Below are positions 1 through 63,474 of a stretch of DNA of 63,474 nucleotides, one piece after another. The stretch lies in assembly GCA_028712885.1 (NCBI GenBank), contig JAQTPK010000011.1, forward strand, positions 1 to 63,474. Direction: 5' to 3'. Position numbers and translations under genes: made by a program. The stretch comes from Syntrophales bacterium. GTDB lineage: Bacteria > Desulfobacterota > Syntrophia > Syntrophales > UBA4778. Under the pieces are notes generated by a model, which was not told the origin of the DNA, did no database searches, and worked only from the letters and a program-made list of their open reading frames with translations. Positions within the stretch are counted from its first letter, which is position 1, and every line of letters starts with the position of its first letter.

Positions 1-13
1 CAACCCGACCGAC

Positions 14-1445
14 GTGTTCCCCACATGCGTGGGGATGAACCGCTCCAATGCCTTGTCGTACTCGGAAAGATTTTGTGTTCCCCACATGCGTGGGGATGAA
101 CCGGCCGAGGCGTACAAAAAATTCAGGCACCAATAGTGTTCCCCACATGCGTGGGGATGAACCGTACGAGGATGATCACCCCAGAAACGATGGTTAGTGT
201 TCCCCACATGCGTGGGGATGAACCGTTCAGGCCACAATGAGTGGTCGCGGTTTGAGGGTGTTCCCCACATGCGTGGGGATGAACCGCAGCCTCCTCCCGC
301 GAGAACGGGAAAAAGGGAGTGTTCCCCACATGCGTGGGGATGAACCGCCGCATACGACTCCTCTCCGCACGACCTTGGCGTGTTCCCCACATGCGTGGGG
401 ATGAACCGAGGACGGGAAAGATGAAAGTAAGCATGCAGCTGTGTTCCCCACATGCGTGGGGATGAACCGACGGTAAGGTTACGCGCACCGTCTACGGCGT
501 AGTGTTCCCCACATGCGTGGGGATGAACCGCCGTTATACGCTGCCGCCTCATCGGTGTGCAGGTGTTCCCCACATGCGTGGGGATGAACCGTGTTCAGCG
601 CACAGGAAGGCTATTGATTCATCGTGTTCCCCACATGCGTGGGGATGAACCGATGGCGCTCAACCAGCAGGAACACGCCATGAGGTGTTCCCCACATGCG
701 TGGGGATGAACCGCACATGAGCGCACAGCAGCTTGACTTGCTCGTGTGTTCCCCACATGCGTGGGGATGAACCGAGAACACGGGAAATGAAATATACATT
801 ATTAAAGTGTTCCCCACATGCGTGGGGATGAACCGTTTAGCCCTTGCTAAAACATTAATAATTTCGGGTGTTCCCCACATGCGTGGGGATGAACCGGCCT
901 AACGACTAAAAACAATGAGGCCCGGTGAGTGTTCCCCACATGCGTGGGGATGAACCGCGAAACGCCTTGCCCTGTATGAGCCTCTTAACGTGTTCCCCAC
1001 ATGCGTGGGGATGAACCGATGACTGCAAAAATGGAAAACGCCTTTTTCATGTGTTCCCCACATGCGTGGGGATGAACCGATTTTGCTGAAATCAGGAGAC
1101 GCATTGATGAGGTGTTCCCCACATGCGTGGGGATGAACCGTAGGCCGGGAAGAACAAAATCCATAAAAGGAGGTGTTCCCCACATGCGTGGGGATGAACC
1201 GAATACTGCGACGCTCCTACCAGATCGTTGATCGTGTTCCCCACATGCGTGGGGATGAACCGGCCGTCTCGAAATTGCGGTGGACTATGATGTTGTGTTC
1301 CCCACATGCGTGGGGATGAACCGCCGAATGTCCCATATGCAACCCGGTATTCCTGGTGTTCCCCACATGCGTGGGGATGAACCGAACGGTACGATTGCGC
1401 CATTCACGGCTTGCAGGTGTTCCCCACATGCGTGGGGATGAACCG
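14..1445 (+). CRISPR. CRISPR array, type I-E-like, 24 repeats
   Basis: A 29-base repeat beginning GTGTTCCCCACA and ending GGGATGAACCG occurs 24 times, starting at 14 and then every 61 bases up to 1417-1445. Every spacer is therefore 32 bases. All copies I compared are identical, and the repeat holds a short palindrome (CCCCACATGCGTGGGG) that would form the crRNA hairpin. Repeat length, sequence and spacer length match type I-E (Cascade) arrays. By comparison with the E. coli repeat the array is transcribed left to right, so leader, cas genes and newest spacers lie left of the window and 1445 is the old end. The terminal repeat is not degenerate, which is unusual. Bases 1-13 are the end of another spacer. 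No cas gene is in the window. Confidence 0.98.
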
Positions 1446-1465
1446 CAAAAAGGAGGACTGCACGA

Positions 1466-1588
1466 ATGGAGCCTGTCAGTAATGGAAATGTCCAAATGTG
1501 GCAAGATTTGAGCGATCTTACGCTTTGGGGCATCGAGAGGATCGGCGGAGTGCCGATCTGCGAAGCCTGTGGTGAGGACATGAGCTGA
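1466..1588 (+). CDS. Small CxxC-motif protein, phage-like, possibly truncated
   Basis: A 40-codon ORF starts 20 bases after the last CRISPR repeat. It has a strong ribosome binding site, AGGAGG at 1451-1456, nine bases before the ATG. The product ends with GVPICEACGEDMS, a Cys-x-x-Cys knuckle like those of small phage or mobile-element zinc-binding proteins. One extra base near 1582 would let the frame continue as EDMELIES and on for about 30 codons, so this may be a frameshifted remnant. The first 32 bases after the repeat occupy the position of a spacer, yet the coding signals run straight through. I do not recognise the family. The ORF is inferred from the RBS and reading frame only. Confidence 0.4.
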   Translation: MEPVSNGNVQMWQDLSDLTLWGIERIGGVPICEACGEDMS

Positions 1589-1642
1589 TCGAGTCCATCG
1601 CTTTATTGAAGATTGCCAGCGACCGGAATTGCCGAGGGTTGT

Positions 1643-2017
1643 TCAACGAGAGCGCGGCTTGGAGGTCACGGCCGTGAAGCGGGTGTTAAAGGGGCTTTTA
1701 CGAGCGGGTTTCAGCCGGACGGTCTCCCTGGCGGAACAGCGGCCTCGTGCCACGTTTTCCAGAAAGCGCTGAGCGGTGAAACTCTCGGCCTCGATCGTGA
1801 TTATCTCCTTGCCCAGGTCATATAGGATCGCGTTTTCATTGACCGATTTCACGCGTCCGGCCTCCAGGGTGAGGGTGAAGGGCTTATCGTGGGGGACGGA
1901 CTTGAACGAGACGGCCCTGGAGTAGCACGGGTTTCCCCAAGCCGGAACGGCATACGCGATCAGGATGATCGGGATCGATATCACGCAGCGTATGAAGGGA
2001 TAGTTGAATGCTGTCAA
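1643..2017 (-). CDS. Hypothetical secreted protein, 124 aa
   Basis: The frame opens with TTG at 2017, preceded by GAGGAA six bases upstream. The N-terminus looks like a Sec signal peptide: a short charged start, then the hydrophobic stretch VISIPIILIAYAVPAWG and a plausible cleavage near residue 28. The mature part (about 95 residues) carries mixed polar sequence with two cysteines and a basic C-terminus rich in Arg and Lys. It points left, toward the CRISPR array, and is about 60 bases downstream of ppnP on the same strand, so the two could be cotranscribed. I do not recognise the family. The non-ATG start and lack of a known domain keep confidence moderate. Confidence 0.45.
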   Translation of the reverse strand: MTAFNYPFIRCVISIPIILIAYAVPAWGNPCYSRAVSFKSVPHDKPFTLTLEAGRVKSVNENAILYDLGKEIITIEAESFTAQRFLENVARGRCSARETVRLKPARKSPFNTRFTAVTSKPRSR

Positions 2018-2080
2018 AAGCAGTTCCTCGCGGACGCGGCGCTGCCTTGAAACCCAAACCCGAGACCGGAAACCGGGTAT

Positions 2081-2398
2081 TTATCCGGCGAGATAGCTGC
2101 AGCAGTAATCAGTGACGGATTTGACTTTCAATTTGAATTTCGCATTTCCCGCAATTTTGAACGAATCGCCCTGCCTTATGCTTTTCCAGGCGTTTTCCCC
2201 CGGCAACAGGACATCCATATCGCCTGAAAAGATCTCCATCAACTCCGGCGATCCCGTACCGAATTCGTAATCGCCGGGCAGCATGATTCCCAGGGTCTTT
2301 CTGGAGCCGTCCGGGAAGAGGATCGTTCTGCTCGTCACCCTGCCGTCGAAATAAATATTGGCTTCCCTGACCGCTGTGACATTCTTGTACTCCGACAT
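2081..2398 (-). CDS. ppnP: Pyrimidine/purine nucleoside phosphorylase (PpnP/YaiE family)
   Basis: The 105-residue product matches the single-domain cupin family UPF0345 (E. coli YaiE, now PpnP), which phosphorolyses many nucleosides to base and ribose-1-phosphate in the cytoplasm. Family landmarks are the N-terminal ANIYFDGRV strand, the [12 protein letters not shown] segment, ELMEIFSG and the C-terminal [15 protein letters not shown]. Length fits the family (about 95-105). The start at 2398 is chosen because AAAGGA lies six bases upstream; an in-frame ATG at 2404 and a longer frame from 2509 lack such support. It is divergent from the acyl-CoA synthetase, with a probable small RNA between them. 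Confidence 0.92.
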
Positions 2399-2520
2399 GA
2401 GCATTCCTTTCCCTGCCGGGGCGGACCGCATTGATTGCTTCCGGTTACATGCGAAATAATCCCGGCAAATTGTGTATGGAACATAGAAAATGAGCGGGAC
2501 GCCTGTCAAGCGCTTTTTCC

Positions 2521-2550
2521 TTGACTTCGGACGCGTTTTTCATTTATGAA
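2521..2550 (+). promoter_or_regulatory. Sigma-70-like promoter for the 2557-2744 RNA
   Basis: TTGACT (2521-2526) and TATGAA (2545-2550) are separated by 18 bases. This gives a plausible -35/-10 pair facing right, with a start near 2557. It is the only good promoter I see between ppnP and the two terminators downstream. The -10 matches consensus at four of six positions, so this is a moderate call. Confidence 0.4.
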
Positions 2551-2665
2551 AGCGGTAAAAGTGAGCTGAAAGAAAAATGAAGGTATTGCTGCATAATTTC
2601 GCCGGCGGGTTTTTTGGCTTTTTCATGGTCTGCCGGCATCGCTTCAGAGATTGAGACGAAACTGA

Positions 2666-2706
2666 AGCCGCGGGCAGGCCAAACGAGTTGCCCGCGGCTT
2701 TTTTTG
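2666..2706 (+). terminator. Intrinsic terminator (first of a tandem pair)
   Basis: An 11-bp perfect stem, AGCCGCGGGCA (2666-2676) with TGCCCGCGGCT (2689-2699), encloses a 12-base loop. It is followed by a T-run through 2705. No protein gene precedes it on this strand. Confidence 0.85.
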
Positions 2707-2714
2707 CATCTGAA

Positions 2715-2744
2715 AGGCCGTGGAATTCCGCGGCCTTTTTTTTT
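2715..2744 (+). terminator. Intrinsic terminator (second of a tandem pair)
   Basis: The stem GGCCGTGG (2716-2723) pairs with CCGCGGCC (2728-2735) through one G-U wobble and an AATT loop, followed by nine T. It lies 55 bases upstream of the acyl-CoA synthetase start, so that gene needs either a promoter inside this short gap or readthrough. Confidence 0.8.
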
Positions 2745-2798
2745 GATCGGCGAAATTGCAGTATTCAACCGCAACGGAATACCGAAGGGAGGAGCCAC

Positions 2799-4337
2799 AT
2801 GAAGGGAGTCAATCTGGCGAGTTGTCTGGAAAATTCCGCTCATGCTCATCCGGGGAGGACGGCCTTGATTTTTGAGGACAGGCGATGGACTTTCCGGGAG
2901 CTCGATGCCGAGGCAAACAGGATCGCCAACGGCCTCGTGGACCTTGGGGTGGAGAAGGGGGACCGGGTATCGATATTTCTTCCCAACTGCCCGGAGTTCC
3001 TGTTCTGGTATTTCGGCGCCCTGAAAATGGGAGCTGTGGTCAATCCGATCAATACGATGCTCAGGGAGCGGGAGCTGGAGTACGTGGTCAGGGACTGCAC
3101 GCCGAAAGTCCTCGTCACGTCGGAGGATCTGTCGGCCGTGCCGCTTCACGTTTACGGTCTTCCGGAGACAGGGATCGAAAAACTGATCGTCGTTCAGGGC
3201 AAGGAGTCCGGCGGAATTCTCTCCAACGAAGCATGGCTGAAGCGGTATCCCGCGGCTTTCGACGCAATACCTGTCGAGCGGGACGACCTCGCGGCCATTC
3301 TCTATACCTCCGGGACAACGGGGGAGCCGAAGGGCGTCATGCTGACCCACTTGAATCTCTGGACCAACGCCCGCCACTGCGCCGACTGGGCGGAGACTTC
3401 ATATAAAGACCTTTCCGTCTGTGCCCTGCCGCTTTTCCATTCTTACGCCCTCACCCACGTAGTGGGCGAGCTCTTCATCGAGGGCGGGGCCGTGGCCTGG
3501 CTGAGGCGTTTCGAACCTGCCGCCTTCCTGGACGCGATGGCCCGATACCAGGCTACGGCCTGCCACTGCGTCGCCACGATGTACTATGCCCTGGTAAACC
3601 ATCCCAAGACAGACGACTACGCCCGAAAAATCCGCCTCCGTTACTGCGTGACCGGCGCGGCGGTGACTCCCGAGCCGATTCTCAGGGCCTGGAACGAGAA
3701 GTTCACTCCAATGAGCGAGGGTTACGGGCTTACCGAAGCGGCCCCGGTCGTGTTCATGAATCCGCTGCCGGGGAAGGGCGTGCAGAAGGCGACGTCCTGC
3801 GGCGTTCCCATTGTCCCCGAAATCGAGGCGGGTGTCGTGAATGACGGCGGCAGGCCCGCGGCTGCAGGGGAGGTGGGAGAGCTTATCATCCGGGGGCCGA
3901 ACGTAATGAAGGGCTACTGGAACAAGCCGGAAGCGACTGCGGAAAGCCTCCGGAACGGGTGGCTTTACACGGGGGACATGGTCAGTTTCGACGAGGACGG
4001 CTATTTTTATATCAGGGACAGGAAAAAAGATATGATCTGCCGCGCGGCGTTCAACATCTACCCGAAGGAGCTCGAGGACATCCTGTACACGCATCCCGCC
4101 GTGGCTGAGGCGCAGGTAGTCGGAATCCCCGATCTGGTGAAGGGGGAGGAGGTCGTGGCCTGCCTGGCTCTGAAGCCCGGAAACAAGGTCACGGTGGAAG
4201 AGATCATCCGGTTCTGCCGGAAGGACCTTGCCGCATACAAGGTTCCGAAGTACGTCCGCTTCTTCGACTCACTGCCGAAGACGGTGACGGGCAAGCTGGA
4301 GAAGATGACTTTGCGGAAAATCCTCCTGAGCGGGTAA
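2799..4337 (+). CDS. Acyl-CoA synthetase (AMP-forming), 512 aa
   Basis: An ANL-superfamily ligase that activates a carboxylic acid, probably a fatty acid, to its CoA thioester via an acyl-adenylate. The ATP-binding loop YTSGTTGEPKG is near residues 169-179. The adenylate motif SEGYGLTEAAP, the hinge-side YTGDMVSFDEDGYFYIRDRKKD and the catalytic-lysine segment KTVTGKLEK near the C-terminus follow in the usual order. Length is normal for a FadD-type enzyme. The ATG at 2799 is preceded by GGGAGG; the frame is open further upstream, but those codons run through the two terminators and are rejected as coding. It stands alone on the strand, followed 70 bases later by an MBL-fold hydrolase. Substrate length cannot be read from sequence. 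Confidence 0.93.
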   Translation: MKGVNLASCLENSAHAHPGRTALIFEDRRWTFRELDAEANRIANGLVDLGVEKGDRVSIFLPNCPEFLFWYFGALKMGAVVNPINTMLRERELEYVVRDCTPKVLVTSEDLSAVPLHVYGLPETGIEKLIVVQGKESGGILSNEAWLKRYPAAFDAIPVERDDLAAILYTSGTTGEPKGVMLTHLNLWTNARHCADWAETSYKDLSVCALPLFHSYALTHVVGELFIEGGAVAWLRRFEPAAFLDAMARYQATACHCVATMYYALVNHPKTDDYARKIRLRYCVTGAAVTPEPILRAWNEKFTPMSEGYGLTEAAPVVFMNPLPGKGVQKATSCGVPIVPEIEAGVVNDGGRPAAAGEVGELIIRGPNVMKGYWNKPEATAESLRNGWLYTGDMVSFDEDGYFYIRDRKKDMICRAAFNIYPKELEDILYTHPAVAEAQVVGIPDLVKGEEVVACLALKPGNKVTVEEIIRFCRKDLAAYKVPKYVRFFDSLPKTVTGKLEKMTLRKILLSG

Positions 4338-4407
4338 GAACATGATATTGTTCTTTTCGGTCTGGAAATAAGTTACAGGAATGGTATAAAGACTGGAGGA
4401 GATTCTA

Positions 4408-5391
4408 TTGGTGCCTGTAAAGGAAATAATGCCGGATCTTTTCCGGCTGGTGCTGCCGATGCCCTTCCGGCTAGAGCACGTAAACGTATACGCATTCAGG
4501 GGCAACGGGCGGGTCTCCCTGCTCGACACGGGCCCGAATTTCCCCGGCACTTTCGATGTGCTGAAAGAGAGGATCAGGGAAATGGGGAATTCGATCGAGG
4601 ATATCGGAAAAGTGGCGATCACGCATTTCCATGCCGACCATGCAGGCCTTGCCGGCCGGATCCAGGAAGTATCCGGGGCGACGGTCCTGATACCGGAGAT
4701 AGAATACCGCACTATCGGAGCGTATCAGGAAGGAGAAGAGAGGATAGGAAGAATCGGTGTCTTCAGCCTGGAGCAAGGCATGTCGGAGGATTCAGTCAGG
4801 GAGCTGAAATCGGCATTCCGGATGTTCAGAAAGGCCACCGTTCCTTTCCGGGCCGACGGGTTTCTGCGGGAAGGGGAATCGGTGCGGCTGGGCGCCATGA
4901 ACATGGAAATCGTGAAAACGCCGGGACACTCTCGGGGTCACGTATGCCTTTACTGCCGCGAGAAGGGTATTCTCCTTTCCGGAGACCATGTCCTTCCGCA
5001 TATCACTCCCAACATCAGCGCCGACCTGCTGGCTCCTGACTTCAGGCCCCTGACCAGCTTCCTGGAAGCCCTTCGCGTATTGCGGGATCTGCCTGTCCGG
5101 GAGGTCCTTCCCGCCCACGGCGAGCCGTTCACGGACCTGCCGGGAAGGGTGGACGAGATCTGCTCCCATCACAGGGAGAGAAAGGGTCTGATCATGGCCG
5201 CGCTGAATAAGGGACCGAAAACCTCCATGGAGATTGGAACAATCCTTTTCGGTCCCGACCTCGACGCCTTCAATCAGCTTCTGGCCGTAAACGAGGTTTT
5301 TGTTCATCTGGTGGAGCTCGAAGCAGAAGGAGCAGTCGTCCGGGTGAGGGAAAACGAAAAAGTCGTATTCAGGCTGAAGGCTAAAGGCTGA
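4408..5391 (+). CDS. MBL-fold metallo-hydrolase, 327 aa
   Basis: The metallo-beta-lactamase signature THFHADHAG (residues 72-80) binds two metal ions. The downstream ligands appear in GHSRGH, SGDH and PAHGEPF. The C-terminal quarter looks like a winged-helix extension, as in the MBL proteins annotated as LACTB2-like or hydroxyacylglutathione-hydrolase-like; the true substrate is unknown. The start is TTG at 4408, or GTG at 4411, behind GGAGGA at 4393-4398; no ATG fits. The last codons (RLKAKG, stop) are made of the AAGGCTGAAGGC repeat that fills the next gap, so the original C-terminus may have been replaced or extended by the repeat. Confidence 0.88.
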   Translation: MVPVKEIMPDLFRLVLPMPFRLEHVNVYAFRGNGRVSLLDTGPNFPGTFDVLKERIREMGNSIEDIGKVAITHFHADHAGLAGRIQEVSGATVLIPEIEYRTIGAYQEGEERIGRIGVFSLEQGMSEDSVRELKSAFRMFRKATVPFRADGFLREGESVRLGAMNMEIVKTPGHSRGHVCLYCREKGILLSGDHVLPHITPNISADLLAPDFRPLTSFLEALRVLRDLPVREVLPAHGEPFTDLPGRVDEICSHHRERKGLIMAALNKGPKTSMEIGTILFGPDLDAFNQLLAVNEVFVHLVELEAEGAVVRVRENEKVVFRLKAKG

Positions 5392-5512
5392 AGGCAAAGG
5401 GCAAAAGGCTGAAGGCTAAAGGTTAAAGGGCTAAAGCCAAAGGCGAAGAAATTTAAGATCAGGAAACGACAACGCTGTCCCTTGCATTTTGCCCTTAGCC
5501 CTTCGCCCCCGA
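5371..5512. repeat. Short-unit palindromic repeat, AAGGCTAAAGGC class
   Basis: The left arm (about 5371-5450) is a degenerate tandem of units such as AAGGCTGAAGGC, AAAGGGCAAAAGGC and AAAGGTT. The right arm (about 5478-5510) reads CCCTTGCATTTTGCCCTT and AGCCCTTCGCCC, the complement of the same units. The left arm starts inside the MBL gene and supplies its last codons and stop. The gap otherwise holds no gene. Confidence 0.8.
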
Positions 5513-5527
5513 TCTGGAAGCAAGTTT

Positions 5528-6280
5528 ATGTCCTTCCGTAAAGAGCTCAAATATCTCCTCCTCAGGAAATTCGTGACCCCGCCCGCATGCCATTTTCTCC
5601 GTCTGTACGGGCGTCTCCTCCTTTTTAAGGTTGAAGGCGCCGAGCGATTTCTTTCCCACCTGGCCGCGGGAGGAAGAATAGTCTTCGCCTGCTGGCATCA
5701 GCGTTTTTTTGGAGGGTTTTATTTTCCCGGCCTGTTCGAGCTGAGTCCCTTTATCATGATCAGTCGGAGCCGGGACGGCGATTTTATCGCCGATGCGGTC
5801 CGGCGCATCGGCTGGCAGCCGGTGCGGGGATCCAGTTCCCGGGAAGGCAAGAGGGCCCTTCGGGAGATGGTGGAGCGGGTCTCCGGAGGGGCGGTCGGAG
5901 TTCACATCGTGGACGGCCCGAACGGGCCTGCCGGCGTGGTCAAACCGGGGCTGGTGACGCTGGCGCAAAGGACCGGCTCCGCAGTCTGCCTTGGGCTCGT
6001 CTCATATGAGGCGCCGTTGGTGTTCAACAGCTGGGACAGGTTCATGATTCCAAGGCCGTTTACCAGGGTGCTGATAAATCTGGGCCGGATCGAACCTGTG
6101 CCGGAAAAAATGGAGCCGGACGAATTCGAAGCCTGCAGGAGGAGGATTGAGGACAGCCTGGCGCGCGGATACGCGGAAACCGACGCTTATTGGGGACGGA
6201 AAGAAAACAGGAAAACGGCCCGGAGACTTTCGGACTTCAGGAAGGATCCGGCCTGGCTGAAGGTCATTCGGGGCGGCTGA
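5528..6280 (+). CDS. Lysophospholipid acyltransferase family protein (DUF374)
   Basis: A 250-residue protein matching the DUF374 branch of the LPLAT superfamily. These proteins sit near Kdo and lipid A genes in many Gram-negatives and probably acylate a lipid at the inner membrane. Visible features are the ACWHQR motif, with the catalytic-type histidine, near residue 57; SRSRDG; and VDGPNGPAGVVKPG, the acceptor-site block. The N-terminal RLYGRLLLF segment is hydrophobic. ATG 5528 is chosen because it begins the conserved region; the frame upstream lies in repeat sequence. The gene overlaps the end of kdsD by 17 bases in convergent orientation. The neighbouring kdsD supports an envelope role. 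Confidence 0.85.
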   Translation: MSFRKELKYLLLRKFVTPPACHFLRLYGRLLLFKVEGAERFLSHLAAGGRIVFACWHQRFFGGFYFPGLFELSPFIMISRSRDGDFIADAVRRIGWQPVRGSSSREGKRALREMVERVSGGAVGVHIVDGPNGPAGVVKPGLVTLAQRTGSAVCLGLVSYEAPLVFNSWDRFMIPRPFTRVLINLGRIEPVPEKMEPDEFEACRRRIEDSLARGYAETDAYWGRKENRKTARRLSDFRKDPAWLKVIRGG

Positions 6281-7274
6281 TCGTGCCGTTCGAGAGGGAC
6301 ATCCTGACCGTCCCCCCCCGTCCCAGTATATCGTGCAGGTGAATGCAGCCTTTCAGCTCTTTTTTCCTGTCGACGACGACCAGGGTGGTGATTTCGAACT
6401 TCTCCATGATCTCTATCGTATCGGCCAGCGAGCGGTTCTGATCGATCGTCTTGGGCGTGCGGGTCATCAGCTTATCAACCGTCCTGGCGAGGAAATCCTC
6501 GCCCCGCTTGACGTGGCGGCGCACATCCCCGTCCGTCAGTATTCCGAGCAGCCGGTTCCTTCCGTCCGTAACCAGAACGAATCCCAGGTTTCTCCTGTCT
6601 ATTTCGGTTACCGCCTCCAGCGCCGTCGCTCCCGAATAGACCCGGGGGGTATCTTCCAGGCCGACCATAACTTCGCGTACCCTGGCCATCAGGCGCATTC
6701 CGAGCGTTCCACCCGGGTGAAATTTGTAAAAGTCGTTTTCGCGGAATTTCCTTCTCCCGATGAGGGCGATCGCGAGCGCGTCGCCCATGGCGAGGGCGGC
6801 CGTCGTGCTCGAGGTGGGGGTCAGGCCGAACGGGCAGGCCTCCCTGGAAACGCCCACATCAATGACGATATCGCTGATCCGGGCCAGCGTGGAGCAGGGC
6901 TTGCCGGTCAGGGCGATCTTCGGAATGTTATCCAGGCTCTGAATCAGAAGGTTGAGCTCGCTTGTCTCGCCGCTGTTCGAGATTGCCAGCAGCACGTCTC
7001 CCCGCGTCACGATGCCGAGATCTCCATGCATGCCTTCCACCGGATGCAGAAAGATAGCCGGCGTCCCCGTACTCGTCAGCGTGGCTACGATCTTCCGGCC
7101 GATAAGGCCCGATTTGCCGATTCCGGTAACAATGATTCTCCCCTTGGCTCGGTAGATTGTCTCGACGGCGCTCGAAAAACTCCCGCCGAGCTTCCCGATG
7201 AGTCCGAGAATGCTTTCAGCTTCGATCTTCAGGACTTCTTCGGCCCTGCCGATCGCATCGTCCTTCTTCTTCAT
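6264..7274 (-). CDS. kdsD: Arabinose-5-phosphate isomerase KdsD/KpsF
   Basis: Interconverts D-ribulose-5-phosphate and D-arabinose-5-phosphate, the first step to Kdo of lipopolysaccharide. The 336-residue product has an N-terminal SIS sugar-isomerase domain (VTGIGKSGLIG, HGDLGIV, ISNSGET) and the FHPGGTLG segment near residue 195. Two CBS domains then cover about 205-325 (VTEIDRRNLGFVLV, LTDGDVRRH, ITTLVVVD). Length matches the E. coli enzyme (about 328). The ATG at 7274 is the only sensible start. It is transcribed leftward and its 3' end overlaps the acyltransferase gene. Its presence implies a Kdo-containing LPS or capsule. Confidence 0.95.
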   Translation of the reverse strand: MKKKDDAIGRAEEVLKIEAESILGLIGKLGGSFSSAVETIYRAKGRIIVTGIGKSGLIGRKIVATLTSTGTPAIFLHPVEGMHGDLGIVTRGDVLLAISNSGETSELNLLIQSLDNIPKIALTGKPCSTLARISDIVIDVGVSREACPFGLTPTSSTTAALAMGDALAIALIGRRKFRENDFYKFHPGGTLGMRLMARVREVMVGLEDTPRVYSGATALEAVTEIDRRNLGFVLVTDGRNRLLGILTDGDVRRHVKRGEDFLARTVDKLMTRTPKTIDQNRSLADTIEIMEKFEITTLVVVDRKKELKGCIHLHDILGRGGTVRMSLSNGTISRPE

Positions 7275-7405
7275 GCAGCACCGCCTTTCCGCCAGGGGAG
7301 CATTTCGGTGTACGATTATCAGATAAAATGATTTTTTACAACCGCATGTCTTGATTGCCTCCGTCCGCCTATGCTACTAATTAAGGTGCGGGGTGAAATA
7401 AAGGA

Positions 7406-7828
7406 ATGGAAGTAAAGAATTACCGGATCTCCTTACGGACGGCGGGCGGCACCGATATCAAGGATCTTACCCCGGAGGTAGCCGAGAGAGTCCGGGAATC
7501 GGAGGTCCGCAATGGGCAAGCGCTTGTTTTCGTGCCCGGCGCCACCGGAGCCGTTACCACGATCGAATACGAACCCGGCCTGATTCGGGACCTGAAAGAG
7601 GCGGTGGAGAGGCTCCTGCCCGGCAACCGGGCTTACCACCACAATGAGCGCTGGGGCGACGGGAACGGCCATTCGCACCTGAGAGCAGCTCTGCTCGGCC
7701 CTTCTATCTCGATTCCGATCGTGGATGGAAGACTGGTCCTGGGCACGTGGCAGCAGGTAGTCTTCATAGATTTCGACAACAGGCCGCGTGACCGCAGCCT
7801 TCTGGTGCAGATATCGGGGAATATATGA
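7406..7828 (+). CDS. YjbQ family protein (UPF0047)
   Basis: A 140-residue single-domain protein. Conserved family blocks are NGQALVFVPGATGAV near residues 37-51, YHHNERWGDGNGHSHLRAAL around 78-97 with the conserved histidines, and GTWQQVVFIDFD. The family has been annotated as secondary thiamine-phosphate synthase, because members can complement thiE mutants at low activity; the real role is not settled. ATG 7406 follows a weak AAAGGA. The stop overlaps the start of the next gene by four bases (ATGA), so translation is probably coupled to the HD hydrolase. Confidence 0.9.
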   Translation: MEVKNYRISLRTAGGTDIKDLTPEVAERVRESEVRNGQALVFVPGATGAVTTIEYEPGLIRDLKEAVERLLPGNRAYHHNERWGDGNGHSHLRAALLGPSISIPIVDGRLVLGTWQQVVFIDFDNRPRDRSLLVQISGNI

Positions 7829-8637
7829 AAAGCAATATACAACAGATAGAGAGCTGGTTTGAAAGATATACCCGGTCCTTTCTGACGGGAGATCCGGAAC
7901 GGGACAAAAACTACAGGGTGAAAATCGACCACTCCCAAAGGGTGTGCGCGGGTATTGTAGAATTGGGAAAATCCATGAAGGTAAATGAAAATGATGCGGA
8001 TATGGCGTGGATCGCGGGTCTGCTGCACGATGTCGGCCGTTTCGAGCAGTTGTCGCGTTACGGAACCTTCATCGATTTCCTCTCCGAAAATCATGCCGTA
8101 TTAGGGGTGAAAATATTGAGAGAGGAGGCGGTTCTCGAGGACCTGGATCCGGAAGCCAGGGATATAATTCTGAAGGCCGTAGCACATCACAACCGGCCGA
8201 AGCTGCCCGAAGACATGGGGGGAAAATGTCAGTTGTGCTGCCGGATTCTGCGGGACGCCGATAAGCTGGACATTCTCGGCAACATGTTTGAAGTAAACGA
8301 ATCGGGAGACAGCAAGCTGGAAGGTTCCGTCGCGATGGCGTTGCCGGACCTTCCTGAAATTTCAAAAGACGCCTACCAGGATCTGGTGGAGGGAAGGATA
8401 GTGGATGCAAGCCATATCCGGACCCGGAACGATCTGAAGCTCCTCCACATGGGCTGGGTTTACGACCTTAACTTCGATTATACACTGCGGTCTGTAAAGG
8501 AGAAGGGATACCTGCAGAACATAAAGGGAAACCTGCCCCAGACGGAACAGGTGGAACTGGTCTATAACACCGTGCGCCGCCACCTCGAGCGGAAGGTGTC
8601 GGGGCGGCGTTCATCCTCCAGGAAGCAGCAGTCCTGA
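7825..8637 (+). CDS. HD-domain phosphohydrolase, 270 aa
   Basis: The metal-binding HD pattern is clear: KIDHSQRV, then GLLHDVGRFEQ with the HD pair near residue 73, then AHHNRP and RDADKLDI. These are the four ligand groups of an HD hydrolase acting on a phosphate ester, possibly a nucleotide. No partner domain is present and the C-terminal 60 residues are helical and basic. It is co-translated with the YjbQ gene through an ATGA overlap. Substrate is unknown. It does not carry the extra motifs of RelA/SpoT or HD-GYP proteins. Confidence 0.85.
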   Translation: MKSNIQQIESWFERYTRSFLTGDPERDKNYRVKIDHSQRVCAGIVELGKSMKVNENDADMAWIAGLLHDVGRFEQLSRYGTFIDFLSENHAVLGVKILREEAVLEDLDPEARDIILKAVAHHNRPKLPEDMGGKCQLCCRILRDADKLDILGNMFEVNESGDSKLEGSVAMALPDLPEISKDAYQDLVEGRIVDASHIRTRNDLKLLHMGWVYDLNFDYTLRSVKEKGYLQNIKGNLPQTEQVELVYNTVRRHLERKVSGRRSSSRKQQS

Positions 8638-8710
8638 GATCGAGAAATCAGGCAGGAAAACGGGGAATGTATTTCGGTATGTTATTTTCGGCTTCTCAGC
8701 CTGTTCCTTC

Positions 8711-9394
8711 TCACCGCACAAGTACATTCCGCACCCTGCCTTCAAGCTTCCGCTTCAAATCCTGCAACTCATTCTCAGCAAAAGAGGTTTCGCTCATATA
8801 AAGCGGGTCGAGTGTTTTGGAAGGAATGAACCTCTGCAGAACGTATTTTCGCGCTCCGGCAATCTCCTCTCCGATCCGCAGTATATCTTCCAAGAGCATC
8901 CGGGAACGGACTACCGTCGTCCGGAATTCATAATCTATCCCGGATCCCATGACGATGCCGATGCTCTTCCGGATCAAATCGGGGTCGATCTGCGCCCGTA
9001 CGGCTTCCGGGTACTTTGCGAGGGGCGCCTTTATATCCATGGCGATATAATCGACGGCGCCCGAAAGGATGCATTCCTCCAGACGGTCGGGAAAGGAACC
9101 GTTCGTGTCGAGTTTAACCTGGAAACCCGCTTCCTTCACCTTGAGCAGAAAAGGAAGAAGATCGGAATGGAGGAGAGGCTCCCCGCCGGTTACGGTGACT
9201 GCGTCGAGTTTTCCTCTCCTGAGCGCCAGGAAAGCAAAGAGATCTTCTTCAGCAACGCCGACCGGACCCGGCCCGACAAGCTCCGGATTGTGACAATAAG
9301 GGCAGCGGAAATTACAGCCGCGGGTAAAGACAATCGCGCAGACTCGCCCCGGAAAATCTATCAGGGAAAACTTCTGTAAAGCTCCGATGATCAT
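8711..9394 (-). CDS. nrdG: Anaerobic ribonucleotide reductase activating protein (radical SAM)
   Basis: A radical SAM enzyme that installs the glycyl radical on NrdD. The CNFRCPYC motif (C-x3-C-x2-C, near residue 28 from this start) binds the 4Fe-4S cluster, and TVTGGEPLL is the SAM-binding segment. At about 227 residues it is the longer NrdG2-like form found in anaerobes, rather than the 150-residue enterobacterial type. The start MIIGALQKFS at 9394 is preferred; an in-frame ATG at 9409 lies inside repeat DNA and neither has a good RBS. It lies downstream of nrdD on the same strand, 134 bases away across a palindromic repeat. Confidence 0.93.
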   Translation of the reverse strand: MIIGALQKFSLIDFPGRVCAIVFTRGCNFRCPYCHNPELVGPGPVGVAEEDLFAFLALRRGKLDAVTVTGGEPLLHSDLLPFLLKVKEAGFQVKLDTNGSFPDRLEECILSGAVDYIAMDIKAPLAKYPEAVRAQIDPDLIRKSIGIVMGSGIDYEFRTTVVRSRMLLEDILRIGEEIAGARKYVLQRFIPSKTLDPLYMSETSFAENELQDLKRKLEGRVRNVLVR

Positions 9395-9404
9395 AATGAA
9401 CGCA

Positions 9405-9534
9405 GGCATTAGACGTCAGACATCAGACGTCAGGACCAAGCAAGTTCATAGTTGCGCCGGGAAGGGCGCCTCTCCGGGACGAACTGCGAACTTTCCCCGC
9501 CTGAAGTCTAACGTCCAACGTCTAAAGTCTAAAC
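9405..9534. repeat. Short-unit palindromic repeat, GACGTCAGACAT class
   Basis: The left arm (9407-9434) is made of units like TTAGACGTCAGACATCAGAC. The right arm (about 9500-9534) reads CTGAAGTCTAACGTCCAACG and TCTAAAGTCTAAAC, its complement. The arms flank about 65 bases of unrelated sequence between nrdD and nrdG. The right arm contains the nrdD stop codon (complement CTA, 9529-9531). Confidence 0.75.
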
Positions 9535-11613
9535 GGCAAACACCTTGCGCAGCCGGAATTCCGACTGCTTACCCTTGTTCCACTGCTTGACCGGGCGGAG
9601 GTATCCTACCACGCGCGAATAGACTTCGCACTGCTGCCCGCATTCGGGGCAGGATTCGCATTCTCCCTTGATGTATCCATGGCTGGGACAGACGCTGAAT
9701 GTAGGCGTGAAAGTGAAGTAGGGAACGCGGTACTTTTCACATACCTTGCGGGCGAATGTCTTCACGGCCAGCGGATCGTCTATACGTTCTCCCGCGAACG
9801 TATGAAAAACAGTCCCGCCGGTATACCTTGCCTGAATGCTGTCCTGGAGGTCGAGGGCCTCGAATACGTCATCGGTGAAGTTGACGGGAAGCTGCGTGGA
9901 ATTGGTGTAGAAGACATCCGCCCCGTTGCCGCGGCTGTTTTCATTGGCGCAGACGATTTCAGGGAATTTTTCCTTATCGAGCTTGGCGAGCCGGTAGGAA
10001 GTCCCTTCCGCGGGAGTCGCTTCGAGGTTGTAGTTGTTTCCGGTCTGCTCCTGAAAACTGATCAGCCGGTTTTTCATGAAATCGAGCACCCGTTCCGCAA
10101 AATCGCGCCCTTCCGGGTCTCCAATCGTTTTCCCAAGGAAGTTCAGGCACGCCTCGTTCATCCCGACAAGACCGATTGTGGAAAAGTGGTTCTTCCAGTA
10201 TTCCCCGAAACGCTGCTTGACATCACGGAGGTAAAATCTTGTATACGGGTAAAGATTGGCGTCTGTAAATTTTTCCAGGACTTTGCGTTTTATCTCGAGA
10301 CTCTTTTTGGCGATGTTCATAAAGCTGTCGAGACGGTCGAAGAACTCTTCTTCGGTATGCGAGACAAAGCCGATTCTCGGCATATTGACGGTAATTACGC
10401 CGATCGATCCGGTCAGGGGATGAGAGCCGAAGAGGCCGCCTCCCCTCTTTTCCAGTTCGCGATTATCTATCCGCAGCCGGCAGCACATGCTCCGGGCGTC
10501 CTCGGGCTTCATGTCCGAGTTGACAAAATTGGAAAAGTACGGGACGCCGTAACGCGCCGTCATTTCCCACAGATCGTCGAGTTTCGGGTTTTCCCAATCG
10601 AAATCCCGCGTGATATTGTAAGTCGGAATGGGAAAGGTAAAGACGCGCCCCTTGGCATCGCCTTCCGCCATAACCTGGAGAAAAGCCCTGTTGAACTGGT
10701 TCATCTCCTCCTGGAAATCGGCGTACTTATCATCCCGTATTTCGCCGCCGATGATCACGTTCTGTTCGGACAGATGCCTGGGAACCGTAACGTCCAGGGT
10801 TACGTTGGTGAACGGGGTCTGAAAACCGACCCGGGTCGGCACGTTTATATTGAAAATGAATTCCTGCAGGGCCTGCTTGATTTCCTTGAAGCTCAGATTG
10901 TCATAGCGGATGAACGGCGACAGGAGGGTATCGAAATTGGAAAAGGCCTGCGCACCCGCGGCTTCACCCTGAAGGGTGTAGAAGAAGTTCACGATCTGAC
11001 CCAGGGCGCTGCGGAGATGTTTGGCCGGCCGGCTTTCCACTTTTCCGGAGGCGCCCCGGAAACCCTGGAGCAGGAGGTCGTGAAGGTCCCACCCTACGCA
11101 ATATACCGACAGCAGACTCAAGTCATGGATATGGAAATCGCCCTCGACGTGGGCTTTTTTAACCTCGGGCGGGTAGATCTCATTCAGCCAGTAGACCTTG
11201 CTGACCTCGGAAGATATATAATTGTTAAGACCCTGGAGCGAATAATCCATATTGCTGTTTTCATTAATCTTCCAGTCGGTCTTCTTCAGGTACTGGTCGA
11301 CCATGGCAATTTCCATGTTATTGGCAAGCTCGCGCAGGCGGGCATGCTGGTCCCGGTAAATAATGTAGGCCTTTGCCGTCCTGCGGTAAGTGGAAAGAAG
11401 GACCTCCTCGACAATGTCCTGGATTTCCTCAACCGTCATGATCTGGTTGTCAAAAAGCCGCTCCGAACAGGCGAGAACCTTTATCGTGAGCTTCCTGGCT
11501 GTGCCGACTTCGAATTCACCGGTGGCCGACCCCGCCTTGGCGATAGCGTTCGTGATCTTCTCTGCATCAAACGGAACAAGTCTTCCATCCCTCTTCCTGA
11601 TCTTATCGTGCAT
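9529..11613 (-). CDS. nrdD: Anaerobic ribonucleoside-triphosphate reductase
   Basis: The class III ribonucleotide reductase, which makes deoxynucleotides without oxygen using formate and a glycyl radical. From the start at 11613 the product is 694 residues. It begins with an ATP-cone regulatory domain (KRDGRLVPFDAEKITNAI), followed by the ten-stranded barrel (EGDFHIHDLSLL, CRLRIDNRELEKRGGG). The C-terminal zinc site has four Cys in two pairs (CESC, CPEC), and the terminal RVVGYLRPVKQWNKGKQSEF block carries the radical glycine. GGAGG four bases before ATG 11613 sets the start over the longer frame. Two NrdR-like boxes lie just upstream. A 692-codon open frame on the opposite strand is only a shadow of this gene. 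Confidence 0.97.
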   Translation of the reverse strand: MHDKIRKRDGRLVPFDAEKITNAIAKAGSATGEFEVGTARKLTIKVLACSERLFDNQIMTVEEIQDIVEEVLLSTYRRTAKAYIIYRDQHARLRELANNMEIAMVDQYLKKTDWKINENSNMDYSLQGLNNYISSEVSKVYWLNEIYPPEVKKAHVEGDFHIHDLSLLSVYCVGWDLHDLLLQGFRGASGKVESRPAKHLRSALGQIVNFFYTLQGEAAGAQAFSNFDTLLSPFIRYDNLSFKEIKQALQEFIFNINVPTRVGFQTPFTNVTLDVTVPRHLSEQNVIIGGEIRDDKYADFQEEMNQFNRAFLQVMAEGDAKGRVFTFPIPTYNITRDFDWENPKLDDLWEMTARYGVPYFSNFVNSDMKPEDARSMCCRLRIDNRELEKRGGGLFGSHPLTGSIGVITVNMPRIGFVSHTEEEFFDRLDSFMNIAKKSLEIKRKVLEKFTDANLYPYTRFYLRDVKQRFGEYWKNHFSTIGLVGMNEACLNFLGKTIGDPEGRDFAERVLDFMKNRLISFQEQTGNNYNLEATPAEGTSYRLAKLDKEKFPEIVCANENSRGNGADVFYTNSTQLPVNFTDDVFEALDLQDSIQARYTGGTVFHTFAGERIDDPLAVKTFARKVCEKYRVPYFTFTPTFSVCPSHGYIKGECESCPECGQQCEVYSRVVGYLRPVKQWNKGKQSEFRLRKVFAV

Positions 11614-11625
11614 ATCGCCTCCGAA

Positions 11626-11641
11626 GCCCAAGATATTGTGG
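11626..11641 (-). promoter_or_regulatory. NrdR-like box 1 upstream of nrdD
   Basis: The core CAAGATATTGTG (11629-11640) matches 11 of 12 positions of the NrdR consensus core CWATATATWGTG. It lies 13 bases upstream of the nrdD start codon, so a bound repressor would cover the promoter or start region. Confidence 0.7.
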
Positions 11642-11656
11642 TATTTAATAATCATA

Positions 11657-11672
11657 ATACCATATATTGTGC
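11657..11672 (-). promoter_or_regulatory. NrdR-like box 2 upstream of nrdD
   Basis: The core CCATATATTGTG (11660-11671) matches 11 of 12 consensus positions. Its core starts 31 bases from that of box 1, three helical turns. This is the spacing known for paired NrdR sites, where the ATP/dATP-sensing repressor binds cooperatively. Confidence 0.75.
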
Positions 11673-11691
11673 AAGAAAAATCTTAAAAAAA

Positions 11692-11770
11692 ATAGGTCAT
11701 GGGTTATGGGTGGAGCACTTCCACTGTCCTGCGCTGCCCATTACCCATAACCTATGACCCATAACCTATA
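11692..11770. repeat. Short-unit palindromic repeat, GGGTTATGGGT class
   Basis: The left arm, ATAGGTCATGGGTTATGGGT (11692-11711), is answered by the right arm CCCATTACCCATAACC, TATGACCC and ATAACCTAT (11737-11770). The loop is about 25 bases. It fills the space between the nrdD regulatory region and the miaB promoter. Confidence 0.8.
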
Positions 11771-11772
11771 AT

Positions 11773-11801
11773 TTGTTTGACTGCCCGAACGCCTGTATAA
11801 T
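11773..11801 (+). promoter_or_regulatory. Sigma-70 promoter of miaB
   Basis: TTGTTT (11773-11778), a 17-base spacer and a perfect TATAAT (11796-11801). Transcription would begin near 11808, leaving a leader of about 15 bases before ATG 11823. It starts three bases after the preceding repeat. Confidence 0.65.
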
Positions 11802-11822
11802 ATTAACCGCGTGGAGCATAAG

Positions 11823-13142
11823 ATGAGGCATAAATCTTTTTATATTTATACGTTCGGATGTCAGATGAACGTGCATGATTCGGAGCAGATGGGGGCGCTT
11901 CTGCGCGATTCGGGATGCCTGCCCGCTGCAGACCCCGCGGCGGCCGATATAGTTATCGTAAATACGTGCAGCATCAGGGAGAAGGCCGACCAGAAGGCGC
12001 ACAGCCTTCTGGGAAGGCTCCGGCGAATGAAGAAGAAAAATCCCCGCCTGATCGTAGGCGTGGCGGGATGCCTTGCCCAGCAATGGGGGGAGGAATTCGC
12101 GAGAAGGATACCCGGTCTCGATCTTGTCGTCGGCACTCACAACATCCATCTCATTCCGGAAATGATAGCGCGCGTTCAGACCTGCGGGGCGCCCCTGGTG
12201 GAAACTTCTTTTCGGGATGAAGTGAACTCGATCGGAATATTCGCCCCGCCCGGCAATGGGGCGGTCTCGGCGTTTGTCACGGTAATGCAGGGCTGCGATA
12301 ATTTTTGCGCATACTGCGTGGTTCCGTACCTGAGGGGAAGAGAGCAGAGCAGGAGGCCGGAGGACATTCTCGAGGAGATCGGGAAACTGGCCGGACGGGG
12401 GATCAGCGAAGTCACCCTCCTGGGCCAGAACGTCAATTCGTACGGCGCCTCTTTCGGAAACGGCTACGATTTCGCCTCGCTCCTGAGAGACGTTGCCGGG
12501 GTGAAAGGGGTAGAGCGGATAAGATTCACGACCTCGCACCCCAAAGACCTGTCGGAAAGGATTGCCCGCTGCTTTGCCGAAATCGGCAGTCTGTGCGAGC
12601 ATATTCATCTGCCCGTCCAATCCGGCTCGGACAGCGTGCTGACCGCCATGAACAGAGGTTACAGGGCGGCGGAATATATAAAAAAAGTGGATAAATTGAG
12701 GCAAATGTGTTCGAATATAAGCGTCACGTCCGATATAATAGTGGGCTTCCCGGGAGAGACGGAAGAGGATTTCCGCCATACTATCCGGCTTATGGAAAGG
12801 GTCAGGTTTGACGGGCTGTTCTCTTTCCGGTATTCGGACCGCCCCGGGACGGCAGCGGCGGGATTCGCTGCGAAAGTGGAAGACAAGGTAAAAAGGGAGA
12901 GGCTCTCCGAGCTGCAGCGGCTGCAGGACGGCATAACGCTCGAAAAGCATGAAGCAGCAGTGGGGAGTGTAGAAGAGATTCTGATCGAGGGGTACAGCAG
13001 AAACAGCAGGGCCGAAATTTCGGGCCGCACTCGCACAAACAAGATTGTCAATCTGGAGGGCGGGCCCGAATGGATCGGTAAAACGGTTCCAGTCAGAATT
13101 GAAAAGGCCTATTTGCATTCTCTCAGGGGTAAACTGGTATAA
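11823..13142 (+). CDS. miaB: tRNA-2-methylthio-N6-isopentenyladenosine37 synthase
   Basis: A radical SAM methylthiotransferase that adds the 2-methylthio group to i6A37 of tRNAs reading U-starting codons. It has the N-terminal UPF0004 domain with cluster cysteines in FGCQMN, NTCSIRE and AGCLAQ. The radical SAM core follows with CDNFCAYC, and a C-terminal TRAM domain (EILIEGYSRNS to VRIEKAYLHSLRG) binds RNA. Length (439 aa) is normal. ATG 11823 with GGAG six bases upstream is preferred to the in-frame GTG at 11811, since family members begin just before the FGCQMN block. RTRTNK near the C-terminus is typical of MiaB rather than RimO. Confidence 0.96.
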   Translation: MRHKSFYIYTFGCQMNVHDSEQMGALLRDSGCLPAADPAAADIVIVNTCSIREKADQKAHSLLGRLRRMKKKNPRLIVGVAGCLAQQWGEEFARRIPGLDLVVGTHNIHLIPEMIARVQTCGAPLVETSFRDEVNSIGIFAPPGNGAVSAFVTVMQGCDNFCAYCVVPYLRGREQSRRPEDILEEIGKLAGRGISEVTLLGQNVNSYGASFGNGYDFASLLRDVAGVKGVERIRFTTSHPKDLSERIARCFAEIGSLCEHIHLPVQSGSDSVLTAMNRGYRAAEYIKKVDKLRQMCSNISVTSDIIVGFPGETEEDFRHTIRLMERVRFDGLFSFRYSDRPGTAAAGFAAKVEDKVKRERLSELQRLQDGITLEKHEAAVGSVEEILIEGYSRNSRAEISGRTRTNKIVNLEGGPEWIGKTVPVRIEKAYLHSLRGKLV

Positions 13143-13268
13143 GGCTGAAAGGCAAAAGGCCAAAGGAGAAAGGTTCAGGGGAGAGGAAGACGCAGGCACA
13201 AGGTAGGATACTTTATTGCCGTGATCTTTGAACCCTCAGCCCTTTGCCTTTAGCCCTTTGCCTTGAGG
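13141..13268. repeat. Short-unit palindromic repeat, AAGGCTAAAGGC class
   Basis: The left arm (13141-13174: AAGGCTGAAAGGCAAAAGGC and so on) begins at the miaB stop codon. The right arm (13230-13265) is AACCCTCAGCCCTTTGCC then TTTAGCCCTTTGCC. About 55 unrelated bases separate them. It is the same unit class as at 5371, 29552, 52693 and 58927. Confidence 0.8.
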
Positions 13269-13288
13269 GGAGAGAAGGAGGCGGTTCC

Positions 13289-13786
13289 GTGATACAGATG
13301 AAAGTGGCCGGATTGACCATAGATCCTCTCACAAATACCCCTATTGTCATTTTGAAGGACCTGGATGAAAAGAGGGCTCTGCCCATCTGGATAGGCCTGT
13401 TCGAGGCCAGCGCGATCGCCACTGAACTGGAAAAGATCACATTTTCCAGGCCGATGACGCATGATCTGATGAACCAGTTGCTGAAGAGCCTGGATGTCAA
13501 TATTACGATGATTGAAATCAACGACCTGAAGGACAACACCTTCTTTGCAGTAATCCATATCGTCAGGAACGGGACCAGCCTCAAGGTGGATTCACGCCCG
13601 AGCGACGCGATCGCACTGGCACTGAGAGCGAATGCACCCATCTACGTATCGTTGAAGGTCCTGGAGAAGTCGAAAAGCATGGATGCCGTGAAGAAAGGCA
13701 TTCAGATCGATGATGTGAAAAACGAGAAGCTGAAGGAATTCCTGGAAAGCCTCTCGCCCGAGGACTTTGGAAAGTATAAGATGTGA
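13289..13786 (+). CDS. Bifunctional nuclease domain protein (DUF151)
   Basis: A 165-residue protein of the BFN/DUF151 family. The conserved core LPIWIGLFEASAIA, MTHDLMNQLLKSL and VDSRPSDAIALALR, with the SRPSDA block near residue 100, is intact. Plant and archaeal members have been reported to have RNase and DNase activity; the bacterial role is uncertain. The start is GTG 13289, behind a strong AAGGAGG; the frame extends upstream into the repeat, which is not counted as coding. The acidic C-terminal tail (KLKEFLESLSPEDFG) is typical of the family. The next small ORF follows 12 bases later. Confidence 0.88.
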   Translation: MIQMKVAGLTIDPLTNTPIVILKDLDEKRALPIWIGLFEASAIATELEKITFSRPMTHDLMNQLLKSLDVNITMIEINDLKDNTFFAVIHIVRNGTSLKVDSRPSDAIALALRANAPIYVSLKVLEKSKSMDAVKKGIQIDDVKNEKLKEFLESLSPEDFGKYKM

Positions 13787-13798
13787 CGCCGGTGTTTT

Positions 13799-14023
13799 AT
13801 GAGGGAGGAGATTCGCAGACTCTATCTCAAAATGGGAGATCAGGTGGTTCATCTCAGGTTTCCGGAGTGGGGTTTCGGGGTTGTGGTTGAGGAATGGAAC
13901 TCGCATATTCTGGGAGGGGTCTCTTTTGTGAAGATTTCGTTCCGTGACGGTCAGGTCAGGGTTTTCGACAACAACTTTGCCAATTCCTGCTGCTGCTATT
14001 ACGCGGGAATTCGGCGTTGCTGA
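13799..14023 (+). CDS. Small DUF3553-like protein with Cys-rich tail
   Basis: A 74-residue ORF 12 bases after the DUF151 gene. The middle (GDQVVHLRFPEWGFGVVVEE ... KISFRDGQVRVFDN) follows the pattern of DUF3553/CarD-like small beta barrels: a G-x-V-x-H start, then W-G-x-G-x-V, then a short strand ending in phenylalanine. The tail is NSCCCYYAGIRRC, with three adjacent cysteines and one terminal. No clear RBS precedes ATG 13799. The domain call is from pattern only; DUF3553-like modules are found in UvrD helicases, where they may bind nucleic acid or protein. Confidence 0.55.
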   Translation: MREEIRRLYLKMGDQVVHLRFPEWGFGVVVEEWNSHILGGVSFVKISFRDGQVRVFDNNFANSCCCYYAGIRRC

Positions 14024-14026
14024 TTT

Positions 14027-14089
14027 CGCCACCAAGACGCACACAGCAGGCGGGGATGTTTCGTGCGTTTTAGTGGCGGTCGTTTTTTT
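14027..14089 (+). terminator. Terminator-like hairpin of the CGCCACCAAGACGCAC class
   Basis: CGCCACCAAGACGCAC (14027-14042) pairs with GTGCGTTTTAGTGGCG (14063-14078) with one mismatch and one G-U. Seven T follow at 14083-14089. The unit recalls the GACGCAAGGACGC repeat at 30402-30470, so it may be a short palindromic repeat that now serves as terminator before xerC. Confidence 0.6.
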
Positions 14090-14097
14090 AGAGGAAC

Positions 14098-15027
14098 ATG
14101 GATTGGGATGAGGCGACCCGGTATTTCCGGATGTATCTTGAGGGAGAGAGGGACGTGTCGCCCCATACGCGGAGAAATTATCTTTCCGATCTGGTGCAAT
14201 TCCGGAATTTTCTTGAGGAGGGCGGAGCGGGGAGTTCCGGGGAAGACCCGCTCCGGGTGGAAGCCGCGGCGATCCGCTCGTTTCTCAACAGCCTCTACAG
14301 AAAGAAATCGGCGAAAACCACCATCGGCAGGAAGATAGCCTCGCTGAGGAGCTTCTTCGGCCTTCTGCGCCGGAGGGGATATGTTAGGGTCAATCCCGCG
14401 GAGCTTATCCAGGCGCCCCGCGCGGACAGGAAGCTGCCCGTCGTCCTCCCGGTCGAGGAAATGCTGCAGGTGCTGAACGTGGAATTCGCTCCGGACGTCT
14501 TCGGCCTGCGGGACCGGGCGGCGCTCGAGCTGCTTTATTCAACAGGGGTCCGCGTGGGGGAGCTCGTGAAGCTGGACGTGGAGGATATCGATTTCAGCCA
14601 GGGGCTCATAAAGATACTCGGCAAGGGCAGGAAGGAGAGAATCGTCCCCGCGGGAGACCCCGCCCTTGCAGCCCTGCGGGAATATCTGAAGGAGAGGCCG
14701 GCGCTGTTCAGGAAGGGAAGGGACATGCCGAAAGGGAACCCGGTCTTTCTGGGAAAATCGGGGAAAAGGATCACAACCCGCAGCATAGCGCGGATGGTCG
14801 TCAAGTATGTGGAGGCCGGCGGGATCCACCGCCGGATAAGTCCCCACAAGCTGCGGCATACGTTTGCAACGCACCTGCTGGACAGCGGGGCCGATCTGAG
14901 GGTAATCCAGGAGCTGCTTGGTCACGAGAGCCTCTCCACGACGCAGCGCTACACGTCCGTGAGCGCGGCCAGATTGATGGAGGTTTATGACAAGGCGCAT
15001 CCCAAGGCGGGAGAGGACAAGGAGTAA
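14098..15027 (+). CDS. xerC: Tyrosine recombinase XerC
   Basis: A site-specific recombinase that, with a partner Xer, resolves chromosome dimers at dif. The 309-residue protein has the N-terminal SAM-like core-binding domain (about 1-95) and the catalytic domain. The residues R152, K176, H250, R253, H276 and the nucleophile Y285 are all visible in TGVRVGEL, GKGRKER, SPHKLRHTF, LLGHESL and TTQRYTSV. The stop abuts hslV (TAA then ATG). The xerC-hslV-hslU order is the same as codV-clpQ-clpY of Bacillus and is common in deltaproteobacteria, favouring a housekeeping XerC over a mobile-element integrase. Confidence 0.93.
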   Translation: MDWDEATRYFRMYLEGERDVSPHTRRNYLSDLVQFRNFLEEGGAGSSGEDPLRVEAAAIRSFLNSLYRKKSAKTTIGRKIASLRSFFGLLRRRGYVRVNPAELIQAPRADRKLPVVLPVEEMLQVLNVEFAPDVFGLRDRAALELLYSTGVRVGELVKLDVEDIDFSQGLIKILGKGRKERIVPAGDPALAALREYLKERPALFRKGRDMPKGNPVFLGKSGKRITTRSIARMVVKYVEAGGIHRRISPHKLRHTFATHLLDSGADLRVIQELLGHESLSTTQRYTSVSAARLMEVYDKAHPKAGEDKE

Positions 15028-15618
15028 ATGAGAATGACAGGAACGACGATCCTTGCGGTCAGGCACAAGGGCAAAGTTGTGGTGGCGGGAGACGGGCAGG
15101 TCACGCTTGATACGACCATAATGAAGCAGGGGGCAAAGAAAGTCCGCCGGCTCTTTCACAACAATGTCCTTGTCGGCTTTGCAGGAGCAACGGCGGACGC
15201 TTTCACCTTGTTTGACCGCTTCGACCAGAAAATCGAGCAGTACAACGGGAATCTCCTGCGGGCCGCCGTCGAACTGACCAAAGACTGGAGAACGGACAGG
15301 ATCCTGCGGCATCTCGAGGCGCTGATGATAGCCGTCAGCAGGGATTATTCACTCATCATCTCCGGAACGGGGGATGTGGTCGAATCCGATGACGAGGTAA
15401 TGGCCATCGGTTCCGGCGGGCCCTACGCCCTTGCGGCGGCGAGAGCGTTGATCCGGCATTCGGATCTTGCTGCGGCAGAAATCGCCGTCGAGGCGATGAG
15501 GATAGCGGCCGGGATCTGCATCTACACGAATGAAAATATCACGATCGAGGAAATCGATATTGAAACGGAACCCGACGCCAGGGCGAGAAAAACGGGTGCG
15601 AAAAGGGGCGCGAAATAA
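15028..15618 (+). CDS. hslV: ATP-dependent protease subunit HslV
   Basis: The peptidase ring of the HslVU proteasome-like complex. Threonine in the N-terminal GTTILAVRH segment becomes the nucleophile after removal of the short propeptide (MRMTG). Other landmarks are [39 protein letters not shown] and [16 protein letters not shown]. At 196 residues it is about 20 longer than usual because of a basic, lysine/arginine-rich tail ([12 protein letters not shown]). It is immediately downstream of xerC with no gap, and hslU follows 13 bases later. Confidence 0.97.
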
Positions 15619-15631
15619 GAGAGAGGTTAAT

Positions 15632-17005
15632 ATGTCCGGAAACATGACCCCCAAGGAAATCGTTGCGGAGCTGGACAGGTATATAATAGGCCAGGAAGAA
15701 GCGAAGCGGGCCGTGGCGATCGCCCTCAGGAACCGCTGGCGGCGGAAAAACGTTCCCAGCGAGCTCCGGGACGAGATCCTTCCCAAGAATATAATAATGA
15801 TCGGCCCGACAGGCGTGGGCAAAACGGAAATCGCCCGGCGTCTGGCGAAAATTGACAATGCTCCGTTCGCAAAGGTCGAGGCCTCCAAATTCACGGAAGT
15901 CGGATACGTGGGGCGGGACGTGGAGTCGATGGTCCGCGACCTGGTTGACCTGGCCGTTAATTCCGTCAAAGCCGAGGAAAGAGAAAAAGTCATGGCGCGG
16001 GCGCTTGAGCTTGCTGAGGAGAAAGTGCTGGACGCCCTCTTTCCCATGAAGATGGAGCATCGGGCCGGCCAGACGGATGGGACGCCCGACGTTGTGGTGT
16101 TCGAAGGTTCGGGACAGCCGGCGTCGACGCGGGAGAAAATCCGTAAGCTTCTGCATGAGGGGAAATTCGACGACCGTTACATTGAAATAGAAGTCAGCGA
16201 ACAGGGCGGCCCGATGCCGATGATCGAGATCTTCAGTTCCTCAGGCGTGGAGGACATGGGGCTGAACATGCGGGAGATGCTCGGCAACATCTTTCCCCAG
16301 AAGAAGAAGAAGAAAAGGGTGAAAGTCCCGGAAGCGATCGAGATCATGAAGAACGACGAGGCGCAGCGTCTGATCGATATGGACAGGGTCACAAAGACGG
16401 CCATCGAGCGCGTGGAGGAATCAGGGATCATCTTCCTCGATGAAATAGACAAGATCGTGGGAAGCGAGACCCCGCACGGTCCCGACGTCTCCCGCGAGGG
16501 AGTCCAGAGGGACCTCCTTCCGATCGTGGAAGGGTCAACGGTGAACACGAAATACGGCATGCTCAAAACAGATCATATCCTGTTCATCGCCGCCGGCGCG
16601 TTCAGCTCGACCAAGCCCTCGGACCTGATTCCCGAACTGCAGGGGAGATTTCCGATCCGTGTCGAGCTTGATTCCCTCGGGAAAGAGGATTTCATCAGGA
16701 TTCTGAGGGAGCCGTATAACGCGCTCATCAAGCAGTACACGGAGATGCTGGCCACCGAGGGGGTGGATCTCTCTTTCAGCGACGACGCCGTCTCGGAAAT
16801 CGCCGAGGTAGCCGCCGTTGTCAACGAGCGCACGGAAAACATCGGGGCGAGGAGGCTGTATACGATCCTTGAGACGCTGCTGGACGAGCTGTCGTTCGAC
16901 GCTCCGGATATGCGGGGCAAAAACATCGTGATCGACGCGGCCTACGTGAAGGAAAGACTGGAAGACATTATTGAAGACGAAGATCTGACGAGATATATCC
17001 TTTAA
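15632..17005 (+). CDS. hslU: ATP-dependent protease ATPase subunit HslU
   Basis: An AAA+ unfoldase that feeds substrates to HslV. The 457-residue protein has the N-terminal [17 protein letters not shown] block, Walker [10 protein letters not shown] near residue 58, and the I-domain insert with the lysine run [11 protein letters not shown]. It also has Walker [11 protein letters not shown], a sensor region, and the C-terminal EDLTRYIL, which docks into HslV. ATG 15632 has GAGAGG upstream; the longer frame overlaps hslV in a different frame and is not used. Together with hslV it is a complete heat-shock protease. Confidence 0.97.
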
Positions 17006-18035
<1,030 letters not shown>

Positions 18036-18140
18036 ATTGATCGAAGATGAGAAGATGAGAAGTTGAGAGGGTAGGAGGCTGGGACCCGAAAAGCTGAGAT
18101 AAACGAACCGGATACCGGAAAACTGAAAACCGGAAACTGC
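18036..18140. repeat. Short-unit degenerate repeat between argB and argD
   Basis: GATGAGAAGATGAGAAGTTG (about 18045-18065) is followed by ACCGGATACCGGAAAACTG and AAAACCGGAAACTG (about 18109-18140). These are degenerate 7-8 base tandem units of two kinds. I see no clear opposite arm, so this is a half-palindrome at best. Confidence 0.55.
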
Positions 18141-18158
18141 TTTTCTTAAGGATAGAAG

Positions 18159-19343
18159 ATGACCACGGAAGAATGCATCGGGTTGGCTAAGAAATATCTC
18201 ATGAATACGTACAGCCAGGCGCCCATCGTGCTCCTGAAGGGGAACGGCGCCAGGGTCTGGGATGAAGAAGGAAAAGAGTATCTGGACTTCGCGGCCGGCA
18301 TAGCGGTGAACAATCTCGGCCACGCCCATCCGAAGGTCGTGGAAGCGATCCGTAAGCAGGCCGGCGTTCTTATGCATGTTTCCAATCTCTACTATATCGA
18401 CATGCAGATCCGGTTCGGCAGGATGCTGGTTGAGAACTCCTTTGCCGGAAAGGTGTTTTTTTGCAACAGCGGCGCGGAAGCGAACGAAGCCGCGATCAAG
18501 CTGGCGCGGAAATACGGCCGGGATCGAATGGGCGGGAAGTTCGGCATAATCACGATGGAGAACGCCTTTCACGGGCGCACCCTGGCCACTCTCGCCGCGA
18601 CGGGACAAAAGAAATACCAGGAAGGCTTCGAGCCGCTGCCGGACGGTTTCAGGCAGGTCCCCTTCAACGATACGGCCTCGCTGGAAAAGGCAGTTGACGC
18701 CGGCACGTGCGCCGTCATGCTGGAGCCCATTCAGGGAGTCGGGGGAGTGATAGTGCCCGGAGAAGATTACCTGAAGGAAGTCAGGGAACTTTGCACTCGC
18801 AAGGGGATACTGATGATCCTGGATGAAGTCCAGACCGGGATGGGCAGAACGGGCCGTCTGTTCGCGCATCAGCTCTACGGGGTGGTGCCTGATATCATGA
18901 CCCTGGCAAAGGGGATAGGCGGGGGATTTCCCCTCGGCGCCATGCTTGCCGCAGATGATGTCGCATCCGCATTCGGCCCCGGGAGCCATGCATCGACTTT
19001 CGGAGGGAACCCGCTCGCCATGGCTGCGTCGGCGGCAACGCTCCGGACGATGCTCGATGAAAAAATACCGGAAAGGGCGGCCGAGATCGGAATGTATTTC
19101 TTTGAAAAACTGGTGGAGCTCCGGGGGAAGCATGCCGGCATAGGGGAGATCCGCGGCAAGGGTCTCATGCTGGGGATGGAGTTGGGCGAAAAAGCCCCCG
19201 CCTGCGTGGCCGCATGCCGCGAGAAAGGACTCCTCATCGATTCGACCACCCGCTCACTGAGGTTTGTGCCTCCTCTTATCGTCACACGGGATGAAGTGAA
19301 CCGGGCCGCAGACATTATCGACGAGGTGCTGAATATATTATGA
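18159..19343 (+). CDS. argD: Acetylornithine aminotransferase
   Basis: A class III PLP aminotransferase converting N-acetylglutamate semialdehyde to N-acetylornithine; ArgD can also act as N-succinyl-DAP aminotransferase. The 394-residue protein shows the substrate-side YLDFAAGIAVNNLGH, cofactor contacts FFCNSGAEANEAAIKLARK and FHGRTLATL, the acidic LDEVQTGMGRTG, and the PLP lysine in TLAKGIGGGFPLGAM. It starts at ATG 18159 and its end overlaps argF by four bases (ATGA), so the two are translationally coupled. Confidence 0.96.
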   Translation: MTTEECIGLAKKYLMNTYSQAPIVLLKGNGARVWDEEGKEYLDFAAGIAVNNLGHAHPKVVEAIRKQAGVLMHVSNLYYIDMQIRFGRMLVENSFAGKVFFCNSGAEANEAAIKLARKYGRDRMGGKFGIITMENAFHGRTLATLAATGQKKYQEGFEPLPDGFRQVPFNDTASLEKAVDAGTCAVMLEPIQGVGGVIVPGEDYLKEVRELCTRKGILMILDEVQTGMGRTGRLFAHQLYGVVPDIMTLAKGIGGGFPLGAMLAADDVASAFGPGSHASTFGGNPLAMAASAATLRTMLDEKIPERAAEIGMYFFEKLVELRGKHAGIGEIRGKGLMLGMELGEKAPACVAACREKGLLIDSTTRSLRFVPPLIVTRDEVNRAADIIDEVLNIL

Positions 19344-20263
19344 AGAAAGATCTGTTGAACGTCAGCGGCCTGAATGCAGCCGACTTGATTAGTATTCTCG
19401 ATCATGCCGGCCGGATCAAGGCATGGCACAAAGAGGGCCGGGAATACACCCCTCTGAAGGGAAAAACGCTCGGGATGATCTTTTACAAGTCGTCGACCAG
19501 GACCAGGCTTTCTTTCGAGGTCGGGATGTACCAGCTCGGGGGTCTTGCCATCTTTCTCAGCAACAGGGATATCCAGCTTGGACGGGGAGAGACGGAGGAG
19601 GATACGGCGAAAATCATGTCCCGGTATCTCGACGGCATCATGGTCCGGACATTTTCCCAGGAATCGGTGGAGGCCTTTGCCAGGACGGCGGCGATTCCGG
19701 TCATCAACGGTCTGACGGATCTCCTTCATCCCTGCCAGATCCTCAGCGACCTGTTCACGATAAAGGAAAAAAAGGGCGGATGCGAAGGAGTCCGCATTGC
19801 CTACATCGGAGACGGAAACAATATAGCCAACTCCTGGATTGATGCGGCGTTAAGGGTCCCGATCCATCTGCGGCTGGCCTGTCCGCAGGGGTACGACCCC
19901 GATCGGGGTTTCCTCGCCCGGGGGGAGAAGGAAGCGGCCGCAAAGGTGGAGCTTTTCCGCGATCCATCGGAGGCGGCGGACGGGGCGGACGTGCTTTATA
20001 CGGACGTATGGACCAGCATGGGACAGGAGGCGGAAAAAGACGCCCGCGCCGAGGCCTTCCGTAATTTTCAGATAAACCGGAGAATCGTCGAGCAGGCCCG
20101 CAAGGACGCAATCGTCATGCATTGCCTGCCGGCTCACCGCGGGGAGGAGATAACATCCGAGGTGATAGACGGTCCGCGTTCGGTCGTACTGGACCAGGCG
20201 GAGAACAGGCTCCACGTGCAGAAAGCAGTTATGGACATCTTGATGGGAGGAAAAGAGAAGTGA
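19340..20263 (+). CDS. argF: Ornithine carbamoyltransferase
   Basis: Makes citrulline from ornithine and carbamoyl phosphate. Signatures are the carbamoyl-phosphate loop [11 protein letters not shown] (about residues 52-62) and [12 protein letters not shown], with the ornithine-loop block near the C-terminus and the [10 protein letters not shown] motif carrying the catalytic cysteine. Length, 307, is normal. The start overlaps argD (ATGA) and the stop overlaps argG (GTGA), so argDFG forms a tight coupled unit. Substrate is ornithine rather than acetylornithine by overall family resemblance and by the presence of argD and argH around it. Confidence 0.96.
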
Positions 20264-21486
20264 GCAGTAAATTCAGAAAAGTAGTGCTTGCCTATTCCGG
20301 CGGGCTCGACACGTCCGTAATCCTCAAGTGGCTGATCGAAACCTACGGCTGCGAGGTCATCGCCTTCGCGGCTGATGTCGGGCAGAAAGAGGAGCTTGAG
20401 GGTCTTGAAAAAAAAGCGCTGGATACGGGTGCTAAAAAGATTTATATAGACGATTTAAAAGAGGAATTCGTCCGCGATTTCGTTTTCCCGGCGCTTAAGT
20501 TCAACGCCGTCTACGAAGGGACTTACATGATGGGCACTTCTCTGGCAAGGCCCGTCATCGCCAAGAGACAGATCGAGATTGCCCGGAATGAAGGGGCGGA
20601 CGCCGTTTGCCACGGGTCGACGGGCAAGGGCAACGACCAGGTCCGGTTCGAGCTTACTTATCTGGCGCTGGACCCGGAAATCAGGATTATCGCAGCATGG
20701 CGGGACCCCCACTGGGCGTTCGACTCCCGGCAGTCCATGATCGATTATGCGGAGAAGCACGGTATCCCTCTCCCGCTGTCAAAAGAGAAACCTTACAGCA
20801 GCGACCGCAACCTGCTGCATATCTCCCACGAGGGCGGCATTCTCGAAGACCCGTGGAGGGAGCCGGACGAAGATATGTTCGTCCTGACCGTGTCGCCGGA
20901 AATGGCGCCGGACAAGCCCGCTTACGTCGAGATCGGTTTCGAGCAGGGCGTTCCGACAGCGGTCGACGGGGTGAAGATGAGCCCGGCGAAACTGCTCGAT
21001 CACTTGAACCGGATCGCGGGCGCAAACGGCATCGGGCGAGTGGACATGGTGGAGAACCGGTTCGTCGGCATGAAATCGCGCGGAGTATACGAGACCCCCG
21101 GCGGAACCGTGCTGTGGGCGGCCCATCGGGCGCTGGAGTCGATCACGATGGACCGGGAGGTGATGTTTCTGCGCGACTCGCTGATGCCGCAGTTCGCCCG
21201 GCTGGTGTATTACGGTTTCTGGTATTCGCCGGAAATGGAGATTCTGCAGAAGACGGCGGACGAAATGCAGGCCAATGTGACCGGCTTGGCGCGGCTCAAG
21301 CTTTACAAAGGGAGCTGCATCGTGGTCGGGCGCAAATCGCCTCATTCCCTTTACAGCGAGAAGCTTGCCAGCTTCGAGACGAGCGAAGCCTACGAACAGA
21401 AGGACGCCACGGGATTTATAAGGCTGAACGCCCTGCGGCTGAGAACCCGGGCCCTGCTTAATCGGAAGAAAGTGAAGAGAAAGTAA
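20260..21486 (+). CDS. argG: Argininosuccinate synthase
   Basis: Condenses citrulline and aspartate with ATP. The N-type ATP pyrophosphatase motif AYSGGLDTS is at residues 10-18, followed by [15 protein letters not shown], the aspartate/citrulline-binding region, and the tetramerisation tail. The start is GTG at 20260 with GGGAGG upstream, overlapping the argF stop; this gives 408 residues, the family norm. The last residues (NRKKVKRK) and stop merge into a purine-rich degenerate repeat, which may have altered the extreme C-terminus. Confidence 0.97.
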
Positions 21487-21540
21487 AGAGTAAAAAGCTG
21501 AGGTAAGTGTGAAGTGAAAAGTGCGGAGAGGAAAGCAGGG
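21487..21540. repeat. Purine-rich degenerate repeat between argG and argH
   Basis: Units such as GAGTAAAAAGCTGAGG and GTGAAGTGAAAAGTG run from the argG stop to about 21540. No complementary arm is present. The units recall those at 50661-50716. Confidence 0.45.
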
Positions 21541-21557
21541 GGCTTGGGTAGAAGGGC

Positions 21558-22961
21558 ATGAAGAAGAGCAGGAAACCATGGGGCGGGAGGTTCAGCGCTC
21601 CCACGGACAGGCAGGTGGAGGAATTCACGTCCTCCCTGCCGTTTGACCGACGGCTCTACCGCCACGACATTGCAGGCAGCATCGCCCATTGCCGGATGCT
21701 CGAGCGGATAGGCGTTATCTCCCGCGAGGAGGCGGACAAGATCGCAGCCGGACTGGAGGGCATCCGCAGAGACATCGAGGCCGGGCTCCTCCGTTTTTCT
21801 CCGGAGCTCGAGGACATCCATATGGCCGTCGAGAGCGCCCTTGTGGAGAGGATCGGTCCCGCCGGAGGGAAGCTTCATTCCGGGCGCAGCCGCAACGACC
21901 AGGTCGCTCTGGATCTGCGTCTCTATCTTCGCGAAGAGACCGCAAGGATCATCTCGCTCCTGGAGAGGCTCAAGGACGCATTCCTGGACACGGCCCGCAG
22001 CGAGATCGACACGATTCTCCCCGGATACACCCACCTGCAGAAGGCCCAGCCCGTTCTGCTTTCCCACTACCTTCTCGCCTACTGGGAAATGCTGGACCGC
22101 GACGAGACGCGCTTCCGGGAATGTCTGGAGAGGATAAACGTCCTGCCCCTCGGGGCGGCGGCGCTCGCCGGCAGCTCCCTTCCCCTTGACAGGAAGTACG
22201 TCGCGCAAATTCTTGAGTTCCCGCGGATCTCGGGCAACAGCATGGACGCGGTTTCCGACCGGGACTTCGCGGCGGAATTCCTGTTCGCCGCGTCGCTGTG
22301 CATGATGCACATGAGCAGGTTCTGCGAGGATCTGATCATCTGGTCGAGCGGCGAGTTCTCCTTCATTGAGATTTCGGACGCCTTCACCACCGGGAGCAGC
22401 CTGATGCCGCAGAAGAAAAACCCGGACGTGGCGGAACTGGTTCGCGGAAAAACGGGAAGGGTTTACGGAAATCTGATATGCCTTCTGACGGTGCTGAAAG
22501 GACTTCCGATGAGCTACAACAGGGATCTTCAGGAGGACAAGGAGCCCGTCTTCGATACTGTTGATACCCTGGCCGGCTGTCTTGGCGTCATCGGGTCAAT
22601 GCTGGACGGGATCAAGTTCGACAGGGAGCGGATGCTGGAAGAAGCCGCCCGCGGCTTCTCCACCGCAACCGAAATAGCCGATTACCTGGTCATGAAGGGA
22701 GTACCCTTCCGAACGGCGCACGGCATCGTCGGCGGCATTGTCGGCGAGTGCGTCAGGTCGGGGAAGACATTGGCTGACCTGCGTCTGGAAGACTGGCGCC
22801 GTTACCACTCATCTTTCGGGAACGATGTTTTCAGCCGCCTGGACGCGAAAAGCTCTATTCTGTCGAAGACCGTGGAAGGCGGGACGGGCCGGAAACAGGT
22901 CAAAAAAAGGATCGAAGCCCTTGAGAGGCTGCGGTCGAAGAGGAGGAAGGCCGATCGCTGA
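21558..22961 (+). CDS. argH: Argininosuccinate lyase
   Basis: Splits argininosuccinate to arginine and fumarate, the last step of the pathway. Fumarase/aspartase superfamily landmarks are KPWGGRFS at the start, HSGRSRNDQVALDLRLY, GYTHLQKAQPV with the general-acid histidine, and the flexible signature loop TTGSSLMPQKKNPD carrying the catalytic serine. The 467-residue length is normal. ATG 21558 lies after a weak purine stretch. The lipoprotein gene overlaps its 3' end in another frame. With argB, D, F and G it completes the pathway from acetylglutamate. Confidence 0.97.
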   Translation: MKKSRKPWGGRFSAPTDRQVEEFTSSLPFDRRLYRHDIAGSIAHCRMLERIGVISREEADKIAAGLEGIRRDIEAGLLRFSPELEDIHMAVESALVERIGPAGGKLHSGRSRNDQVALDLRLYLREETARIISLLERLKDAFLDTARSEIDTILPGYTHLQKAQPVLLSHYLLAYWEMLDRDETRFRECLERINVLPLGAAALAGSSLPLDRKYVAQILEFPRISGNSMDAVSDRDFAAEFLFAASLCMMHMSRFCEDLIIWSSGEFSFIEISDAFTTGSSLMPQKKNPDVAELVRGKTGRVYGNLICLLTVLKGLPMSYNRDLQEDKEPVFDTVDTLAGCLGVIGSMLDGIKFDRERMLEEAARGFSTATEIADYLVMKGVPFRTAHGIVGGIVGECVRSGKTLADLRLEDWRRYHSSFGNDVFSRLDAKSSILSKTVEGGTGRKQVKKRIEALERLRSKRRKADR

Positions 22962-23427
22962 CGCCGGCAGGATATCCGGAAGGCGGGGCGGTCCGCTGAT
23001 CGCGGCGCTGGCCTGCGCCCTTCTGATCGGAATTTTCCCGGGCTGCGGGAAAAAGGCGGACCCTGTGCCGCCGCGTTTCACCCCGCCTCCCGCGGTCGCC
23101 GACCTGGCGGCCCGCGCGACGGAGGAGGGGATAAGGCTCGAGTGGACGGAACCCGCGCATTCCGAACCCGTGGAAAGAGTGCTGATCATGAGGAGCGAAC
23201 TGCTGGTCGCGGGAGAGAGCTGCCCGGGATGCCCGAGGACTTTCAACCGGATTGCGGAGCTTTCCCCGGAAGAAATCGAGGAAACGGAAGAGGGCAGGGC
23301 ATGGTACCTTGACGGCAGGGTGGAGGAATCGATCCTCTACACGTATCGCATTGTAATATGCGACTCGTCGCGGTACTGCGGCGCGGAATCCAACCCGGCG
23401 GAGATCAAGTTCCGGAGAAAGAGATAA
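22921..23427 (+). CDS. Small lipoprotein between argH and lysA
   Basis: A lipobox protein with hydrophobic LIAALACALLIGIFPG followed by CGKKADPVPP, the GCGKKxDP pattern of short lipoproteins that commonly sit beside lysA. The mature part (about 130 residues) resembles a fibronectin-type-III-like fold (IRLEWTEPAHSEPVERVLI ... YTYRIVICD) and has two extra cysteine pairs (CPGC, and two Cys near the end). The start is unclear: there is no ATG or GTG in the right place. TTG 22921 lies inside argH, and AGGAGG at 22941-22946 points to a codon near 22954 that is ATC. The end at 23427 is firm. Confidence 0.75.
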   Translation: MRGCGRRGGRPIADAGRISGRRGGPLIAALACALLIGIFPGCGKKADPVPPRFTPPPAVADLAARATEEGIRLEWTEPAHSEPVERVLIMRSELLVAGESCPGCPRTFNRIAELSPEEIEETEEGRAWYLDGRVEESILYTYRIVICDSSRYCGAESNPAEIKFRRKR

Positions 23428-23453
23428 CATTCATTCACATTGCGGGGCGGGAG

Positions 23454-24713
23454 ATGCACGATTTTCACTATGCAGGAAACGAGCTCTGGTGCGAGGACGT
23501 ACCCGTGGCGGAAATAGCCGGGAAAACGGGAACGCCCTTTTATCTTTACAGTCACAGGACGCTGCTGAACCATTACCGCACGTTTGACTCAGCCTTCGGC
23601 GCGATTCCGCATCTTGTCTGCTTTTCGGTGAAATCGAATTCCAACATCGCCATCCTGAGGATCTTCGCCCGGGAAGGAGGCGGCGCCGACATCGTTTCCG
23701 GAGGGGAACTGTACCGGGCGCTCAAGGCCGGGGTCAGCCCGAAGAGGATAGTCTATTCGGGCGTAGGCAAGAGGATCGACGAGATCGAATTCGCGCTCGG
23801 ATCCGGCATCCTGATGTTCAACGTGGAGTCCTCCCAGGAGCTCGAGCAGATCGACGCGTGCGCCGGGAGGATGCGGAAAAAGGCCGGGATCGCGATCAGG
23901 ATCAATCCCGATGTCGATCCCATGACTCACCCTCACATCTCCACCGGCCTGAAGCAGAACAAGTTCGGGATAGACATTGAAAGCTCGATCCGTGAATACC
24001 GCCGGGCGAGGAGCCTGAAAAACGTCAACGTCATAGGCGTAGACTGCCATATCGGCTCGCAGCTTACGGATATTTCACCGTTCATCGACGCCCTGGAGCG
24101 CCTCAAGGAACTGGTCCGGCTGCTGCGGGGGGAAGGATTCCAGATCCGGTATCTGGATATCGGGGGCGGGCTGGGCATAACCTACAACGAAGAGATGCCC
24201 CCTCATCCGGAGGAATACGCGAAAGCGATTATTGAAAATGCGCGCGATATCGACAGCACCTTCATCCTCGAGCCGGGACGCGTGATTGCCGGCAACGCCG
24301 GGATCCTGGTATCCTCGGTCCTTTATACAAAGAGCAACAACGAAAAAAACTTCGTCATTGTGGACGCAGGCATGAACGACCTTATCCGGCCGAGCCTATA
24401 CAGCTCTTATCACGCCATCCAGCCTGTCCGGAAGGAAAACAGGGAGGAGACGGTCGCCGACATAGTCGGGCCAATCTGCGAATCGGGCGATTTCTTCGCC
24501 AAGGGGAGATTGATTCCAAAGCTGGAACGCGGGGACCTGATCGCCGTCATGAGCGCGGGCGCCTACGGGTTCAGCATGTCATCGAACTATAATGCGCGGC
24601 CGAGGGCGGCCGAAGTCATGGTTAAAGACGGCAAGTATCACGTGATCCGCAGGCGGGAGGCATACACGGATCTTACCGCCAAGGAGAGGATCCCGGCCTT
24701 CCTCAAAAAATGA
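23454..24713 (+). CDS. lysA: Diaminopimelate decarboxylase
   Basis: A PLP enzyme of alanine-racemase fold that makes L-lysine from meso-DAP. The PLP lysine lies in CFSVKSNSN (about residue 61). ADIVSGGELYRAL, the glycine-rich LDIGGGLGI and the active-site ICESGDFFAKGR block confirm the specificity. The 419-residue form starts at ATG 23454 behind GGGGCGGGAG; the frame extends upstream into the lipoprotein gene and is rejected. It sits at the front of the DAP/lysine block, so lysine synthesis runs by dapA, dapB, dapL, dapF and lysA. Confidence 0.96.
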   Translation: MHDFHYAGNELWCEDVPVAEIAGKTGTPFYLYSHRTLLNHYRTFDSAFGAIPHLVCFSVKSNSNIAILRIFAREGGGADIVSGGELYRALKAGVSPKRIVYSGVGKRIDEIEFALGSGILMFNVESSQELEQIDACAGRMRKKAGIAIRINPDVDPMTHPHISTGLKQNKFGIDIESSIREYRRARSLKNVNVIGVDCHIGSQLTDISPFIDALERLKELVRLLRGEGFQIRYLDIGGGLGITYNEEMPPHPEEYAKAIIENARDIDSTFILEPGRVIAGNAGILVSSVLYTKSNNEKNFVIVDAGMNDLIRPSLYSSYHAIQPVRKENREETVADIVGPICESGDFFAKGRLIPKLERGDLIAVMSAGAYGFSMSSNYNARPRAAEVMVKDGKYHVIRRREAYTDLTAKERIPAFLKK

Positions 24714-24770
24714 AGAAGCTGACAAGTTGAGAAGCTGAGAAAAAAAGGAAAAGCAAATCTTTGGCTTTGA
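24713..24770. repeat. Degenerate GAGAAGCTGA repeat after lysA
   Basis: AAGAAGCTGACAAGTTGAGA and AGCTGAGAAAAAAAGG follow the lysA stop directly. The same unit recurs after dapF (25609-25640). It has one arm only. Confidence 0.5.
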
Positions 24771-24786
24771 AAGAGGGATTTACCCG

Positions 24787-25608
24787 GTGATTGAGTTTAC
24801 AAAGATGAGCGGGAGCGGGAACGACTTCATCCTGATAGATAATATCGGGGGCGCCCTGAAAATAGACGACCTGCCTGCATTTGCCCGGAGGGTCTGCAAA
24901 AGGAAGGTTTCGGTCGGAGCCGACGGGCTCATTCTTATCGAAAAATCCGACCGTGCGGATTTCCGCTGGCAGTTCTTCAATGCCGATGGAAGCCGTGCGG
25001 AAATGTGCGGCAACGGCGGGAGGTGCGCAGCCCGTTTTGCCTTTGTCAGGGAAATAACGGGTCCCCGGATGTCCTTTGAAACGGGGGCCGGGATAGTCGA
25101 CGCCGAGGTGAAGGGAACCGTCGTCAAACTCCGGCTGACAGACCCGACCGCGACCCGACTGGATTATTCGGTGCCGCTGCGCGGGCGGGAATTCGATTTG
25201 AGCAGCATCAATACGGGCGTGCCCCATGCGGTGGCCTTCACGGACGATATCGAGAAGTGCGACGTAAAGGGAATCGGAAAGGAAATAAGGTTCCATTCGC
25301 ATTTCCAGCCGGCGGGGACAAACGTCAACTTCGTTCAAATGCTTGACCGGCACGCGGTTGCCGTACGGACCTACGAAAGAGGCGTCGAGGACGAGACGCT
25401 TGCCTGCGGCACGGGCGCGGTCGCCTCGGCCCTGATTTCCCATCTTAAAGGTCTGACGGAATCGCCCGTTTCTGTCAGGGTCAGAAGCGGAGAAGCGCTG
25501 CGTATTCATTTCGAGAGCGATCGCGGGGCTGTCGGCAAGGTTTATCTTGAAGGCGGAGCAACCGTGGTTTATGAGGGCAGGCTGTGGCCGGAGGCGCTGC
25601 AGGGATAG
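24787..25608 (+). CDS. dapF: Diaminopimelate epimerase
   Basis: Converts LL-DAP to meso-DAP by a two-cysteine mechanism. The first cysteine lies in FNADGSRAEMCGNGGRC (about residue 77) and the second in ETLACGTGAVASA (about residue 205). KMSGSGNDFILID marks the N-terminus. The start is GTG 24787 with GAGGG upstream. Length, 273, is typical. Its product feeds both LysA and peptidoglycan synthesis. Confidence 0.96.
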   Translation: MIEFTKMSGSGNDFILIDNIGGALKIDDLPAFARRVCKRKVSVGADGLILIEKSDRADFRWQFFNADGSRAEMCGNGGRCAARFAFVREITGPRMSFETGAGIVDAEVKGTVVKLRLTDPTATRLDYSVPLRGREFDLSSINTGVPHAVAFTDDIEKCDVKGIGKEIRFHSHFQPAGTNVNFVQMLDRHAVAVRTYERGVEDETLACGTGAVASALISHLKGLTESPVSVRVRSGEALRIHFESDRGAVGKVYLEGGATVVYEGRLWPEALQG

Positions 25609-25810
25609 AAGCTGAGAGGTTGAGAAGTTGAGATAAAGAACAACGTAGACAGTAGTGCGCCCATTGCGTTTCATTTAGACACACATTACGCTTTCGAAGT
25701 TCTGGAAAAATAGTTGATTTTGCGTTATAAGGCTTCACTTCTGCAGGGATAGAAGAGGAAAGGGAGAATCAGCAGGGGATTCCGGAAAAAGAGGAGAGTA
25801 AGGAGGGGAT
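25609..25810. other. Gap before dapA: short repeat plus unexplained segment
   Basis: Bases 25609-25640 are a GAGAAGTTGAGA-type repeat. Bases 25650-25745 hold GCGTTTCATTTAGAC and ACATTACGC, which could pair through GCGT/ACGC ends, then TTTTGCGTTATAAGG. Bases 25746-25810 are purine-rich and end in the dapA ribosome binding site AAGGAGGGG. I see no lysine riboswitch core, no ORF and no clear promoter. Confidence 0.4.
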
Positions 25811-26692
25811 ATGTTCAAGGGAGCCATAGTCGCCATTGTTACTCCGTTCAAAAAGAACGGCAGAGTGGACGAGGATCGCTTCAGGGAATTGATCGAGTTC
25901 CAGATCAAGAACGGGACTGACGGCATAGTTCCCTGCGGCACGACGGGGGAGTCAAGCACTCTGTCGCATAAGGAACACGACAAGGTCATAGAAATAGCGG
26001 TGGAACAGACCCGGAAACGGGTTCCGGTAATAGCCGGGACGGGTTCCAACAGCACGGATGAAGCGATCCGGCTGACAAAGCATGCCCATGAGGTAGGGGC
26101 CGATGGAGTGCTGAGCGTATGCCCGTATTACAACCGGCCCACGCAGGAGGGCCTTTATCAGCACTACAGGAAAATAGCTGAGAGCGTTCCCATCCCGGTC
26201 ATCGTTTACAACATTCCGGGCAGGACGGGCGTAAACTGCATGCCCGAGACGCTGGCCAGGCTTGCTAAAATCAGCAACATCGTCGGCGTCAAGGAAGCCT
26301 CCGGGTCCATCAAGCAGATGAGCGATGTGATCCTCCATTGCGGGAAAAAATTTACCGTTCTCTCCGGGGACGACGCCTTTACGCTTCCGCTGATGGGAAT
26401 CGGCGGGCATGGCGTCATTTCCGTCATCTCCAATGTGGCCCCCGCCGACATGGCGGCGCTGGTGGATGCCGCGGCGGCGGGAAAATGGGCAAAGGCAAGA
26501 GAGCTCCATTACCGGATGAGCCCGCTTATCGACAGTCTCTTTATCGAGACTAATCCTACGCCGGTAAAGGCGCTGCTTTCGATGATGGGCAAAATCGAAT
26601 ACGAGGTGAGACTTCCGCTGGCGAGGCTCTCGGAGGCTAATTACGAAAAGCTGCGGAAAGCTGCAGTCAACTACGGATTGTTGGAGAAATAA
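25811..26692 (+). CDS. dapA: 4-hydroxy-tetrahydrodipicolinate synthase
   Basis: A class I aldolase condensing pyruvate with aspartate semialdehyde. Landmarks are GTTGESSTLS near residue 43, the general-acid tyrosine in CPYYNRPTQEGLYQHY, and the Schiff-base lysine in IVGVKEASGSI (about residue 161). At 293 residues it is full length. ATG 25811 follows AAGGAGGGG, the strongest ribosome binding site in this block. dapB starts 12 bases after its stop. Confidence 0.97.
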   Translation: MFKGAIVAIVTPFKKNGRVDEDRFRELIEFQIKNGTDGIVPCGTTGESSTLSHKEHDKVIEIAVEQTRKRVPVIAGTGSNSTDEAIRLTKHAHEVGADGVLSVCPYYNRPTQEGLYQHYRKIAESVPIPVIVYNIPGRTGVNCMPETLARLAKISNIVGVKEASGSIKQMSDVILHCGKKFTVLSGDDAFTLPLMGIGGHGVISVISNVAPADMAALVDAAAAGKWAKARELHYRMSPLIDSLFIETNPTPVKALLSMMGKIEYEVRLPLARLSEANYEKLRKAAVNYGLLEK

Positions 26693-26704
26693 GGGGGCCC
26701 TGAC

Positions 26705-27508
26705 ATGGTAAAGGCGATAATAATGGGTGCTGCCGGGAAAATGGGCATCCGCATCGCGGGCATCATTTCCGGGACGGAGGGCATCAAGGTCGTCGGCGCC
26801 GTGGAGATGATGGGCCATCCCGCCGTCGGGCGGGACCACGGAGAAATAGCCGGCACAGGCAAATCCGGCATCACGATCACGGGGGACCTTTCGGGCTGCA
26901 TAGGGAAGGCCGACGTCGTGATCGATTTCACCCATCACGAGGCGGCGCTCAAGACTCTGGAAATTGCGGTAAAAAACAAGAAGGCAATCGTGATCGGAAC
27001 GACCGGCTTCACGCCCGAAGAAATGGGAAGGATACGGAAAATCGCCCCCGGGACGAGGTGCCTGCTTGCGCCTAACATGAGCATCGGCGTGAATCTCATG
27101 TTCAAGGTGCTCGAAAACGTCGCCGGCATTCTGGGCGATGAATTCGATGTGGAGATAATCGAAGCCCATCACAACCAGAAGAAGGACGCCCCTAGCGGGA
27201 CGGCCGTGAAAATGGCCCAGGTGATTGCCGGAGCGCTCGGGCGGGACCTTGACAAGGTCGGCGTTTACGAGCGGAAGGGAATGATCGGGGCCCGGACAAA
27301 ACAGGAAATAGGCATTCAGACCGTCCGGGCGGGTGACATCGTGGGGGAACATTGGGTCATCTTCGGGGGAATGGGAGAAAGGCTGGAATTTATCCATCGC
27401 GCCCACAGCCGGGACAATTTCGCCAAAGGGGCCGTGCGCGCCGCGAAGTGGATTGTGAAGCAGAAAAACGGCTTCTATGACATGCAGGACGTGTTGGGAA
27501 TAAAGTAG
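26705..27508 (+). CDS. dapB: 4-hydroxy-tetrahydrodipicolinate reductase
   Basis: Reduces the DapA product with NAD(P)H. It shows the Rossmann loop IIMGAAGKMGIRI, VIDFTHHEA and VIGTTGFTPEE, and the catalytic EAHHNQKKDAPSGTA, in which the histidine pair and lysine bind the substrate. Length, 267, is typical. With dapL downstream, the succinyl/acetyl branch enzymes are not needed. Confidence 0.97.
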   Translation: MVKAIIMGAAGKMGIRIAGIISGTEGIKVVGAVEMMGHPAVGRDHGEIAGTGKSGITITGDLSGCIGKADVVIDFTHHEAALKTLEIAVKNKKAIVIGTTGFTPEEMGRIRKIAPGTRCLLAPNMSIGVNLMFKVLENVAGILGDEFDVEIIEAHHNQKKDAPSGTAVKMAQVIAGALGRDLDKVGVYERKGMIGARTKQEIGIQTVRAGDIVGEHWVIFGGMGERLEFIHRAHSRDNFAKGAVRAAKWIVKQKNGFYDMQDVLGIK

Positions 27509-27608
27509 TCTCAGGTCTCAAGTTTTCAAGTCTCAGGTTGCCCGAAAAGGATAGGCTCCTGAAGGCTTGAAATTTTGCGGCCTTATTGAGAACCTGAGAT
27601 TTGAAACT
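27508..27608. repeat. Short-unit palindromic repeat, TCTCAGGTCTCAAG class
   Basis: The left arm, GTCTCAGGTCTCAAGTTTTC then AAGTCTCAGGTT (27508-27538), is answered by GAGAACCTGAGATTTGAAAC (27587-27606). About 45 bases lie between. It shares its unit with the repeat at 46377-46496. The left arm overlaps the last base of the dapB stop codon. Confidence 0.75.
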
Positions 27609-27618
27609 CTTTTAGGAG

Positions 27619-28794
27619 ATGGTCTTGAAGACGGCTGAAAGATTAACGAAGATTCCCCCGTATCTCTTCATGGAACTAAGGAAAAAGATCGCCCGGGCGA
27701 AGGCGGACGGCATTGATGTCATCAGTCTCGCCATCGGCGATCCCGTCGAAGCCACTCCGGGCGGAATCGTTGAGGAGCTATGCCGCACCGCGAAGGACCC
27801 CGAAAACCACCGCTATCCGACGGACGAGGAAAAGGGGATGATGTCCTTTCGCCGGGAGATCGCCCGCTGGTACGGCGAGCGATACGGCGTTTCTCTCGAC
27901 CCCGCCGGGGAGATCCTGGGGCTGATCGGTTCGAAGGAAGGCTGCCACCATTTCGTTCTGGCGCGGGTCAATCCCGGGGATATCGTCCTGATGACCGACC
28001 CGGGTTACCCTGCGTACAGGTCGAGCATTCTGATGGGGGGCGGCGAGCCCTGGCCGGTTCCGATTCTGGCCGAAAACGGCTATCTTCCGGACTTCAGGGA
28101 CATTCCGTCCGAAATCGCCGGGAAGGCAAGCGCGATTTTCCTGAATTATCCCAACAATCCCACGGGCGCCTGCGCCAGGAAGACGTTTTTCCCGGATCTG
28201 ATCCGTTTCGCCCGGGATTACGATATTGCCGTCTGCTACGACAATCCGTACAGCGAGATAGTTTTCGACGGCCAGGAGCGATTGAGCTTTATGCAGGCGG
28301 AGGGCGCAAAAGAAGTCGGCGTCGAGTTGAATTCCCTGTCAAAGCCTTATAATATGACCGGGTGGAGGATCGGCATGGCGGTGGGGAACCCCGACCTGAT
28401 CGCCGCTGTCAGCAAGGTGAAGGAAAACACCGATTCCGGAGTATTCAATCCCATACAGTACGCGGGAATACATGCCCTGCGGAACGAGTCCGGCAATATA
28501 GACCGGATGATCGCATTATACGGCAGGCGCCGCGCGCTGGTGCTCGGAACGCTGGCGAAGATCGGCATCAAATTCGATCCTCCCAGGGGAACGTTCTACC
28601 TCTGGGTTCCCGTTCCGAAGGGGATGTCATCGATCGAATTCACAAACCGCCTGTTTGAAAAAACGGCGGTAGTCGTGGCCGCGGGAACCGCATACGGAAA
28701 ATACGGCGAGGGATATATCCGCATATCGTTGACCGTTCCCGATGATCGCCTGAAAGAGGCCATGCAGCGCATTGGAAGAGAGTTTTCGAAATGA
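27619..28794 (+). CDS. dapL: LL-diaminopimelate aminotransferase
   Basis: Makes LL-DAP directly from tetrahydrodipicolinate and glutamate, a one-step bypass used by many anaerobes. It is a class I/II PLP aminotransferase with LAIGDPVEAT at the start, FLNYPNNPTGA, YDNPYSEIVFDG, and the PLP lysine in SLSKPYNMTGWRIG (about residue 240). Length is 391. The ATG at 27619 has AGGAG only one base upstream, so TTG 27625, six bases from GGAG, may be the real start, removing two residues. The context (lysA-dapF-dapA-dapB-dapL) supports the DAP role over another aminotransferase. Confidence 0.93.
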   Translation: MVLKTAERLTKIPPYLFMELRKKIARAKADGIDVISLAIGDPVEATPGGIVEELCRTAKDPENHRYPTDEEKGMMSFRREIARWYGERYGVSLDPAGEILGLIGSKEGCHHFVLARVNPGDIVLMTDPGYPAYRSSILMGGGEPWPVPILAENGYLPDFRDIPSEIAGKASAIFLNYPNNPTGACARKTFFPDLIRFARDYDIAVCYDNPYSEIVFDGQERLSFMQAEGAKEVGVELNSLSKPYNMTGWRIGMAVGNPDLIAAVSKVKENTDSGVFNPIQYAGIHALRNESGNIDRMIALYGRRRALVLGTLAKIGIKFDPPRGTFYLWVPVPKGMSSIEFTNRLFEKTAVVVAAGTAYGKYGEGYIRISLTVPDDRLKEAMQRIGREFSK

Positions 28795-29308
28795 AATAGC
28801 GTTCGTAGGCGTAGGTTCAAATATGGGCGAACCCGCCTGCAACTGCCGCGACGCGGTTGATTTCGTTTCGAGGCTGCCGTGCACACGGATTCTGAAGAAT
28901 TCATCTCTTTATCAGACCGAGCCCGCAGGCGAACGCGACCAGCCCTGGTTTATCAACGGAGTAGTGGAAATCCGGACCGGGCTCGGACCTGAAAACCTTC
29001 TCGATCAGCTGCTTGATATTGAAAGCCGGATGGGACGCGTCCGGGACAGGCGCTGGGGGCCGCGGGTGATCGATCTTGATATACTCGCATACGGCCGGGA
29101 GATTGTCAGGACCGAGCGGCTCGTGATTCCGCACCCGGAACTCCACAATAGAAGATTTGTCCTGGTGCCGATGCTGGAAATCGCTCCGTTCTGGGTGCAC
29201 CCGGTATACGGGATTTCGGTCAGGGGATTGCTGGATCGTCTGGAAGATGATTTGAAAGTTTTCCGTCTCGATACGGGCGACTATTGTCCGACCGGGGTAC
29301 CGCAATGA
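28772..29308 (+). CDS. folK: 2-amino-4-hydroxy-6-hydroxymethyldihydropteridine pyrophosphokinase
   Basis: Transfers pyrophosphate from ATP to the pterin in folate synthesis. VGVGSNMGEP is the N-terminal signature. SSLYQTEPAG, QPWFINGVVEIRT, RDRRWGPRVIDLDIL (the ATP/Mg block) and IPHPELHNRRFVLVPM follow in order. Length, 178, is normal. The start is probably TTG 28772, which overlaps dapL by 23 bases; no ATG or GTG lies nearer the conserved block. Its end overlaps the next gene by four bases. Confidence 0.93.
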   Translation: MEESFRNEIAFVGVGSNMGEPACNCRDAVDFVSRLPCTRILKNSSLYQTEPAGERDQPWFINGVVEIRTGLGPENLLDQLLDIESRMGRVRDRRWGPRVIDLDILAYGREIVRTERLVIPHPELHNRRFVLVPMLEIAPFWVHPVYGISVRGLLDRLEDDLKVFRLDTGDYCPTGVPQ

Positions 29309-29553
29309 TTTATGTCCGTATTCTGGTATCACTGCTTGTCCTGTACCTCCTGTACAGGCTTATCAGGAGATTTCTCCTGAGGAGGGAAACGGGATACCTG
29401 CCGGGAAGGCGCAGAAATGGAGAGGAACTGGTCCAGGACCCGCAATGCGGAACATATATCCCGATCAGCGATGCCCGGGAGCTGGAGCTGAACGGTGTGA
29501 AAGTGTATTTCTGCAGCCGGGAGTGCATGGAGAAATATATTATTAAGGCATAA
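29305..29553 (+). CDS. Small membrane protein with YHS/TRASH-like Cys motif
   Basis: An 82-residue protein: one transmembrane helix (IYVRILVSLLVLYLLYRL, residues 2-19), a basic linker (RRFLLRRETGYLPGRRR), then a cytoplasmic metal-binding-like domain. This reads DPQCGTYIPISDA ... VKVYFCSRECMEKY, with three cysteines in a C-x(n)-C-x3-C pattern as in YHS/TRASH or PP0621-type proteins. ATG 29305 overlaps the folK stop (ATGA). The last codons run into the next repeat, which supplies the stop (GCATAAGGCG). Function is unknown. Confidence 0.78.
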   Translation: MIYVRILVSLLVLYLLYRLIRRFLLRRETGYLPGRRRNGEELVQDPQCGTYIPISDARELELNGVKVYFCSRECMEKYIIKA

Positions 29554-29665
29554 GGCGAAAGGCTAAGGGCAAAAGCATAAGGCGAAAGTCAAAAGGCTGA
29601 AGGCTAAAGGTAATGAATCAGAGGTCTGAACCTTTAGCCCTTAGCCCTTTGCCTCGTGCCTTATT
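29552..29665. repeat. Short-unit palindromic repeat, AAGGCTAAAGGC class
   Basis: The left arm (29552-29611) is a tandem of AAGGCGAAAGGCTAAGGGC and AAAAGGCTGAAGGC-type units. The right arm (29632-29664) reads CCTTTAGCCCTTAGCCC then TTTGCCTCGTGCCTT. The loop is only about 20 bases, so a long hairpin is likely. It carries the stop codon of the upstream gene. Confidence 0.82.
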
Positions 29666-29677
29666 AAGGAGGAATTG

Positions 29678-30328
29678 ATGAAATTTTTTATCGATACTGC
29701 GAACATAAAGGAGATCCAGGAAGGCATAAACATCGGCATGGTAGATGGCGTTACAACTAACCCAAGTCTTATAGCTAAAGAAAATAAGGACTTCGAAACT
29801 GTTGTAAAAGGCATACTTAAGATTGTGGACGGACCGGTCAGCCTGGAGGTAGTCAGTACCGACGCCGATGGAATGATCGACGAGGCGAAAAAACTGGTAG
29901 GGCTCGGAGACAATGTTGTCATAAAGGTGCCCATGACCGCAGAGGGACTCAAGGCAACGAAGAGACTGTCCGAACTGGAAATCCGCGTTAATCAGACTTT
30001 GATCTTTTCTCCTCTTCAGGCGTTGATGGCTGCGAAGGCAGGGGCTGCCTATCTCAGCCCCTTCGTCGGCAGGCTCGACGATATTTCCCATTCCGGGATG
30101 GACCTTGTCGAACAGATTCTCCGGATCATAGATAATTACGGATTTGAATCGGAAGTTATCGTGGCAAGCGTTCGACATCCCCTGCACGTTCTGGAAGCCG
30201 CTTTGATGGGGGCAGATATCGCCACGATCCCGTTCAAGGTAATATCACAGCTCGTGAGCCACCCCCTGACGGACATCGGTGTGAAGAAATTTCTGGATGA
30301 CTGGAGGAAGGTTCCAAGGAAGGCATAA
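29678..30328 (+). CDS. Transaldolase (TalC/fructose-6-phosphate aldolase family)
   Basis: A 216-residue short-type transaldolase. [24 protein letters not shown] and VVIKVPMT carry the Schiff-base lysine near residue 85. The [10 protein letters not shown] loop and the C-terminal [16 protein letters not shown] follow the family. It joins the non-oxidative pentose phosphate pathway, or cleaves fructose-6-phosphate; sequence alone does not separate the two. ATG 29678 has AAGGAGG five bases upstream. Codon use here is more AT-rich than in neighbours (for example ACAACTAACCCAAGTCTT), a hint of different history or expression. Confidence 0.93.
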
Positions 30329-30470
30329 TCGCGTCTGTTGCGTCCTTTGTGTCATAGGGTCCTTTGCGTCTATTGAATTGGTAAAGGAACCGATGTTGCA
30401 ATAGTAGACGTAAAAGACGCAACGGACGCAAGAGAGGCAACAGACGCCATAGACGCAAGGACGCAAAAGA
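30329..30470. repeat. Short-unit palindromic repeat, GACGCAAGGACGC class
   Basis: The left arm (30329-30376) has TCTGTTGCGTCCTTTGTGTC and TTTGCGTCTATTG. The right arm (30402-30470) has GTAGACGTAAAAGACGCAAC, GGACGCAAGAGAGGC and AGACGCAAGGACGC. This is the longest right arm in this half of the window. It lies between the transaldolase gene and pgsA. Confidence 0.8.
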
Positions 30471-30478
30471 CCGGGAAT

Positions 30479-31084
30479 ATGTTCGGGAATATAAAGGATT
30501 CTTTCGAAAAACTCGTCATCAGGGACAAGAAAGAGGAGCTGTTCAATCTCCCGAACATAATCACCATGCTCCGGGTCGGGGTCATTCCCGTCCTGTTTGT
30601 GATACTTTATGATCCGGGTCGATTTTTAAGCCTGGTTGTCTCGGCGTGTTTCATTTTCGCGGCTTTGACCGATCTCCTGGATGGGTACATCGCCCGTAAA
30701 TACGGGATTGTGACAAAGGTGGGAAAACTGCTGGATCCCATCGCGGACAAGCTCGTCGTGAACACAGCGATGATCCTCATGATCCCGCTCGGCAGGATCC
30801 AGGCCTGGGCGGTCGCCCTGTTCATCATGAGGGACATAGCCGTGGACGGGCTCAGGCACATCGCCATGACGCGCGGATTGGTCATTCCGGCCAGCCCTCT
30901 CGGAAAGCAGAAGACGTTCTCCCAGATCATAGCCGTCTCGGCGCTCCTGATCCATTATCCGCTTTTCGGGATAGATGCGCATATCGTGGGGACGGCCGTG
31001 TTATACATCGCCCTTTTCATGACGCTCTGGTCCGGCGCCGATTATATTGTCCGCTTTTACCGGTGGGTCAACAGCGGCGGTTGA
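30479..31084 (+). CDS. pgsA: CDP-diacylglycerol-glycerol-3-phosphate 3-phosphatidyltransferase
   Basis: A membrane enzyme making phosphatidylglycerophosphate. The CDP-alcohol phosphotransferase motif is complete: D-LLDG-YIAR, then eight residues, G-KLLD, PIAD, near residues 65-90. Four or five hydrophobic helices follow. Length, 201, is normal. The start ATG 30479 lies eight bases after the preceding repeat and has only GGGAAT upstream. No operon partner is evident; the two tRNA genes follow. Confidence 0.93.
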   Translation: MFGNIKDSFEKLVIRDKKEELFNLPNIITMLRVGVIPVLFVILYDPGRFLSLVVSACFIFAALTDLLDGYIARKYGIVTKVGKLLDPIADKLVVNTAMILMIPLGRIQAWAVALFIMRDIAVDGLRHIAMTRGLVIPASPLGKQKTFSQIIAVSALLIHYPLFGIDAHIVGTAVLYIALFMTLWSGADYIVRFYRWVNSGG

Positions 31085-31143
31085 TTTCGGCCAATTTTTT
31101 ATTGACAATATATACCGATTTGTTTAGGTTTTACCGGTACTGA

Positions 31144-31218
31144 GCGGGCGTAACTCAGTGGTAGAGTGCCACCTTGCCAAGGTGGACGTCGACGGTTCAA
31201 ATCCGTTCGCCCGCTCCA
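31144..31218 (+). tRNA. tRNA-Gly(GCC)
   Basis: A full cloverleaf of 75 bases including encoded CCA. The acceptor GCGGGCG pairs with CGCCCGC, the anticodon stem CACC/GGTG encloses TTGCCAA (anticodon GCC, positions about 31174-31180), and the T-arm reads GACGGTTCAAATCCGTT. The 3' CCA is at 31216-31218. Confidence 0.98.
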
Positions 31219-31316
31219 TTTTATAAATAAAGCCGAAGGCGGGGGCTGACTGCAAAAGGAATATCCTTCCCGGGTAAACCTGATGCCTGGAGCCCGATGC
31301 CTGATGTCAGATTCAG

Positions 31317-31392
31317 GGCGGCATAGCCAAGTGGCCAAGGCAGCGGTCTGCAAAACCGTTATTCACCGGTTCGAATCCGGTTGCCGCCTCCA
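31317..31392 (+). tRNA. tRNA-Cys(GCA)
   Basis: A cloverleaf of 76 bases with encoded CCA. The acceptor GGCGGCA pairs with TGCCGCC, the anticodon stem CGGT/ACCG encloses CTGCAAA (anticodon GCA), and the T-arm is CCGGTTCGAATCCGG. It lies 98 bases after tRNA-Gly, in the same orientation. Between the two is a short GATGCCTG-type repeat (31279-31310). Confidence 0.98.
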
Positions 31393-31398
31393 GACGCT

Positions 31399-31433
31399 AA
31401 AAGGGTCAGCCCGTCCGGCTGACCCTTTTTTTT
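31399..31433 (+). terminator. Intrinsic terminator after the tRNA pair
   Basis: AAAGGGTCAGCC pairs with GGCTGACCCTTT (10-12 bp) around a CGTC loop, followed by eight T. It ends the tRNA transcript and, read in reverse, could also serve the response regulator gene that converges on it. Confidence 0.92.
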
Positions 31434-31437
31434 AGGA

Positions 31438-32097
31438 TTATTCAAGGCTGACGATTTTCATGTTGATCACCTTTGTTATAGCCTGGGACCGCGATGTAAC
31501 TCCTGTTTTCCGGAAAATATTCTTCATGTGAGATCTGATCGTATGCTTGGAGAGATGTAACAGTCCGGCTATTTCGTCGTCCTTATGGCCGGCGACAAGG
31601 GCCTTGATAACTTCCAGCTCCCTGTACGTGAAGTAGGATTTTTCGGTCCCGCGGCCGGATCTTGCCCCCCTTTTGACCTGATCCACGATGCACTTCGTGA
31701 TTTTCGGATCAAGGAAGGATCCATCCTTCATCACGTGGTGGATGATATTTATCAATTCGTCCCTTTTGACATCCTTCGTCACGAAGCCCCTGGCGCCGGC
31801 GTTGATCGCATCGGTCACGTACTGGTCGTCCGTGTAGATGGTAAGCATGATAACCTTGATATTCGGGTGCTTCCTGCTTATCAGCCTTGTCGTCTCAATC
31901 CCGCTGATGTCCTTCATCTTGATATCCATGAGAATGATATCGGGGTTCGCGTTCTTTTCAAGCAGATGCATGCATTCAAATCCGCTGTTTGCGATTTCAA
32001 CGACCTCAATTTCGTCGTCGAGTTCCAGCAGCTGCTTCAATCCTTCCTGAACGATGACGTGATCATCGACTATCATCACTTTAATTTTTTTCTTCAT
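31438..32097 (-). CDS. NarL/FixJ-type response regulator
   Basis: A 219-residue two-domain regulator. The receiver (about 1-120) starts KKIKVMIVDDHVIVQEG with the acidic pair, has the phospho-acceptor aspartate in IILMDIKM, the switch threonine in MLTIYT and lysine in FVTKDVK. The LuxR-type helix-turn-helix follows at about 150-215 (YFTYRELEVIKALVAGHKDDEIAGLLHLSKHTIRSHM in outline). ATG 32097 overlaps the kinase stop (ATGA). It is the natural partner of the adjacent kinase, and the divergent atoE gene is a likely target. Confidence 0.95.
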   Translation of the reverse strand: MKKKIKVMIVDDHVIVQEGLKQLLELDDEIEVVEIANSGFECMHLLEKNANPDIILMDIKMKDISGIETTRLISRKHPNIKVIMLTIYTDDQYVTDAINAGARGFVTKDVKRDELINIIHHVMKDGSFLDPKITKCIVDQVKRGARSGRGTEKSYFTYRELEVIKALVAGHKDDEIAGLLHLSKHTIRSHMKNIFRKTGVTSRSQAITKVINMKIVSLE

Positions 32098-33677
32098 GCA
32101 ACCCTCTGTTCCCTGCCTATCGGAATCGATACCCTGAGCCGGCATCCGAATCCCGGCCTGGAATCGATATAGAGGCTCCCCCCGGCTGCCTCGACGCGCT
32201 CTTTCATGGCGAGCAGACCCATCTTGCTCGCGCCCGACATCATCCCTGATCTGTGGGAGGCGTTCGTGAAGCCCTTGCCTTCGTCAGACACGGTGAGATT
32301 TATATTTTTCTTTATCTTTGTGATCCTTACCTCCGCTGTTTTCGAGCCGGAATGTTTGTATACGTTCGACAGCGCCTCCTGGACGACCCGGAACAGGCAT
32401 ATCTTCAATTCGGGAGGCAGCTGGATGTATTTCGGCAGATGCGTTTCAATCTTGATATTCGTGTCCCGCGAAAAATTCCCCATGAACTTCCGGAGAGCGG
32501 CCACAAGGCCGATGTCGTCCAGGAGATCGGGACGGAGGCTGGACATAAGTCCCCGGGACTGTCTGGCCGCGTCTTCGGCGATTCTCGAGAGGCTGTCCAG
32601 CTGCTCCGCCAGCAGCCTGGGGTTCCGGTTCAGCAATTCTTTGCATACCTGAATTTTATAGCCCATTCCGGTCAGGGCCTGCGCAAGGTTATCGTGAATA
32701 TCCGCCGCGAGCTGGCGACGCTCTTCCTCCTGCACGTTGATCAGTTTTTCCGTGAGAAAGCTGAGTTCCTTCTGCCTCTCCTCGAGCTCGATGAACATGT
32801 GCGAGTTTTCCATGGCGATGGCCGTGACGTTGAGCAGCTGGTACAGCAGATCCATCTGGCTGGAGGAGAGGCACTTGCGCTGCTTGTTCGCCTGCAGCGC
32901 CAGGACCCCGTAACAGCTGTTGTGCGCCAGGACCGGGACGGCCATGATCCGCATGTTTTTCGAGAGGGCGATGTCTCTGCGGACCTTGCCGGACATTTCC
33001 ATGAAAAGGGCTTTTTTCTCCCTGTACGATTTTTCCATCAGGGAAGATATCGCGTTGTCCACCGAGGAGGCGGGAAAAGAGAAGACCCCCTTCATCCGAT
33101 CTTCCTGGTACAGGGCCATGAAACTCCTTTCCATTCTGAAGAGCGACCTGCTTTTTCTCAGGATTATGCCGACGATGTCCGGCAGCCCGAGGCTCTTTAT
33201 CATCTCCCTGGTGAAATCGTGCAGCGATCTCAGATGATATATCTTTTCGCTGATGACCTCCTCCCGGGTTTTCAGAAACATCGCCGCCAGGATACTGTGG
33301 CCCCTGAACATGTTTTCCCGCATCTCGCTGTACTCGTTGTGCAGATCCATGAGATGCTCGCTGCCGGCGTGCCGCATGGTCTCGTTCAGGATTCTGTGCA
33401 TGATGAGATAGACGTGGGTGATGTCCCCGAAGGAGAACCCCTGGACGGCCCTGGTATAGGCGATTTTCTCCTGGTCGCGGAACAGCGCTTCCGCCCTGCC
33501 GCCCAGCGCATTTATCACCAGGTGCACCCAGATCCTGAGCCGTCTGAGACCTTCTTCCGTCCGGAGGAAAAAATCCTGGTAATCGGATAAGGGACGCATG
33601 CCCAACTGGGCATGCAGTTCCTGGATGATGTTTTCTTCATGCTCTTTCATGAATTTTCGGAATGCCTGCCTGCTCAT
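32094..33677 (-). CDS. Sensor histidine kinase with GAF domain
   Basis: A 527-residue soluble kinase of the HPK7 (NarX/DegS) class. Residues 1 to about 135 are a helical input domain that I do not recognise. A GAF-like domain follows (about 160-300: LGLPDIVGIILRKS ... VLAHNSCYGVLALQANKQ). The HisKA_3 dimerisation helix has the phospho-histidine in QLAADIHDNLAQAL, then HATPase_c (VVQEALSNVYKHS, SDEGKGF, GLLAMKERVEAAGG). No membrane helix follows the chosen start at 33677, so the signal is cytoplasmic; the longer frame would add a hydrophobic stretch but lacks an RBS. It is coupled to the response regulator and divergent from atoE. Confidence 0.92.
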   Translation of the reverse strand: MSRQAFRKFMKEHEENIIQELHAQLGMRPLSDYQDFFLRTEEGLRRLRIWVHLVINALGGRAEALFRDQEKIAYTRAVQGFSFGDITHVYLIMHRILNETMRHAGSEHLMDLHNEYSEMRENMFRGHSILAAMFLKTREEVISEKIYHLRSLHDFTREMIKSLGLPDIVGIILRKSRSLFRMERSFMALYQEDRMKGVFSFPASSVDNAISSLMEKSYREKKALFMEMSGKVRRDIALSKNMRIMAVPVLAHNSCYGVLALQANKQRKCLSSSQMDLLYQLLNVTAIAMENSHMFIELEERQKELSFLTEKLINVQEEERRQLAADIHDNLAQALTGMGYKIQVCKELLNRNPRLLAEQLDSLSRIAEDAARQSRGLMSSLRPDLLDDIGLVAALRKFMGNFSRDTNIKIETHLPKYIQLPPELKICLFRVVQEALSNVYKHSGSKTAEVRITKIKKNINLTVSDEGKGFTNASHRSGMMSGASKMGLLAMKERVEAAGGSLYIDSRPGFGCRLRVSIPIGREQRVA

Positions 33678-33826
33678 ACACTCACCAAAAATGGGGATGG
33701 GAAACACCGCTTTCCCGGGGATTGAAATGAACAGTAATAAAAAATAAGAGTCAAAGCAAGTAATACTCATTTTTTAACCTGTGTAGAGGCAGTGCTTTTT
33801 TACGATGGAAAGGAGGTAAATACAGC

Positions 33827-35185
33827 ATGAGTTCTCAGGCAGGAAATGCGGCAAAGAGGGATTTCATATCTCGTTTTTCCGACTGGAGTCTGCGCTGGGT
33901 TCCTGACTCCATGGTTTTCGTCCTTGCGTTAAGCGTCCTGGTTTATTTCATGGCCCTCGGCCTGACGCCGTCGGGGCCTGTACAGATCGTTGATCACTGG
34001 GTAAAGGGCTTCTGGGTGTTGCTGACCTTTGCCATGCAGATGTGCATCCTGATGATCACCGGCTTCGTCGTGGCGGATTCAAGGCAGGTCAGGGGCCTGC
34101 TGAAGAAACTGGCCCTGATACCGAAGACCCCCGGCCAGGCCATTATTTCCTTCAGCCTTCTCGTGGGCTTCCTGTGGTGGGTGCACTGGGGAGTGGGGTA
34201 CATGGCTGGAATCATGCTGGGCAGGGAGCTTGTAGTCGCCCAGAGGGGAAAGAAACTGCATTATGCCGCCGTAGCCGCGGCCGTTTACGCAGGCATCGTT
34301 GTTGCGAACGGTCCGTCCATGGCCGCTCAGCTCCTGGTGGCCACCCCCGGCCATTTTATTGAAAAGGTCGTAGGAGTCATACCCCTGAGTCTGACGACTT
34401 TCGACCCCATTCTCATGGCGATGAATCTGGTTCTGCTGGTGTCGATACCTTTTGTCTTCTATCTGCTTCTGCCGAAGAACCCGGTCGAAGCGGACGAAAA
34501 AATCATCAAGGAATTCACCGAGGCAGAAAAACAGCAGGTTGACAAATCGGGAATGACTCCCGCCCAGCGCTGGGACCGTTCGCCGGTGTTCATGTGGATC
34601 GTATCCCTGGCGGGGCTGTTCTGGGTCGGGAAGTTTTTTGTCACCAAGGGGATCGTCAATCTGGACCTGAACACCCTGAATTTCACCTTCCTGGTCATCG
34701 GCGCCTTGCTGCACGGTACGCCGGACAGCTTCATGGAATCGGTGAAGAGGGCCACGGGCACCGTTTTCGGCGTCATTATCCAGTTCCCCTTTTACGCCGG
34801 CATCTTCGGGATGATCAGCTACTCCGGGCTGGCCAAGATATTCGCCAACTGGTTCGTGGCGATTTCCACCCCGGAGACGTTCCCCTTTATCGTGTTCGTC
34901 TATTCAGGTTTCCTGAATTTCTTTGTGCCCTCCGGCGGGTCGAAGTTCGTCATTGAAGCTCCGTACATACTTCCGGCGGCCCAGCAACTGGGAGCCAATG
35001 TAAACTACGTCATCAACGCGTATACCAGCGGGGACCTGACGACCAACCTGCTGCAGCCCTTCTGGGCTCTGCCCGTCCTGGGCGCGTTCCGCCTGACTTT
35101 CCGGGACATCCTTCCTTACGGCTTAGTCATCTGCCTCTGGAGCGTCCTGGTCATCAGCGTGACTTATATTGTATTCATGCACTGA
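33827..35185 (+). CDS. Short-chain fatty acid transporter (AtoE family)
   Basis: A 452-residue membrane protein with ten or more hydrophobic segments, matching the AtoE/TIGR00366 family of short-chain fatty acid uptake proteins. Conserved runs are LRWVPDSMVFVLALSVLVY at the N-terminus, GFLWWVHWGVGYMAGIMLGRE, NGPSMAAQL, and the late SGFLNFFVPSGGSKFVIEAP. ATG 33827 has AAAGGAGGT ten bases upstream. It lies between the divergent two-component system and two beta-keto-acid cleavage enzymes, whose acetoacetate or acyl-CoA products fit butyrate/acetoacetate exchange. Confidence 0.93.
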   Translation: MSSQAGNAAKRDFISRFSDWSLRWVPDSMVFVLALSVLVYFMALGLTPSGPVQIVDHWVKGFWVLLTFAMQMCILMITGFVVADSRQVRGLLKKLALIPKTPGQAIISFSLLVGFLWWVHWGVGYMAGIMLGRELVVAQRGKKLHYAAVAAAVYAGIVVANGPSMAAQLLVATPGHFIEKVVGVIPLSLTTFDPILMAMNLVLLVSIPFVFYLLLPKNPVEADEKIIKEFTEAEKQQVDKSGMTPAQRWDRSPVFMWIVSLAGLFWVGKFFVTKGIVNLDLNTLNFTFLVIGALLHGTPDSFMESVKRATGTVFGVIIQFPFYAGIFGMISYSGLAKIFANWFVAISTPETFPFIVFVYSGFLNFFVPSGGSKFVIEAPYILPAAQQLGANVNYVINAYTSGDLTTNLLQPFWALPVLGAFRLTFRDILPYGLVICLWSVLVISVTYIVFMH

Positions 35186-35188
35186 GCT

Positions 35189-35237
35189 GAATTCCCGGGG
35201 CGGGAGAGGTCCTTATCCCTCCCGCCCTGCCGGGAAT
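35189..35237. other. Two-part hairpin between atoE and the first BKACE gene
   Basis: The inner stem GGGCGGGAG (35198-35206) pairs perfectly with CTCCCGCCC (35219-35227). The outer ATTCCCG and CGGGAAT (35191-35197, 35231-35237) also pair. No T-run follows, so it is more likely an mRNA-stabilising or processing structure than a terminator. The rest of this 124-base gap holds only the next gene's RBS. Confidence 0.55.
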
Positions 35238-35309
35238 CCCGATAGGACCGGTATCCCGGCGGACTGACAAATGAATTCTTTGATACAACATTATAAAGGA
35301 GTCTGAGAC

Positions 35310-36233
35310 ATGAAGGAAAAAGCCGTTGTTACAGCCGCGATTACTGGGAGCATTCATACCCCGGGCATGTCGCAATATCTGCCGATCACTCCTCAGGAGA
35401 TAGCGGACGAAGCGGTTCGGGCGCATGAGGCGGGAGCGGCGGTCTGCCATATCCACGTCCGCAATCCCGAAACGGGCCAGCCGGTCTCCGACATGAATCT
35501 TTACAGGGAAGCCGTCACCAGGATCAAAAGCAGATGCAATATCGTTGTCTGCATCACTACAGGCGGCGGGCTCGGAATGACGGCGGAGCAGCGGCTGATC
35601 CCGGTGTCCACCTTCAAGCCTGAGCTGGGTTCTTTCAACGCAGGATCAATCAACTTCGCCCTTTTCCATGCCCTTGACCGGTACAGGAATTTCAAGTTCG
35701 ACTGGGAAAGCAAATACCTGGCAATGACGGAAGATTTTATTTTTCCGAACACCTTCAAATCCATGAAGGAATTTGCACGCATTTTCAATGAAAACGATAC
35801 GAAGCCGGAATTCGAGGTCTACGATTCGGGAATGATCAACAACATCGCTTTCATGATCGAAAAGGGACAGGTGAAGAGACCGGTTTACGTGCAGTTTGTC
35901 ATGGGGGTGCTCGGCGGGATTACCCCAAGTTCCGAAAATCTTCTTTTCCTGGTGGATTATGCGAAGAAGCTTATCGGCGAATTCGAATTCTCCGTCTGCG
36001 TGGCCGGCCGGGCCCAGTTCCCCATCTGCACACAGTCCCTTCTCATCGGAGGCAACGTCCGGGTCGGACTGGAAGACAATCTCTATCTCGACCGGGGGAC
36101 CATGGCGAAGAGCAACGGCGAACAGGTGGCAAAAATTGTGAGGATAGCGAGAGAGCTGGGAATAGAGCCGGCGTCTGCTGATGAGGCGAGAAAAATCCTG
36201 GGATTGAAGGGATTGGATAAAGTCAATTTTTAA
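35310..36233 (+). CDS. Beta-keto acid cleavage enzyme (DUF849), first paralogue
   Basis: A zinc TIM-barrel enzyme of the BKACE family, whose type member, 3-keto-5-aminohexanoate cleavage enzyme (Kce), exchanges a beta-keto acid with acetyl-CoA to give acetoacetate and a new acyl-CoA. The zinc ligands are visible in AVCHIHVRN (His-x-His, near residues 48-50) and GLEDNLY. GSFNAGSINF and TTGGGLGMT are the usual active-site loops. Length is 307; ATG 35310 follows AAAGGAGT. With atoE upstream it probably acts in the same catabolic route. The exact keto acid cannot be read from sequence. Confidence 0.9.
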   Translation: MKEKAVVTAAITGSIHTPGMSQYLPITPQEIADEAVRAHEAGAAVCHIHVRNPETGQPVSDMNLYREAVTRIKSRCNIVVCITTGGGLGMTAEQRLIPVSTFKPELGSFNAGSINFALFHALDRYRNFKFDWESKYLAMTEDFIFPNTFKSMKEFARIFNENDTKPEFEVYDSGMINNIAFMIEKGQVKRPVYVQFVMGVLGGITPSSENLLFLVDYAKKLIGEFEFSVCVAGRAQFPICTQSLLIGGNVRVGLEDNLYLDRGTMAKSNGEQVAKIVRIARELGIEPASADEARKILGLKGLDKVNF

Positions 36234-36275
36234 GCCCGCTCAGTTCCCGAATTATCCCTGAAAGAGAGAAGCGGC

Positions 36276-37259
36276 ATGAAGTACAGCGATTACGTGTGGG
36301 ATTATAAAGACGTCGTTCAGTTCGAGGAGAGGATAAAGAACGGGACGATGCCCCCTCTGATTATATCCGTCGCCATTACCGGCGGCGTCATCGGGAAGGA
36401 GGCGAATCCAAACCTCCCCGAATCGCCTGAGGAACAGGCGGATGAGGCCTACGCCTGCTACAAGGCGGGGGCCTCTGCAGTTCACATACATGCCAGGGAT
36501 CCGCAGAAGGGGTTTGCCGTTACCTCTTCCCGTACGGAGCATTTTTTCAACATCAACAGGATGGTCAGGGAGCGATGTCCGGATATTATCATCAACAATA
36601 CCACCGGCGGCGGGTTCGACATGACGAGGGAAGAGAGAATGGCGTCGCTTTCCGCAAACCCGGAGGTATGTTCGTTAAATTGCGGCCCCATAATTTTGAA
36701 GGCCACCCTCCCGGCAAGAAAACCTCCACTTTCCGGACGGGACGAAGCCGTCGCCCTCGACGACCGGATCATCATTGTAACCTTCAGGGAGACGGAGCTG
36801 TTTTCGCAGGCAATGATGGAAAGAAACATCAAGCCGGAGCTGGAGATCTACAATCCCCAACAGCTTAACGTCGTGCACAACCTGATAAGGCAGAAACTGC
36901 TGAAGAAGCCGTACTGGTATTCCGTTATATTCTCCACCTATCTCGGCGGGCTGGCGGTGCCGGGAAACCTGAAGAACTATATCAACATGATAGACAATCT
37001 GCCGGCGGATTCCATGTTCCAGACGATCGGGGTCGGATTGAACCAGGTCCCAATGATGACGCTGTCAATTTTAACCGGCGGGCATGTGCGCGTCGGCATG
37101 GAAGACAACCTTTTTCACAGGAGGGGCGAGCTGTTGAAGAGCAATGCCCAGGCGGTGGAAAAGGCGGTCAGGCTGGCGGGAGAACTGGGGCGCGAGGTGG
37201 CGACTCCTGAACAGGCAAGACAGATGCTGGGGATTCCGGAAATTCCGAGCAGGTACTGA
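36276..37259 (+). CDS. Beta-keto acid cleavage enzyme (DUF849), second paralogue
   Basis: A diverged paralogue of the gene 42 bases upstream, with an N-terminal extension of about 25 residues (MKYSDYVWDYKDVVQFEERI). Metal ligands VHIHARD and GMEDNLF are kept, as are NNTTGGGFDMT and the STYLGGLAVPG loop, which here replaces the GVLGGITPS of the first copy. The pair may form a hetero-oligomer or serve two different keto acids. Start ATG 36276 has GAGAAG upstream. The two genes and atoE read as one transcription unit. Confidence 0.9.
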   Translation: MKYSDYVWDYKDVVQFEERIKNGTMPPLIISVAITGGVIGKEANPNLPESPEEQADEAYACYKAGASAVHIHARDPQKGFAVTSSRTEHFFNINRMVRERCPDIIINNTTGGGFDMTREERMASLSANPEVCSLNCGPIILKATLPARKPPLSGRDEAVALDDRIIIVTFRETELFSQAMMERNIKPELEIYNPQQLNVVHNLIRQKLLKKPYWYSVIFSTYLGGLAVPGNLKNYINMIDNLPADSMFQTIGVGLNQVPMMTLSILTGGHVRVGMEDNLFHRRGELLKSNAQAVEKAVRLAGELGREVATPEQARQMLGIPEIPSRY

Positions 37260-37472
37260 TAGGCCGGCATCCGGCGGTGCGGCGGCCGGTCCGCCGGAAT
37301 AGGGCAGGTTGGTCCCTCACGGCTCCGGCCTGCCCCATTTCCCGCCGGAGTAAAACCTCTTGTCTTCAGCATGTATGCTTCTATTCTATCCTGAGCATTA
37401 AGCGACAGGATACGTATCGCTTTTTCATTTCAAAAGACCTCCATCCGTGCAAATATAATATACAGGGGAGAG
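37260..37472. other. Gap with GC-rich hairpin, no gene seen
   Basis: GGGCAGG (37302-37308) and CCTGCCC (37329-37335) could pair about 20 bases apart. GGCGGTGCGGCGGCCGGTCC is strongly structured too. There is no T-run. The right part is AT-richer, with AATATAATATACAGGGGAG just before the next ATG holding a possible -10 (TATAAT) and the RBS. No ORF has coding signals. Confidence 0.45.
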
Positions 37473-37955
37473 ATGAGAATGTCCGATCGGGAGAACAGAG
37501 CCCCGGCCGTTCTGGAGACTCTTTCGGGTAAAAGAGACCGGTCGGGAGATCTTCCGGTAAAGCATCCAATGCTTGCCCTCGGTATTCTTTTCCTGCGCCA
37601 TGCGGAGTCGGAATTTGAAAATGAGGCGGGAATGCTCGCCGCGACAAGCGCCCGGCGGACAATCGGCAAGGAGGACTATGTCGAGCGGGGTGTGCCGTAT
37701 ATTCCGGCGGAATCGCGTTTTTCCCGGGTAATCCGGAAAATAAGGCAGGGCGGAGCGGCCGCCCGGATACTCAATTCCGCCATGAGAGCAATTGAGGCGG
37801 AGAACGAAAAAATGCAGGGGACGTTGCCCGGGGGCTTTGAGAAAGCGGACGAAGCGGAATTGAGATCCTTCCTGGAATACGCTTCGGAACTGGATTATTC
37901 ACGGGACGAAGGCATTCTGAACGGGGCGTACGATTTATTTATCGGCGAAAAATGA
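37473..37955 (+). CDS. Stand-alone HsdM N-terminal-like domain
   Basis: A 160-residue protein resembling only the helical N-terminal domain of type I restriction-modification methyltransferases (HsdM_N). LALGILFLRHAESEFEN corresponds to the conserved LGLIFLKYISDAFE helix. EDYVERGVPYIPAESRFSRV matches the EEY...VPPEARW segment, and ILNSAMRAIEAENEKMQGTLP matches the next block. It stops at GILNGAYDLFIGEK, where HsdM proteins read DILGRVYEYFLGKF and enter the catalytic domain. No methyltransferase, HsdS or HsdR coding follows. ATG 37473 has GGGGAGAG upstream, so it may be expressed. Similarity is judged by eye. Confidence 0.65.
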   Translation: MRMSDRENRAPAVLETLSGKRDRSGDLPVKHPMLALGILFLRHAESEFENEAGMLAATSARRTIGKEDYVERGVPYIPAESRFSRVIRKIRQGGAAARILNSAMRAIEAENEKMQGTLPGGFEKADEAELRSFLEYASELDYSRDEGILNGAYDLFIGEK

Positions 37956-38049
37956 GTTGACTCACAAAGAAGCAATATCGCCCAGGCAAGCAGATCTTTG
38001 CTTCCCTTTTGCCTCGTGTGATTTCAAATATATGAAATGAGGCGCCGCT

Positions 38050-39054
38050 ATGACTGAAAAGAAGACTTCAACCGCAACATTTGCCGGAGGATGTTTCTGG
38101 TGTCTGGAACATGATCTCCGTGAAATTCCCGGAGTGCTGGAAATAATCTCCGGGTACACGGGCGGGACAAAGGAGAATCCCGCGTACGAGGAAGTCTCGA
38201 CGGGAAGAACAGGTCATTACGAAGCCGTGCAGGTACATTACGACCCGGCGAGGGTCACGTACCTGCAACTGCTCGACGTCTTCTGGAGGCGCATCGATCC
38301 GACAGATCCGGGGGGGCAGTTTGCGGATCGGGGCTCGCAGTACCGGACGGCTGTTTTCTATCATGATGAGGAACAGAAAAGACTGGCTGAAGAGTCCAGG
38401 GAAGCTCTCCGGAAATCGGGAAAATTCGGCAAGCCGATTGTTACCGAAATCATCCCGTTCGAACGGTTTTACGTTGCAGAGGAATACCATCAGGATTATG
38501 CCCGCAAGAGCCCGGCCAGGTACGGTATCTACCGGGAGGGTTCCGGACGCAGCCGGTTCCTGCGCGAGACATGGGGTGCTGATAGAAAAAGCGGGGCGGA
38601 AAAGAAATACAGGAAGCCTGATGAAGAATCTCTGAAAGAAAATCTTACGCGGCTTCAGTTCGAAGTAACGCAAAATAACGGGACGGAGCCGCCGTTCCGG
38701 AACGAATACTGGAACAACAAGAAAGAAGGAATTTACGTCGACGTGGTGACGGGGGAGCCGCTGTTCGCCTCGACCGATAAATTCGATTCCGGTTCCGGGT
38801 GGCCGAGTTTCACCAGGCCCCTGGACCCCGACGGCATCGTGGAAAAGACGGATACAAGCCATTCCATGACGAGAACGGAGGTCAGGAGCAGAACAGGAGA
38901 CTCGCACCTGGGGCATGTATTTCCAGACGGCCCCGCGCCTGCCGGTCGCAGATACTGCATCAATTCCGCATCGCTCAGGTTTATACCTGCGGATGATCTG
39001 GAAAAAGAGGGCTACGGGGAATTCAGAAAACTTTTTGAAAATAATAAGGCATAA
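38050..39054 (+). CDS. msrAB: Peptide methionine sulfoxide reductase MsrA/MsrB fusion
   Basis: Repairs both epimers of methionine sulfoxide. The MsrA domain (about 1-160) has GGCFWCLE with the catalytic Cys15, and YHQDYARK. The MsrB domain (about 190-325) has [14 protein letters not shown]-like [12 protein letters not shown] and the catalytic [10 protein letters not shown] (Cys303). The MsrB part lacks the two CxxC zinc pairs of metal-binding MsrBs (TGEPLFAS in place of a Cys version). No signal peptide is evident, so it is cytoplasmic. ATG 38050 has no strong RBS. Confidence 0.95.
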
Positions 39055-39217
39055 CCTTAAGCTGATGCATATTTATTAGAGATCCCTTTCCGATGCGCAT
39101 TCCCGCGCTCAACCGATCCGGTCAGAAAAAAAATATAATTTAAGAACCCGGGCTCATTGTCTCTTTCAAGAGTTCGCGCTAATTCTTATTCATCCTGGCG
39201 AAAGAGGAGGTTGACCC

Positions 39218-39859
39218 ATGCGAATCTTGAAATACCTTGTGCCGGCGGGTCTTGCCTTTCTGCTGACGATCGGAACGGCCCCGGCTGCGACCTATATCAA
39301 TCCCCTCGGAGGGGGGGATGGGCGTGAGCCAAGCCTGACCGCCCCCGGGGGAATTCTGGACACACTTTACGGGCTGGATAATCTGGTCCGGGTGAGCGAC
39401 CTCTACGATCAAATATGGCGCGTATCCGGGAATAGCCATGGGGAAGCCGTATTCAAGGTCAAATATGCGGACTATTCCCAATTTTTCGGTTACCGGGACA
39501 GCACGGGGCAGAATCTCATCTTCAGCGTCCCGCCGGACCCCGGCGGGGGAGAAATCCTGTTTTATCCCGTTGGAGAATTCGCGTTCTACAATGATCCGAA
39601 TGGTACGGGCCCACCTGGCGCCGCCTACTCCGTTGCGGACTGGAATTTTGGCGGCCAGGACCATATGGTCGCCTGGCGCCTGGGCGAGGACGATTACGTG
39701 ATCGCCTGGGAGGATTTTTTCGGACTTGGCGACAGGGATTACAATGATCTTGTCGTCGAGCTCTCCGACGTCACCCCCGTTCCGGAACCGATGTCCATTA
39801 TCCTCCTCGGCTCGGGACTTGCCGGAATGGCGGGTCTCCGTCGAAAAAGGAAGTCCTGA
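39218..39859 (+). CDS. PEP-CTERM exported protein with DUF4114-like domain
   Basis: A 213-residue exported protein. The signal peptide is LVPAGLAFLLTIGTAPAAT (cleavage near residue 24). The middle ends in a DUF4114-like block (VIAWEDFFGLGDRDYNDLVVE) that may bind calcium through its Asp-rich loop. The C-terminus is a sorting signal: VPEPMSIILLGSGLAG followed by RRKRK, the PEP motif, membrane segment and basic tail recognised by exosortase. Such proteins are processed during export and linked to exopolysaccharide or biofilm matrix. An exosortase gene must lie elsewhere. AGAGGAGG precedes the ATG; TATAAT at 39134-39139 may be its -10. Confidence 0.93.
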   Translation: MRILKYLVPAGLAFLLTIGTAPAATYINPLGGGDGREPSLTAPGGILDTLYGLDNLVRVSDLYDQIWRVSGNSHGEAVFKVKYADYSQFFGYRDSTGQNLIFSVPPDPGGGEILFYPVGEFAFYNDPNGTGPPGAAYSVADWNFGGQDHMVAWRLGEDDYVIAWEDFFGLGDRDYNDLVVELSDVTPVPEPMSIILLGSGLAGMAGLRRKRKS

Positions 39860-39872
39860 GTCATTTCTTTCA

Positions 39873-39910
39873 GGGGGCGGAAGACATCTTTTTTCCGCCC
39901 CTTTTTATTT
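39873..39910 (+). terminator. Intrinsic terminator of the PEP-CTERM gene
   Basis: GGGGCGGAA (39874-39882) pairs with TTCCGCCCC (39893-39901) around a 10-base loop, followed by TTTTTATTTTT. It lies 14 bases after the stop codon, so the gene is monocistronic. Confidence 0.9.
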
Positions 39911-40166
39911 TTCAGCGGCGGCTTCCGAGAAAAAGGTTGAAACAGGCGAAAAAAAGAAATAAAGAGTGCGAACCCACAGGATAAGCCGCACCGGGACAAA
40001 CCCTTCCTCCTGATGAAGTCCTTTCACCTCGCCCTTTCTGTCATCGTTGCTCCGGCAGCTTTCACTTGCGGTTTTCTCAGGAAAAAGCGGAACGCGTAAG
40101 CCGCGGCGATAATTCGCCTCCGGCGCCCTGCCCAGCAAGGCTTGCCTTTATGAGGATGAGATAATA
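39911..40166. other. Gap before the subtilase gene, no gene seen
   Basis: GCGGCTT near 39917 and AAGCCGC near 39984 could pair over about 60 bases. The remainder is unstructured to the eye. I looked for a c-di-GMP (GEMM) riboswitch core and did not find one. No promoter is convincing; the subtilase start has GATGAGATAATAG upstream rather than a good RBS. Confidence 0.35.
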
Positions 40167-42416
40167 GTGAAGCTTCGCACAGGAGTCTCCCGCAGACGGA
40201 TGGAAGAAATCAGAAAACTGAAAGGAGTGAGGTTCCTGCGAGTTATTCTGCTGATCCTTCTCGCCTGCTCGGCAGGCGCAGCCGCCGGCATTCCCTCGCA
40301 CCGCTCCTGCGGAGGCGGAGATCAATATGTCCCCGACGAGCTCCTGGTAAAGTTCAAACGGCACGCTGACGTAATGTATGCGAACCAGGTCCACTCCAGG
40401 ATCGGCGCCAGGAGGGTGGGACGATTCAGCTCGATCGGAGTGGATCGTGTCAGGCTGCCCGCAAGACTAAAAATAAAAGATGCGGCAAAGGAATACCTCC
40501 AGGACCCGGCCATAGAATACGCTGAGCCGAATTACCTGCGGCGCATCGAGCGGACGCCGGACGACCCCTATTACGGACTGCTCTGGGCTCTGAGAAACAC
40601 CGGGCAGGAGGTAAACGGCTCGCGGGGAACTCCGAATGCCGATATCAAGGCCTCGATCGCCTGGGACAAAACGACGGGAAACGGCGCAATCGTTGTTGCC
40701 GTCATAGATTCCGGGGCGGATTATAACCACCCGGATCTGGCCGGCAACATCTGGGTGAATCCCGGAGAGGTTTTGAACGGCGGCGACGATGACGGCAACG
40801 GGTACAACGACGACGTAAGGGGATGGGATTTCGTCGACGGAGACAATGATCCGATGGACCCGCAAGGCCATGGAACGCACGTTTCGGGCGCGATTGCAGC
40901 GGGTGGGAACAACGCCCTGGGAGTAACAGGCGTATCATGGTCGGCGAAGGTCATGGCCGTCAGGGGCATAGATGCATACGGCTACATAACGGTCGCCGAC
41001 TTCATTTCCGCGCTGGACTACGCAAGAGCAAACGGAGCGAGGATCGCTAACTGCAGTTTCGGCGGGACGGGATTCAGCCAATCGGAATACAACGCAATCG
41101 CCGCGGCGGGGTCCGCCGGCATGCTGGTCGTCGCGTCCGCGGGCAACAACGCCGCCGATAACGACGCATCCCCCCGTTATCCGTCCGCTTACGATCTCGA
41201 CAATATTATCTCCGTCGCCTCATCCACCCAGAACGATACCTTGAGCTGGTTTTCCAATTTCGGAAAAACCAGCGTTGATCTGGCTGCGCCGGGGGAGAAT
41301 ATTTACAGCTCCAGGCCATCCCGCCAGACCGTGTGGTCCGACAATTTCGATGACGGGAGCATCGCCTACTGGGCAACAGGGGGAACCGGCAATCTCTGGG
41401 GACTTTCGAGCGCAATCAGATACAGTTCCGATTTCTCCCTGGCCGTAAGTCCCGCCGGTAATTATTCGGCAAACATGAATGCCTGGGCGAGTTCTCCGGC
41501 CATTAATCTCTCGGGACAAAAGGGCTGCAAGCTTCAATTCGTGATCCTCGGCGCAGCTGAGGTCGATACCGACCAGCTTTACATGGAAACCTCGACGAAC
41601 GGAACAACGTGGACGGCCAGGGAGATTGAAGCGGCAACCGAACTCTACGGCTCTTATTCCCGGAGTACGGGCGGGTCCTGGGTGAACGCGATGGTGGATT
41701 TCGGCGCCTTCGACAATGCGGCCGCCGTATATTTCCGTTTCAGGTTTTACTCCAACGGCAGCGTGCAGAACTCCGGTTATTACATCGACAACGTCTGCAT
41801 CACGTCGTCATCAGCATCTTATCCCGGCCCTGCCGGCCAATACTACAAGTTCATGAACGGGACTTCAATGTCTGCCCCGATGGTATCCGGAGCCGCCGCC
41901 CTGGTCTGGGGACTCGACCCGAGCAGGACGTACATCCAGGTCAGGGACGCCGTTGTCAACAGCACGGACCCAAAGGCATCCCTGAGTGAAAAATGCTCGA
42001 GCGGCGGGCGGCTTAATGCGGATAACGCCATAAATTATATTAATGACCCCGCTGCGTGGAGCGTCTTCAGTCCTTCCGGGGGGGAGAGCAGCGGTGGGGG
42101 CGGCGGATGCTTCATCGCTACCGCGGCGTTCGGTTCCCCGGCGGAGCCGGAAGTTCTGGTCCTGAAGCGCTTCCGGGACGAAGTCCTCATGCGATCGGAA
42201 GGAGGACGGCTGCTGGTCCGGGCATACTACCGGGCGTCTCCCCCGGCTGCGCGCGTGATAGCCGGCAATGGATTTCTTTGCTCCGCCGCACGGATCGCCA
42301 TCATGCCGCTTCTGGCGTCCGCATGGCTGATACTTCAGCCGTCCGTGCTCGTTTTTCCCGCCGCAGTCCTGATCGCGGCATTTGTCTTTATGCGCATCCG
42401 CCGTCCTGGAAATTGA
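40167..42416 (+). CDS. Secreted subtilisin-like protease with inserted domain and CFI-box C-terminus
   Basis: A 749-residue S8 peptidase. Residues 1-41 hold a signal peptide after a long charged N-region (VILLILLACSAGAAAG), and a short inhibitor-like propeptide follows (about 53-125: DELLVKFKRHADVMY ... IEYAEPNYL). The triad is D181 (VIDSGADYNHPDL), H235 (GHGTHVSG) and S567 (NGTSMSAPM). Between AAPGENIYSS and KFMNGTSM an extra domain of about 165 residues (386-550, WSDNFDD ... GYYIDNVCITS) interrupts the catalytic domain. It looks like a beta-sandwich of the immune-inhibitor-A/MAM type. The C-terminus has GGGGGCFIATAAFGS, then a helical region and transmembrane stretch, a CFI-box-CTERM signature. 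The start may lie downstream of 40167. Confidence 0.92.
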   Translation: MKLRTGVSRRRMEEIRKLKGVRFLRVILLILLACSAGAAAGIPSHRSCGGGDQYVPDELLVKFKRHADVMYANQVHSRIGARRVGRFSSIGVDRVRLPARLKIKDAAKEYLQDPAIEYAEPNYLRRIERTPDDPYYGLLWALRNTGQEVNGSRGTPNADIKASIAWDKTTGNGAIVVAVIDSGADYNHPDLAGNIWVNPGEVLNGGDDDGNGYNDDVRGWDFVDGDNDPMDPQGHGTHVSGAIAAGGNNALGVTGVSWSAKVMAVRGIDAYGYITVADFISALDYARANGARIANCSFGGTGFSQSEYNAIAAAGSAGMLVVASAGNNAADNDASPRYPSAYDLDNIISVASSTQNDTLSWFSNFGKTSVDLAAPGENIYSSRPSRQTVWSDNFDDGSIAYWATGGTGNLWGLSSAIRYSSDFSLAVSPAGNYSANMNAWASSPAINLSGQKGCKLQFVILGAAEVDTDQLYMETSTNGTTWTAREIEAATELYGSYSRSTGGSWVNAMVDFGAFDNAAAVYFRFRFYSNGSVQNSGYYIDNVCITSSSASYPGPAGQYYKFMNGTSMSAPMVSGAAALVWGLDPSRTYIQVRDAVVNSTDPKASLSEKCSSGGRLNADNAINYINDPAAWSVFSPSGGESSGGGGGCFIATAAFGSPAEPEVLVLKRFRDEVLMRSEGGRLLVRAYYRASPPAARVIAGNGFLCSAARIAIMPLLASAWLILQPSVLVFPAAVLIAAFVFMRIRRPGN

Positions 42417-42430
42417 GTGCGGAAAAGGCC

Positions 42431-42464
42431 AAAAAAAACGGCGCAGCAGTTCGCCATGCGCCGT
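42431..42464 (-). terminator. Intrinsic terminator of the DUF3617-like fragment
   Basis: Read on the minus strand, ACGGCGCA (42464-42457) pairs with TGCGCCGT (42445-42438) around an 11-base loop and is followed by eight T. It lies 28 bases after the stop codon of the small gene at 42492-42644. The hairpin could also slow transcription leaving the subtilase gene. Confidence 0.85.
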
Positions 42465-42491
42465 TCTGTTTTCGGCCGGATACAGGAACTA

Positions 42492-42644
42492 CTATTTGTG
42501 CGGCTTCATCATTCCTTTTGGCATTCCGGGCATGTCCGTCGTGGTGGTTATTTCCCAAAGTCCCTCCTGATAATCCGGGGCCGCAAAAGCGGAAGGGACG
42601 GCAAAAAGAACGACAAGGACAAGATATGCAAGCGTCTTCTTCAT
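42492..42644 (-). pseudogene. Truncated DUF3617-like secreted peptide, 50 aa
   Basis: The frame starts at ATG 42644 with GGGAG nine bases upstream. The product has a signal peptide (LAYLVLVVLFAVPSAFA, cleavage before APDY) and then the start of a DUF3617 domain: YQEGLWEITTTTDMPGMPKG matches the family's GLWEITT...MPGMP opening. The frame ends after MMKPHK, where full proteins continue for about 100 residues with conserved cysteines. The next sequence is its terminator, so the rest is missing rather than frameshifted. It may be a decayed gene or a real short secreted peptide. Confidence 0.65.
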
Positions 42645-42668
42645 GGCGTAATCTCCCTGTTAATTGAT

Positions 42669-44375
42669 TTAAAGGAAAACCGGAACGTGCTCAAACCTCA
42701 GAACGTCAAAAAGCCCCCTGTCCGTCAGCCTGATCTCGGGAATTACGGGCAGCGCGAGGAAAGAAAGCATCATGAAGGGCTCCTCTATGCGGCACCCGAG
42801 TTCGACAGCCGAAGCATTGAGCTGCCGCCAGGCGAGGGCAACCTCTCCGATCGGACGGTCCGACATGAGTCCGGCGAAGGGAAGGGCCAGCCTGGCCAGA
42901 ACCTTGCCCCCGAGGACGGCGGCGATCCCTCCTTTCATTTCCTCAACTGCTTTTGCGGCCGCATACATATCGCCGTCGTTGGATCCGATACAGATGATGT
43001 TGTGCGAATCGTGGGCCACGGATGAGGCCAGGGCGCCCCGGAGCAGACCGAATCCCCTGGCGAAACCGAGTCCGATATTGCCGGAGCCGCGATGCCTTTC
43101 GAGGACCGCGATTTTCGCGACGTCTTTCCCGCCGTCGGCGGTGCACAACCCGTTTTCAACCCGTGCTTCGGCTCTCCCCGCTCTGGTCAGTATCTGGCAC
43201 GGCATGATTTCGATCACCCGGACATGGGATCCCCGGGCCGGGATTTCGAATGACGAGCGGTCATACGGGCCGATATTCATCGGGCTCACGCCGGAGGGAG
43301 GCTCATAGTTCCAGGGTTCAAGCAGATCGCCGCGATGGTAGACGATTCTTCCGTCCTTAATGACGGTTTCCACCTGCACCGGGTTAAGGTCCTTCAGGAT
43401 AAGAAGGTCGGCCCGGTAGCCGGGGGCGACCGCCCCTCTATCCCACAGCCGGAAATATTCCGCCGTGTTCAGGCTCGCCATGGCAATCGCCCGCCCGGGA
43501 CTGACTCCCCCGTCGACAGTCAGGCCGATGAGATAATCGAGGTGTCCCCGTTTCAAGAGATCGGCCGGATGCAGATCGTCGCTGACGAGGGAGCAGCGGC
43601 GGCAGGTATCAGGCGTAACGCAGGGGAGAAGGTCGCGGAGGTTTTTGGCCTGTGATCCCTCGCGGAGCATTACGTGCATGCCGAGACGGAGCTTTTCGAG
43701 GGCTTCGCCGGGGCCCGTGCATTCATGGTCGGAACGCATCCCGGCCCCGATATAGGCGTTCAAGCCCTTTCCTGACAGGAGCGGGGCGTGACCGTCCTTC
43801 ACCCAGTCGCAAAAGGCTTCGATTTTTTCAAGAATGCCGGGAGCACCTCGGTTTACTCCCGGATAATTCATGACTTCCGCCAGGCCCAGGACTCTTTCGC
43901 TGTCCCGAAAGATGCTGAGATCGCGGGCGGCAAGCTCCGCCCCGGCCGTCTCATGCTCGGTGGCCGGAACGCATGACGGAAGCATGAAATAGAAATCGAC
44001 GGGGAGGCCGCGGCTGCTTTCGATCATGAACTGTATTCCATCTTTTCCAAGGACGTTGGCAATCTCATGCGGATCAGCCACGATGCCGGTCGTCCCGCGG
44101 GGAATGACGGCCCTGGCCAGTTCCGGCGGCCAGATCATGCTGCTCTCGATATGGTAGTGGCCGTCGATAAATCCCGGCGCGACATAGCGGCCGGAGGCGG
44201 AAATGGTGTTGTCCGCCTCATAACTGCCGAGACCGGCCACAAATCCGCCCGCGACGGCAACATCGGATTCTATAATCTCGGAGGTAAAGACATTTACGAC
44301 CTTCCCGCCCTTGATAACGAGGTCGGGGGGCGTTTCGCCCAAAGCAGCGGCTATTCTTCTGCGCAGGTTCTTCAA
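42669..44375 (-). CDS. ade: Adenine deaminase
   Basis: An amidohydrolase converting adenine to hypoxanthine and ammonia. The 568-residue product shows the metal-site GFIDGHYHIESSM (His-x-His), VADPHEIANV, a long central barrel with CSLVSDDLHPADLL, and the C-terminal domain with SVAHDSHNIICIGSND and GGIAAVLGGK, characteristic of Ade rather than other amidohydrolases. Start TTG 44375 is the best available, with GGAG directly adjoining it, so the real start may differ by a few codons. It lies 43 bases downstream of the phosphohexomutase gene and 24 bases upstream of the truncated DUF3617 gene, all on the minus strand. Confidence 0.95.
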   Translation of the reverse strand: MKNLRRRIAAALGETPPDLVIKGGKVVNVFTSEIIESDVAVAGGFVAGLGSYEADNTISASGRYVAPGFIDGHYHIESSMIWPPELARAVIPRGTTGIVADPHEIANVLGKDGIQFMIESSRGLPVDFYFMLPSCVPATEHETAGAELAARDLSIFRDSERVLGLAEVMNYPGVNRGAPGILEKIEAFCDWVKDGHAPLLSGKGLNAYIGAGMRSDHECTGPGEALEKLRLGMHVMLREGSQAKNLRDLLPCVTPDTCRRCSLVSDDLHPADLLKRGHLDYLIGLTVDGGVSPGRAIAMASLNTAEYFRLWDRGAVAPGYRADLLILKDLNPVQVETVIKDGRIVYHRGDLLEPWNYEPPSGVSPMNIGPYDRSSFEIPARGSHVRVIEIMPCQILTRAGRAEARVENGLCTADGGKDVAKIAVLERHRGSGNIGLGFARGFGLLRGALASSVAHDSHNIICIGSNDGDMYAAAKAVEEMKGGIAAVLGGKVLARLALPFAGLMSDRPIGEVALAWRQLNASAVELGCRIEEPFMMLSFLALPVIPEIRLTDRGLFDVLRFEHVPVFL

Positions 44376-44418
44376 CTCCGGTTGCCCTTTCTGCCGGGTT
44401 TTTTCATGGTCCGGCTTA

Positions 44419-45825
44419 TTACCGCATCGTGTTCTCTGTCGTTGCGCTTGAATGGATCCGGTTCCCGTCGGGAGCGAACTTCTTCATTGTCTCGTCAAGG
44501 GCGCTTTCAATGATGTTCCGGATCTCAGCGAGCCGGCCGGGAGTAGAAGCCTCGAAACGAAGCACCAGCACAGGCTGCGTATTTGAGGCGCGGATCAGGC
44601 CCCACCCGTCCTCGAACGGTATTCGAACCCCGTCCAAGTCTATTATCTTATGTTCCTTTTTCAGGCCTTCCTTGAGGTCTTCGACTACCTCGAATTTTAC
44701 GGCGTCGGGACAGTCCACGCGGATTTCGGGCGTATTGAAGGTTCGCGGAACGTCGGCCATGATCTCCGAGATTTTCTTCCCGGTCCGCGAGAGGATCTCG
44801 AGGAGCCTGGCGGCGGCGTATATTGCGTCGTCGTAACCGAAATACCTGTCCGCGAAAAATACGTGGCCGCTCATTTCCCCGGCCAGGAGGGCTTTTATTT
44901 CCTTCATCTTTCCCTTGATGAGTGAGTGTCCCGCCTTCCACATGACAGCCCGTCCACCGTGTCTTTCTATATCGTTGTACAGACGATGGGAGCATTTTAC
45001 TTCCCCGATTACCGCGGCGCCGGGGTTTTCCTGGAGAACGAAGCGGGAGAAGAACAGGAGAAGCTCGTCGCCCCAGAGGATCTCTCCCTTGTCGGTGATG
45101 ACGCCGATGCGGTCGGCATCTCCGTCGAAGGCGATTCCGGCGTCCGATCCTTTTTTCTTTACGATCTGTATCAACTCCCTGAGGTTTTCGGGCACGGTCG
45201 GATCCGGGAAGTGATTCGGAAAGCGGCCGTCGACATCGCAGTAGAGGGGAGTTACCGAGCAGCCGAACCTCTCCAGAATAGGCAGCGCAAAAATTCCGCC
45301 TACGCCGTTCCCGGCGTCAACGGCAACATCGATCCCCGGTTTGATCCGCACATTATTGAAGATCAATTCCTTGTACCGCTCCGAAACGTCTTCCTGGCGG
45401 GATTTTCCCCTGCCCGAAGCGTATGCGCCCGACTCCATTATTCTCCGCAGGTCCTGGATATCTTCTCCGTAAATTGTGTCCGGTCCGACACATATTTTAA
45501 ACCCGTTGAATTCAGGAGGGTTATGGCTGCCGGTGATCATGACTCCTCCTCCTGCTTTTAATTCGCGGATGGAGAAATAGAGGATAGGCGTGGCGCACAT
45601 TCCTAAATCGATGACGTCGATTCCGGTCGAGAGAAGACCTTCCCGCATGGCCTCGCCGTATCTTCCGGAGCTCAGGCGGCAATCCCTCCCGAGCGTCATC
45701 GTCCGGACGCCCTTGCTCCCGGCGTAGGTGCCTGACGCCCTGCCGAGGTTGAAAACAAAATCATCATTCAGATCCTGATCGACTGTTCCCCTTACATCGT
45801 ATTCTCTGAATACCTTAGAATTCAT
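44419..45825 (-). CDS. Phosphomannomutase/phosphoglucomutase
   Basis: Interconverts hexose-1- and hexose-6-phosphates for nucleotide-sugar and exopolysaccharide synthesis. Four domains are recognisable: FREYDVRGTVDQ at the start, the phosphoserine loop MITGSHNPPEFNGFK (about residue 97), the metal loop IAFDGDADRIGV, the sugar-binding GEMSGHVFFADRYFGYDDA, and the C-terminal WGLIRASNTQPVLVLRFE phosphate site. The 468-residue length matches AlgC/ManB types. ATG 45825 has GGGAG seven bases upstream. It is the first gene of a minus-strand pair with ade. Confidence 0.95.
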   Translation of the reverse strand: MNSKVFREYDVRGTVDQDLNDDFVFNLGRASGTYAGSKGVRTMTLGRDCRLSSGRYGEAMREGLLSTGIDVIDLGMCATPILYFSIRELKAGGGVMITGSHNPPEFNGFKICVGPDTIYGEDIQDLRRIMESGAYASGRGKSRQEDVSERYKELIFNNVRIKPGIDVAVDAGNGVGGIFALPILERFGCSVTPLYCDVDGRFPNHFPDPTVPENLRELIQIVKKKGSDAGIAFDGDADRIGVITDKGEILWGDELLLFFSRFVLQENPGAAVIGEVKCSHRLYNDIERHGGRAVMWKAGHSLIKGKMKEIKALLAGEMSGHVFFADRYFGYDDAIYAAARLLEILSRTGKKISEIMADVPRTFNTPEIRVDCPDAVKFEVVEDLKEGLKKEHKIIDLDGVRIPFEDGWGLIRASNTQPVLVLRFEASTPGRLAEIRNIIESALDETMKKFAPDGNRIHSSATTENTMR

Positions 45826-45844
45826 GGACGGCTCCCGGATTACT

Positions 45845-45962
45845 TGGCGTTAGGCGTCGGGCGTGAGGATTCAGGAGCAAAGGACGATTTTCCATGCAAT
45901 GTTGAATCAGAACAGATCCCTTATCGGTCCGGCAGCCTGAAGCCTTATGCCCTATGCCAGTC
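45845..45962. repeat. Short-unit palindromic repeat, GGCGTTAGGCGTC class
   Basis: The left arm, TTGGCGTTAGGCGTCGGGCG then TGAGGATTCAGG (45843-45874), and the right arm, CCTGAAGCCTTATGCCC then TATGCCAG (about 45935-45960), are complementary in outline. Mismatches are frequent. Confidence 0.65.
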
Positions 45963-46014
45963 AAGTCAATGTAGCATAACAGGGCAGTTCCCCACAAGTT
46001 TGCTCATTTTTTGC

Positions 46015-46043
46015 TTGACAAAAACGATCTCAGATTCTAAAAA
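46015..46043 (+). promoter_or_regulatory. Sigma-70 promoter of the 46050-46213 RNA
   Basis: A perfect TTGACA (46015-46020), 17 bases, then TAAAAA (46038-46043). Transcription would begin near 46050. No ORF follows before the terminator at 46213. Confidence 0.6.
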
Positions 46044-46049
46044 CAAATA

Positions 46050-46213
46050 TTATTATCGTATCGGAGAAATGATTTTGTACGGAATCGGCAGGGCAGACTT
46101 TAACTTTTTCGGCTTCTTTTTCTTTTTTGGGGAGGTCTGCCTGCTGCCCTCTTGAACTGACATAAGGAATAGAGGCCGTGGGCGGATAGACACCACCCAC
46201 GGCCTTTTTTTTT
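46050..46213 (+). ncRNA. Candidate small structured RNA, paralogue of 2557-2744
   Basis: An expected transcript of about 165 nt with its own promoter and terminator and no ORF. The main hairpin pairs GGCAG+GGCAGAC (46087-46098) with GTCTGCC+CTGCC (46135-46141, 46144-46148) as a 12-bp stem with a two-base bulge. It encloses a 36-base U-rich loop containing TTTTTCGGCTTC. The terminator stem begins GGCCGTGGG. The other candidate has a stem ending in CTGCCGGC, a U-rich loop with GGCTT and a terminator stem beginning GGCCGTGG. Family membership is inferred by eye. I do not recognise a known Rfam class; 6S RNA is conceivable by size but its bulged rod is not evident. Confidence 0.45.
46172..46213 (+). 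terminator. Intrinsic terminator of the 46050 RNA
   Basis: GGCCGTGGG (46174-46182) pairs with CCCACGGCC (46196-46204), with two more pairs after a mismatch, followed by nine T. Confidence 0.9.
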
Positions 46214-46219
46214 GGGCAC

Positions 46220-46339
46220 GGCTGTTCGAAAACGCCCATCTGCTTCGTTTCCCTTGGCCCTCGGATGCTCACGTACGATTCAGTACGCTCCGCTCCTCGG
46301 GCCTGCGGGGGCCTCGCATCTGGGCATTTTGGAACAGCC
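46220..46339. repeat. 120-bp imperfect palindromic element
   Basis: The outer arms GGCTGTTCGAAAACGCCCAT (from 46220) and TGGGCATTTTGGAACAGCC (to 46339) are complementary with a few mismatches. The centre has CGTAC/GTACG around GATTCA, flanked by GGCCCTCGGATGCTCA and TCCGCTCCTCGGGCC, which also partly pair. It has the compact terminal-inverted layout of a REP or MITE-like mobile palindrome. It encodes nothing. It lies directly after the small-RNA terminator and unlike the short-unit repeats has no tandem units. Confidence 0.7.
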
Positions 46340-46376
46340 TGAAGGAGAGTGGCGTAGCCTGTCCTGGGCGGGCATT

Positions 46377-46496
46377 TAGTTTCAAGTTCCAGGTCCCAAG
46401 TCTCAGGTTAATTAGTCAGAAAACCGGGACTCTGGGCTTGATTAGGCGATTCTGGTTTTTACCTTGAGACTTGAAACATGAGACTTGAGACTGAAC
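46377..46496. repeat. Short-unit palindromic repeat, GAGACTTGAGACT class
   Basis: The left arm, GTTTCAAGTTCCAGGTCCC then AAGTCTCAGGTT (46379-46409), and the right arm, CCTTGAGACTTGAAACATGA then GACTTGAGACTGAAC (46461-46495), are complementary. It shares units with the repeat at 27508. It runs to within five bases of the livK ribosome binding site. Confidence 0.8.
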
Positions 46497-46508
46497 AAGG
46501 GGGACATT

Positions 46509-47711
46509 ATGAGCAGGATATCTTTACTCGTCAAGGCAATGGCGATCATAGCGGCGATACTTACGGCCGGCGCCGTGAATGCCGCGGAGCCGATAAAGGT
46601 CGGCGCGGCGATCAACCTTACAGGTCCCGCATCAAGCTGGGGACAGTATCATGCGAAGGGCCATCAGGATTATTTCAATTACGTCAACGAGGTGAAAGGA
46701 GGCGTTGCCGGCCGGAAGATAGAGCTTATTCTGGTCGATACGGCATATAGAGTCCCTGAGGCAGTCGCAGCCGTCAGGAAGTTCGCCGATCAGAACAAAG
46801 TGGATATGATCGCCACCTGGGGCGCGGGAGAAGGATTGGCGGCAAAGCCGATTATTCAGAAATACAGGATACCAACGATAAATTATTCGACCAGCTGGGA
46901 GATTCTCGGCCGGCCGATCAGCTATATGTATCTCCCCTTCGGGAGCTACCGCATGGACAGCTTTGCGGTTCTCGAATATATCCGTTCCATCCATAAAGGT
47001 AAAAGCAGGCCCAAAGTAGGCCTCCTCACGTATAACAACGCCTATGGGCGATCCATCCACCAGCCGAGCAGGGAATATGCCGCCGCGGCAGGCATAGATA
47101 TCGTGACCATTGAGGAATTCCCTCCCAAGACCGTCGACCTGTCCACGGAACTGCTCCGGCTCAAGAGGAGCGGAGCCGAATACGTTTTCATGCAGATGCT
47201 CCCGGCAACAATAATCACCGCCTTGAAAGGAGCCGACCGCATACAATACCAGCCGGCATTTTTCGGAACCTGGACTTCCACGGATCCGGACTTCTTCAGG
47301 CTGGGCAGGGGTATTATCAGGGACAGACTGCGGATACAGTTTCCGGGAGGACTTCCCTCCGACCGGACCCGCGGGATGAAGACAATGCAGGAATTGTGGA
47401 GGCGCTACAAGACAGTCGACCGCTTCGACGCCTCATACTGGGAAGGCGTTGCCGTCGCCATGATCATGGAAAGGGCTTTTCAGCGAGCCGGCCAGAAATA
47501 CGGACGGATCGACAGAGAGACAATAAACAGCGCGATGGAGACATTCAATAATGAGGATTTCGGAGGACTACTGCCGAATGTGACTTACAGTAAAACAAAC
47601 CATGAGGGCTCGTTCAAAGCCAGAATCGTGCAAGTTCACGAAAACGGAACCTACAAACCGCTGACGAACTTCTTTGTGCCGGGGAAAGAGAAAATAAAAT
47701 TGCTGAAATAG
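46509..47711 (+). CDS. ABC transporter substrate-binding protein (LivK-like)
   Basis: A periplasmic binding protein of the branched-chain amino acid/amide class (peripla_BP_6). The signal peptide is LLVKAMAIIAAILTAGAVNA, cleaved before AEPIKVG. IKVGAAINLTGPASSWGQYH begins the fold, and the interdomain pattern VGLLTYNNAYGRS and FFGTWTSTDPDF follows. Length, 400, is normal. ATG 46509 has AAGGGGG upstream. It is the first gene of the importer cluster. The ligand is probably an organic acid or aromatic rather than leucine, because two CoA ligases are embedded in the cluster; this is inference. Confidence 0.92.
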   Translation: MSRISLLVKAMAIIAAILTAGAVNAAEPIKVGAAINLTGPASSWGQYHAKGHQDYFNYVNEVKGGVAGRKIELILVDTAYRVPEAVAAVRKFADQNKVDMIATWGAGEGLAAKPIIQKYRIPTINYSTSWEILGRPISYMYLPFGSYRMDSFAVLEYIRSIHKGKSRPKVGLLTYNNAYGRSIHQPSREYAAAAGIDIVTIEEFPPKTVDLSTELLRLKRSGAEYVFMQMLPATIITALKGADRIQYQPAFFGTWTSTDPDFFRLGRGIIRDRLRIQFPGGLPSDRTRGMKTMQELWRRYKTVDRFDASYWEGVAVAMIMERAFQRAGQKYGRIDRETINSAMETFNNEDFGGLLPNVTYSKTNHEGSFKARIVQVHENGTYKPLTNFFVPGKEKIKLLK

Positions 47712-47738
47712 GAAAGCTGATTACAACCAGCTTACTAA

Positions 47739-47815
47739 TTCCTTCTCCCTTGACGGGAGAAGGAATGGGTGAGGGTGACACCCCCCACCCAACCTCCCCC
47801 CGTCAAGGGGGGAGG
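47739..47815. repeat. Triple-hairpin intergenic element (CTCCCTTGACGGGAG type)
   Basis: Three adjacent hairpins: TTCCTTCTCCC/GGGAGAAGGAA (47739-47749, 47755-47765; 11 bp perfect), a TGGGTG.../...CACCCA hairpin, and CCTCCCCCC/GGGGGGAGG (47793-47801, 47807-47815). The core TTGAC/GTCAA is that of a dispersed repeat I know from many Gram-negative genomes. The last hairpin reaches the leader of the livG-like gene and may affect its expression. Confidence 0.7.
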
Positions 47816-47840
47816 AGATCAATGATGGGAGTTTATTGAA

Positions 47841-48713
47841 TTGAAATCGTTTCGCGGCGAACCGGAAATATACCGGCAAAGAGATCAGGGGCGTACGGAA
47901 GCGGAACTGGAGGTCAAGTCTCTCAGCCTCAGTTTCGGAGGAATTCAGGCCCTTTCCGATATCGATATGGAGGTGCATACGGGGGAGCTTGTTGCCGTCA
48001 TCGGTCCGAACGGTGCGGGAAAAACGAGCCTCCTCAACTGCATGACCGGGTATTACCGGCCGCAGAAAGGGAGAATTATCTTCAACGGGAAGGATGTAAC
48101 GCGGCATTCGACGCACAGCCTGACCAGGGTCGGAATAGGGAGGACTTTTCAGAATATAGAGTTGTTTCCCGGAATGACTGTGCTTTCGAACATGATGCTG
48201 GGACGGCACATCCATTGCCGGTACGGCCTGATTCCCGGATGTTTCTTCAGCCCTTCCGTCCGCAAGGAGGAAATCCGGCACAGGAGAATACTGGAAGAGA
48301 TTATCGATTTCCTCGAGATGCAGGCTATCAGGAATAAACCGGTCGGCTCCCTTCCTTACGGAATGAGAAAAAGGGTCGAACTCGGCCGCGCCCTGGCCCT
48401 TGATCCCCGCCTGCTTGTCCTCGATGAGCCTTTTGCGGGCATGACGCTCGAGGAAAAGGAAGACATGGTGCGTTTTCTCCTGGAGCTGAACGCGGGGTGG
48501 GGACAGACAATGATTCTTGTCGAGCACGACATGTCCATCGTGATGAGCATCTCCACGCGCGTTACGGTTCTCAACTTCGGAGAGAAGCTTGCGGAAGGAA
48601 CCCCGGAGGCGGTGCAGTCCGATCCCAAAGTAATTGCCGCGTACCTCGGCGGAGGACAGGAAAACGGGAACGGACTTTCGCGGGATAACGGGCTTCAGGC
48701 GGACATCGGATAG
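47841..48713 (+). CDS. ABC transporter ATP-binding protein (LivG-like)
   Basis: One of the two ATPases of the importer. Walker A is GPNGAGKTS near residue 53. The Q-loop lies in IGRTFQNIELFPGMT. The signature position reads SLPYGMRKRVELGRAL, which replaces LSGGQ with PYGMR as is common in LivG. Walker B is LLVLDEPFAGMT and the H-loop EHDM. It is 290 residues with a start at TTG 47841 behind GGGAG; the first 20 residues (KSFRGEPEIYRQRDQGRTE) are a non-conserved extension. The stop is directly followed by the ATG of the CoA ligase gene. Confidence 0.93.
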   Translation: MKSFRGEPEIYRQRDQGRTEAELEVKSLSLSFGGIQALSDIDMEVHTGELVAVIGPNGAGKTSLLNCMTGYYRPQKGRIIFNGKDVTRHSTHSLTRVGIGRTFQNIELFPGMTVLSNMMLGRHIHCRYGLIPGCFFSPSVRKEEIRHRRILEEIIDFLEMQAIRNKPVGSLPYGMRKRVELGRALALDPRLLVLDEPFAGMTLEEKEDMVRFLLELNAGWGQTMILVEHDMSIVMSISTRVTVLNFGEKLAEGTPEAVQSDPKVIAAYLGGGQENGNGLSRDNGLQADIG

Positions 48714-50663
48714 ATGAGTACACTCCCTGAAAGAATGCATAATCCGGAGGATGCGCTGGAGGCCATGCGCAGGATGACTCTCCCGCAGGTGCTGGCTATG
48801 CAGGCGGGGCGGCTCGGCGACAGGACGGCGATCCGGGAGAAAGCCTACGGTATATGGCAGACGTACAGCTGGGCTGACTATTACAGCCATGTCCGTCGGG
48901 TCGGGATGGGGCTGCTTTCCATCGGACTCTGCCGCGGGGATCATGTCGGGATCATCACCAACAATCATCCCGAATGGCTCTTCAGCGAGCTCGGCGCCCA
49001 GGCCGTGGGAGGCGTCACCCTGAATCTCTTTACGTCTTCCGTGGCGGACGAGATAGCGTCCGCCCTGGGCAGGATACAGGCGTCATATGTTATCGTGGAG
49101 GACCAGGAGCAGGCGGACAAGCTGATCGAGGCCAGGAGGAAACTCGGGCACGTCAGGAAAGTTATTTATATGGACCCGACGGGTATGCGGAGCCTGGCGG
49201 GAGAAGAATGGCTGATCAGTTTCCGCGATCTGCTGGAACTCGGGAATTCCGAAGACGTCGGCCAACCCGGGCGGTTTGAAAAAGAAATGGGGAGGGGCAG
49301 CCCGAAAGAGGTAGCGCTTATGCTGCTGACCTCGGGAACAACGGGCATACCGAAGCTGGCCATGCTCACCCACCGGAACCTGACGTCCATGGCCGCAAAC
49401 TGGAACCGGAGCTCACCGGCCGGGGTCGGGTCCGACTGGCTGTCCATGACTCCCCCCGCCTGGATTGTCGATCAGATGTGGGGGATGGGAGTAGCGCTGC
49501 TGGGCGGAATGGTCATGAATTTCCCGGAGACCCCGGATACGATCTCTGAAGACTTCCGCGAAATAGGCCCCAGCATTCTGATCACGTCATCCCGGTTCTG
49601 GGAGGACCTGGCCTCGAGGATTCGCGTGCGGATGAGCGATGCAGGCGCCGTGCGGAAAAAGATGTTCGAACTGGCTGAAGACCTGGGCAAACGCTGCGTA
49701 GACCTCGAAAATGCAAAGAGTGCGGTGCCGCTTCATCTTAGAATCCTTCGCGCGATTTCTTCCGTCGCCGTATACAAGCCTCTTCTCGACAGGATAGGTT
49801 GCTCCCATTTTGTCTCCGCATATACCGGTGGGCACCCGATCAGTCCGGACGTGATCCGGTTCTTCCGCGCGATGGGCCTTAACCTGAAACAGTGCTACGG
49901 ATTGACGGAGGCGGGAGGCATTTTCCAGGTGCAGCCTGACGGGGAGGTGAAGCTCGAGACGGTCGGCAAACCCCTCCCGGGCGTAAGGGTTCAGCTTTCC
50001 GATGAAGAGGAAGTAATGGTTTCCGGAGATTCCATCTTCGCCGGCTATTACCGGGATTTCGAAGCCACTTCCGCGGCCTTCCATAACGGATGGCTGAAGA
50101 CGGGGGACGCAGGTTTCATCGACAGGGAGGGACACCTCCTCATCATCGGGCGGAAAAGCGAGATAATCCGCAACAAGTCAGGGGCGGCCTTCTCTCCTGA
50201 TTTCATCGAGACCCGCCTGAAGTTCAGCCCGTATATAAAGGAGGCGGTTGTATTCGGCGAAGGGCGGCCGTTCATCACCGCCCTGATCAATATCGATCCG
50301 GGAAATGTCGGAAGCTGGGCGGAAGAGAGGATGATTCCGTACACCACGTATACGGATCTCTCCCAGCAGCCGGCCGTAATGGAGTTAATCCGGCGCGAAA
50401 TCGAGGAGGTAAACGGCCAACTGCCGGATCACATGAAGATCCGCCGCTTCATTCTTCTTTACAAGCTCCTCGATGCGGATGACGAAGAGCTGACCCGGAC
50501 CGGAAAAGTACGGCGTCAGTTTGTGTATGGTCTTTACCTCCGGCTGATCGAGGCCATGTACGGCAGGGAAAAGGAACTGAGCGTGCAGGGCAAGGTCAGG
50601 TACAGGGACGGCAGGGTGGGGAAAATAGAAACAACAGTAAAAATAGCGGATGTTAAACAGTGA
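48714..50663 (+). CDS. AMP-dependent acyl-CoA synthetase, long-chain type, 649 aa
   Basis: An ANL ligase of the FadD15/long-chain type. The ATP loop is LLTSGTTGIPKLA near residue 205. LKQCYGLTEAGG is the adenylate motif, LKTGDAGFIDREGHLLIIGRKSEIIRNKSG the hinge region, and LTRTGKVRR the C-terminal lysine segment. At 649 residues it is the larger bacterial class. The ATG abuts the livG-like stop, so it is an integral part of the importer operon, and it probably traps the imported acid as a CoA thioester. It is unrelated in detail to the shorter synthetase at 2799. Confidence 0.94.
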   Translation: MSTLPERMHNPEDALEAMRRMTLPQVLAMQAGRLGDRTAIREKAYGIWQTYSWADYYSHVRRVGMGLLSIGLCRGDHVGIITNNHPEWLFSELGAQAVGGVTLNLFTSSVADEIASALGRIQASYVIVEDQEQADKLIEARRKLGHVRKVIYMDPTGMRSLAGEEWLISFRDLLELGNSEDVGQPGRFEKEMGRGSPKEVALMLLTSGTTGIPKLAMLTHRNLTSMAANWNRSSPAGVGSDWLSMTPPAWIVDQMWGMGVALLGGMVMNFPETPDTISEDFREIGPSILITSSRFWEDLASRIRVRMSDAGAVRKKMFELAEDLGKRCVDLENAKSAVPLHLRILRAISSVAVYKPLLDRIGCSHFVSAYTGGHPISPDVIRFFRAMGLNLKQCYGLTEAGGIFQVQPDGEVKLETVGKPLPGVRVQLSDEEEVMVSGDSIFAGYYRDFEATSAAFHNGWLKTGDAGFIDREGHLLIIGRKSEIIRNKSGAAFSPDFIETRLKFSPYIKEAVVFGEGRPFITALINIDPGNVGSWAEERMIPYTTYTDLSQQPAVMELIRREIEEVNGQLPDHMKIRRFILLYKLLDADDEELTRTGKVRRQFVYGLYLRLIEAMYGREKELSVQGKVRYRDGRVGKIETTVKIADVKQ

Positions 50664-50716
50664 AATGTAAAAAGCGGCAAATTACTGCATTTCACTTTTC
50701 ACTTTTTACTTTTCAC
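50661..50716. repeat. Short-unit palindromic repeat, GTGAAAAGTGAAAT class
   Basis: AGTGAAATGTAAAAAGC (50661-50677) is answered by GCATTTCACTTTTCAC then TTTTTACTTTTCACC (about 50686-50716). It has the shortest loop of the family, about ten bases, so a hairpin is likely. It begins at the stop of the CoA ligase and ends just before the livH RBS. Confidence 0.8.
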
Positions 50717-50730
50717 CAGTGAGGTGACGG

Positions 50731-51609
50731 ATGGACTTTTTTCTGCAGCTTCTGGTCAACGGCATTTGCATCGGTTTCCTTTACGGAATTTCCGCGATGG
50801 GATTCGTTATGATTTTCAAGTCCTCGAGCGTGGTAAACTTCGCCCACGGAGAATTGCTTGCGGCCGGCGCATTTCTTTTCCTGGCCCTCGTCACCTGGGC
50901 GAATCTGCCTGTCCCTGCAGCGTTTCTGCTAACGCTGGCCGGCACTTTCATTCTCGGATTCGTTATCGAGCGGCTTTTTCTCCGGCCTCTGATCGGAGAG
51001 CCGCTGATCGAGGTGGTCATGCTTACGATCGGCCTGGCCTCGATCCTGAAAGGGGCGATGCTCCTGATCTGGGGCGGCAATCTTCACAATTATCCGGATT
51101 TCCTGCCGGAAGGTCTCGGGCTGCATTTTGGTGCGGTCAGCATTCCGCCCGTATATACGACATCTATTCTGATCAGCATCCTTTTTCTGCTTCTCTTCGG
51201 CCTGTTTTTCAAATTTTCATCGCAGGGCATCTACATGAGATCGGTCGCAGATAACCAGACGGCCGCGCTTTCGCTGGGAGTGCATGTAAAGAAGGTGTTC
51301 GCCCTGTCCTGGGCCATAGCGGCGCTGGTTGCCGGGATGAGCGGGATAGTTCTCGGGATAATCAACGGGATCAATGTCCATGAATTGAGCGCAATCGGCC
51401 TGAAAGTATTTCCCGTTGTCATTCTGGGCGGCCTTGACAGCATCGGAGGAGCGATTATCGGAGGTTTGATTATCGGGCTGCTGGAGACATTCACCGGCGG
51501 GTACATCTCTACTTCGCTTCGTGATGTGATTCCATATATCGCCCTGGTAGTGATACTGCTCATCCGTCCGTACGGGCTGTTCGGGCTGGTGGAAATAGAA
51601 CGGGTATAA
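50731..51609 (+). CDS. ABC transporter permease (LivH-like)
   Basis: A 292-residue inner-membrane permease with about eight hydrophobic helices. Family marks are QLLVNGICIGFLYGISAMGF at the start, VVNFAHGELLAAGAF, and the late IIGGLIIGLLETFTGGY with GGLDSIGGA as the ATPase-contact loop. ATG 50731 has GAGGTGACGG upstream. livM follows ten bases later. Confidence 0.95.
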   Translation: MDFFLQLLVNGICIGFLYGISAMGFVMIFKSSSVVNFAHGELLAAGAFLFLALVTWANLPVPAAFLLTLAGTFILGFVIERLFLRPLIGEPLIEVVMLTIGLASILKGAMLLIWGGNLHNYPDFLPEGLGLHFGAVSIPPVYTTSILISILFLLLFGLFFKFSSQGIYMRSVADNQTAALSLGVHVKKVFALSWAIAALVAGMSGIVLGIINGINVHELSAIGLKVFPVVILGGLDSIGGAIIGGLIIGLLETFTGGYISTSLRDVIPYIALVVILLIRPYGLFGLVEIERV

Positions 51610-51619
51610 AAACAGGATT

Positions 51620-52690
51620 ATGCGAGACTTAAAATTTCATCCCTGCGGGAATTACCGGGAAAGCTACCGCGAGGAGCTGACCGTTTTTGAGACGGATTTC
51701 GGCCGTCTCTGGATGGCGCTCGGGCTGGCGGTCCTTTTCGGCGTCGTCCCCTGGACAACCAGTCCCTATATGCTGTACGTGATCAACACGATCGGCATAA
51801 TGGCCATTGCCGCCATCGGGCTGAATATTCTGATCGGCTCCACCGGCCTGATCTCGCTCGGCCATGGCGCCTTTTTCGGGGTGGGCGCATACGCCGCCGG
51901 GGTCCTGGCCTCCTCCTGGAACGTTCCGATATATCTCGCGGTGCCCGCCGCCGGGATCATAACAGCACTGACCGGCATGATTTTCGGAATTCCGTCCGGA
52001 AGGCTCAAGGGCTTGTATTTGGCCATAGCCACCCTTGCCGGACAGTTCATCATCGAATACGTCCTGGTGCACTGGGAGGATGTGACCCAGGGAACGATGG
52101 GCATAACGTTGCCTGATCCCTCCATTCTCGGGGTGTCCCTGCGGGGCGACAGGCCTTTCTTCTTCGTCATCTTTATCGTGTTGGCGGCAATGACATGGAT
52201 GGCCGTAAACATCATGCGGACAAGGTTCGGGCGGGCCTTTGTTGCGATACGCGACAACGACAGGGCGGCGGAAGGGATGGGAATACCCGTCTTCCCGTAC
52301 AAGCTGCTGTCTTTCGGAATCAGCTCTTTTTATGCGGGTATAGCCGGCGCGATCTGGGCATTTTACATGATCAGCATAACGGCTGAACCTTTCACAATGA
52401 TGATGTCCGTAGAATTCATTGCGATGGTGATTATCGGGGGGTTGGGAAGCATCTCCGGGTCGATATTAGGAGCAGTTTTTATAACGATGCTCAACGAAAC
52501 CCTCCGCTGGGTCACTGACATACTGATGAATGCAGGAGGACTTGCCGGTTTGGAACTGACGCTTGCACCTCTGCGGGAACTCGCCTTCGGGCTCGCGATA
52601 GTGCTGTTCATTCTCTTTGAGCCGAAAGGATTGGCGGAAATCTGGAGGGTGGTCAGGTCCAGTTTCCGGCTCTGGCCGTTCTCGTATTAA
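51620..52690 (+). CDS. ABC transporter permease (LivM-like)
   Basis: The second permease, 356 residues. It shows a cytoplasmic N-terminus of about 30 residues, GLNILIGSTGLISLGHGAF, ALTGMIFGIPSGRLKGLYLA, FGRAFVAIRDNDRAAEGMGI (the coupling helix with the RDND motif) and VIIGGLGSISGSILGA. Eight or more helices are evident. It pairs with the LivH-like protein. The stop is followed by a palindromic repeat before livF. Confidence 0.95.
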   Translation: MRDLKFHPCGNYRESYREELTVFETDFGRLWMALGLAVLFGVVPWTTSPYMLYVINTIGIMAIAAIGLNILIGSTGLISLGHGAFFGVGAYAAGVLASSWNVPIYLAVPAAGIITALTGMIFGIPSGRLKGLYLAIATLAGQFIIEYVLVHWEDVTQGTMGITLPDPSILGVSLRGDRPFFFVIFIVLAAMTWMAVNIMRTRFGRAFVAIRDNDRAAEGMGIPVFPYKLLSFGISSFYAGIAGAIWAFYMISITAEPFTMMMSVEFIAMVIIGGLGSISGSILGAVFITMLNETLRWVTDILMNAGGLAGLELTLAPLRELAFGLAIVLFILFEPKGLAEIWRVVRSSFRLWPFSY

Positions 52691-52692
52691 AG

Positions 52693-52788
52693 GGGGCGAA
52701 GGGCTAAAGGCTAAAGACATAAGGCACAAGACAAAAGACAAAATCAATCTGTTTCGCCCTTCAGCCTTTTGCCCTTAGCCTTTAGCCA
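52693..52788. repeat. Short-unit palindromic repeat, AAGGCTAAAGGC class
   Basis: The left arm, GGGCGAAGGGCTAAAGGC then TAAAGACATAAGGC (52693-52742), and the right arm, TTTCGCCCTTCAGCCTTTTG then CCCTTAGCCTTTAGCC (52753-52788), pair over a ten-base spacer. It ends three bases before the livF-like start, so the gene has no ordinary ribosome binding site and its start could be hidden in a hairpin. Confidence 0.82.
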
Positions 52789-52790
52789 AT

Positions 52791-53600
52791 GTGAATGATA
52801 TGGATTCTGACATTCTATTACAGTTGAATAACATCACCGTAGTGTATTCGGACGTGATCCAGGTCCTGCGGGGAGTTTCTCTCGCGGTCAGGGAAAGGCA
52901 GATCGTCTCACTCCTGGGAAGCAACGGCGCAGGGAAGACCACAACACTGAAGGCGGTTTCGGGACTGCTGAAACCCGAAAACGGAAAAGTCACCGACGGA
53001 ACCATCAGCTACGAAGATAAGACCGTCCAGAACCTCTCTCCCGAAGAAATAACGCGAAAGGGCATTATCCAGGTGCTTGAAGGCAGACAACCGTTCAAAT
53101 ATCTGACGGTAGAGGAGAATCTGAAAGTCGGCACCGCGACCAGATGGGGCAAGCCGTATCGCAAGGACCTGGAAATGGTTTACAATTATTTCCCGCGTCT
53201 TAAGGAACGGCGGAAAAACCTTGCCGGCTACTGCAGCGGCGGCGAACTGCAGATGCTTGTGATGGGCAGGGCTTTAATGGCGCACCCGAAACTGCTTCTC
53301 CTGGACGAGCCTTCCCTCGGACTGGCGCCTCTGGTTGTGCAGGAGATATTCCGGATTATCGTGAAGATCAACGAGGAACAGCAGACGACGATCGTTCTCG
53401 TGGAACAGAACGCAAGTATGGCGCTGGGAATCGCGCACTACGGATACGTGATGGAAAACGGCAAAATAGTGATGGAAGGAAGAGCGGGAGACCTGCAAAA
53501 AAATCCCGACATCAAGGAATTCTACCTCGGAATGGGCGCGGCGGGCGCCAAGTCGTACAAGGATGTGAAGGCTTATAAGCGGCGCAAACGCTGGCTGTAG
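52791..53600 (+). CDS. ABC transporter ATP-binding protein (LivF-like)
   Basis: The second ATPase, 269 residues. Walker A is GSNGAGKTT near residue 43. The signature reads YCSGGELQ instead of LSGGE, Walker B is LLLLDEPSLGLAP, and the H-loop lies in LVEQNA. The start is GTG 52791 or ATG 52800; neither has a Shine-Dalgarno because the repeat abuts the gene. The C-terminus is unusually basic (YKDVKAYKRRKRW). Confidence 0.94.
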   Translation: MNDMDSDILLQLNNITVVYSDVIQVLRGVSLAVRERQIVSLLGSNGAGKTTTLKAVSGLLKPENGKVTDGTISYEDKTVQNLSPEEITRKGIIQVLEGRQPFKYLTVEENLKVGTATRWGKPYRKDLEMVYNYFPRLKERRKNLAGYCSGGELQMLVMGRALMAHPKLLLLDEPSLGLAPLVVQEIFRIIVKINEEQQTTIVLVEQNASMALGIAHYGYVMENGKIVMEGRAGDLQKNPDIKEFYLGMGAAGAKSYKDVKAYKRRKRWL

Positions 53601-53735
53601 GCAGGTTCGACAGGAGCCTGCGCTGAGCCTGTCGAAGGACTCACCATGACAAAGCTGCGGCCTTCCTGAGCCTGTCGAAGGAGCCTTGCATCCGGGCATC
53701 CCGGATCGAGTCCGGGACAAGCTTCTGAACAGCCT
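53600..53735. repeat. Dispersed repeat with GCCTGTCGAAGGA cores
   Basis: GAGCCTGTCGAAGGA occurs at about 53625 and 53670. GGTTCGACAGGAGCCTG at 53603 is a partial inverse, so the segment has a mosaic inverted layout. ATCCCGGATCGAGTCCGGGA nearby is itself palindromic. CCTGAGCCTGTCGAAGG is a dispersed element I know from many bacterial genomes. It may act as the importer operon's end; there is no T-run. Confidence 0.6.
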
Positions 53736-53818
53736 GCAACTTTTATTTATAATCATCTGATTATCTCCTGTCAGCAAGAATTCTCATTACTGCTTTTATC
53801 CAAAACTTTGGGGGTATT

Positions 53819-55066
53819 ATGGCTGGGTTTTTCGATAGTAAAGAGGCGATGGATCCGGAAGAACGGGCTGCGCTCCAGGACGCGTGCGTGGCGAAAATGG
53901 CGGAAGAAGGGTATGGAAAGGCGCCCGGATTCCGCGCGCTGCTGAAAGGGCTCGGGATAGAACCGGCAGGCATAAGGACGGCGGCGGACCTGGAGAAGCT
54001 GCCGGTAATATCCCGGGAGAAGCTGGTTCAAATGCAGATTGCCGAACCTCCATATGGAGGACTTAAGGGCGGCGATGCCGATGTGGACAGGGTTTTCATA
54101 TCGCCAGGCCCGGTTTACGAGCCGCACCTGTCCGAAACCGACCATCTATGGGCGCGAGCTTATCATGCGGCCGGTTTCCGCAAAGGGGATGTGGTGGTCA
54201 ATACCTTTTCGTACCATATGGTCGCGGCCGGACTTACCTTTCACGGCGGATTGAGAAGCTGCGGCGCAACGGTCGTGCCGTCGGGAACTTCCGGCACGCA
54301 GGTCCAGGTCGAGCTGATCCGGGACATAGGGGTGACCGGATATACGGGAACGCCGAGTTTTCTTCTGGCAATTATCCGGAAAGCGGAAGATATGGGGTAT
54401 GATATGCGGCGTGACTTCAGGCTGAAACGAGCCTGTTTTGCCGCCGAGCCGCTCGATCCTTCCTTGAGGGAACTCTTCGAAAACAGGTACGGGATAGAGA
54501 CATACCAGATATACGGGGCTACGGAAGTCGGCGACGTCGCTTTTGAATGCCGGGAAAAGTCGGGATGGCATGTCTGCGAGGAGGTGCTTGTCGAGATCGT
54601 CGATCCGGCAACCGGAAGGAGGACGCCTCCGGGAGAAGCGGGAGAGGTAGTGGTGACTCGCTTCAACTCCGTTTTCTTTCTCATGAGGTTCGGGACCGGC
54701 GACCTGTCGCGGATTATCGAGGAACCGTGCGGATGCGGGAGGACCTCGGTGAGAATTGCGGGAGTGTTGGGGAGAACAGGGGACGCGGTCAAGGTCAGGG
54801 GGATGTTCATCGCTCCGAGTCAGCTCGAATCGCTTCACCGGAGGTTTCCGGAAATCAATTTTCAGGCCGCGGTCGGCAGGTCCGGACATGCGGACGTGCT
54901 CACCGTGCGCATAGAATCTGACGAGGCGGGATTGAGGGCGCTTCAGGACAGATTCTCGGAGGCTTTCCGCCAGACCTGCACGGTAAAGATCGACCGCTTC
55001 GAGCGTGCCGCACCGGGATCGCTGTCGGGAGCAAAACGGCTTGTCGACGAAAGATTGAGAAGCTGA
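53819..55066 (+). CDS. Phenylacetate-CoA ligase-like enzyme (PaaK family)
   Basis: A 415-residue ANL ligase of the PaaK type, which activates aryl acids with ATP and CoA. YQIYGATEVGDVAFEC and FGTGDLSRII, followed by CGCGRTSVRIAGVLGRTGDAVKVRG, are typical. The N-terminal ATP loop is diverged: PaaK proteins have SSGTTG but here the position reads RVFISPGPVYEPH. ATG 53819 has GGGGG upstream. It sits at the end of the importer cluster on the same strand, in line with uptake and CoA activation of an aromatic or branched acid. Function with the altered loop is uncertain. Confidence 0.87.
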   Translation: MAGFFDSKEAMDPEERAALQDACVAKMAEEGYGKAPGFRALLKGLGIEPAGIRTAADLEKLPVISREKLVQMQIAEPPYGGLKGGDADVDRVFISPGPVYEPHLSETDHLWARAYHAAGFRKGDVVVNTFSYHMVAAGLTFHGGLRSCGATVVPSGTSGTQVQVELIRDIGVTGYTGTPSFLLAIIRKAEDMGYDMRRDFRLKRACFAAEPLDPSLRELFENRYGIETYQIYGATEVGDVAFECREKSGWHVCEEVLVEIVDPATGRRTPPGEAGEVVVTRFNSVFFLMRFGTGDLSRIIEEPCGCGRTSVRIAGVLGRTGDAVKVRGMFIAPSQLESLHRRFPEINFQAAVGRSGHADVLTVRIESDEAGLRALQDRFSEAFRQTCTVKIDRFERAAPGSLSGAKRLVDERLRS

Positions 55067-55073
55067 AACCTTA

Positions 55074-55871
55074 TCAATGGATGAGCCGCCGGCGCATTTT
55101 CAATACGGAGAGCGGCAGAAATACCAGCGTGAACGCGACCAGGTACAGTACGCCCCACATGGAGAGCGGGCCGGGAGCGCCTCCGGCAAATTCCCTCACG
55201 CTGTTGACAAGGTGAGTCAGCGGGAAAAGAAAAGCGGGGTTGCGCGCCCAGGAGGGAAGGGCTTCCAGCGGGAAAAAAGTCCCTCCGAACAGGAACATCG
55301 GAGTGATGAACAGAAAAATGGGAAGATTGAAAAGGTCGATTCCCTTTACGATGGCGGTAAAAGTCATCCCGATTGCGCCGAAAGCAAGGCCTCCGAGGAC
55401 GGCAAGCGGGATTATAACGAATCCCCCGGGATAGCTTATCAGGCCGAAGCCGCTGATGACGGCCATCATGATCAGCGTGGCGATGACCGCCTTAGTGGCG
55501 CCCCACACGATCTCGCCGATAATGATTTCCTCCAGCGAAAGCGGCGTCGCCATCATGGCGTCGAACGTCTTCTGGTAGTACATGCGCACGTAGGATGCGT
55601 AGGTCGTTTCAAAGAAGGCGTTGTACATGATGTTAACAGCGATCAGCGCCGGCGCGATGAATTCTATGTAGGAGATATCCTTTTCTCCGTATCTGACCGT
55701 CCCCACCAGTGCGCTCAAGCCCACGCCGAAAGCAAGGAGATAGAGGAGAGGCTCGAGCAGGGGCGGCAGAAAACTGATTTTCCAGTTCTTCCGGTATACG
55801 GTCCAGTTCCGCTGCCAGACTCTCCAGAGGCGGCGGGAAACATAGTGGAAGATATTCCGGCCGGCGGTCAT
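55074..55871 (-). CDS. ABC-2 type exporter permease (NodJ-like)
   Basis: A 265-residue permease with six hydrophobic helices. LEPLLYLLAFGVGLSALVG, FFETTYASYVRMYYQKTFDAMMATPLSLEEIIIGE and FLFGGTFFPLEALPSW are the recognisable ABC-2 blocks, as in NodJ and polysaccharide or drug exporters. Its start overlaps the ATPase stop by four bases. It converges on the PaaK-like gene seven bases away. The substrate is unknown. Confidence 0.92.
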   Translation of the reverse strand: MTAGRNIFHYVSRRLWRVWQRNWTVYRKNWKISFLPPLLEPLLYLLAFGVGLSALVGTVRYGEKDISYIEFIAPALIAVNIMYNAFFETTYASYVRMYYQKTFDAMMATPLSLEEIIIGEIVWGATKAVIATLIMMAVISGFGLISYPGGFVIIPLAVLGGLAFGAIGMTFTAIVKGIDLFNLPIFLFITPMFLFGGTFFPLEALPSWARNPAFLFPLTHLVNSVREFAGGAPGPLSMWGVLYLVAFTLVFLPLSVLKMRRRLIH

Positions 55872-56779
55872 TCCCTGAGATCCCTTCCGGTAAGCCTGAG
55901 AAATACGTCCTCAAGCGTAGCCATTCTCATAATACATCCTTCCGCGCGCAGATAGGATCGGATTTCCTGGAATGATTTTTCCCGCTCGTCCAGATAAATG
56001 ACAAGCCGGTGACCCAGGTCCTCGTAGTCCGGCATTGTCTTCCGGACCAGCTCCCGGATCTCATGACGCGGGTTCGGGATTTCGATGATTTCCTTCCCGG
56101 CATGTTCGCGGATCAGATCGGCGGGATTGCCTTCAACCAGGATGCGTCCGTGGTCCATGATGATCAGCCGGTCGCACAGCCGCGAGGCCTCGTCCATATA
56201 GTGCGTGGTAAGGAGAATGGAAAGACCGCGGGAGCGCAGCTCTTCAAGGCGCTCCCATACCTGGTGCCTGGACTGCGGGTCCAGGCCGGTTGTGGGCTCG
56301 TCCAGAATCAGGAGATCGGGTTCATTGATAAGGGCGCGGACGATCATCAGGCGCCGGAGCATTCCCCCGGAAAGTTCAAGCACCTGGGATTCACGCCGGT
56401 GGTCCAGCGCCATAAAGGCAAGATAGCGCCTTGCGCGATCCAGCGCGTCCTCGCGCCTGACATCGAAGTAGCGGGCAAATACGAAGAGGTTTTCCATGAC
56501 GGTCAGCTCGGGGTCGAGATTATTATCCTGCTGGCAGACGCCGATTTTCGACCGGATGGTCCTCCAGTCGGTCCGGATATCCAGACCGAAGACGTCCAGA
56601 CTGCCCCCGGTCATCGGAGAGAAGCCGTAGATCATCCTGATGGTGGATGTTTTTCCGGCGCCGTTCGGTCCGAGAATTCCGAAGCACTCGCCCCGCAGCA
56701 CCCGGAACGAAACACCGTCCACGGCCTTTATTCCATCGAAAGTCTTCTGAAGATTCGCCGCCTCGATGACAGATTCCAT
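55868..56779 (-). CDS. ABC-2 exporter ATP-binding protein (NodI-like)
   Basis: A 303-residue ATPase. Walker A is GPNGAGKTSTI near residue 38, Q-loop GVCQQDNNL, signature VLELSGGMLRR, Walker B LLILDEPTTGLDP and H-loop TTHYMDEA. The C-terminal 75 residues form the DRI-type regulatory tail (EDVFLRLTGRDLRE). ATG 56779 starts the conserved region. It is coupled with the permease by an ATGA-type overlap. Confidence 0.95.
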   Translation of the reverse strand: MESVIEAANLQKTFDGIKAVDGVSFRVLRGECFGILGPNGAGKTSTIRMIYGFSPMTGGSLDVFGLDIRTDWRTIRSKIGVCQQDNNLDPELTVMENLFVFARYFDVRREDALDRARRYLAFMALDHRRESQVLELSGGMLRRLMIVRALINEPDLLILDEPTTGLDPQSRHQVWERLEELRSRGLSILLTTHYMDEASRLCDRLIIMDHGRILVEGNPADLIREHAGKEIIEIPNPRHEIRELVRKTMPDYEDLGHRLVIYLDEREKSFQEIRSYLRAEGCIMRMATLEDVFLRLTGRDLRE

Positions 56780-56780
56780 T

Positions 56781-56830
56781 ATGAGTCCGGAGTTCAGAGT
56801 CCGGAGTGTGGAAAGGAATACTCCGGCCCG
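56781..56830. repeat. Short TCCGGAGTTCAGAG repeat
   Basis: GAGTCCGGAGTTCAGAGTCCGGAGTG (in two overlapping units, about 56784-56808) is followed by ACTCCGG at 56820-56826, a short inverse. It is the smallest member of the short-unit family. The remaining gap to 56944 shows nothing I can name. Confidence 0.5.
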
Positions 56831-56944
56831 ATTATTATAACCATGAATTCGGGATCAGACGCAATCCCGTACCTCAAATATGAAATCAGATGGGGAGTTG
56901 CTGACGGAATTTGAATTACAAAGAAGCGAATGACTCTGATTTTT

Positions 56945-57787
56945 TTATGCGGCTATTTTTGTGGACCCCACCATCCTGAACCCCTCATCCAGGAGCCTGC
57001 GCGTCTCCACGGTCCGGATCCGGGGATTTTTGGTGCCCATTACTACCGCGATCAGGCGCGTTTCGCCTCTCTTGGCGGTTGCTACGATGTGGTATCCCGC
57101 AGCTCGCACGTAGCCGGTCTTGAGCCCGTCCACGTCTTCGCATTTCTGCAGAAGGCGGTTGTGGTTGCGCTGGGTGACGTGACCATAGGTAAAATAACGC
57201 ATGGAATGGATGCTCAGGGATTCCGGAAACCGCGTCAGATATGCCTTCGAGAGCTTCAGGACGTCTCTCGCCGTCGTGAACTGACCCTTGGCGGGCAGGC
57301 CGTTGGGATTGACGAAATGGCTGCTGGTCATTCCGATCTCGCGCGCCTTCCTGTTCATTTCCTGGACGAAAAGTTCAACCCCGCCGAAGTGCTCGGCGAC
57401 GGCGACGCATGCGTCGTTTCCGGAAACTACGGCCATCCCCTTGACCAGATCCTCGAGCGGAACTTTCCATCCTTCCCTGATATACATCCGCGAGCCCCCC
57501 GTCCTCCAGGCTTTTCTGCTGACTTTAACGAGGTCGTCCATGCGGGCCCGCTCCTCCGATACCGCCTCATGCACCAGGTAGAGAGAGAGAACTTTCGTGA
57601 TCGAAGCCGGCTGGATCCGCCTGTCTGCGTCCTGCGAATAAAGGATGGCGCCGCTGTTCATATTCATCAGGATCGCTGACTTCGCCTTGAGCGCGGGGAA
57701 CGCCCCGGCGGCTTTTCCGCAGAGCGGGTCAATGAGCATCGATAAGACCGCTATACACACCAAAACAGCGAGCTTTCTGAAGATCAT
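56945..57787 (-). CDS. D-alanyl-D-alanine carboxypeptidase (PBP5/DacA family, S11)
   Basis: A low-molecular-weight penicillin-binding protein that trims pentapeptide stems in the periplasm. The signal peptide is LAVLVCIAVLSMLIDPLCGKA. The active-site motifs are S62-I-T-K65 (PASITKV), S122-G-N (VVSGND) and K223-T-G (GLKTGY). Length, 280, is short: the C-terminal beta-domain and amphipathic anchor of PBP5 are absent, so it is probably soluble. ATG 57787 has GGAGAGGATA just upstream. Confidence 0.93.
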   Translation of the reverse strand: MIFRKLAVLVCIAVLSMLIDPLCGKAAGAFPALKAKSAILMNMNSGAILYSQDADRRIQPASITKVLSLYLVHEAVSEERARMDDLVKVSRKAWRTGGSRMYIREGWKVPLEDLVKGMAVVSGNDACVAVAEHFGGVELFVQEMNRKAREIGMTSSHFVNPNGLPAKGQFTTARDVLKLSKAYLTRFPESLSIHSMRYFTYGHVTQRNHNRLLQKCEDVDGLKTGYVRAAGYHIVATAKRGETRLIAVVMGTKNPRIRTVETRRLLDEGFRMVGSTKIAA

Positions 57788-57927
57788 TATCCTCTCCTTT
57801 GTTCCTGAATCGCGCGTAGCCTAAACGAAAAAAAGTCAGGAGTCAATAATGATTTCTTCTGATCCTTACGCTTAAAGGATTAGGCGGGTCTCTTCCCGGC
57901 GGAAATACTTCGGAAAGGACCTGGTTC

Positions 57928-58371
57928 TTACGGGCGGCGGCGGACGATCTGGTTTCCTGTGACCGTCAGCACCCTTTCCCCGTTCTGGTTCCAGGCGGAA
58001 TAGAGAAACTTCACGATGCCCCTGTCGGGCTGCGACCTGGACGGAAGCACCTCCAGCACTTCCGCTGTCATGTGCAGCGTATCGCCCGGCCGCACCGGTT
58101 TCAGCCATTTCAACTCGTCGAAGCCGGGAGAGCCGAGACTGCTGTCCTTGAGGGTGTTGGTCATGAGAAAAAGACGGAAGGTCAGCGCCATGGTATGAAT
58201 TCCGCTGGCGATGAGGCCCTTATAGGGAGACTTTTTTCCGGCTTCGACATCCATATGGAACGGCTGGGGATCGAAGCGGGAGGCGAAATCGATAATGGAA
58301 GATTCCGTAACTGTTATCCCCGGCGATTCGAAGATATCGCCGGCCTTGAAGTCGTCAAAATAAAGACCCAT
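57928..58371 (-). CDS. MaoC-like hot-dog dehydratase
   Basis: A 147-residue single hot-dog domain protein of the (R)-specific enoyl-CoA hydratase type. FASRFDPQPFHMD carries the catalytic Asp/His pair near residues 34-39 (D-x4-H), and FDELKWLKPVRPGDTLHM is the second conserved block. Start ATG 58371 follows AAAGGAG. It probably hydrates a 2-enoyl-CoA; the pathway is not clear from neighbours. It is separated from the CBS gene by 83 bases. Confidence 0.9.
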   Translation of the reverse strand: MGLYFDDFKAGDIFESPGITVTESSIIDFASRFDPQPFHMDVEAGKKSPYKGLIASGIHTMALTFRLFLMTNTLKDSSLGSPGFDELKWLKPVRPGDTLHMTAEVLEVLPSRSQPDRGIVKFLYSAWNQNGERVLTVTGNQIVRRRP

Positions 58372-58454
58372 TAATCGGCTCCTTTCCGCACTTGCAGGGC
58401 AAAGAGCCGACGATCCGGGCTCATGCCGGAATTAAAAACCGGAATACTGCGCGG

Positions 58455-58916
58455 CTATTGATTTTCCGGTTTCAACAATGTCTTGAGGATATCTTCCTTA
58501 CCGATGATGCCTGCCAGCCTGCCCTCTTCGATCACGGGCAGCGTATGGACGTTCATCCTTACCATAATAGTTGCGATTTCGTCCACGTGCGTATCAGGTC
58601 CGACGGTTACCGGATCCGCCGTCATGGCGTCTGCCACGGTCAGGGCCGCCATTTTTTTAATCTCATTTTCAATCTGCTCGGAAGAGCGAAGCGGCACCCA
58701 TCCGCCGAGGATGGAAAAGAAAGAGGGCAGGGGTATCTTTTCCTGCTGAAAAACCAGATCGCTCTGGCAGATTATTCCGAGGACGCGGCCTTCCCGGTCG
58801 AGGACCGGAAGGCCGTTTAAATGATTGCCGAGCAGTATGGAAGCGGCCTCCAGGGCGGGAGTATCGGGAGTAACGGTCTTGACATCACGCGTCATGATGT
58901 CTTTGGCTTTTAGCAT
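58455..58916 (-). CDS. CBS-domain pair protein
   Basis: A 153-residue protein consisting of two CBS modules: MLKAKDIMTRDVKTVTPDTP ... LPVLDREGRVLGIICQSD (about 1-55) and TVADAMTADPVTVGPDT ... LPVIEEGRLAGIIGKEDIL (about 90-145). An insert between them has EKIPLPSFFSILGGW, a feature shared with a wider family of such pairs. CBS pairs bind adenosine nucleotides and sense energy state; the partner is unknown. GGAG lies five bases before ATG 58916. Confidence 0.92.
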   Translation of the reverse strand: MLKAKDIMTRDVKTVTPDTPALEAASILLGNHLNGLPVLDREGRVLGIICQSDLVFQQEKIPLPSFFSILGGWVPLRSSEQIENEIKKMAALTVADAMTADPVTVGPDTHVDEIATIMVRMNVHTLPVIEEGRLAGIIGKEDILKTLLKPENQ

Positions 58917-58926
58917 GAGAGCTCCA

Positions 58927-59048
58927 TTAAAGGCTAAAGGCTAAGGGGCTAAGGGCTAAGGGCAAAGGGCTGAGAGCAAAGGACCTGATCGGAAATTGTG
59001 AAAAGCCGTCTTCAGCCTTTTGCCTCAAGCCTTTTGCCTTTCGCCCGA
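58927..59048. repeat. Short-unit palindromic repeat, AAGGCTAAAGGC class
   Basis: The left arm, TAAAGGCTAAAGGCTAAGGG then GCTAAGGGCTAAGGGC (58927-58980), and the right arm, TTCAGCCTTTTGCCTC, AAGCCTTTTGCCTTTCGCCC (59011-59045), pair over about 30 bases. The right arm overlaps the 3' end of the minus-strand hypothetical gene and encodes its last residues. Confidence 0.85.
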
Positions 59049-59300
59049 TTTATGGATAATGAACGGCCAGTGCAGTTCGCAGGGCACACCCATCCTCAGC
59101 CACTCATTTCTGCTGTCCAGCTCCCTGTTCATGAGGTCCTTCAGCATGACCTTCCGCCCGCCCTCCTCGACTTCCATGAGAACGTCCACTTCGATCACCG
59201 GTCCGGTAACAGGGATTCCCGTTTCGTCGGTAAAAAACAGGGCGGCTTCCTCCGGAATGTCTGCGGCAATCAGATACACGTCAATTCTGAAAACTCTCAT
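59025..59300 (-). CDS. Hypothetical protein, 91 aa
   Basis: The start ATG 59300 has GGAG seven bases upstream. The N-terminal part (RVFRIDVYLIAADIPEEAALFFTDETG) looks like a small alpha/beta fold; the middle has an acidic-basic stretch (EVDVLMEVEEGGRKVML). No motif is recognised. The last six residues, GERQKA, and the stop are encoded by the AAGGC repeat arm. Either the native terminus lies earlier or the repeat has extended the gene. Confidence 0.6.
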   Translation of the reverse strand: MRVFRIDVYLIAADIPEEAALFFTDETGIPVTGPVIEVDVLMEVEEGGRKVMLKDLMNRELDSRNEWLRMGVPCELHWPFIIHKSGERQKA

Positions 59301-59317
59301 GGCTATGCTCCGCTGGT

Positions 59318-59405
59318 TTCGGGTATAGGGTTTCGGGTATCAGGAATGTTTAAGAGCAAAATTTCTTTTTTTTCCGATACCTGAAGCCTGATACCCAATG
59401 CCCGG
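59318..59405. repeat. Short-unit palindromic repeat, GGTATCAGGTTTC class
   Basis: The left arm, TTTCGGGTATAGGGTTTC then GGGTATCAGG (59318-59342), and the right arm, GATACCTGAAGCCTGATAC then CCAATGCCCGG (59376-59405), pair over about 30 bases. Its end is two bases from the NlpC gene's stop codon. It shares units with 60240-60405. Confidence 0.82.
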
Positions 59406-59406
59406 T

Positions 59407-60204
59407 TTAGATATATTTTCTCGCACCGGCGTATTTTCCTGCAAAATAACTCTTCTTCAAGGATTCGACTCTGATGGACTTGCCGGTCCCGGGGGCATGA
59501 ATAAACTTGCCGTTCCCGATGAAGATGCCGACATGAGATATCTTACCATGTTCCGCAATTTTAAAAAACACCAGATCGCCGTGCCTGAGCCGGTTCATTT
59601 CAACCGGCTCCCCGGCGCCGTATTGTTCTTCGGAAGAACGGGGAAGGTAAAAACCGTTGAGACGGTAAACAGTCAGGGTCAGCCCGCTGCAATCGAAACC
59701 CGTCTCCCGGGACGATCCCCCCCACAGGTACGGGATTCCGACAAAGGAGAGAGCGGATTTGACCAGTTCCTTCCGCACGTATTCCTCTCCAAGTTCGCTC
59801 CTGCGCGCCGAGGCATAATCCCCGGGTTTAACAATATAATAGTCCTCTAAAATTCCCGCGGACCTGAATATCTCCGCCTTTTCCCCGGCTTCCTGTTCAG
59901 TGGAAAAGTTGCCGAAGCGGACTTTGTACAGCCCCGATGAATGCCGGAAATGGAATGCATCAACTCCCTCCTCCCGGAGTGATTCGGAGAAACGGGCCGC
60001 ATTAGCCGGATTGGCGAAAGCCCCAACCTGTACGGAATAGCCCATGGCCGGCAGTTCGCGGCCGGCCGGCCGCTTGCAGGATTTTACCGGGCGGCGGTGG
60101 CCGCTGCAGCCGGAAATAATTGCAGACAAGAGCAGGGCCGCGAGCATACAGGAGACGATTCGAAAGCCGGACCCTTTTGATTTGTCGGATTCAACCTGCC
60201 CCAT
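59407..60204 (-). CDS. SPOR-NlpC/P60 peptidoglycan hydrolase lipoprotein
   Basis: A 265-residue lipoprotein. The lipobox is LLLSAIISGCSG, with Cys near residue 33. A SPOR domain (about 55-125: GYSVQVGAFANPANAARFSE ... VRFGNFSTEQEA) binds denuded glycan. An NlpC/P60 domain (about 145-262) has catalytic TGFDCSGLT, the histidine in ISHVGIFIGNG and the third polar residue in FIHAPG. It probably cleaves gamma-D-Glu-DAP bonds at the septum. The start ATG 60204 has no clear RBS. Confidence 0.93.
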   Translation of the reverse strand: MGQVESDKSKGSGFRIVSCMLAALLLSAIISGCSGHRRPVKSCKRPAGRELPAMGYSVQVGAFANPANAARFSESLREEGVDAFHFRHSSGLYKVRFGNFSTEQEAGEKAEIFRSAGILEDYYIVKPGDYASARRSELGEEYVRKELVKSALSFVGIPYLWGGSSRETGFDCSGLTLTVYRLNGFYLPRSSEEQYGAGEPVEMNRLRHGDLVFFKIAEHGKISHVGIFIGNGKFIHAPGTGKSIRVESLKKSYFAGKYAGARKYI

Positions 60205-60239
60205 CGGGGTTTTTTTTCAGAGAGGAACGTACATGTCAA

Positions 60240-60405
60240 GCAATAAGTGGGTTTATGGGTAATGGGTCATAGGTATTAGGTAAATAGGTATCAGGTTTCA
60301 GGTATAAGGTATAAGGTATCAGGTCACAGGGACTTGCAGGCTGAACCCAATACCTGAAACCTGATACCTATTTACCCATAACCCATAACCTATTACCCAT
60401 GACCT
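60240..60405. repeat. Short-unit palindromic repeat, GGTAATGGGTCAT / GGTATCAGG class
   Basis: The largest member. The left arm is AAGTGGGTTTATGGGTAATG, GGTCATAGGTATTAGG, TAAATAGGTATCAGGTTTC and AGGTATAAGGTATAAGG (to about 60328). The right arm is ACCCAATACCTGAAACC, TGATACCTATTTACCC, ATAACCCATAACC and TATTACCCATGACCTG (60348-60405). It is nested: two unit types occur in one order on the left and in reverse order on the right, as a true palindrome requires. The intervening loop is about 20 bases. Confidence 0.88.
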
Positions 60406-60409
60406 GTAT

Positions 60410-61825
60410 TTATAGCGGCCATTTTTCCCGGACGAACTTGATCGCCTCCTCCTTTGTGGATATTTCTCCGTCGAGCTGAGCATCCTCTGCAACTCTGATG
60501 ATTTCAGAGAAGAGTGGACCGGGGCGGTATCCCATCGCAATGAGGTCGCCGCCCCCGATCAGCCGTTCGGGCTTGAGCTGCTCCGATGCGTACTCCTCAA
60601 GCTTGGCCCGGCAGAACTCGTAAGTTTCGAGGTCGCCGTGGCTGGCCAGGCAGTCGAGGCGGTGCAATTCCAGGTGCAGTTTGAAATCGGGTATGCGGAG
60701 GAAACGCTTCAGCCTGCTCGGGCGCATTTCCATGGCATTCATGAAAAGCATATGTTCCCTGATCAGGCTCAGGATGGTTTCAGCATCCGCCCTTGAGAAC
60801 CGGAGCCGGTCGAGAATATTTGCGGCTATCTTTTCCCCCTTGCGGGGGTGGCCGTAAAAATGAATGCCGCCTGAATTCACGGAGCGGGTCGCCGGCTTCC
60901 CGACGTCATGGAGAAGCGTTCCCCAGGCAAAACGGACATCCGACCTGAGTTGCGGCTCGACGGAGAGCATGGCGAGCATGCGAAGTGTATGCTCCCAGAC
61001 ATCCCCTTCGGGATGGAATCTCTCCGGTTGATCCACGCCCCGCATTTCGTCCACTTCGGGCAGAATATGCGTAAGGAGACCGGTCTCGGCAAGCAATTCC
61101 ATGCCTCTGCGGGCATGGCCGCCCTGAAGGATGCGGGTAATCTCTTCGCGCGTGCGCTCCGCGCTTACCCGCCGTATCCTGCCCGAATGGGCGACGATTG
61201 CCAGGAAAGTCTGGTCATCGAGGGCGAAGTTCAGATTGGCCGCGAAGCGGACGGCGCGGAGCATGCGGAGATGGTCTTCGGAAAAACGTTCTCCGGGGTT
61301 GCCGATCGTACGGACGATTTTCCGGCGAAGGTCGTCCAGCCCCCCTACATGATCGATGATCCGGCCCGATTCCGGATCCATAAGGAGCCCGTTGATGGTG
61401 AAATCGCGTCGGAGGACGTCTTCTTCGGCGCGGCTGGAAAACTCGACCCGGGAAGGATGCCTTCCGTCGCCGTACCCCGCATCCGTCCTGTACGTCGCGA
61501 TCTCATATTTTTTGCCGTCCCTGACGACGAGGGTTATCCCAAAACTCTCTCCGACAGGCACTGTTTTGGGAAAAAGCCTTTTTATTTCTTCGGGCCGCGC
61601 GGAGGTTACTATATCGAATTCCTCCGGGTCCAGTCCCCTGGCCAGGTCGCGGACGCTTCCCCCGACGAAAAAGGCCTCATGGCCCGCCTCCCTGAGCTTG
61701 CGCACAATCGCAACGGCTTCTTCTCTGGGATTTTTATCTTTCACAGATCCCTTTTTCCCGTAGATCTCAATGTCCGCTTCTGCGGCCGTGACGACAGCGC
61801 CCCGGATGCACTTTTTTATTATCAC
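60410..61825 (-). CDS. cca: CCA-adding-type nucleotidyltransferase with HD domain
   Basis: A class II tRNA nucleotidyltransferase-type protein. The catalytic block FVGGSVRDLARGLDPEEFDIV carries GGSVRD and the DxD-like EFD pair, followed by RRDFTINGLLMD and HLRMLRAVRFAANLNF. An HD phosphohydrolase domain (LLHDVGKPATRS, REHMLFMNAM) follows at about 300-370. It could be a CCA-adding enzyme or a poly(A) polymerase-type relative; the two visible tRNA genes encode CCA, so repair is the likelier role. The frame opens with GTG 61825; GTG 61744 with AAGGGA upstream is the better start (444 aa). Confidence 0.92.
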   Translation of the reverse strand: MIIKKCIRGAVVTAAEADIEIYGKKGSVKDKNPREEAVAIVRKLREAGHEAFFVGGSVRDLARGLDPEEFDIVTSARPEEIKRLFPKTVPVGESFGITLVVRDGKKYEIATYRTDAGYGDGRHPSRVEFSSRAEEDVLRRDFTINGLLMDPESGRIIDHVGGLDDLRRKIVRTIGNPGERFSEDHLRMLRAVRFAANLNFALDDQTFLAIVAHSGRIRRVSAERTREEITRILQGGHARRGMELLAETGLLTHILPEVDEMRGVDQPERFHPEGDVWEHTLRMLAMLSVEPQLRSDVRFAWGTLLHDVGKPATRSVNSGGIHFYGHPRKGEKIAANILDRLRFSRADAETILSLIREHMLFMNAMEMRPSRLKRFLRIPDFKLHLELHRLDCLASHGDLETYEFCRAKLEEYASEQLKPERLIGGGDLIAMGYRPGPLFSEIIRVAEDAQLDGEISTKEEAIKFVREKWPL

Positions 61826-61896
61826 GCAGGGAGAAACTTATAAAGACCTTACCGTAAACTCTCTTGTAATAATCGGACCCGGCGCCCGAAACATTC

Positions 61897-61925
61897 TTGA
61901 CACCGTTTCCGTTCTCCGATACTTT
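61897..61925 (+). promoter_or_regulatory. Sigma-70 promoter of the UPF0182 gene
   Basis: A perfect TTGACA (61897-61902), 17 bases, then TACTTT (61920-61925). Predicted start is near 61932, giving a leader of about 64 bases. The remaining gap 61826-61995 has no other feature. Confidence 0.5.
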
Positions 61926-61995
61926 CCCTTCATATCCTTTCCTGCGAAAAGAGCTGTTTATCATTTGATGTTATCTGAATAACCTGGAGGAAGCG

Positions 61996-63474
61996 ATGCC
62001 GATTATCCGACAATCCGGCCGGCCGTTCGGGGGAGCGGCAGGGATGGCGGTGGCTATTGCCGCCGTTCTGCTCCTGATGACCTTCTGGCGCATTATAGGG
62101 TTCGTTACGGACTGGTTCTGGTACCAGGAAGTCGGGTATGAGACCGTCTTCATCACCACTTACCTGGCCCAGTTGAAAACAGGAGCCTTCTTCGGGTTTC
62201 TTTTCTTTCTGATATTTTACGGAAATCTTTTCATCGCGAACAGGCTTTCGCAGAAGACTTTTTTCGTGATCGAGCGGGACCACCATGCAAATCCTCCCGC
62301 CTGGGAAATCGAAAAAACGGCCATGCATGCCCTGATCCTGTCCGTTTCCATCCTGTTTTCTTTTTTCGCCGCCCTGCAGGGCGCTTCGGAATGGGAAAAT
62401 TACCTGAAATTCTTCAATCTCGTTCCTTTCGGCCTTCCTGATCCTATTTTCGGGCGGGATGCGGGATTCTACGTATTCAGGCTTCCGCTGCTCAAAAGCA
62501 TTTATACCTGGCTTACAGCCGTAATTATAATTACGGCGGCGGCGACGGGGCTTCTATACCTCCTGCGGAGGTCTTTCCTTTTCATCCCTCCCCGGACGTG
62601 GAAGATATCCCCGGCGGCGAAATCCCATCTCGCCGCCCTTGCCGCCTTTCTCTTCCTGGCAGCTGCCTATGGGGCGTGGCTTGAGCTTTTCGATCTGCCG
62701 TTCACGAAGCGGGGCGTAGTTTACGGGGCGGGATACACGGACGAAACGACGCAGATCTGGGTAATCTGGGCCCAGGCCCTTGTCTGTTTACTCACCTCCG
62801 CTGCTATCCTGGTTACCCTCCGGTTCCGTAAATATTGGAGAGTACCCGCCGCGCTCGTTGCGGCCTTTTTTCTCATCCTGTTTGTCGGCCGCGGCGTTTA
62901 TCCCGCAATGATCCAGAAATTCAAAGTAGTCCCGAATGAAATTGTACTGGAGAGACCGTATCTCGAAAGAAACATCAAGTTCACCCGCCTGGCATACCGG
63001 CTTGATAATATAGAGGACCGGAATTTCGCCGCCGACGAGAGCCTCACGGCCGCCGATCTCCGGCGGAACGAACTCACGATGAAAAACATACGGCTATGGG
63101 ATCATGCCCCCCTTCTCTCCACGTACAGCCAGCTGCAGGAAATCCGCACCTATTACAAGTTCAGCGACGTCGACAACGACCGCTACTTCATAAGAGGGGA
63201 GTACCGCCAGATTTCTCTGTCCCCGAGGGAAATATCATACCCGGCCCTGCCGTCGCGGACCTGGATAAACGAGCACCTGACCTACACCCACGGCTACGGC
63301 GCCATCATGAGCCCGGTTAACCGCATTTCTCGGGAGGGTCTGCCCGAATTCTTCATCAAGGATATTCCGCCCGTATCCCAGGCAGATATACGAATTACGC
63401 GCCCCGAGATCTATTACGGGGAAAACAGCAACGATTACGTTTTCGTCCGCACAAAGCGCCCTGAATTCGATTAC
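61996..63474 (+). CDS. UPF0182 family membrane protein, 3'-truncated by window end
   Basis: An open frame of 493 codons without a stop runs off the window. ATG 61996 has GGAGGA five bases upstream. The first half has about seven transmembrane helices (for example VAIAAVLLLMTFWRIIGFV, TGAFFGFLFFLIFYGNLFI and YTWLTAVIIITAAATGLLYL). The periplasmic part begins near residue 310 (KVVPNEIVLERPYLERNIKFT, YSQLQEIRTYYKFSDVDNDRY, YTHGYGAIMSPVN), the highly conserved core of UPF0182/COG1615. Family members are about 900 residues, so roughly half is present. Function is unknown. Confidence 0.93.
   Translation, partial: MPIIRQSGRPFGGAAGMAVAIAAVLLLMTFWRIIGFVTDWFWYQEVGYETVFITTYLAQLKTGAFFGFLFFLIFYGNLFIANRLSQKTFFVIERDHHANPPAWEIEKTAMHALILSVSILFSFFAALQGASEWENYLKFFNLVPFGLPDPIFGRDAGFYVFRLPLLKSIYTWLTAVIIITAAATGLLYLLRRSFLFIPPRTWKISPAAKSHLAALAAFLFLAAAYGAWLELFDLPFTKRGVVYGAGYTDETTQIWVIWAQALVCLLTSAAILVTLRFRKYWRVPAALVAAFFLILFVGRGVYPAMIQKFKVVPNEIVLERPYLERNIKFTRLAYRLDNIEDRNFAADESLTAADLRRNELTMKNIRLWDHAPLLSTYSQLQEIRTYYKFSDVDNDRYFIRGEYRQISLSPREISYPALPSRTWINEHLTYTHGYGAIMSPVNRISREGLPEFFIKDIPPVSQADIRITRPEIYYGENSNDYVFVRTKRPEFDY

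Follow-up and report, generated by a model that had tools for sequence, protein, structure and literature searches.

The window analysed here (63,474 nucleotides of contig JAQTPK010000011.1, assembly GCA_028712885.1, of a Syntrophales bacterium; the term denotes this whole stretch throughout) carries two regions of like architecture, at positions 2557-2744 (copy 1) and 46015-46213 (copy 2), which had been interpreted in an original prediction as possible members of a new small RNA family that, if paralogous, might sense or regulate acyl-CoA metabolism. Which kind of element do these loci represent, and what would they regulate? Judged from sequence comparison, both very probably act in cis as transcription attenuators, in which a translating ribosome gauges how much charged tRNA-Phe is available. 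The attenuation mechanism is textbook; of interest are its targets and the wide family of such leaders. With this reading, the vague assignment as a new small RNA gives way to a testable regulatory one.

Anatomy of the two leaders

At copy 2 all parts of the original prediction were present, i.e. the TTGACA-N17-TAAAAA promoter, the U-rich hairpin with TTTTTCGGCTTC and the GGCCGTGGG terminator (Table 1); in 95 of 97 relatives the leader is preceded by a TTGAC element. The hairpin exists, its dimensions (given as 12 bp with a 36-base loop) have to be revised: The fold yields 15 pairs plus a bulge of 2 bases, and the loop comprises about 30 bases. Two features had been overlooked, the open reading frame running through each hairpin and the pairing of the hairpin 3' arm with the terminator 5' arm. 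Translated in frame, the "U-rich loop" of both the copy 1 and the copy 2 hairpin is a run of Phe codons, and according to the computed folds segment 2 (the 3' arm of the hairpin, GGTCTGCC) is able to exchange the hairpin 5' arm for the 5' arm of the terminator. The folded stretches were more stable than shuffles in both cases (z of −3.4 for copy 2 and −3.0 for copy 1). The Shine-Dalgarno sequence of copy 1 is weak; in copy 2 just 2 bases separate GGAG and ATG. As originally stated, both loci lie ahead of acyl-CoA synthetase genes.

Table 1. Positions of the leader elements and downstream genes in the window (stems numbered by the paired segments).
Feature	Position	Strand	Basis or remark
Copy 1, leader peptide ORF MKVLLHNFAGGFFGFFMVCRHRFRD	2577-2654	+	translation; 25 codons
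Copy 1, hairpin 1:2	2601-2637	+	−16.1 kcal/mol
Copy 1, antiterminator 2:3, GGTCTGCC...GCTTCAG with CTGAAGC...GGCAGGCC	2626-2681	+	−30.3 kcal/mol
Copy 1, terminator 3:4	2665-2705	+	−25.3 kcal/mol
Copy 1, second terminator, tandem	2712-2744	+	−20.3 kcal/mol
Acyl-CoA ligase, putative target of the copy 1 leader	2799-4337	+	
Copy 2, promoter: TTGACA (46015-46020), 17 bases, TAAAAA (46038-46043)	46015-46043	+	sequence
Copy 2, leader peptide ORF MILYGIGRADFNFFGFFFFFGEVCLLPS, GGAG immediately 5'	46069-46155	+	sequence, translation; 28 codons
Copy 2, hairpin 1:2 (arms 46087-46101 and 46132-46148), Phe codons in loop	46087-46148	+	−22.7 kcal/mol
Copy 2, antiterminator 2:3, GGTCTGCCTGCTGCCCTCT with AGAGGCCGTGGGCGGATAG, alternative to 1:2 and 3:4	46134-46187	+	−24.7 kcal/mol; covariation, 83 relatives
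Copy 2, intrinsic terminator 3:4 and U tract	46171-46213	+	−25.3 kcal/mol
livK-like periplasmic binding protein (Peripla_BP_6)	46509-47711	+	
livG-like ABC ATPase	47841-48713	+	
AMP-binding acyl-CoA ligase, FadD11-like	48714-50663	+	
livH-like permease	50731-51609	+	
livM-like permease	51620-52690	+	
livF-like ABC ATPase	52791-53600	+	
PaaK-like ligase (phenylacetate-CoA ligase family)	53819-55066	+	score under the NCBIfam equivalog cut-off for PaaK

A search of the genome DNA with the copy 2 leader returned a strong self-match and otherwise short, weak matches; copy 1 was represented among the latter by 18 bases of the tail. The FFGFF pattern occurs eight times in the genome DNA; among the six occurrences inspected, only copies 1 and 2 were leader-like, and no Phe-rich short ORF was found at the FFGFF sites L011 and L012.

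The copy 2 terminator and livK are separated by 295 bases (region noted: 46214-46480) that include a repeat-like stretch, the first bases of which were found again on several other contigs; an imperfect inverted repeat (46375-46411/46459-46495) also lies in this interval. In a relative of another genus (L018) the gap between terminator and livK amounts to only about 100 bases. A second terminator-like hairpin of the GGCCGTGG...CCGCGGCC type directly follows the attenuator terminator in copy 1 and at the loci L018, L020, L094 and L095.

Conservation of the reading frame and of the alternative stems

LivK homologues were detected in 118 of the 155 genomes of the class, the named relatives being mostly Syntrophaceae, Syntrophobacterales or Syntrophales, Smithella and unclassified Deltaproteobacteria. 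The upstream region was examined at 112 of 119 livK places (seven with missing N-terminus were left out). A Phe-rich short ORF, defined by at least 5 F in 10 residues, was present 5' of livK at 92 of the 112 places, and the corresponding controls gave 4 of 112 (reverse complements) and 12 of 560 (dinucleotide shuffles); several of the 20 places below this criterion possess an F/Y-rich leader under the cut-off or are truncated. Fifteen of the 112 rows failed the anchor expression, eight of which were tested with the covariance model (five matched, three did not); at three livK places (L145, L183 and L185) there was neither an element by eye nor a covariance-model match.

Among the 95 anchored rows, the coding frame contains 5.4 Phe codons per 12 versus 2.6 and 2.7 in the other frames and is interrupted by an in-frame stop in 2 rows versus 89 for frame 2 (the frame and Shine-Dalgarno counts omit two rows with insufficient upstream sequence). 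In each of these 95 rows the ORF ends at one of two fixed distances from the GTC of segment 2, with 6 codons following it in 87 rows and 3 codons in the other 8. A Shine-Dalgarno-like 4-mer precedes 77 of 89 leaders versus 10 of 89 in the control window, a difference that has to be read with the start having been picked to favor such a sequence; 6 of the 95 rows are without in-frame ATG. The peptides encoded upstream of livK consist of 22.7% F and 0.0% W and share a conserved C-terminus, (G/E)VCLxxS.

The antiterminator covaries: In an alignment of 83 of the 97 rows (near-identical and too-short ones removed), the 2:3 stem was paired in 87.6% of cells, a share that never exceeded 46.5% after sliding. 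The covariation score of this stem was higher than in all 500 shuffles, with the relatedness of the rows as a caveat to this comparison; the counts of pairs and of pair types in the same alignment were not above those of the shuffles. Terminator 3:4 was formed in 95.3% of cells and revealed the same shuffle pattern. When segments 2 and 3 were folded alone with the bases between them, 96 of the 97 rows formed the 2:3 stem, z having a median of −4.5. Both sides are altered together in L023, where GGTCTGCC is changed to GGTCTACC with the compensating GGTAGACC; one 2:3 pair is broken in L154. A part of segment 3, GGCAGACC, is positioned toward the terminator loop, and its conservation is hard to explain except through a predicted pairing with segment 2.

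Outside the class a Phe leader was observed at 8 of 18 inspected livK loci, all eight in family f52. At these loci the ORF ends ahead of segment 2 and segments 2 and 3 are kept nonetheless, some with compensated changes, which separates the conservation of the RNA from that of the peptide.

The likeness of the two copies in the window, asserted from the outset, goes beyond chance: A covariance model built from 83 livK leaders, with copy 1 left out, gave copy 1 a score of 69 bits, with E values of 7.9e-13 for a search of 91 kb and 2.5e-11 for one of the whole genome. Conservation in related genomes, likewise, holds for either locus. Besides the livK leaders, three of the four copy 1 orthologues were matched by the model (70-89 bits); no leader was found at the fourth, L093. 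In the orthologue L095 the frame is shifted by one base in the T tract after the Phe run, so that translation would run past the usual stop; an error in the sequence, slippage or decay could each account for this.

A family of aromatic amino acid leaders

A third site of this genome was found by the covariance model (L220:2150-2307; G000:C63) before aroF-aroB-pheA-aroD, the products of which include DAHP synthase and, from pheA, chorismate mutase plus prephenate dehydratase. Its leader peptide, MGNSVCTRLNGWFSYYYFGAQVCPSVGGM, comprises W, F and Y codons, and at this site the regulatory codons are in keeping with what the genes do. Of 35 further model matches drawn from a longer list, 29 precede pheA on the same strand at a distance of 2.4-3.7 kb; among 15 loci inspected, 12 are such shikimate-operon sites, whose leaders by eye all contain Tyr and Phe and in 11 cases Trp. 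The sensed codons thus follow the operon, with W, F and Y at the shikimate genes and F alone at liv-paaK, and the RNA core can apparently stay while they change. Comparison establishes the frame and its Phe codons, the two alternative stems with their covariation, the constant stop position and the sister at aroF-aroB-pheA.

Phylum-wide, 136 of 395 genomes gave covariance-model matches. The leaders of L246-L264 are aromatic, and by eye DAHP synthase, chorismate synthase, an aldolase-like protein and LivK are among the downstream gene products. In families f9 and f13 (L230, L231 and L232) Phe-rich leaders are located ahead of other genes, one of them thiolase-like by eye.

At its gathering score Rfam recognized two tRNAs only in the window. 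In permissive scans Leu_leader (RF00512) matched copy 1 with 34.3 bits, below its gathering score of 50, and copy 2 was absent among the RF00512 matches listed; the match spans only 2662-2741 with the two tandem terminators, and the copy 1 leader codes for Phe and has no Leu run. The trpB motif (RF04312) remained at 22.2 bits for copy 2 in the permissive scan, below its gathering score of 59. Copies 1 and 2 are, by their sequences, members of a conserved family of predicted aromatic amino acid attenuators that is unmatched by Rfam above threshold.

The pheA and pheST leaders of gamma-proteobacteria consist of a short Phe-rich peptide, a hairpin 1:2, an antiterminator 2:3 and a terminator 3:4, and the present loci resemble them in the Phe-rich peptide and all three stems. 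They differ in their targets, a Liv-type transporter with acyl-CoA ligases, and in the conserved GGUCUGCC/GGGCAGACC core, for which no Rfam leader family exceeded its threshold. The aroF-aroB-pheA sisters have the same RNA core and layout as the liv-paaK leaders and are found by the same model; they are distinguished by their W, Y and F codons and by genes of aromatic amino acid biosynthesis. Phenylalanine and pheST attenuators are on record in PMC1262725, as are predicted trp, leuS and ilv attenuators of Actinobacteria with regulatory codons in leader peptides, those of trp having a conserved complementary triple between antiterminator and terminator. The present loci share the leader peptides with regulatory codons with these actinobacterial attenuators, and the complementary triple with those of trp; they differ from them in phylum, amino acids and RNA core. 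In the literature searched, largely outside subscription journals, Phe attenuators were described neither for these bacteria nor before such an operon.

Proposed mechanism and role of the operon

Based on the leader position, the conserved Phe-rich frame and the mutually exclusive stems, the element should sense charged tRNA-Phe via the ribosome. RNA polymerase would synthesize the leader RNA, and a ribosome would translate the Phe-rich peptide. If Phe-tRNA is ample, the ribosome would proceed to the stop codon and cover segment 2 (GGUCUGCC), with the result that segment 3 would pair with segment 4 and transcription would end. If Phe-tRNA is short, the ribosome would stall at the Phe codons and cover segment 1; segment 2 would then pair with segment 3 (GGGCAGACC), and the polymerase would continue into livK-livG-ligase-livH-livM-livF-paaK (copy 2) or the acyl-CoA ligase gene (copy 1). 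Phe shortage would, in short, probably turn these operons on. We infer translation, stalling, termination and Phe dependence of the leaders, as well as the masking of segment 2 by the finishing ribosome, from an arrangement that displays the traits of a classical attenuator: a short ORF before the first gene (on comparative grounds), a codon run for one amino acid, an intrinsic terminator, an antiterminator that excludes both the terminator and the first hairpin, and a stop fixed relative to segment 2.

A trans-acting small RNA family with two paralogues would agree with the own strong promoter, the hairpin and the terminator, which together would delimit a discrete RNA of about 165 bases, and trans functions of attenuated leaders have been reported for other bacteria (PMC7298713). 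This explanation is nevertheless very improbable: The conserved unit is an open frame with a fixed stop directly before the same operon types, and an antiterminator would be superfluous in a stand-alone RNA. What had been termed a small RNA family is rather to be regarded, from its conserved Phe frame and exclusive antiterminator and terminator stems, as the leader of the following operon. Equally little credit is given to a TnaC-like arrest, in which the C-terminus EVCL..S of the nascent peptide would stall the ribosome on a small molecule. The conserved (G/E)VCLxxS end would suit such a device; these residues, however, are those encoded by segment 2, the partner of segment 3, and the bases are conserved even at the eight f52 loci where the ORF stops ahead of it. 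In addition, the codon content (F versus W, F and Y) tracks the role of the operon.

Least probable of all is a riboswitch that would bind an acyl-CoA, an aryl acid or phenylalanine directly. The alternative structures and the position before acyl-CoA ligase genes would agree with it, but no Rfam family matched at gathering score, and the permissive scans brought none above its threshold. Nothing like a conserved junction or binding pocket was seen, and the conserved loop consists of Phe codons in one frame. On these grounds the small RNA, the acyl-CoA riboswitch and the peptide-arrest switch were rejected. The suggested connection with acyl-CoA metabolism persists in part, as the regulated genes concern acyl-CoA formation; with respect to sensing it does not, for the leader should read charged tRNA-Phe.

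The purpose of the operon is the point on which a further alternative parts, and solely so, from the tRNA-Phe attenuator as preferred here: The leader would be a Phe attenuator, and the operon would serve other ends than Phe supply, e.g. a catabolism of fatty or aromatic acids that responds to Phe starvation or growth state. This is a serious contender, if somewhat short of an even chance. Liv-type transport and acyl-CoA ligases are compatible with acid catabolism, and the Phe leaders of f9 and f13 stand before other genes; the Phe-only leader (devoid of W) alongside a W/F/Y leader at the shikimate operon, in contrast, argues for a Phe-specific role, as does the presence of iorA in 145 of the 155 genomes of the class, although this gene is widespread in any case.

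Phe-rich leaders on genes for uptake and acid activation suggest that these genes help the cell to obtain Phe. With less certainty, the liv-paaK operon may supply Phe, perhaps by importing phenylacetate or another aryl acid; the leader, the type of transporter and the PaaK-like ligase together suggest this role, although no one of them defines the substrate. The imported aryl acid would be activated to its CoA ester, which would be carboxylated reductively (indolepyruvate ferredoxin oxidoreductase operating in reverse) and the product transaminated. A route from phenylacetate to Phe occurs in rumen bacteria and methanogens. More tentatively still, one modular core might extend through the class and other families of the phylum with its codon cassettes swapped, i.e. 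W/F/Y at the shikimate operon and F alone at a Phe acquisition system with import of an aryl acid (e.g. phenylacetate), PaaK-/FadD-like activation and reductive carboxylation to phenylpyruvate, by which syntrophic anaerobes would make Phe from the aryl acids of their neighbours. A class-wide Phe attenuator would provide a functional hint for a highly conserved, uncharacterised transporter/ligase operon of largely uncultured syntrophic bacteria; if aryl acids are indeed converted to Phe, genes of the route could be named and the reading of aromatic metabolism in methanogenic communities would be aided.

The gene order after livK is kept in many of the 23 relatives that were laid out by crude ORF calling, in which overlapping frames hide some genes; the fullest copies were those of L058, L060, L062, L067, L075, L077, L087 and L091. 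The best PDB match of LivK was 3lkb (114 bits), its relatives being too distant for naming a ligand. Both pheA and iorA are present in this genome; owing to pheA, the livK operon is not the sole route to Phe. The iorA gene, which the proposed reductive carboxylation would require, lies outside the livK operon, and no Phe leader was detected 5' of the three iorA-like genes inspected in this genome. A comparison of 109 of the 119 livK places with the 109 best iorA places yielded 34 pairs that share a contig; in 31 of these, iorA follows livK on the same strand at a distance of 17-60 kb. By eye, the neighbours of iorA resemble iorB and a dnaJ-like gene, and the spacing is therefore taken as conserved gene order and not as one operon. 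One iorA-like match of this genome (L188; G000:C51:10851-12320) contains two in-frame TGA codons.
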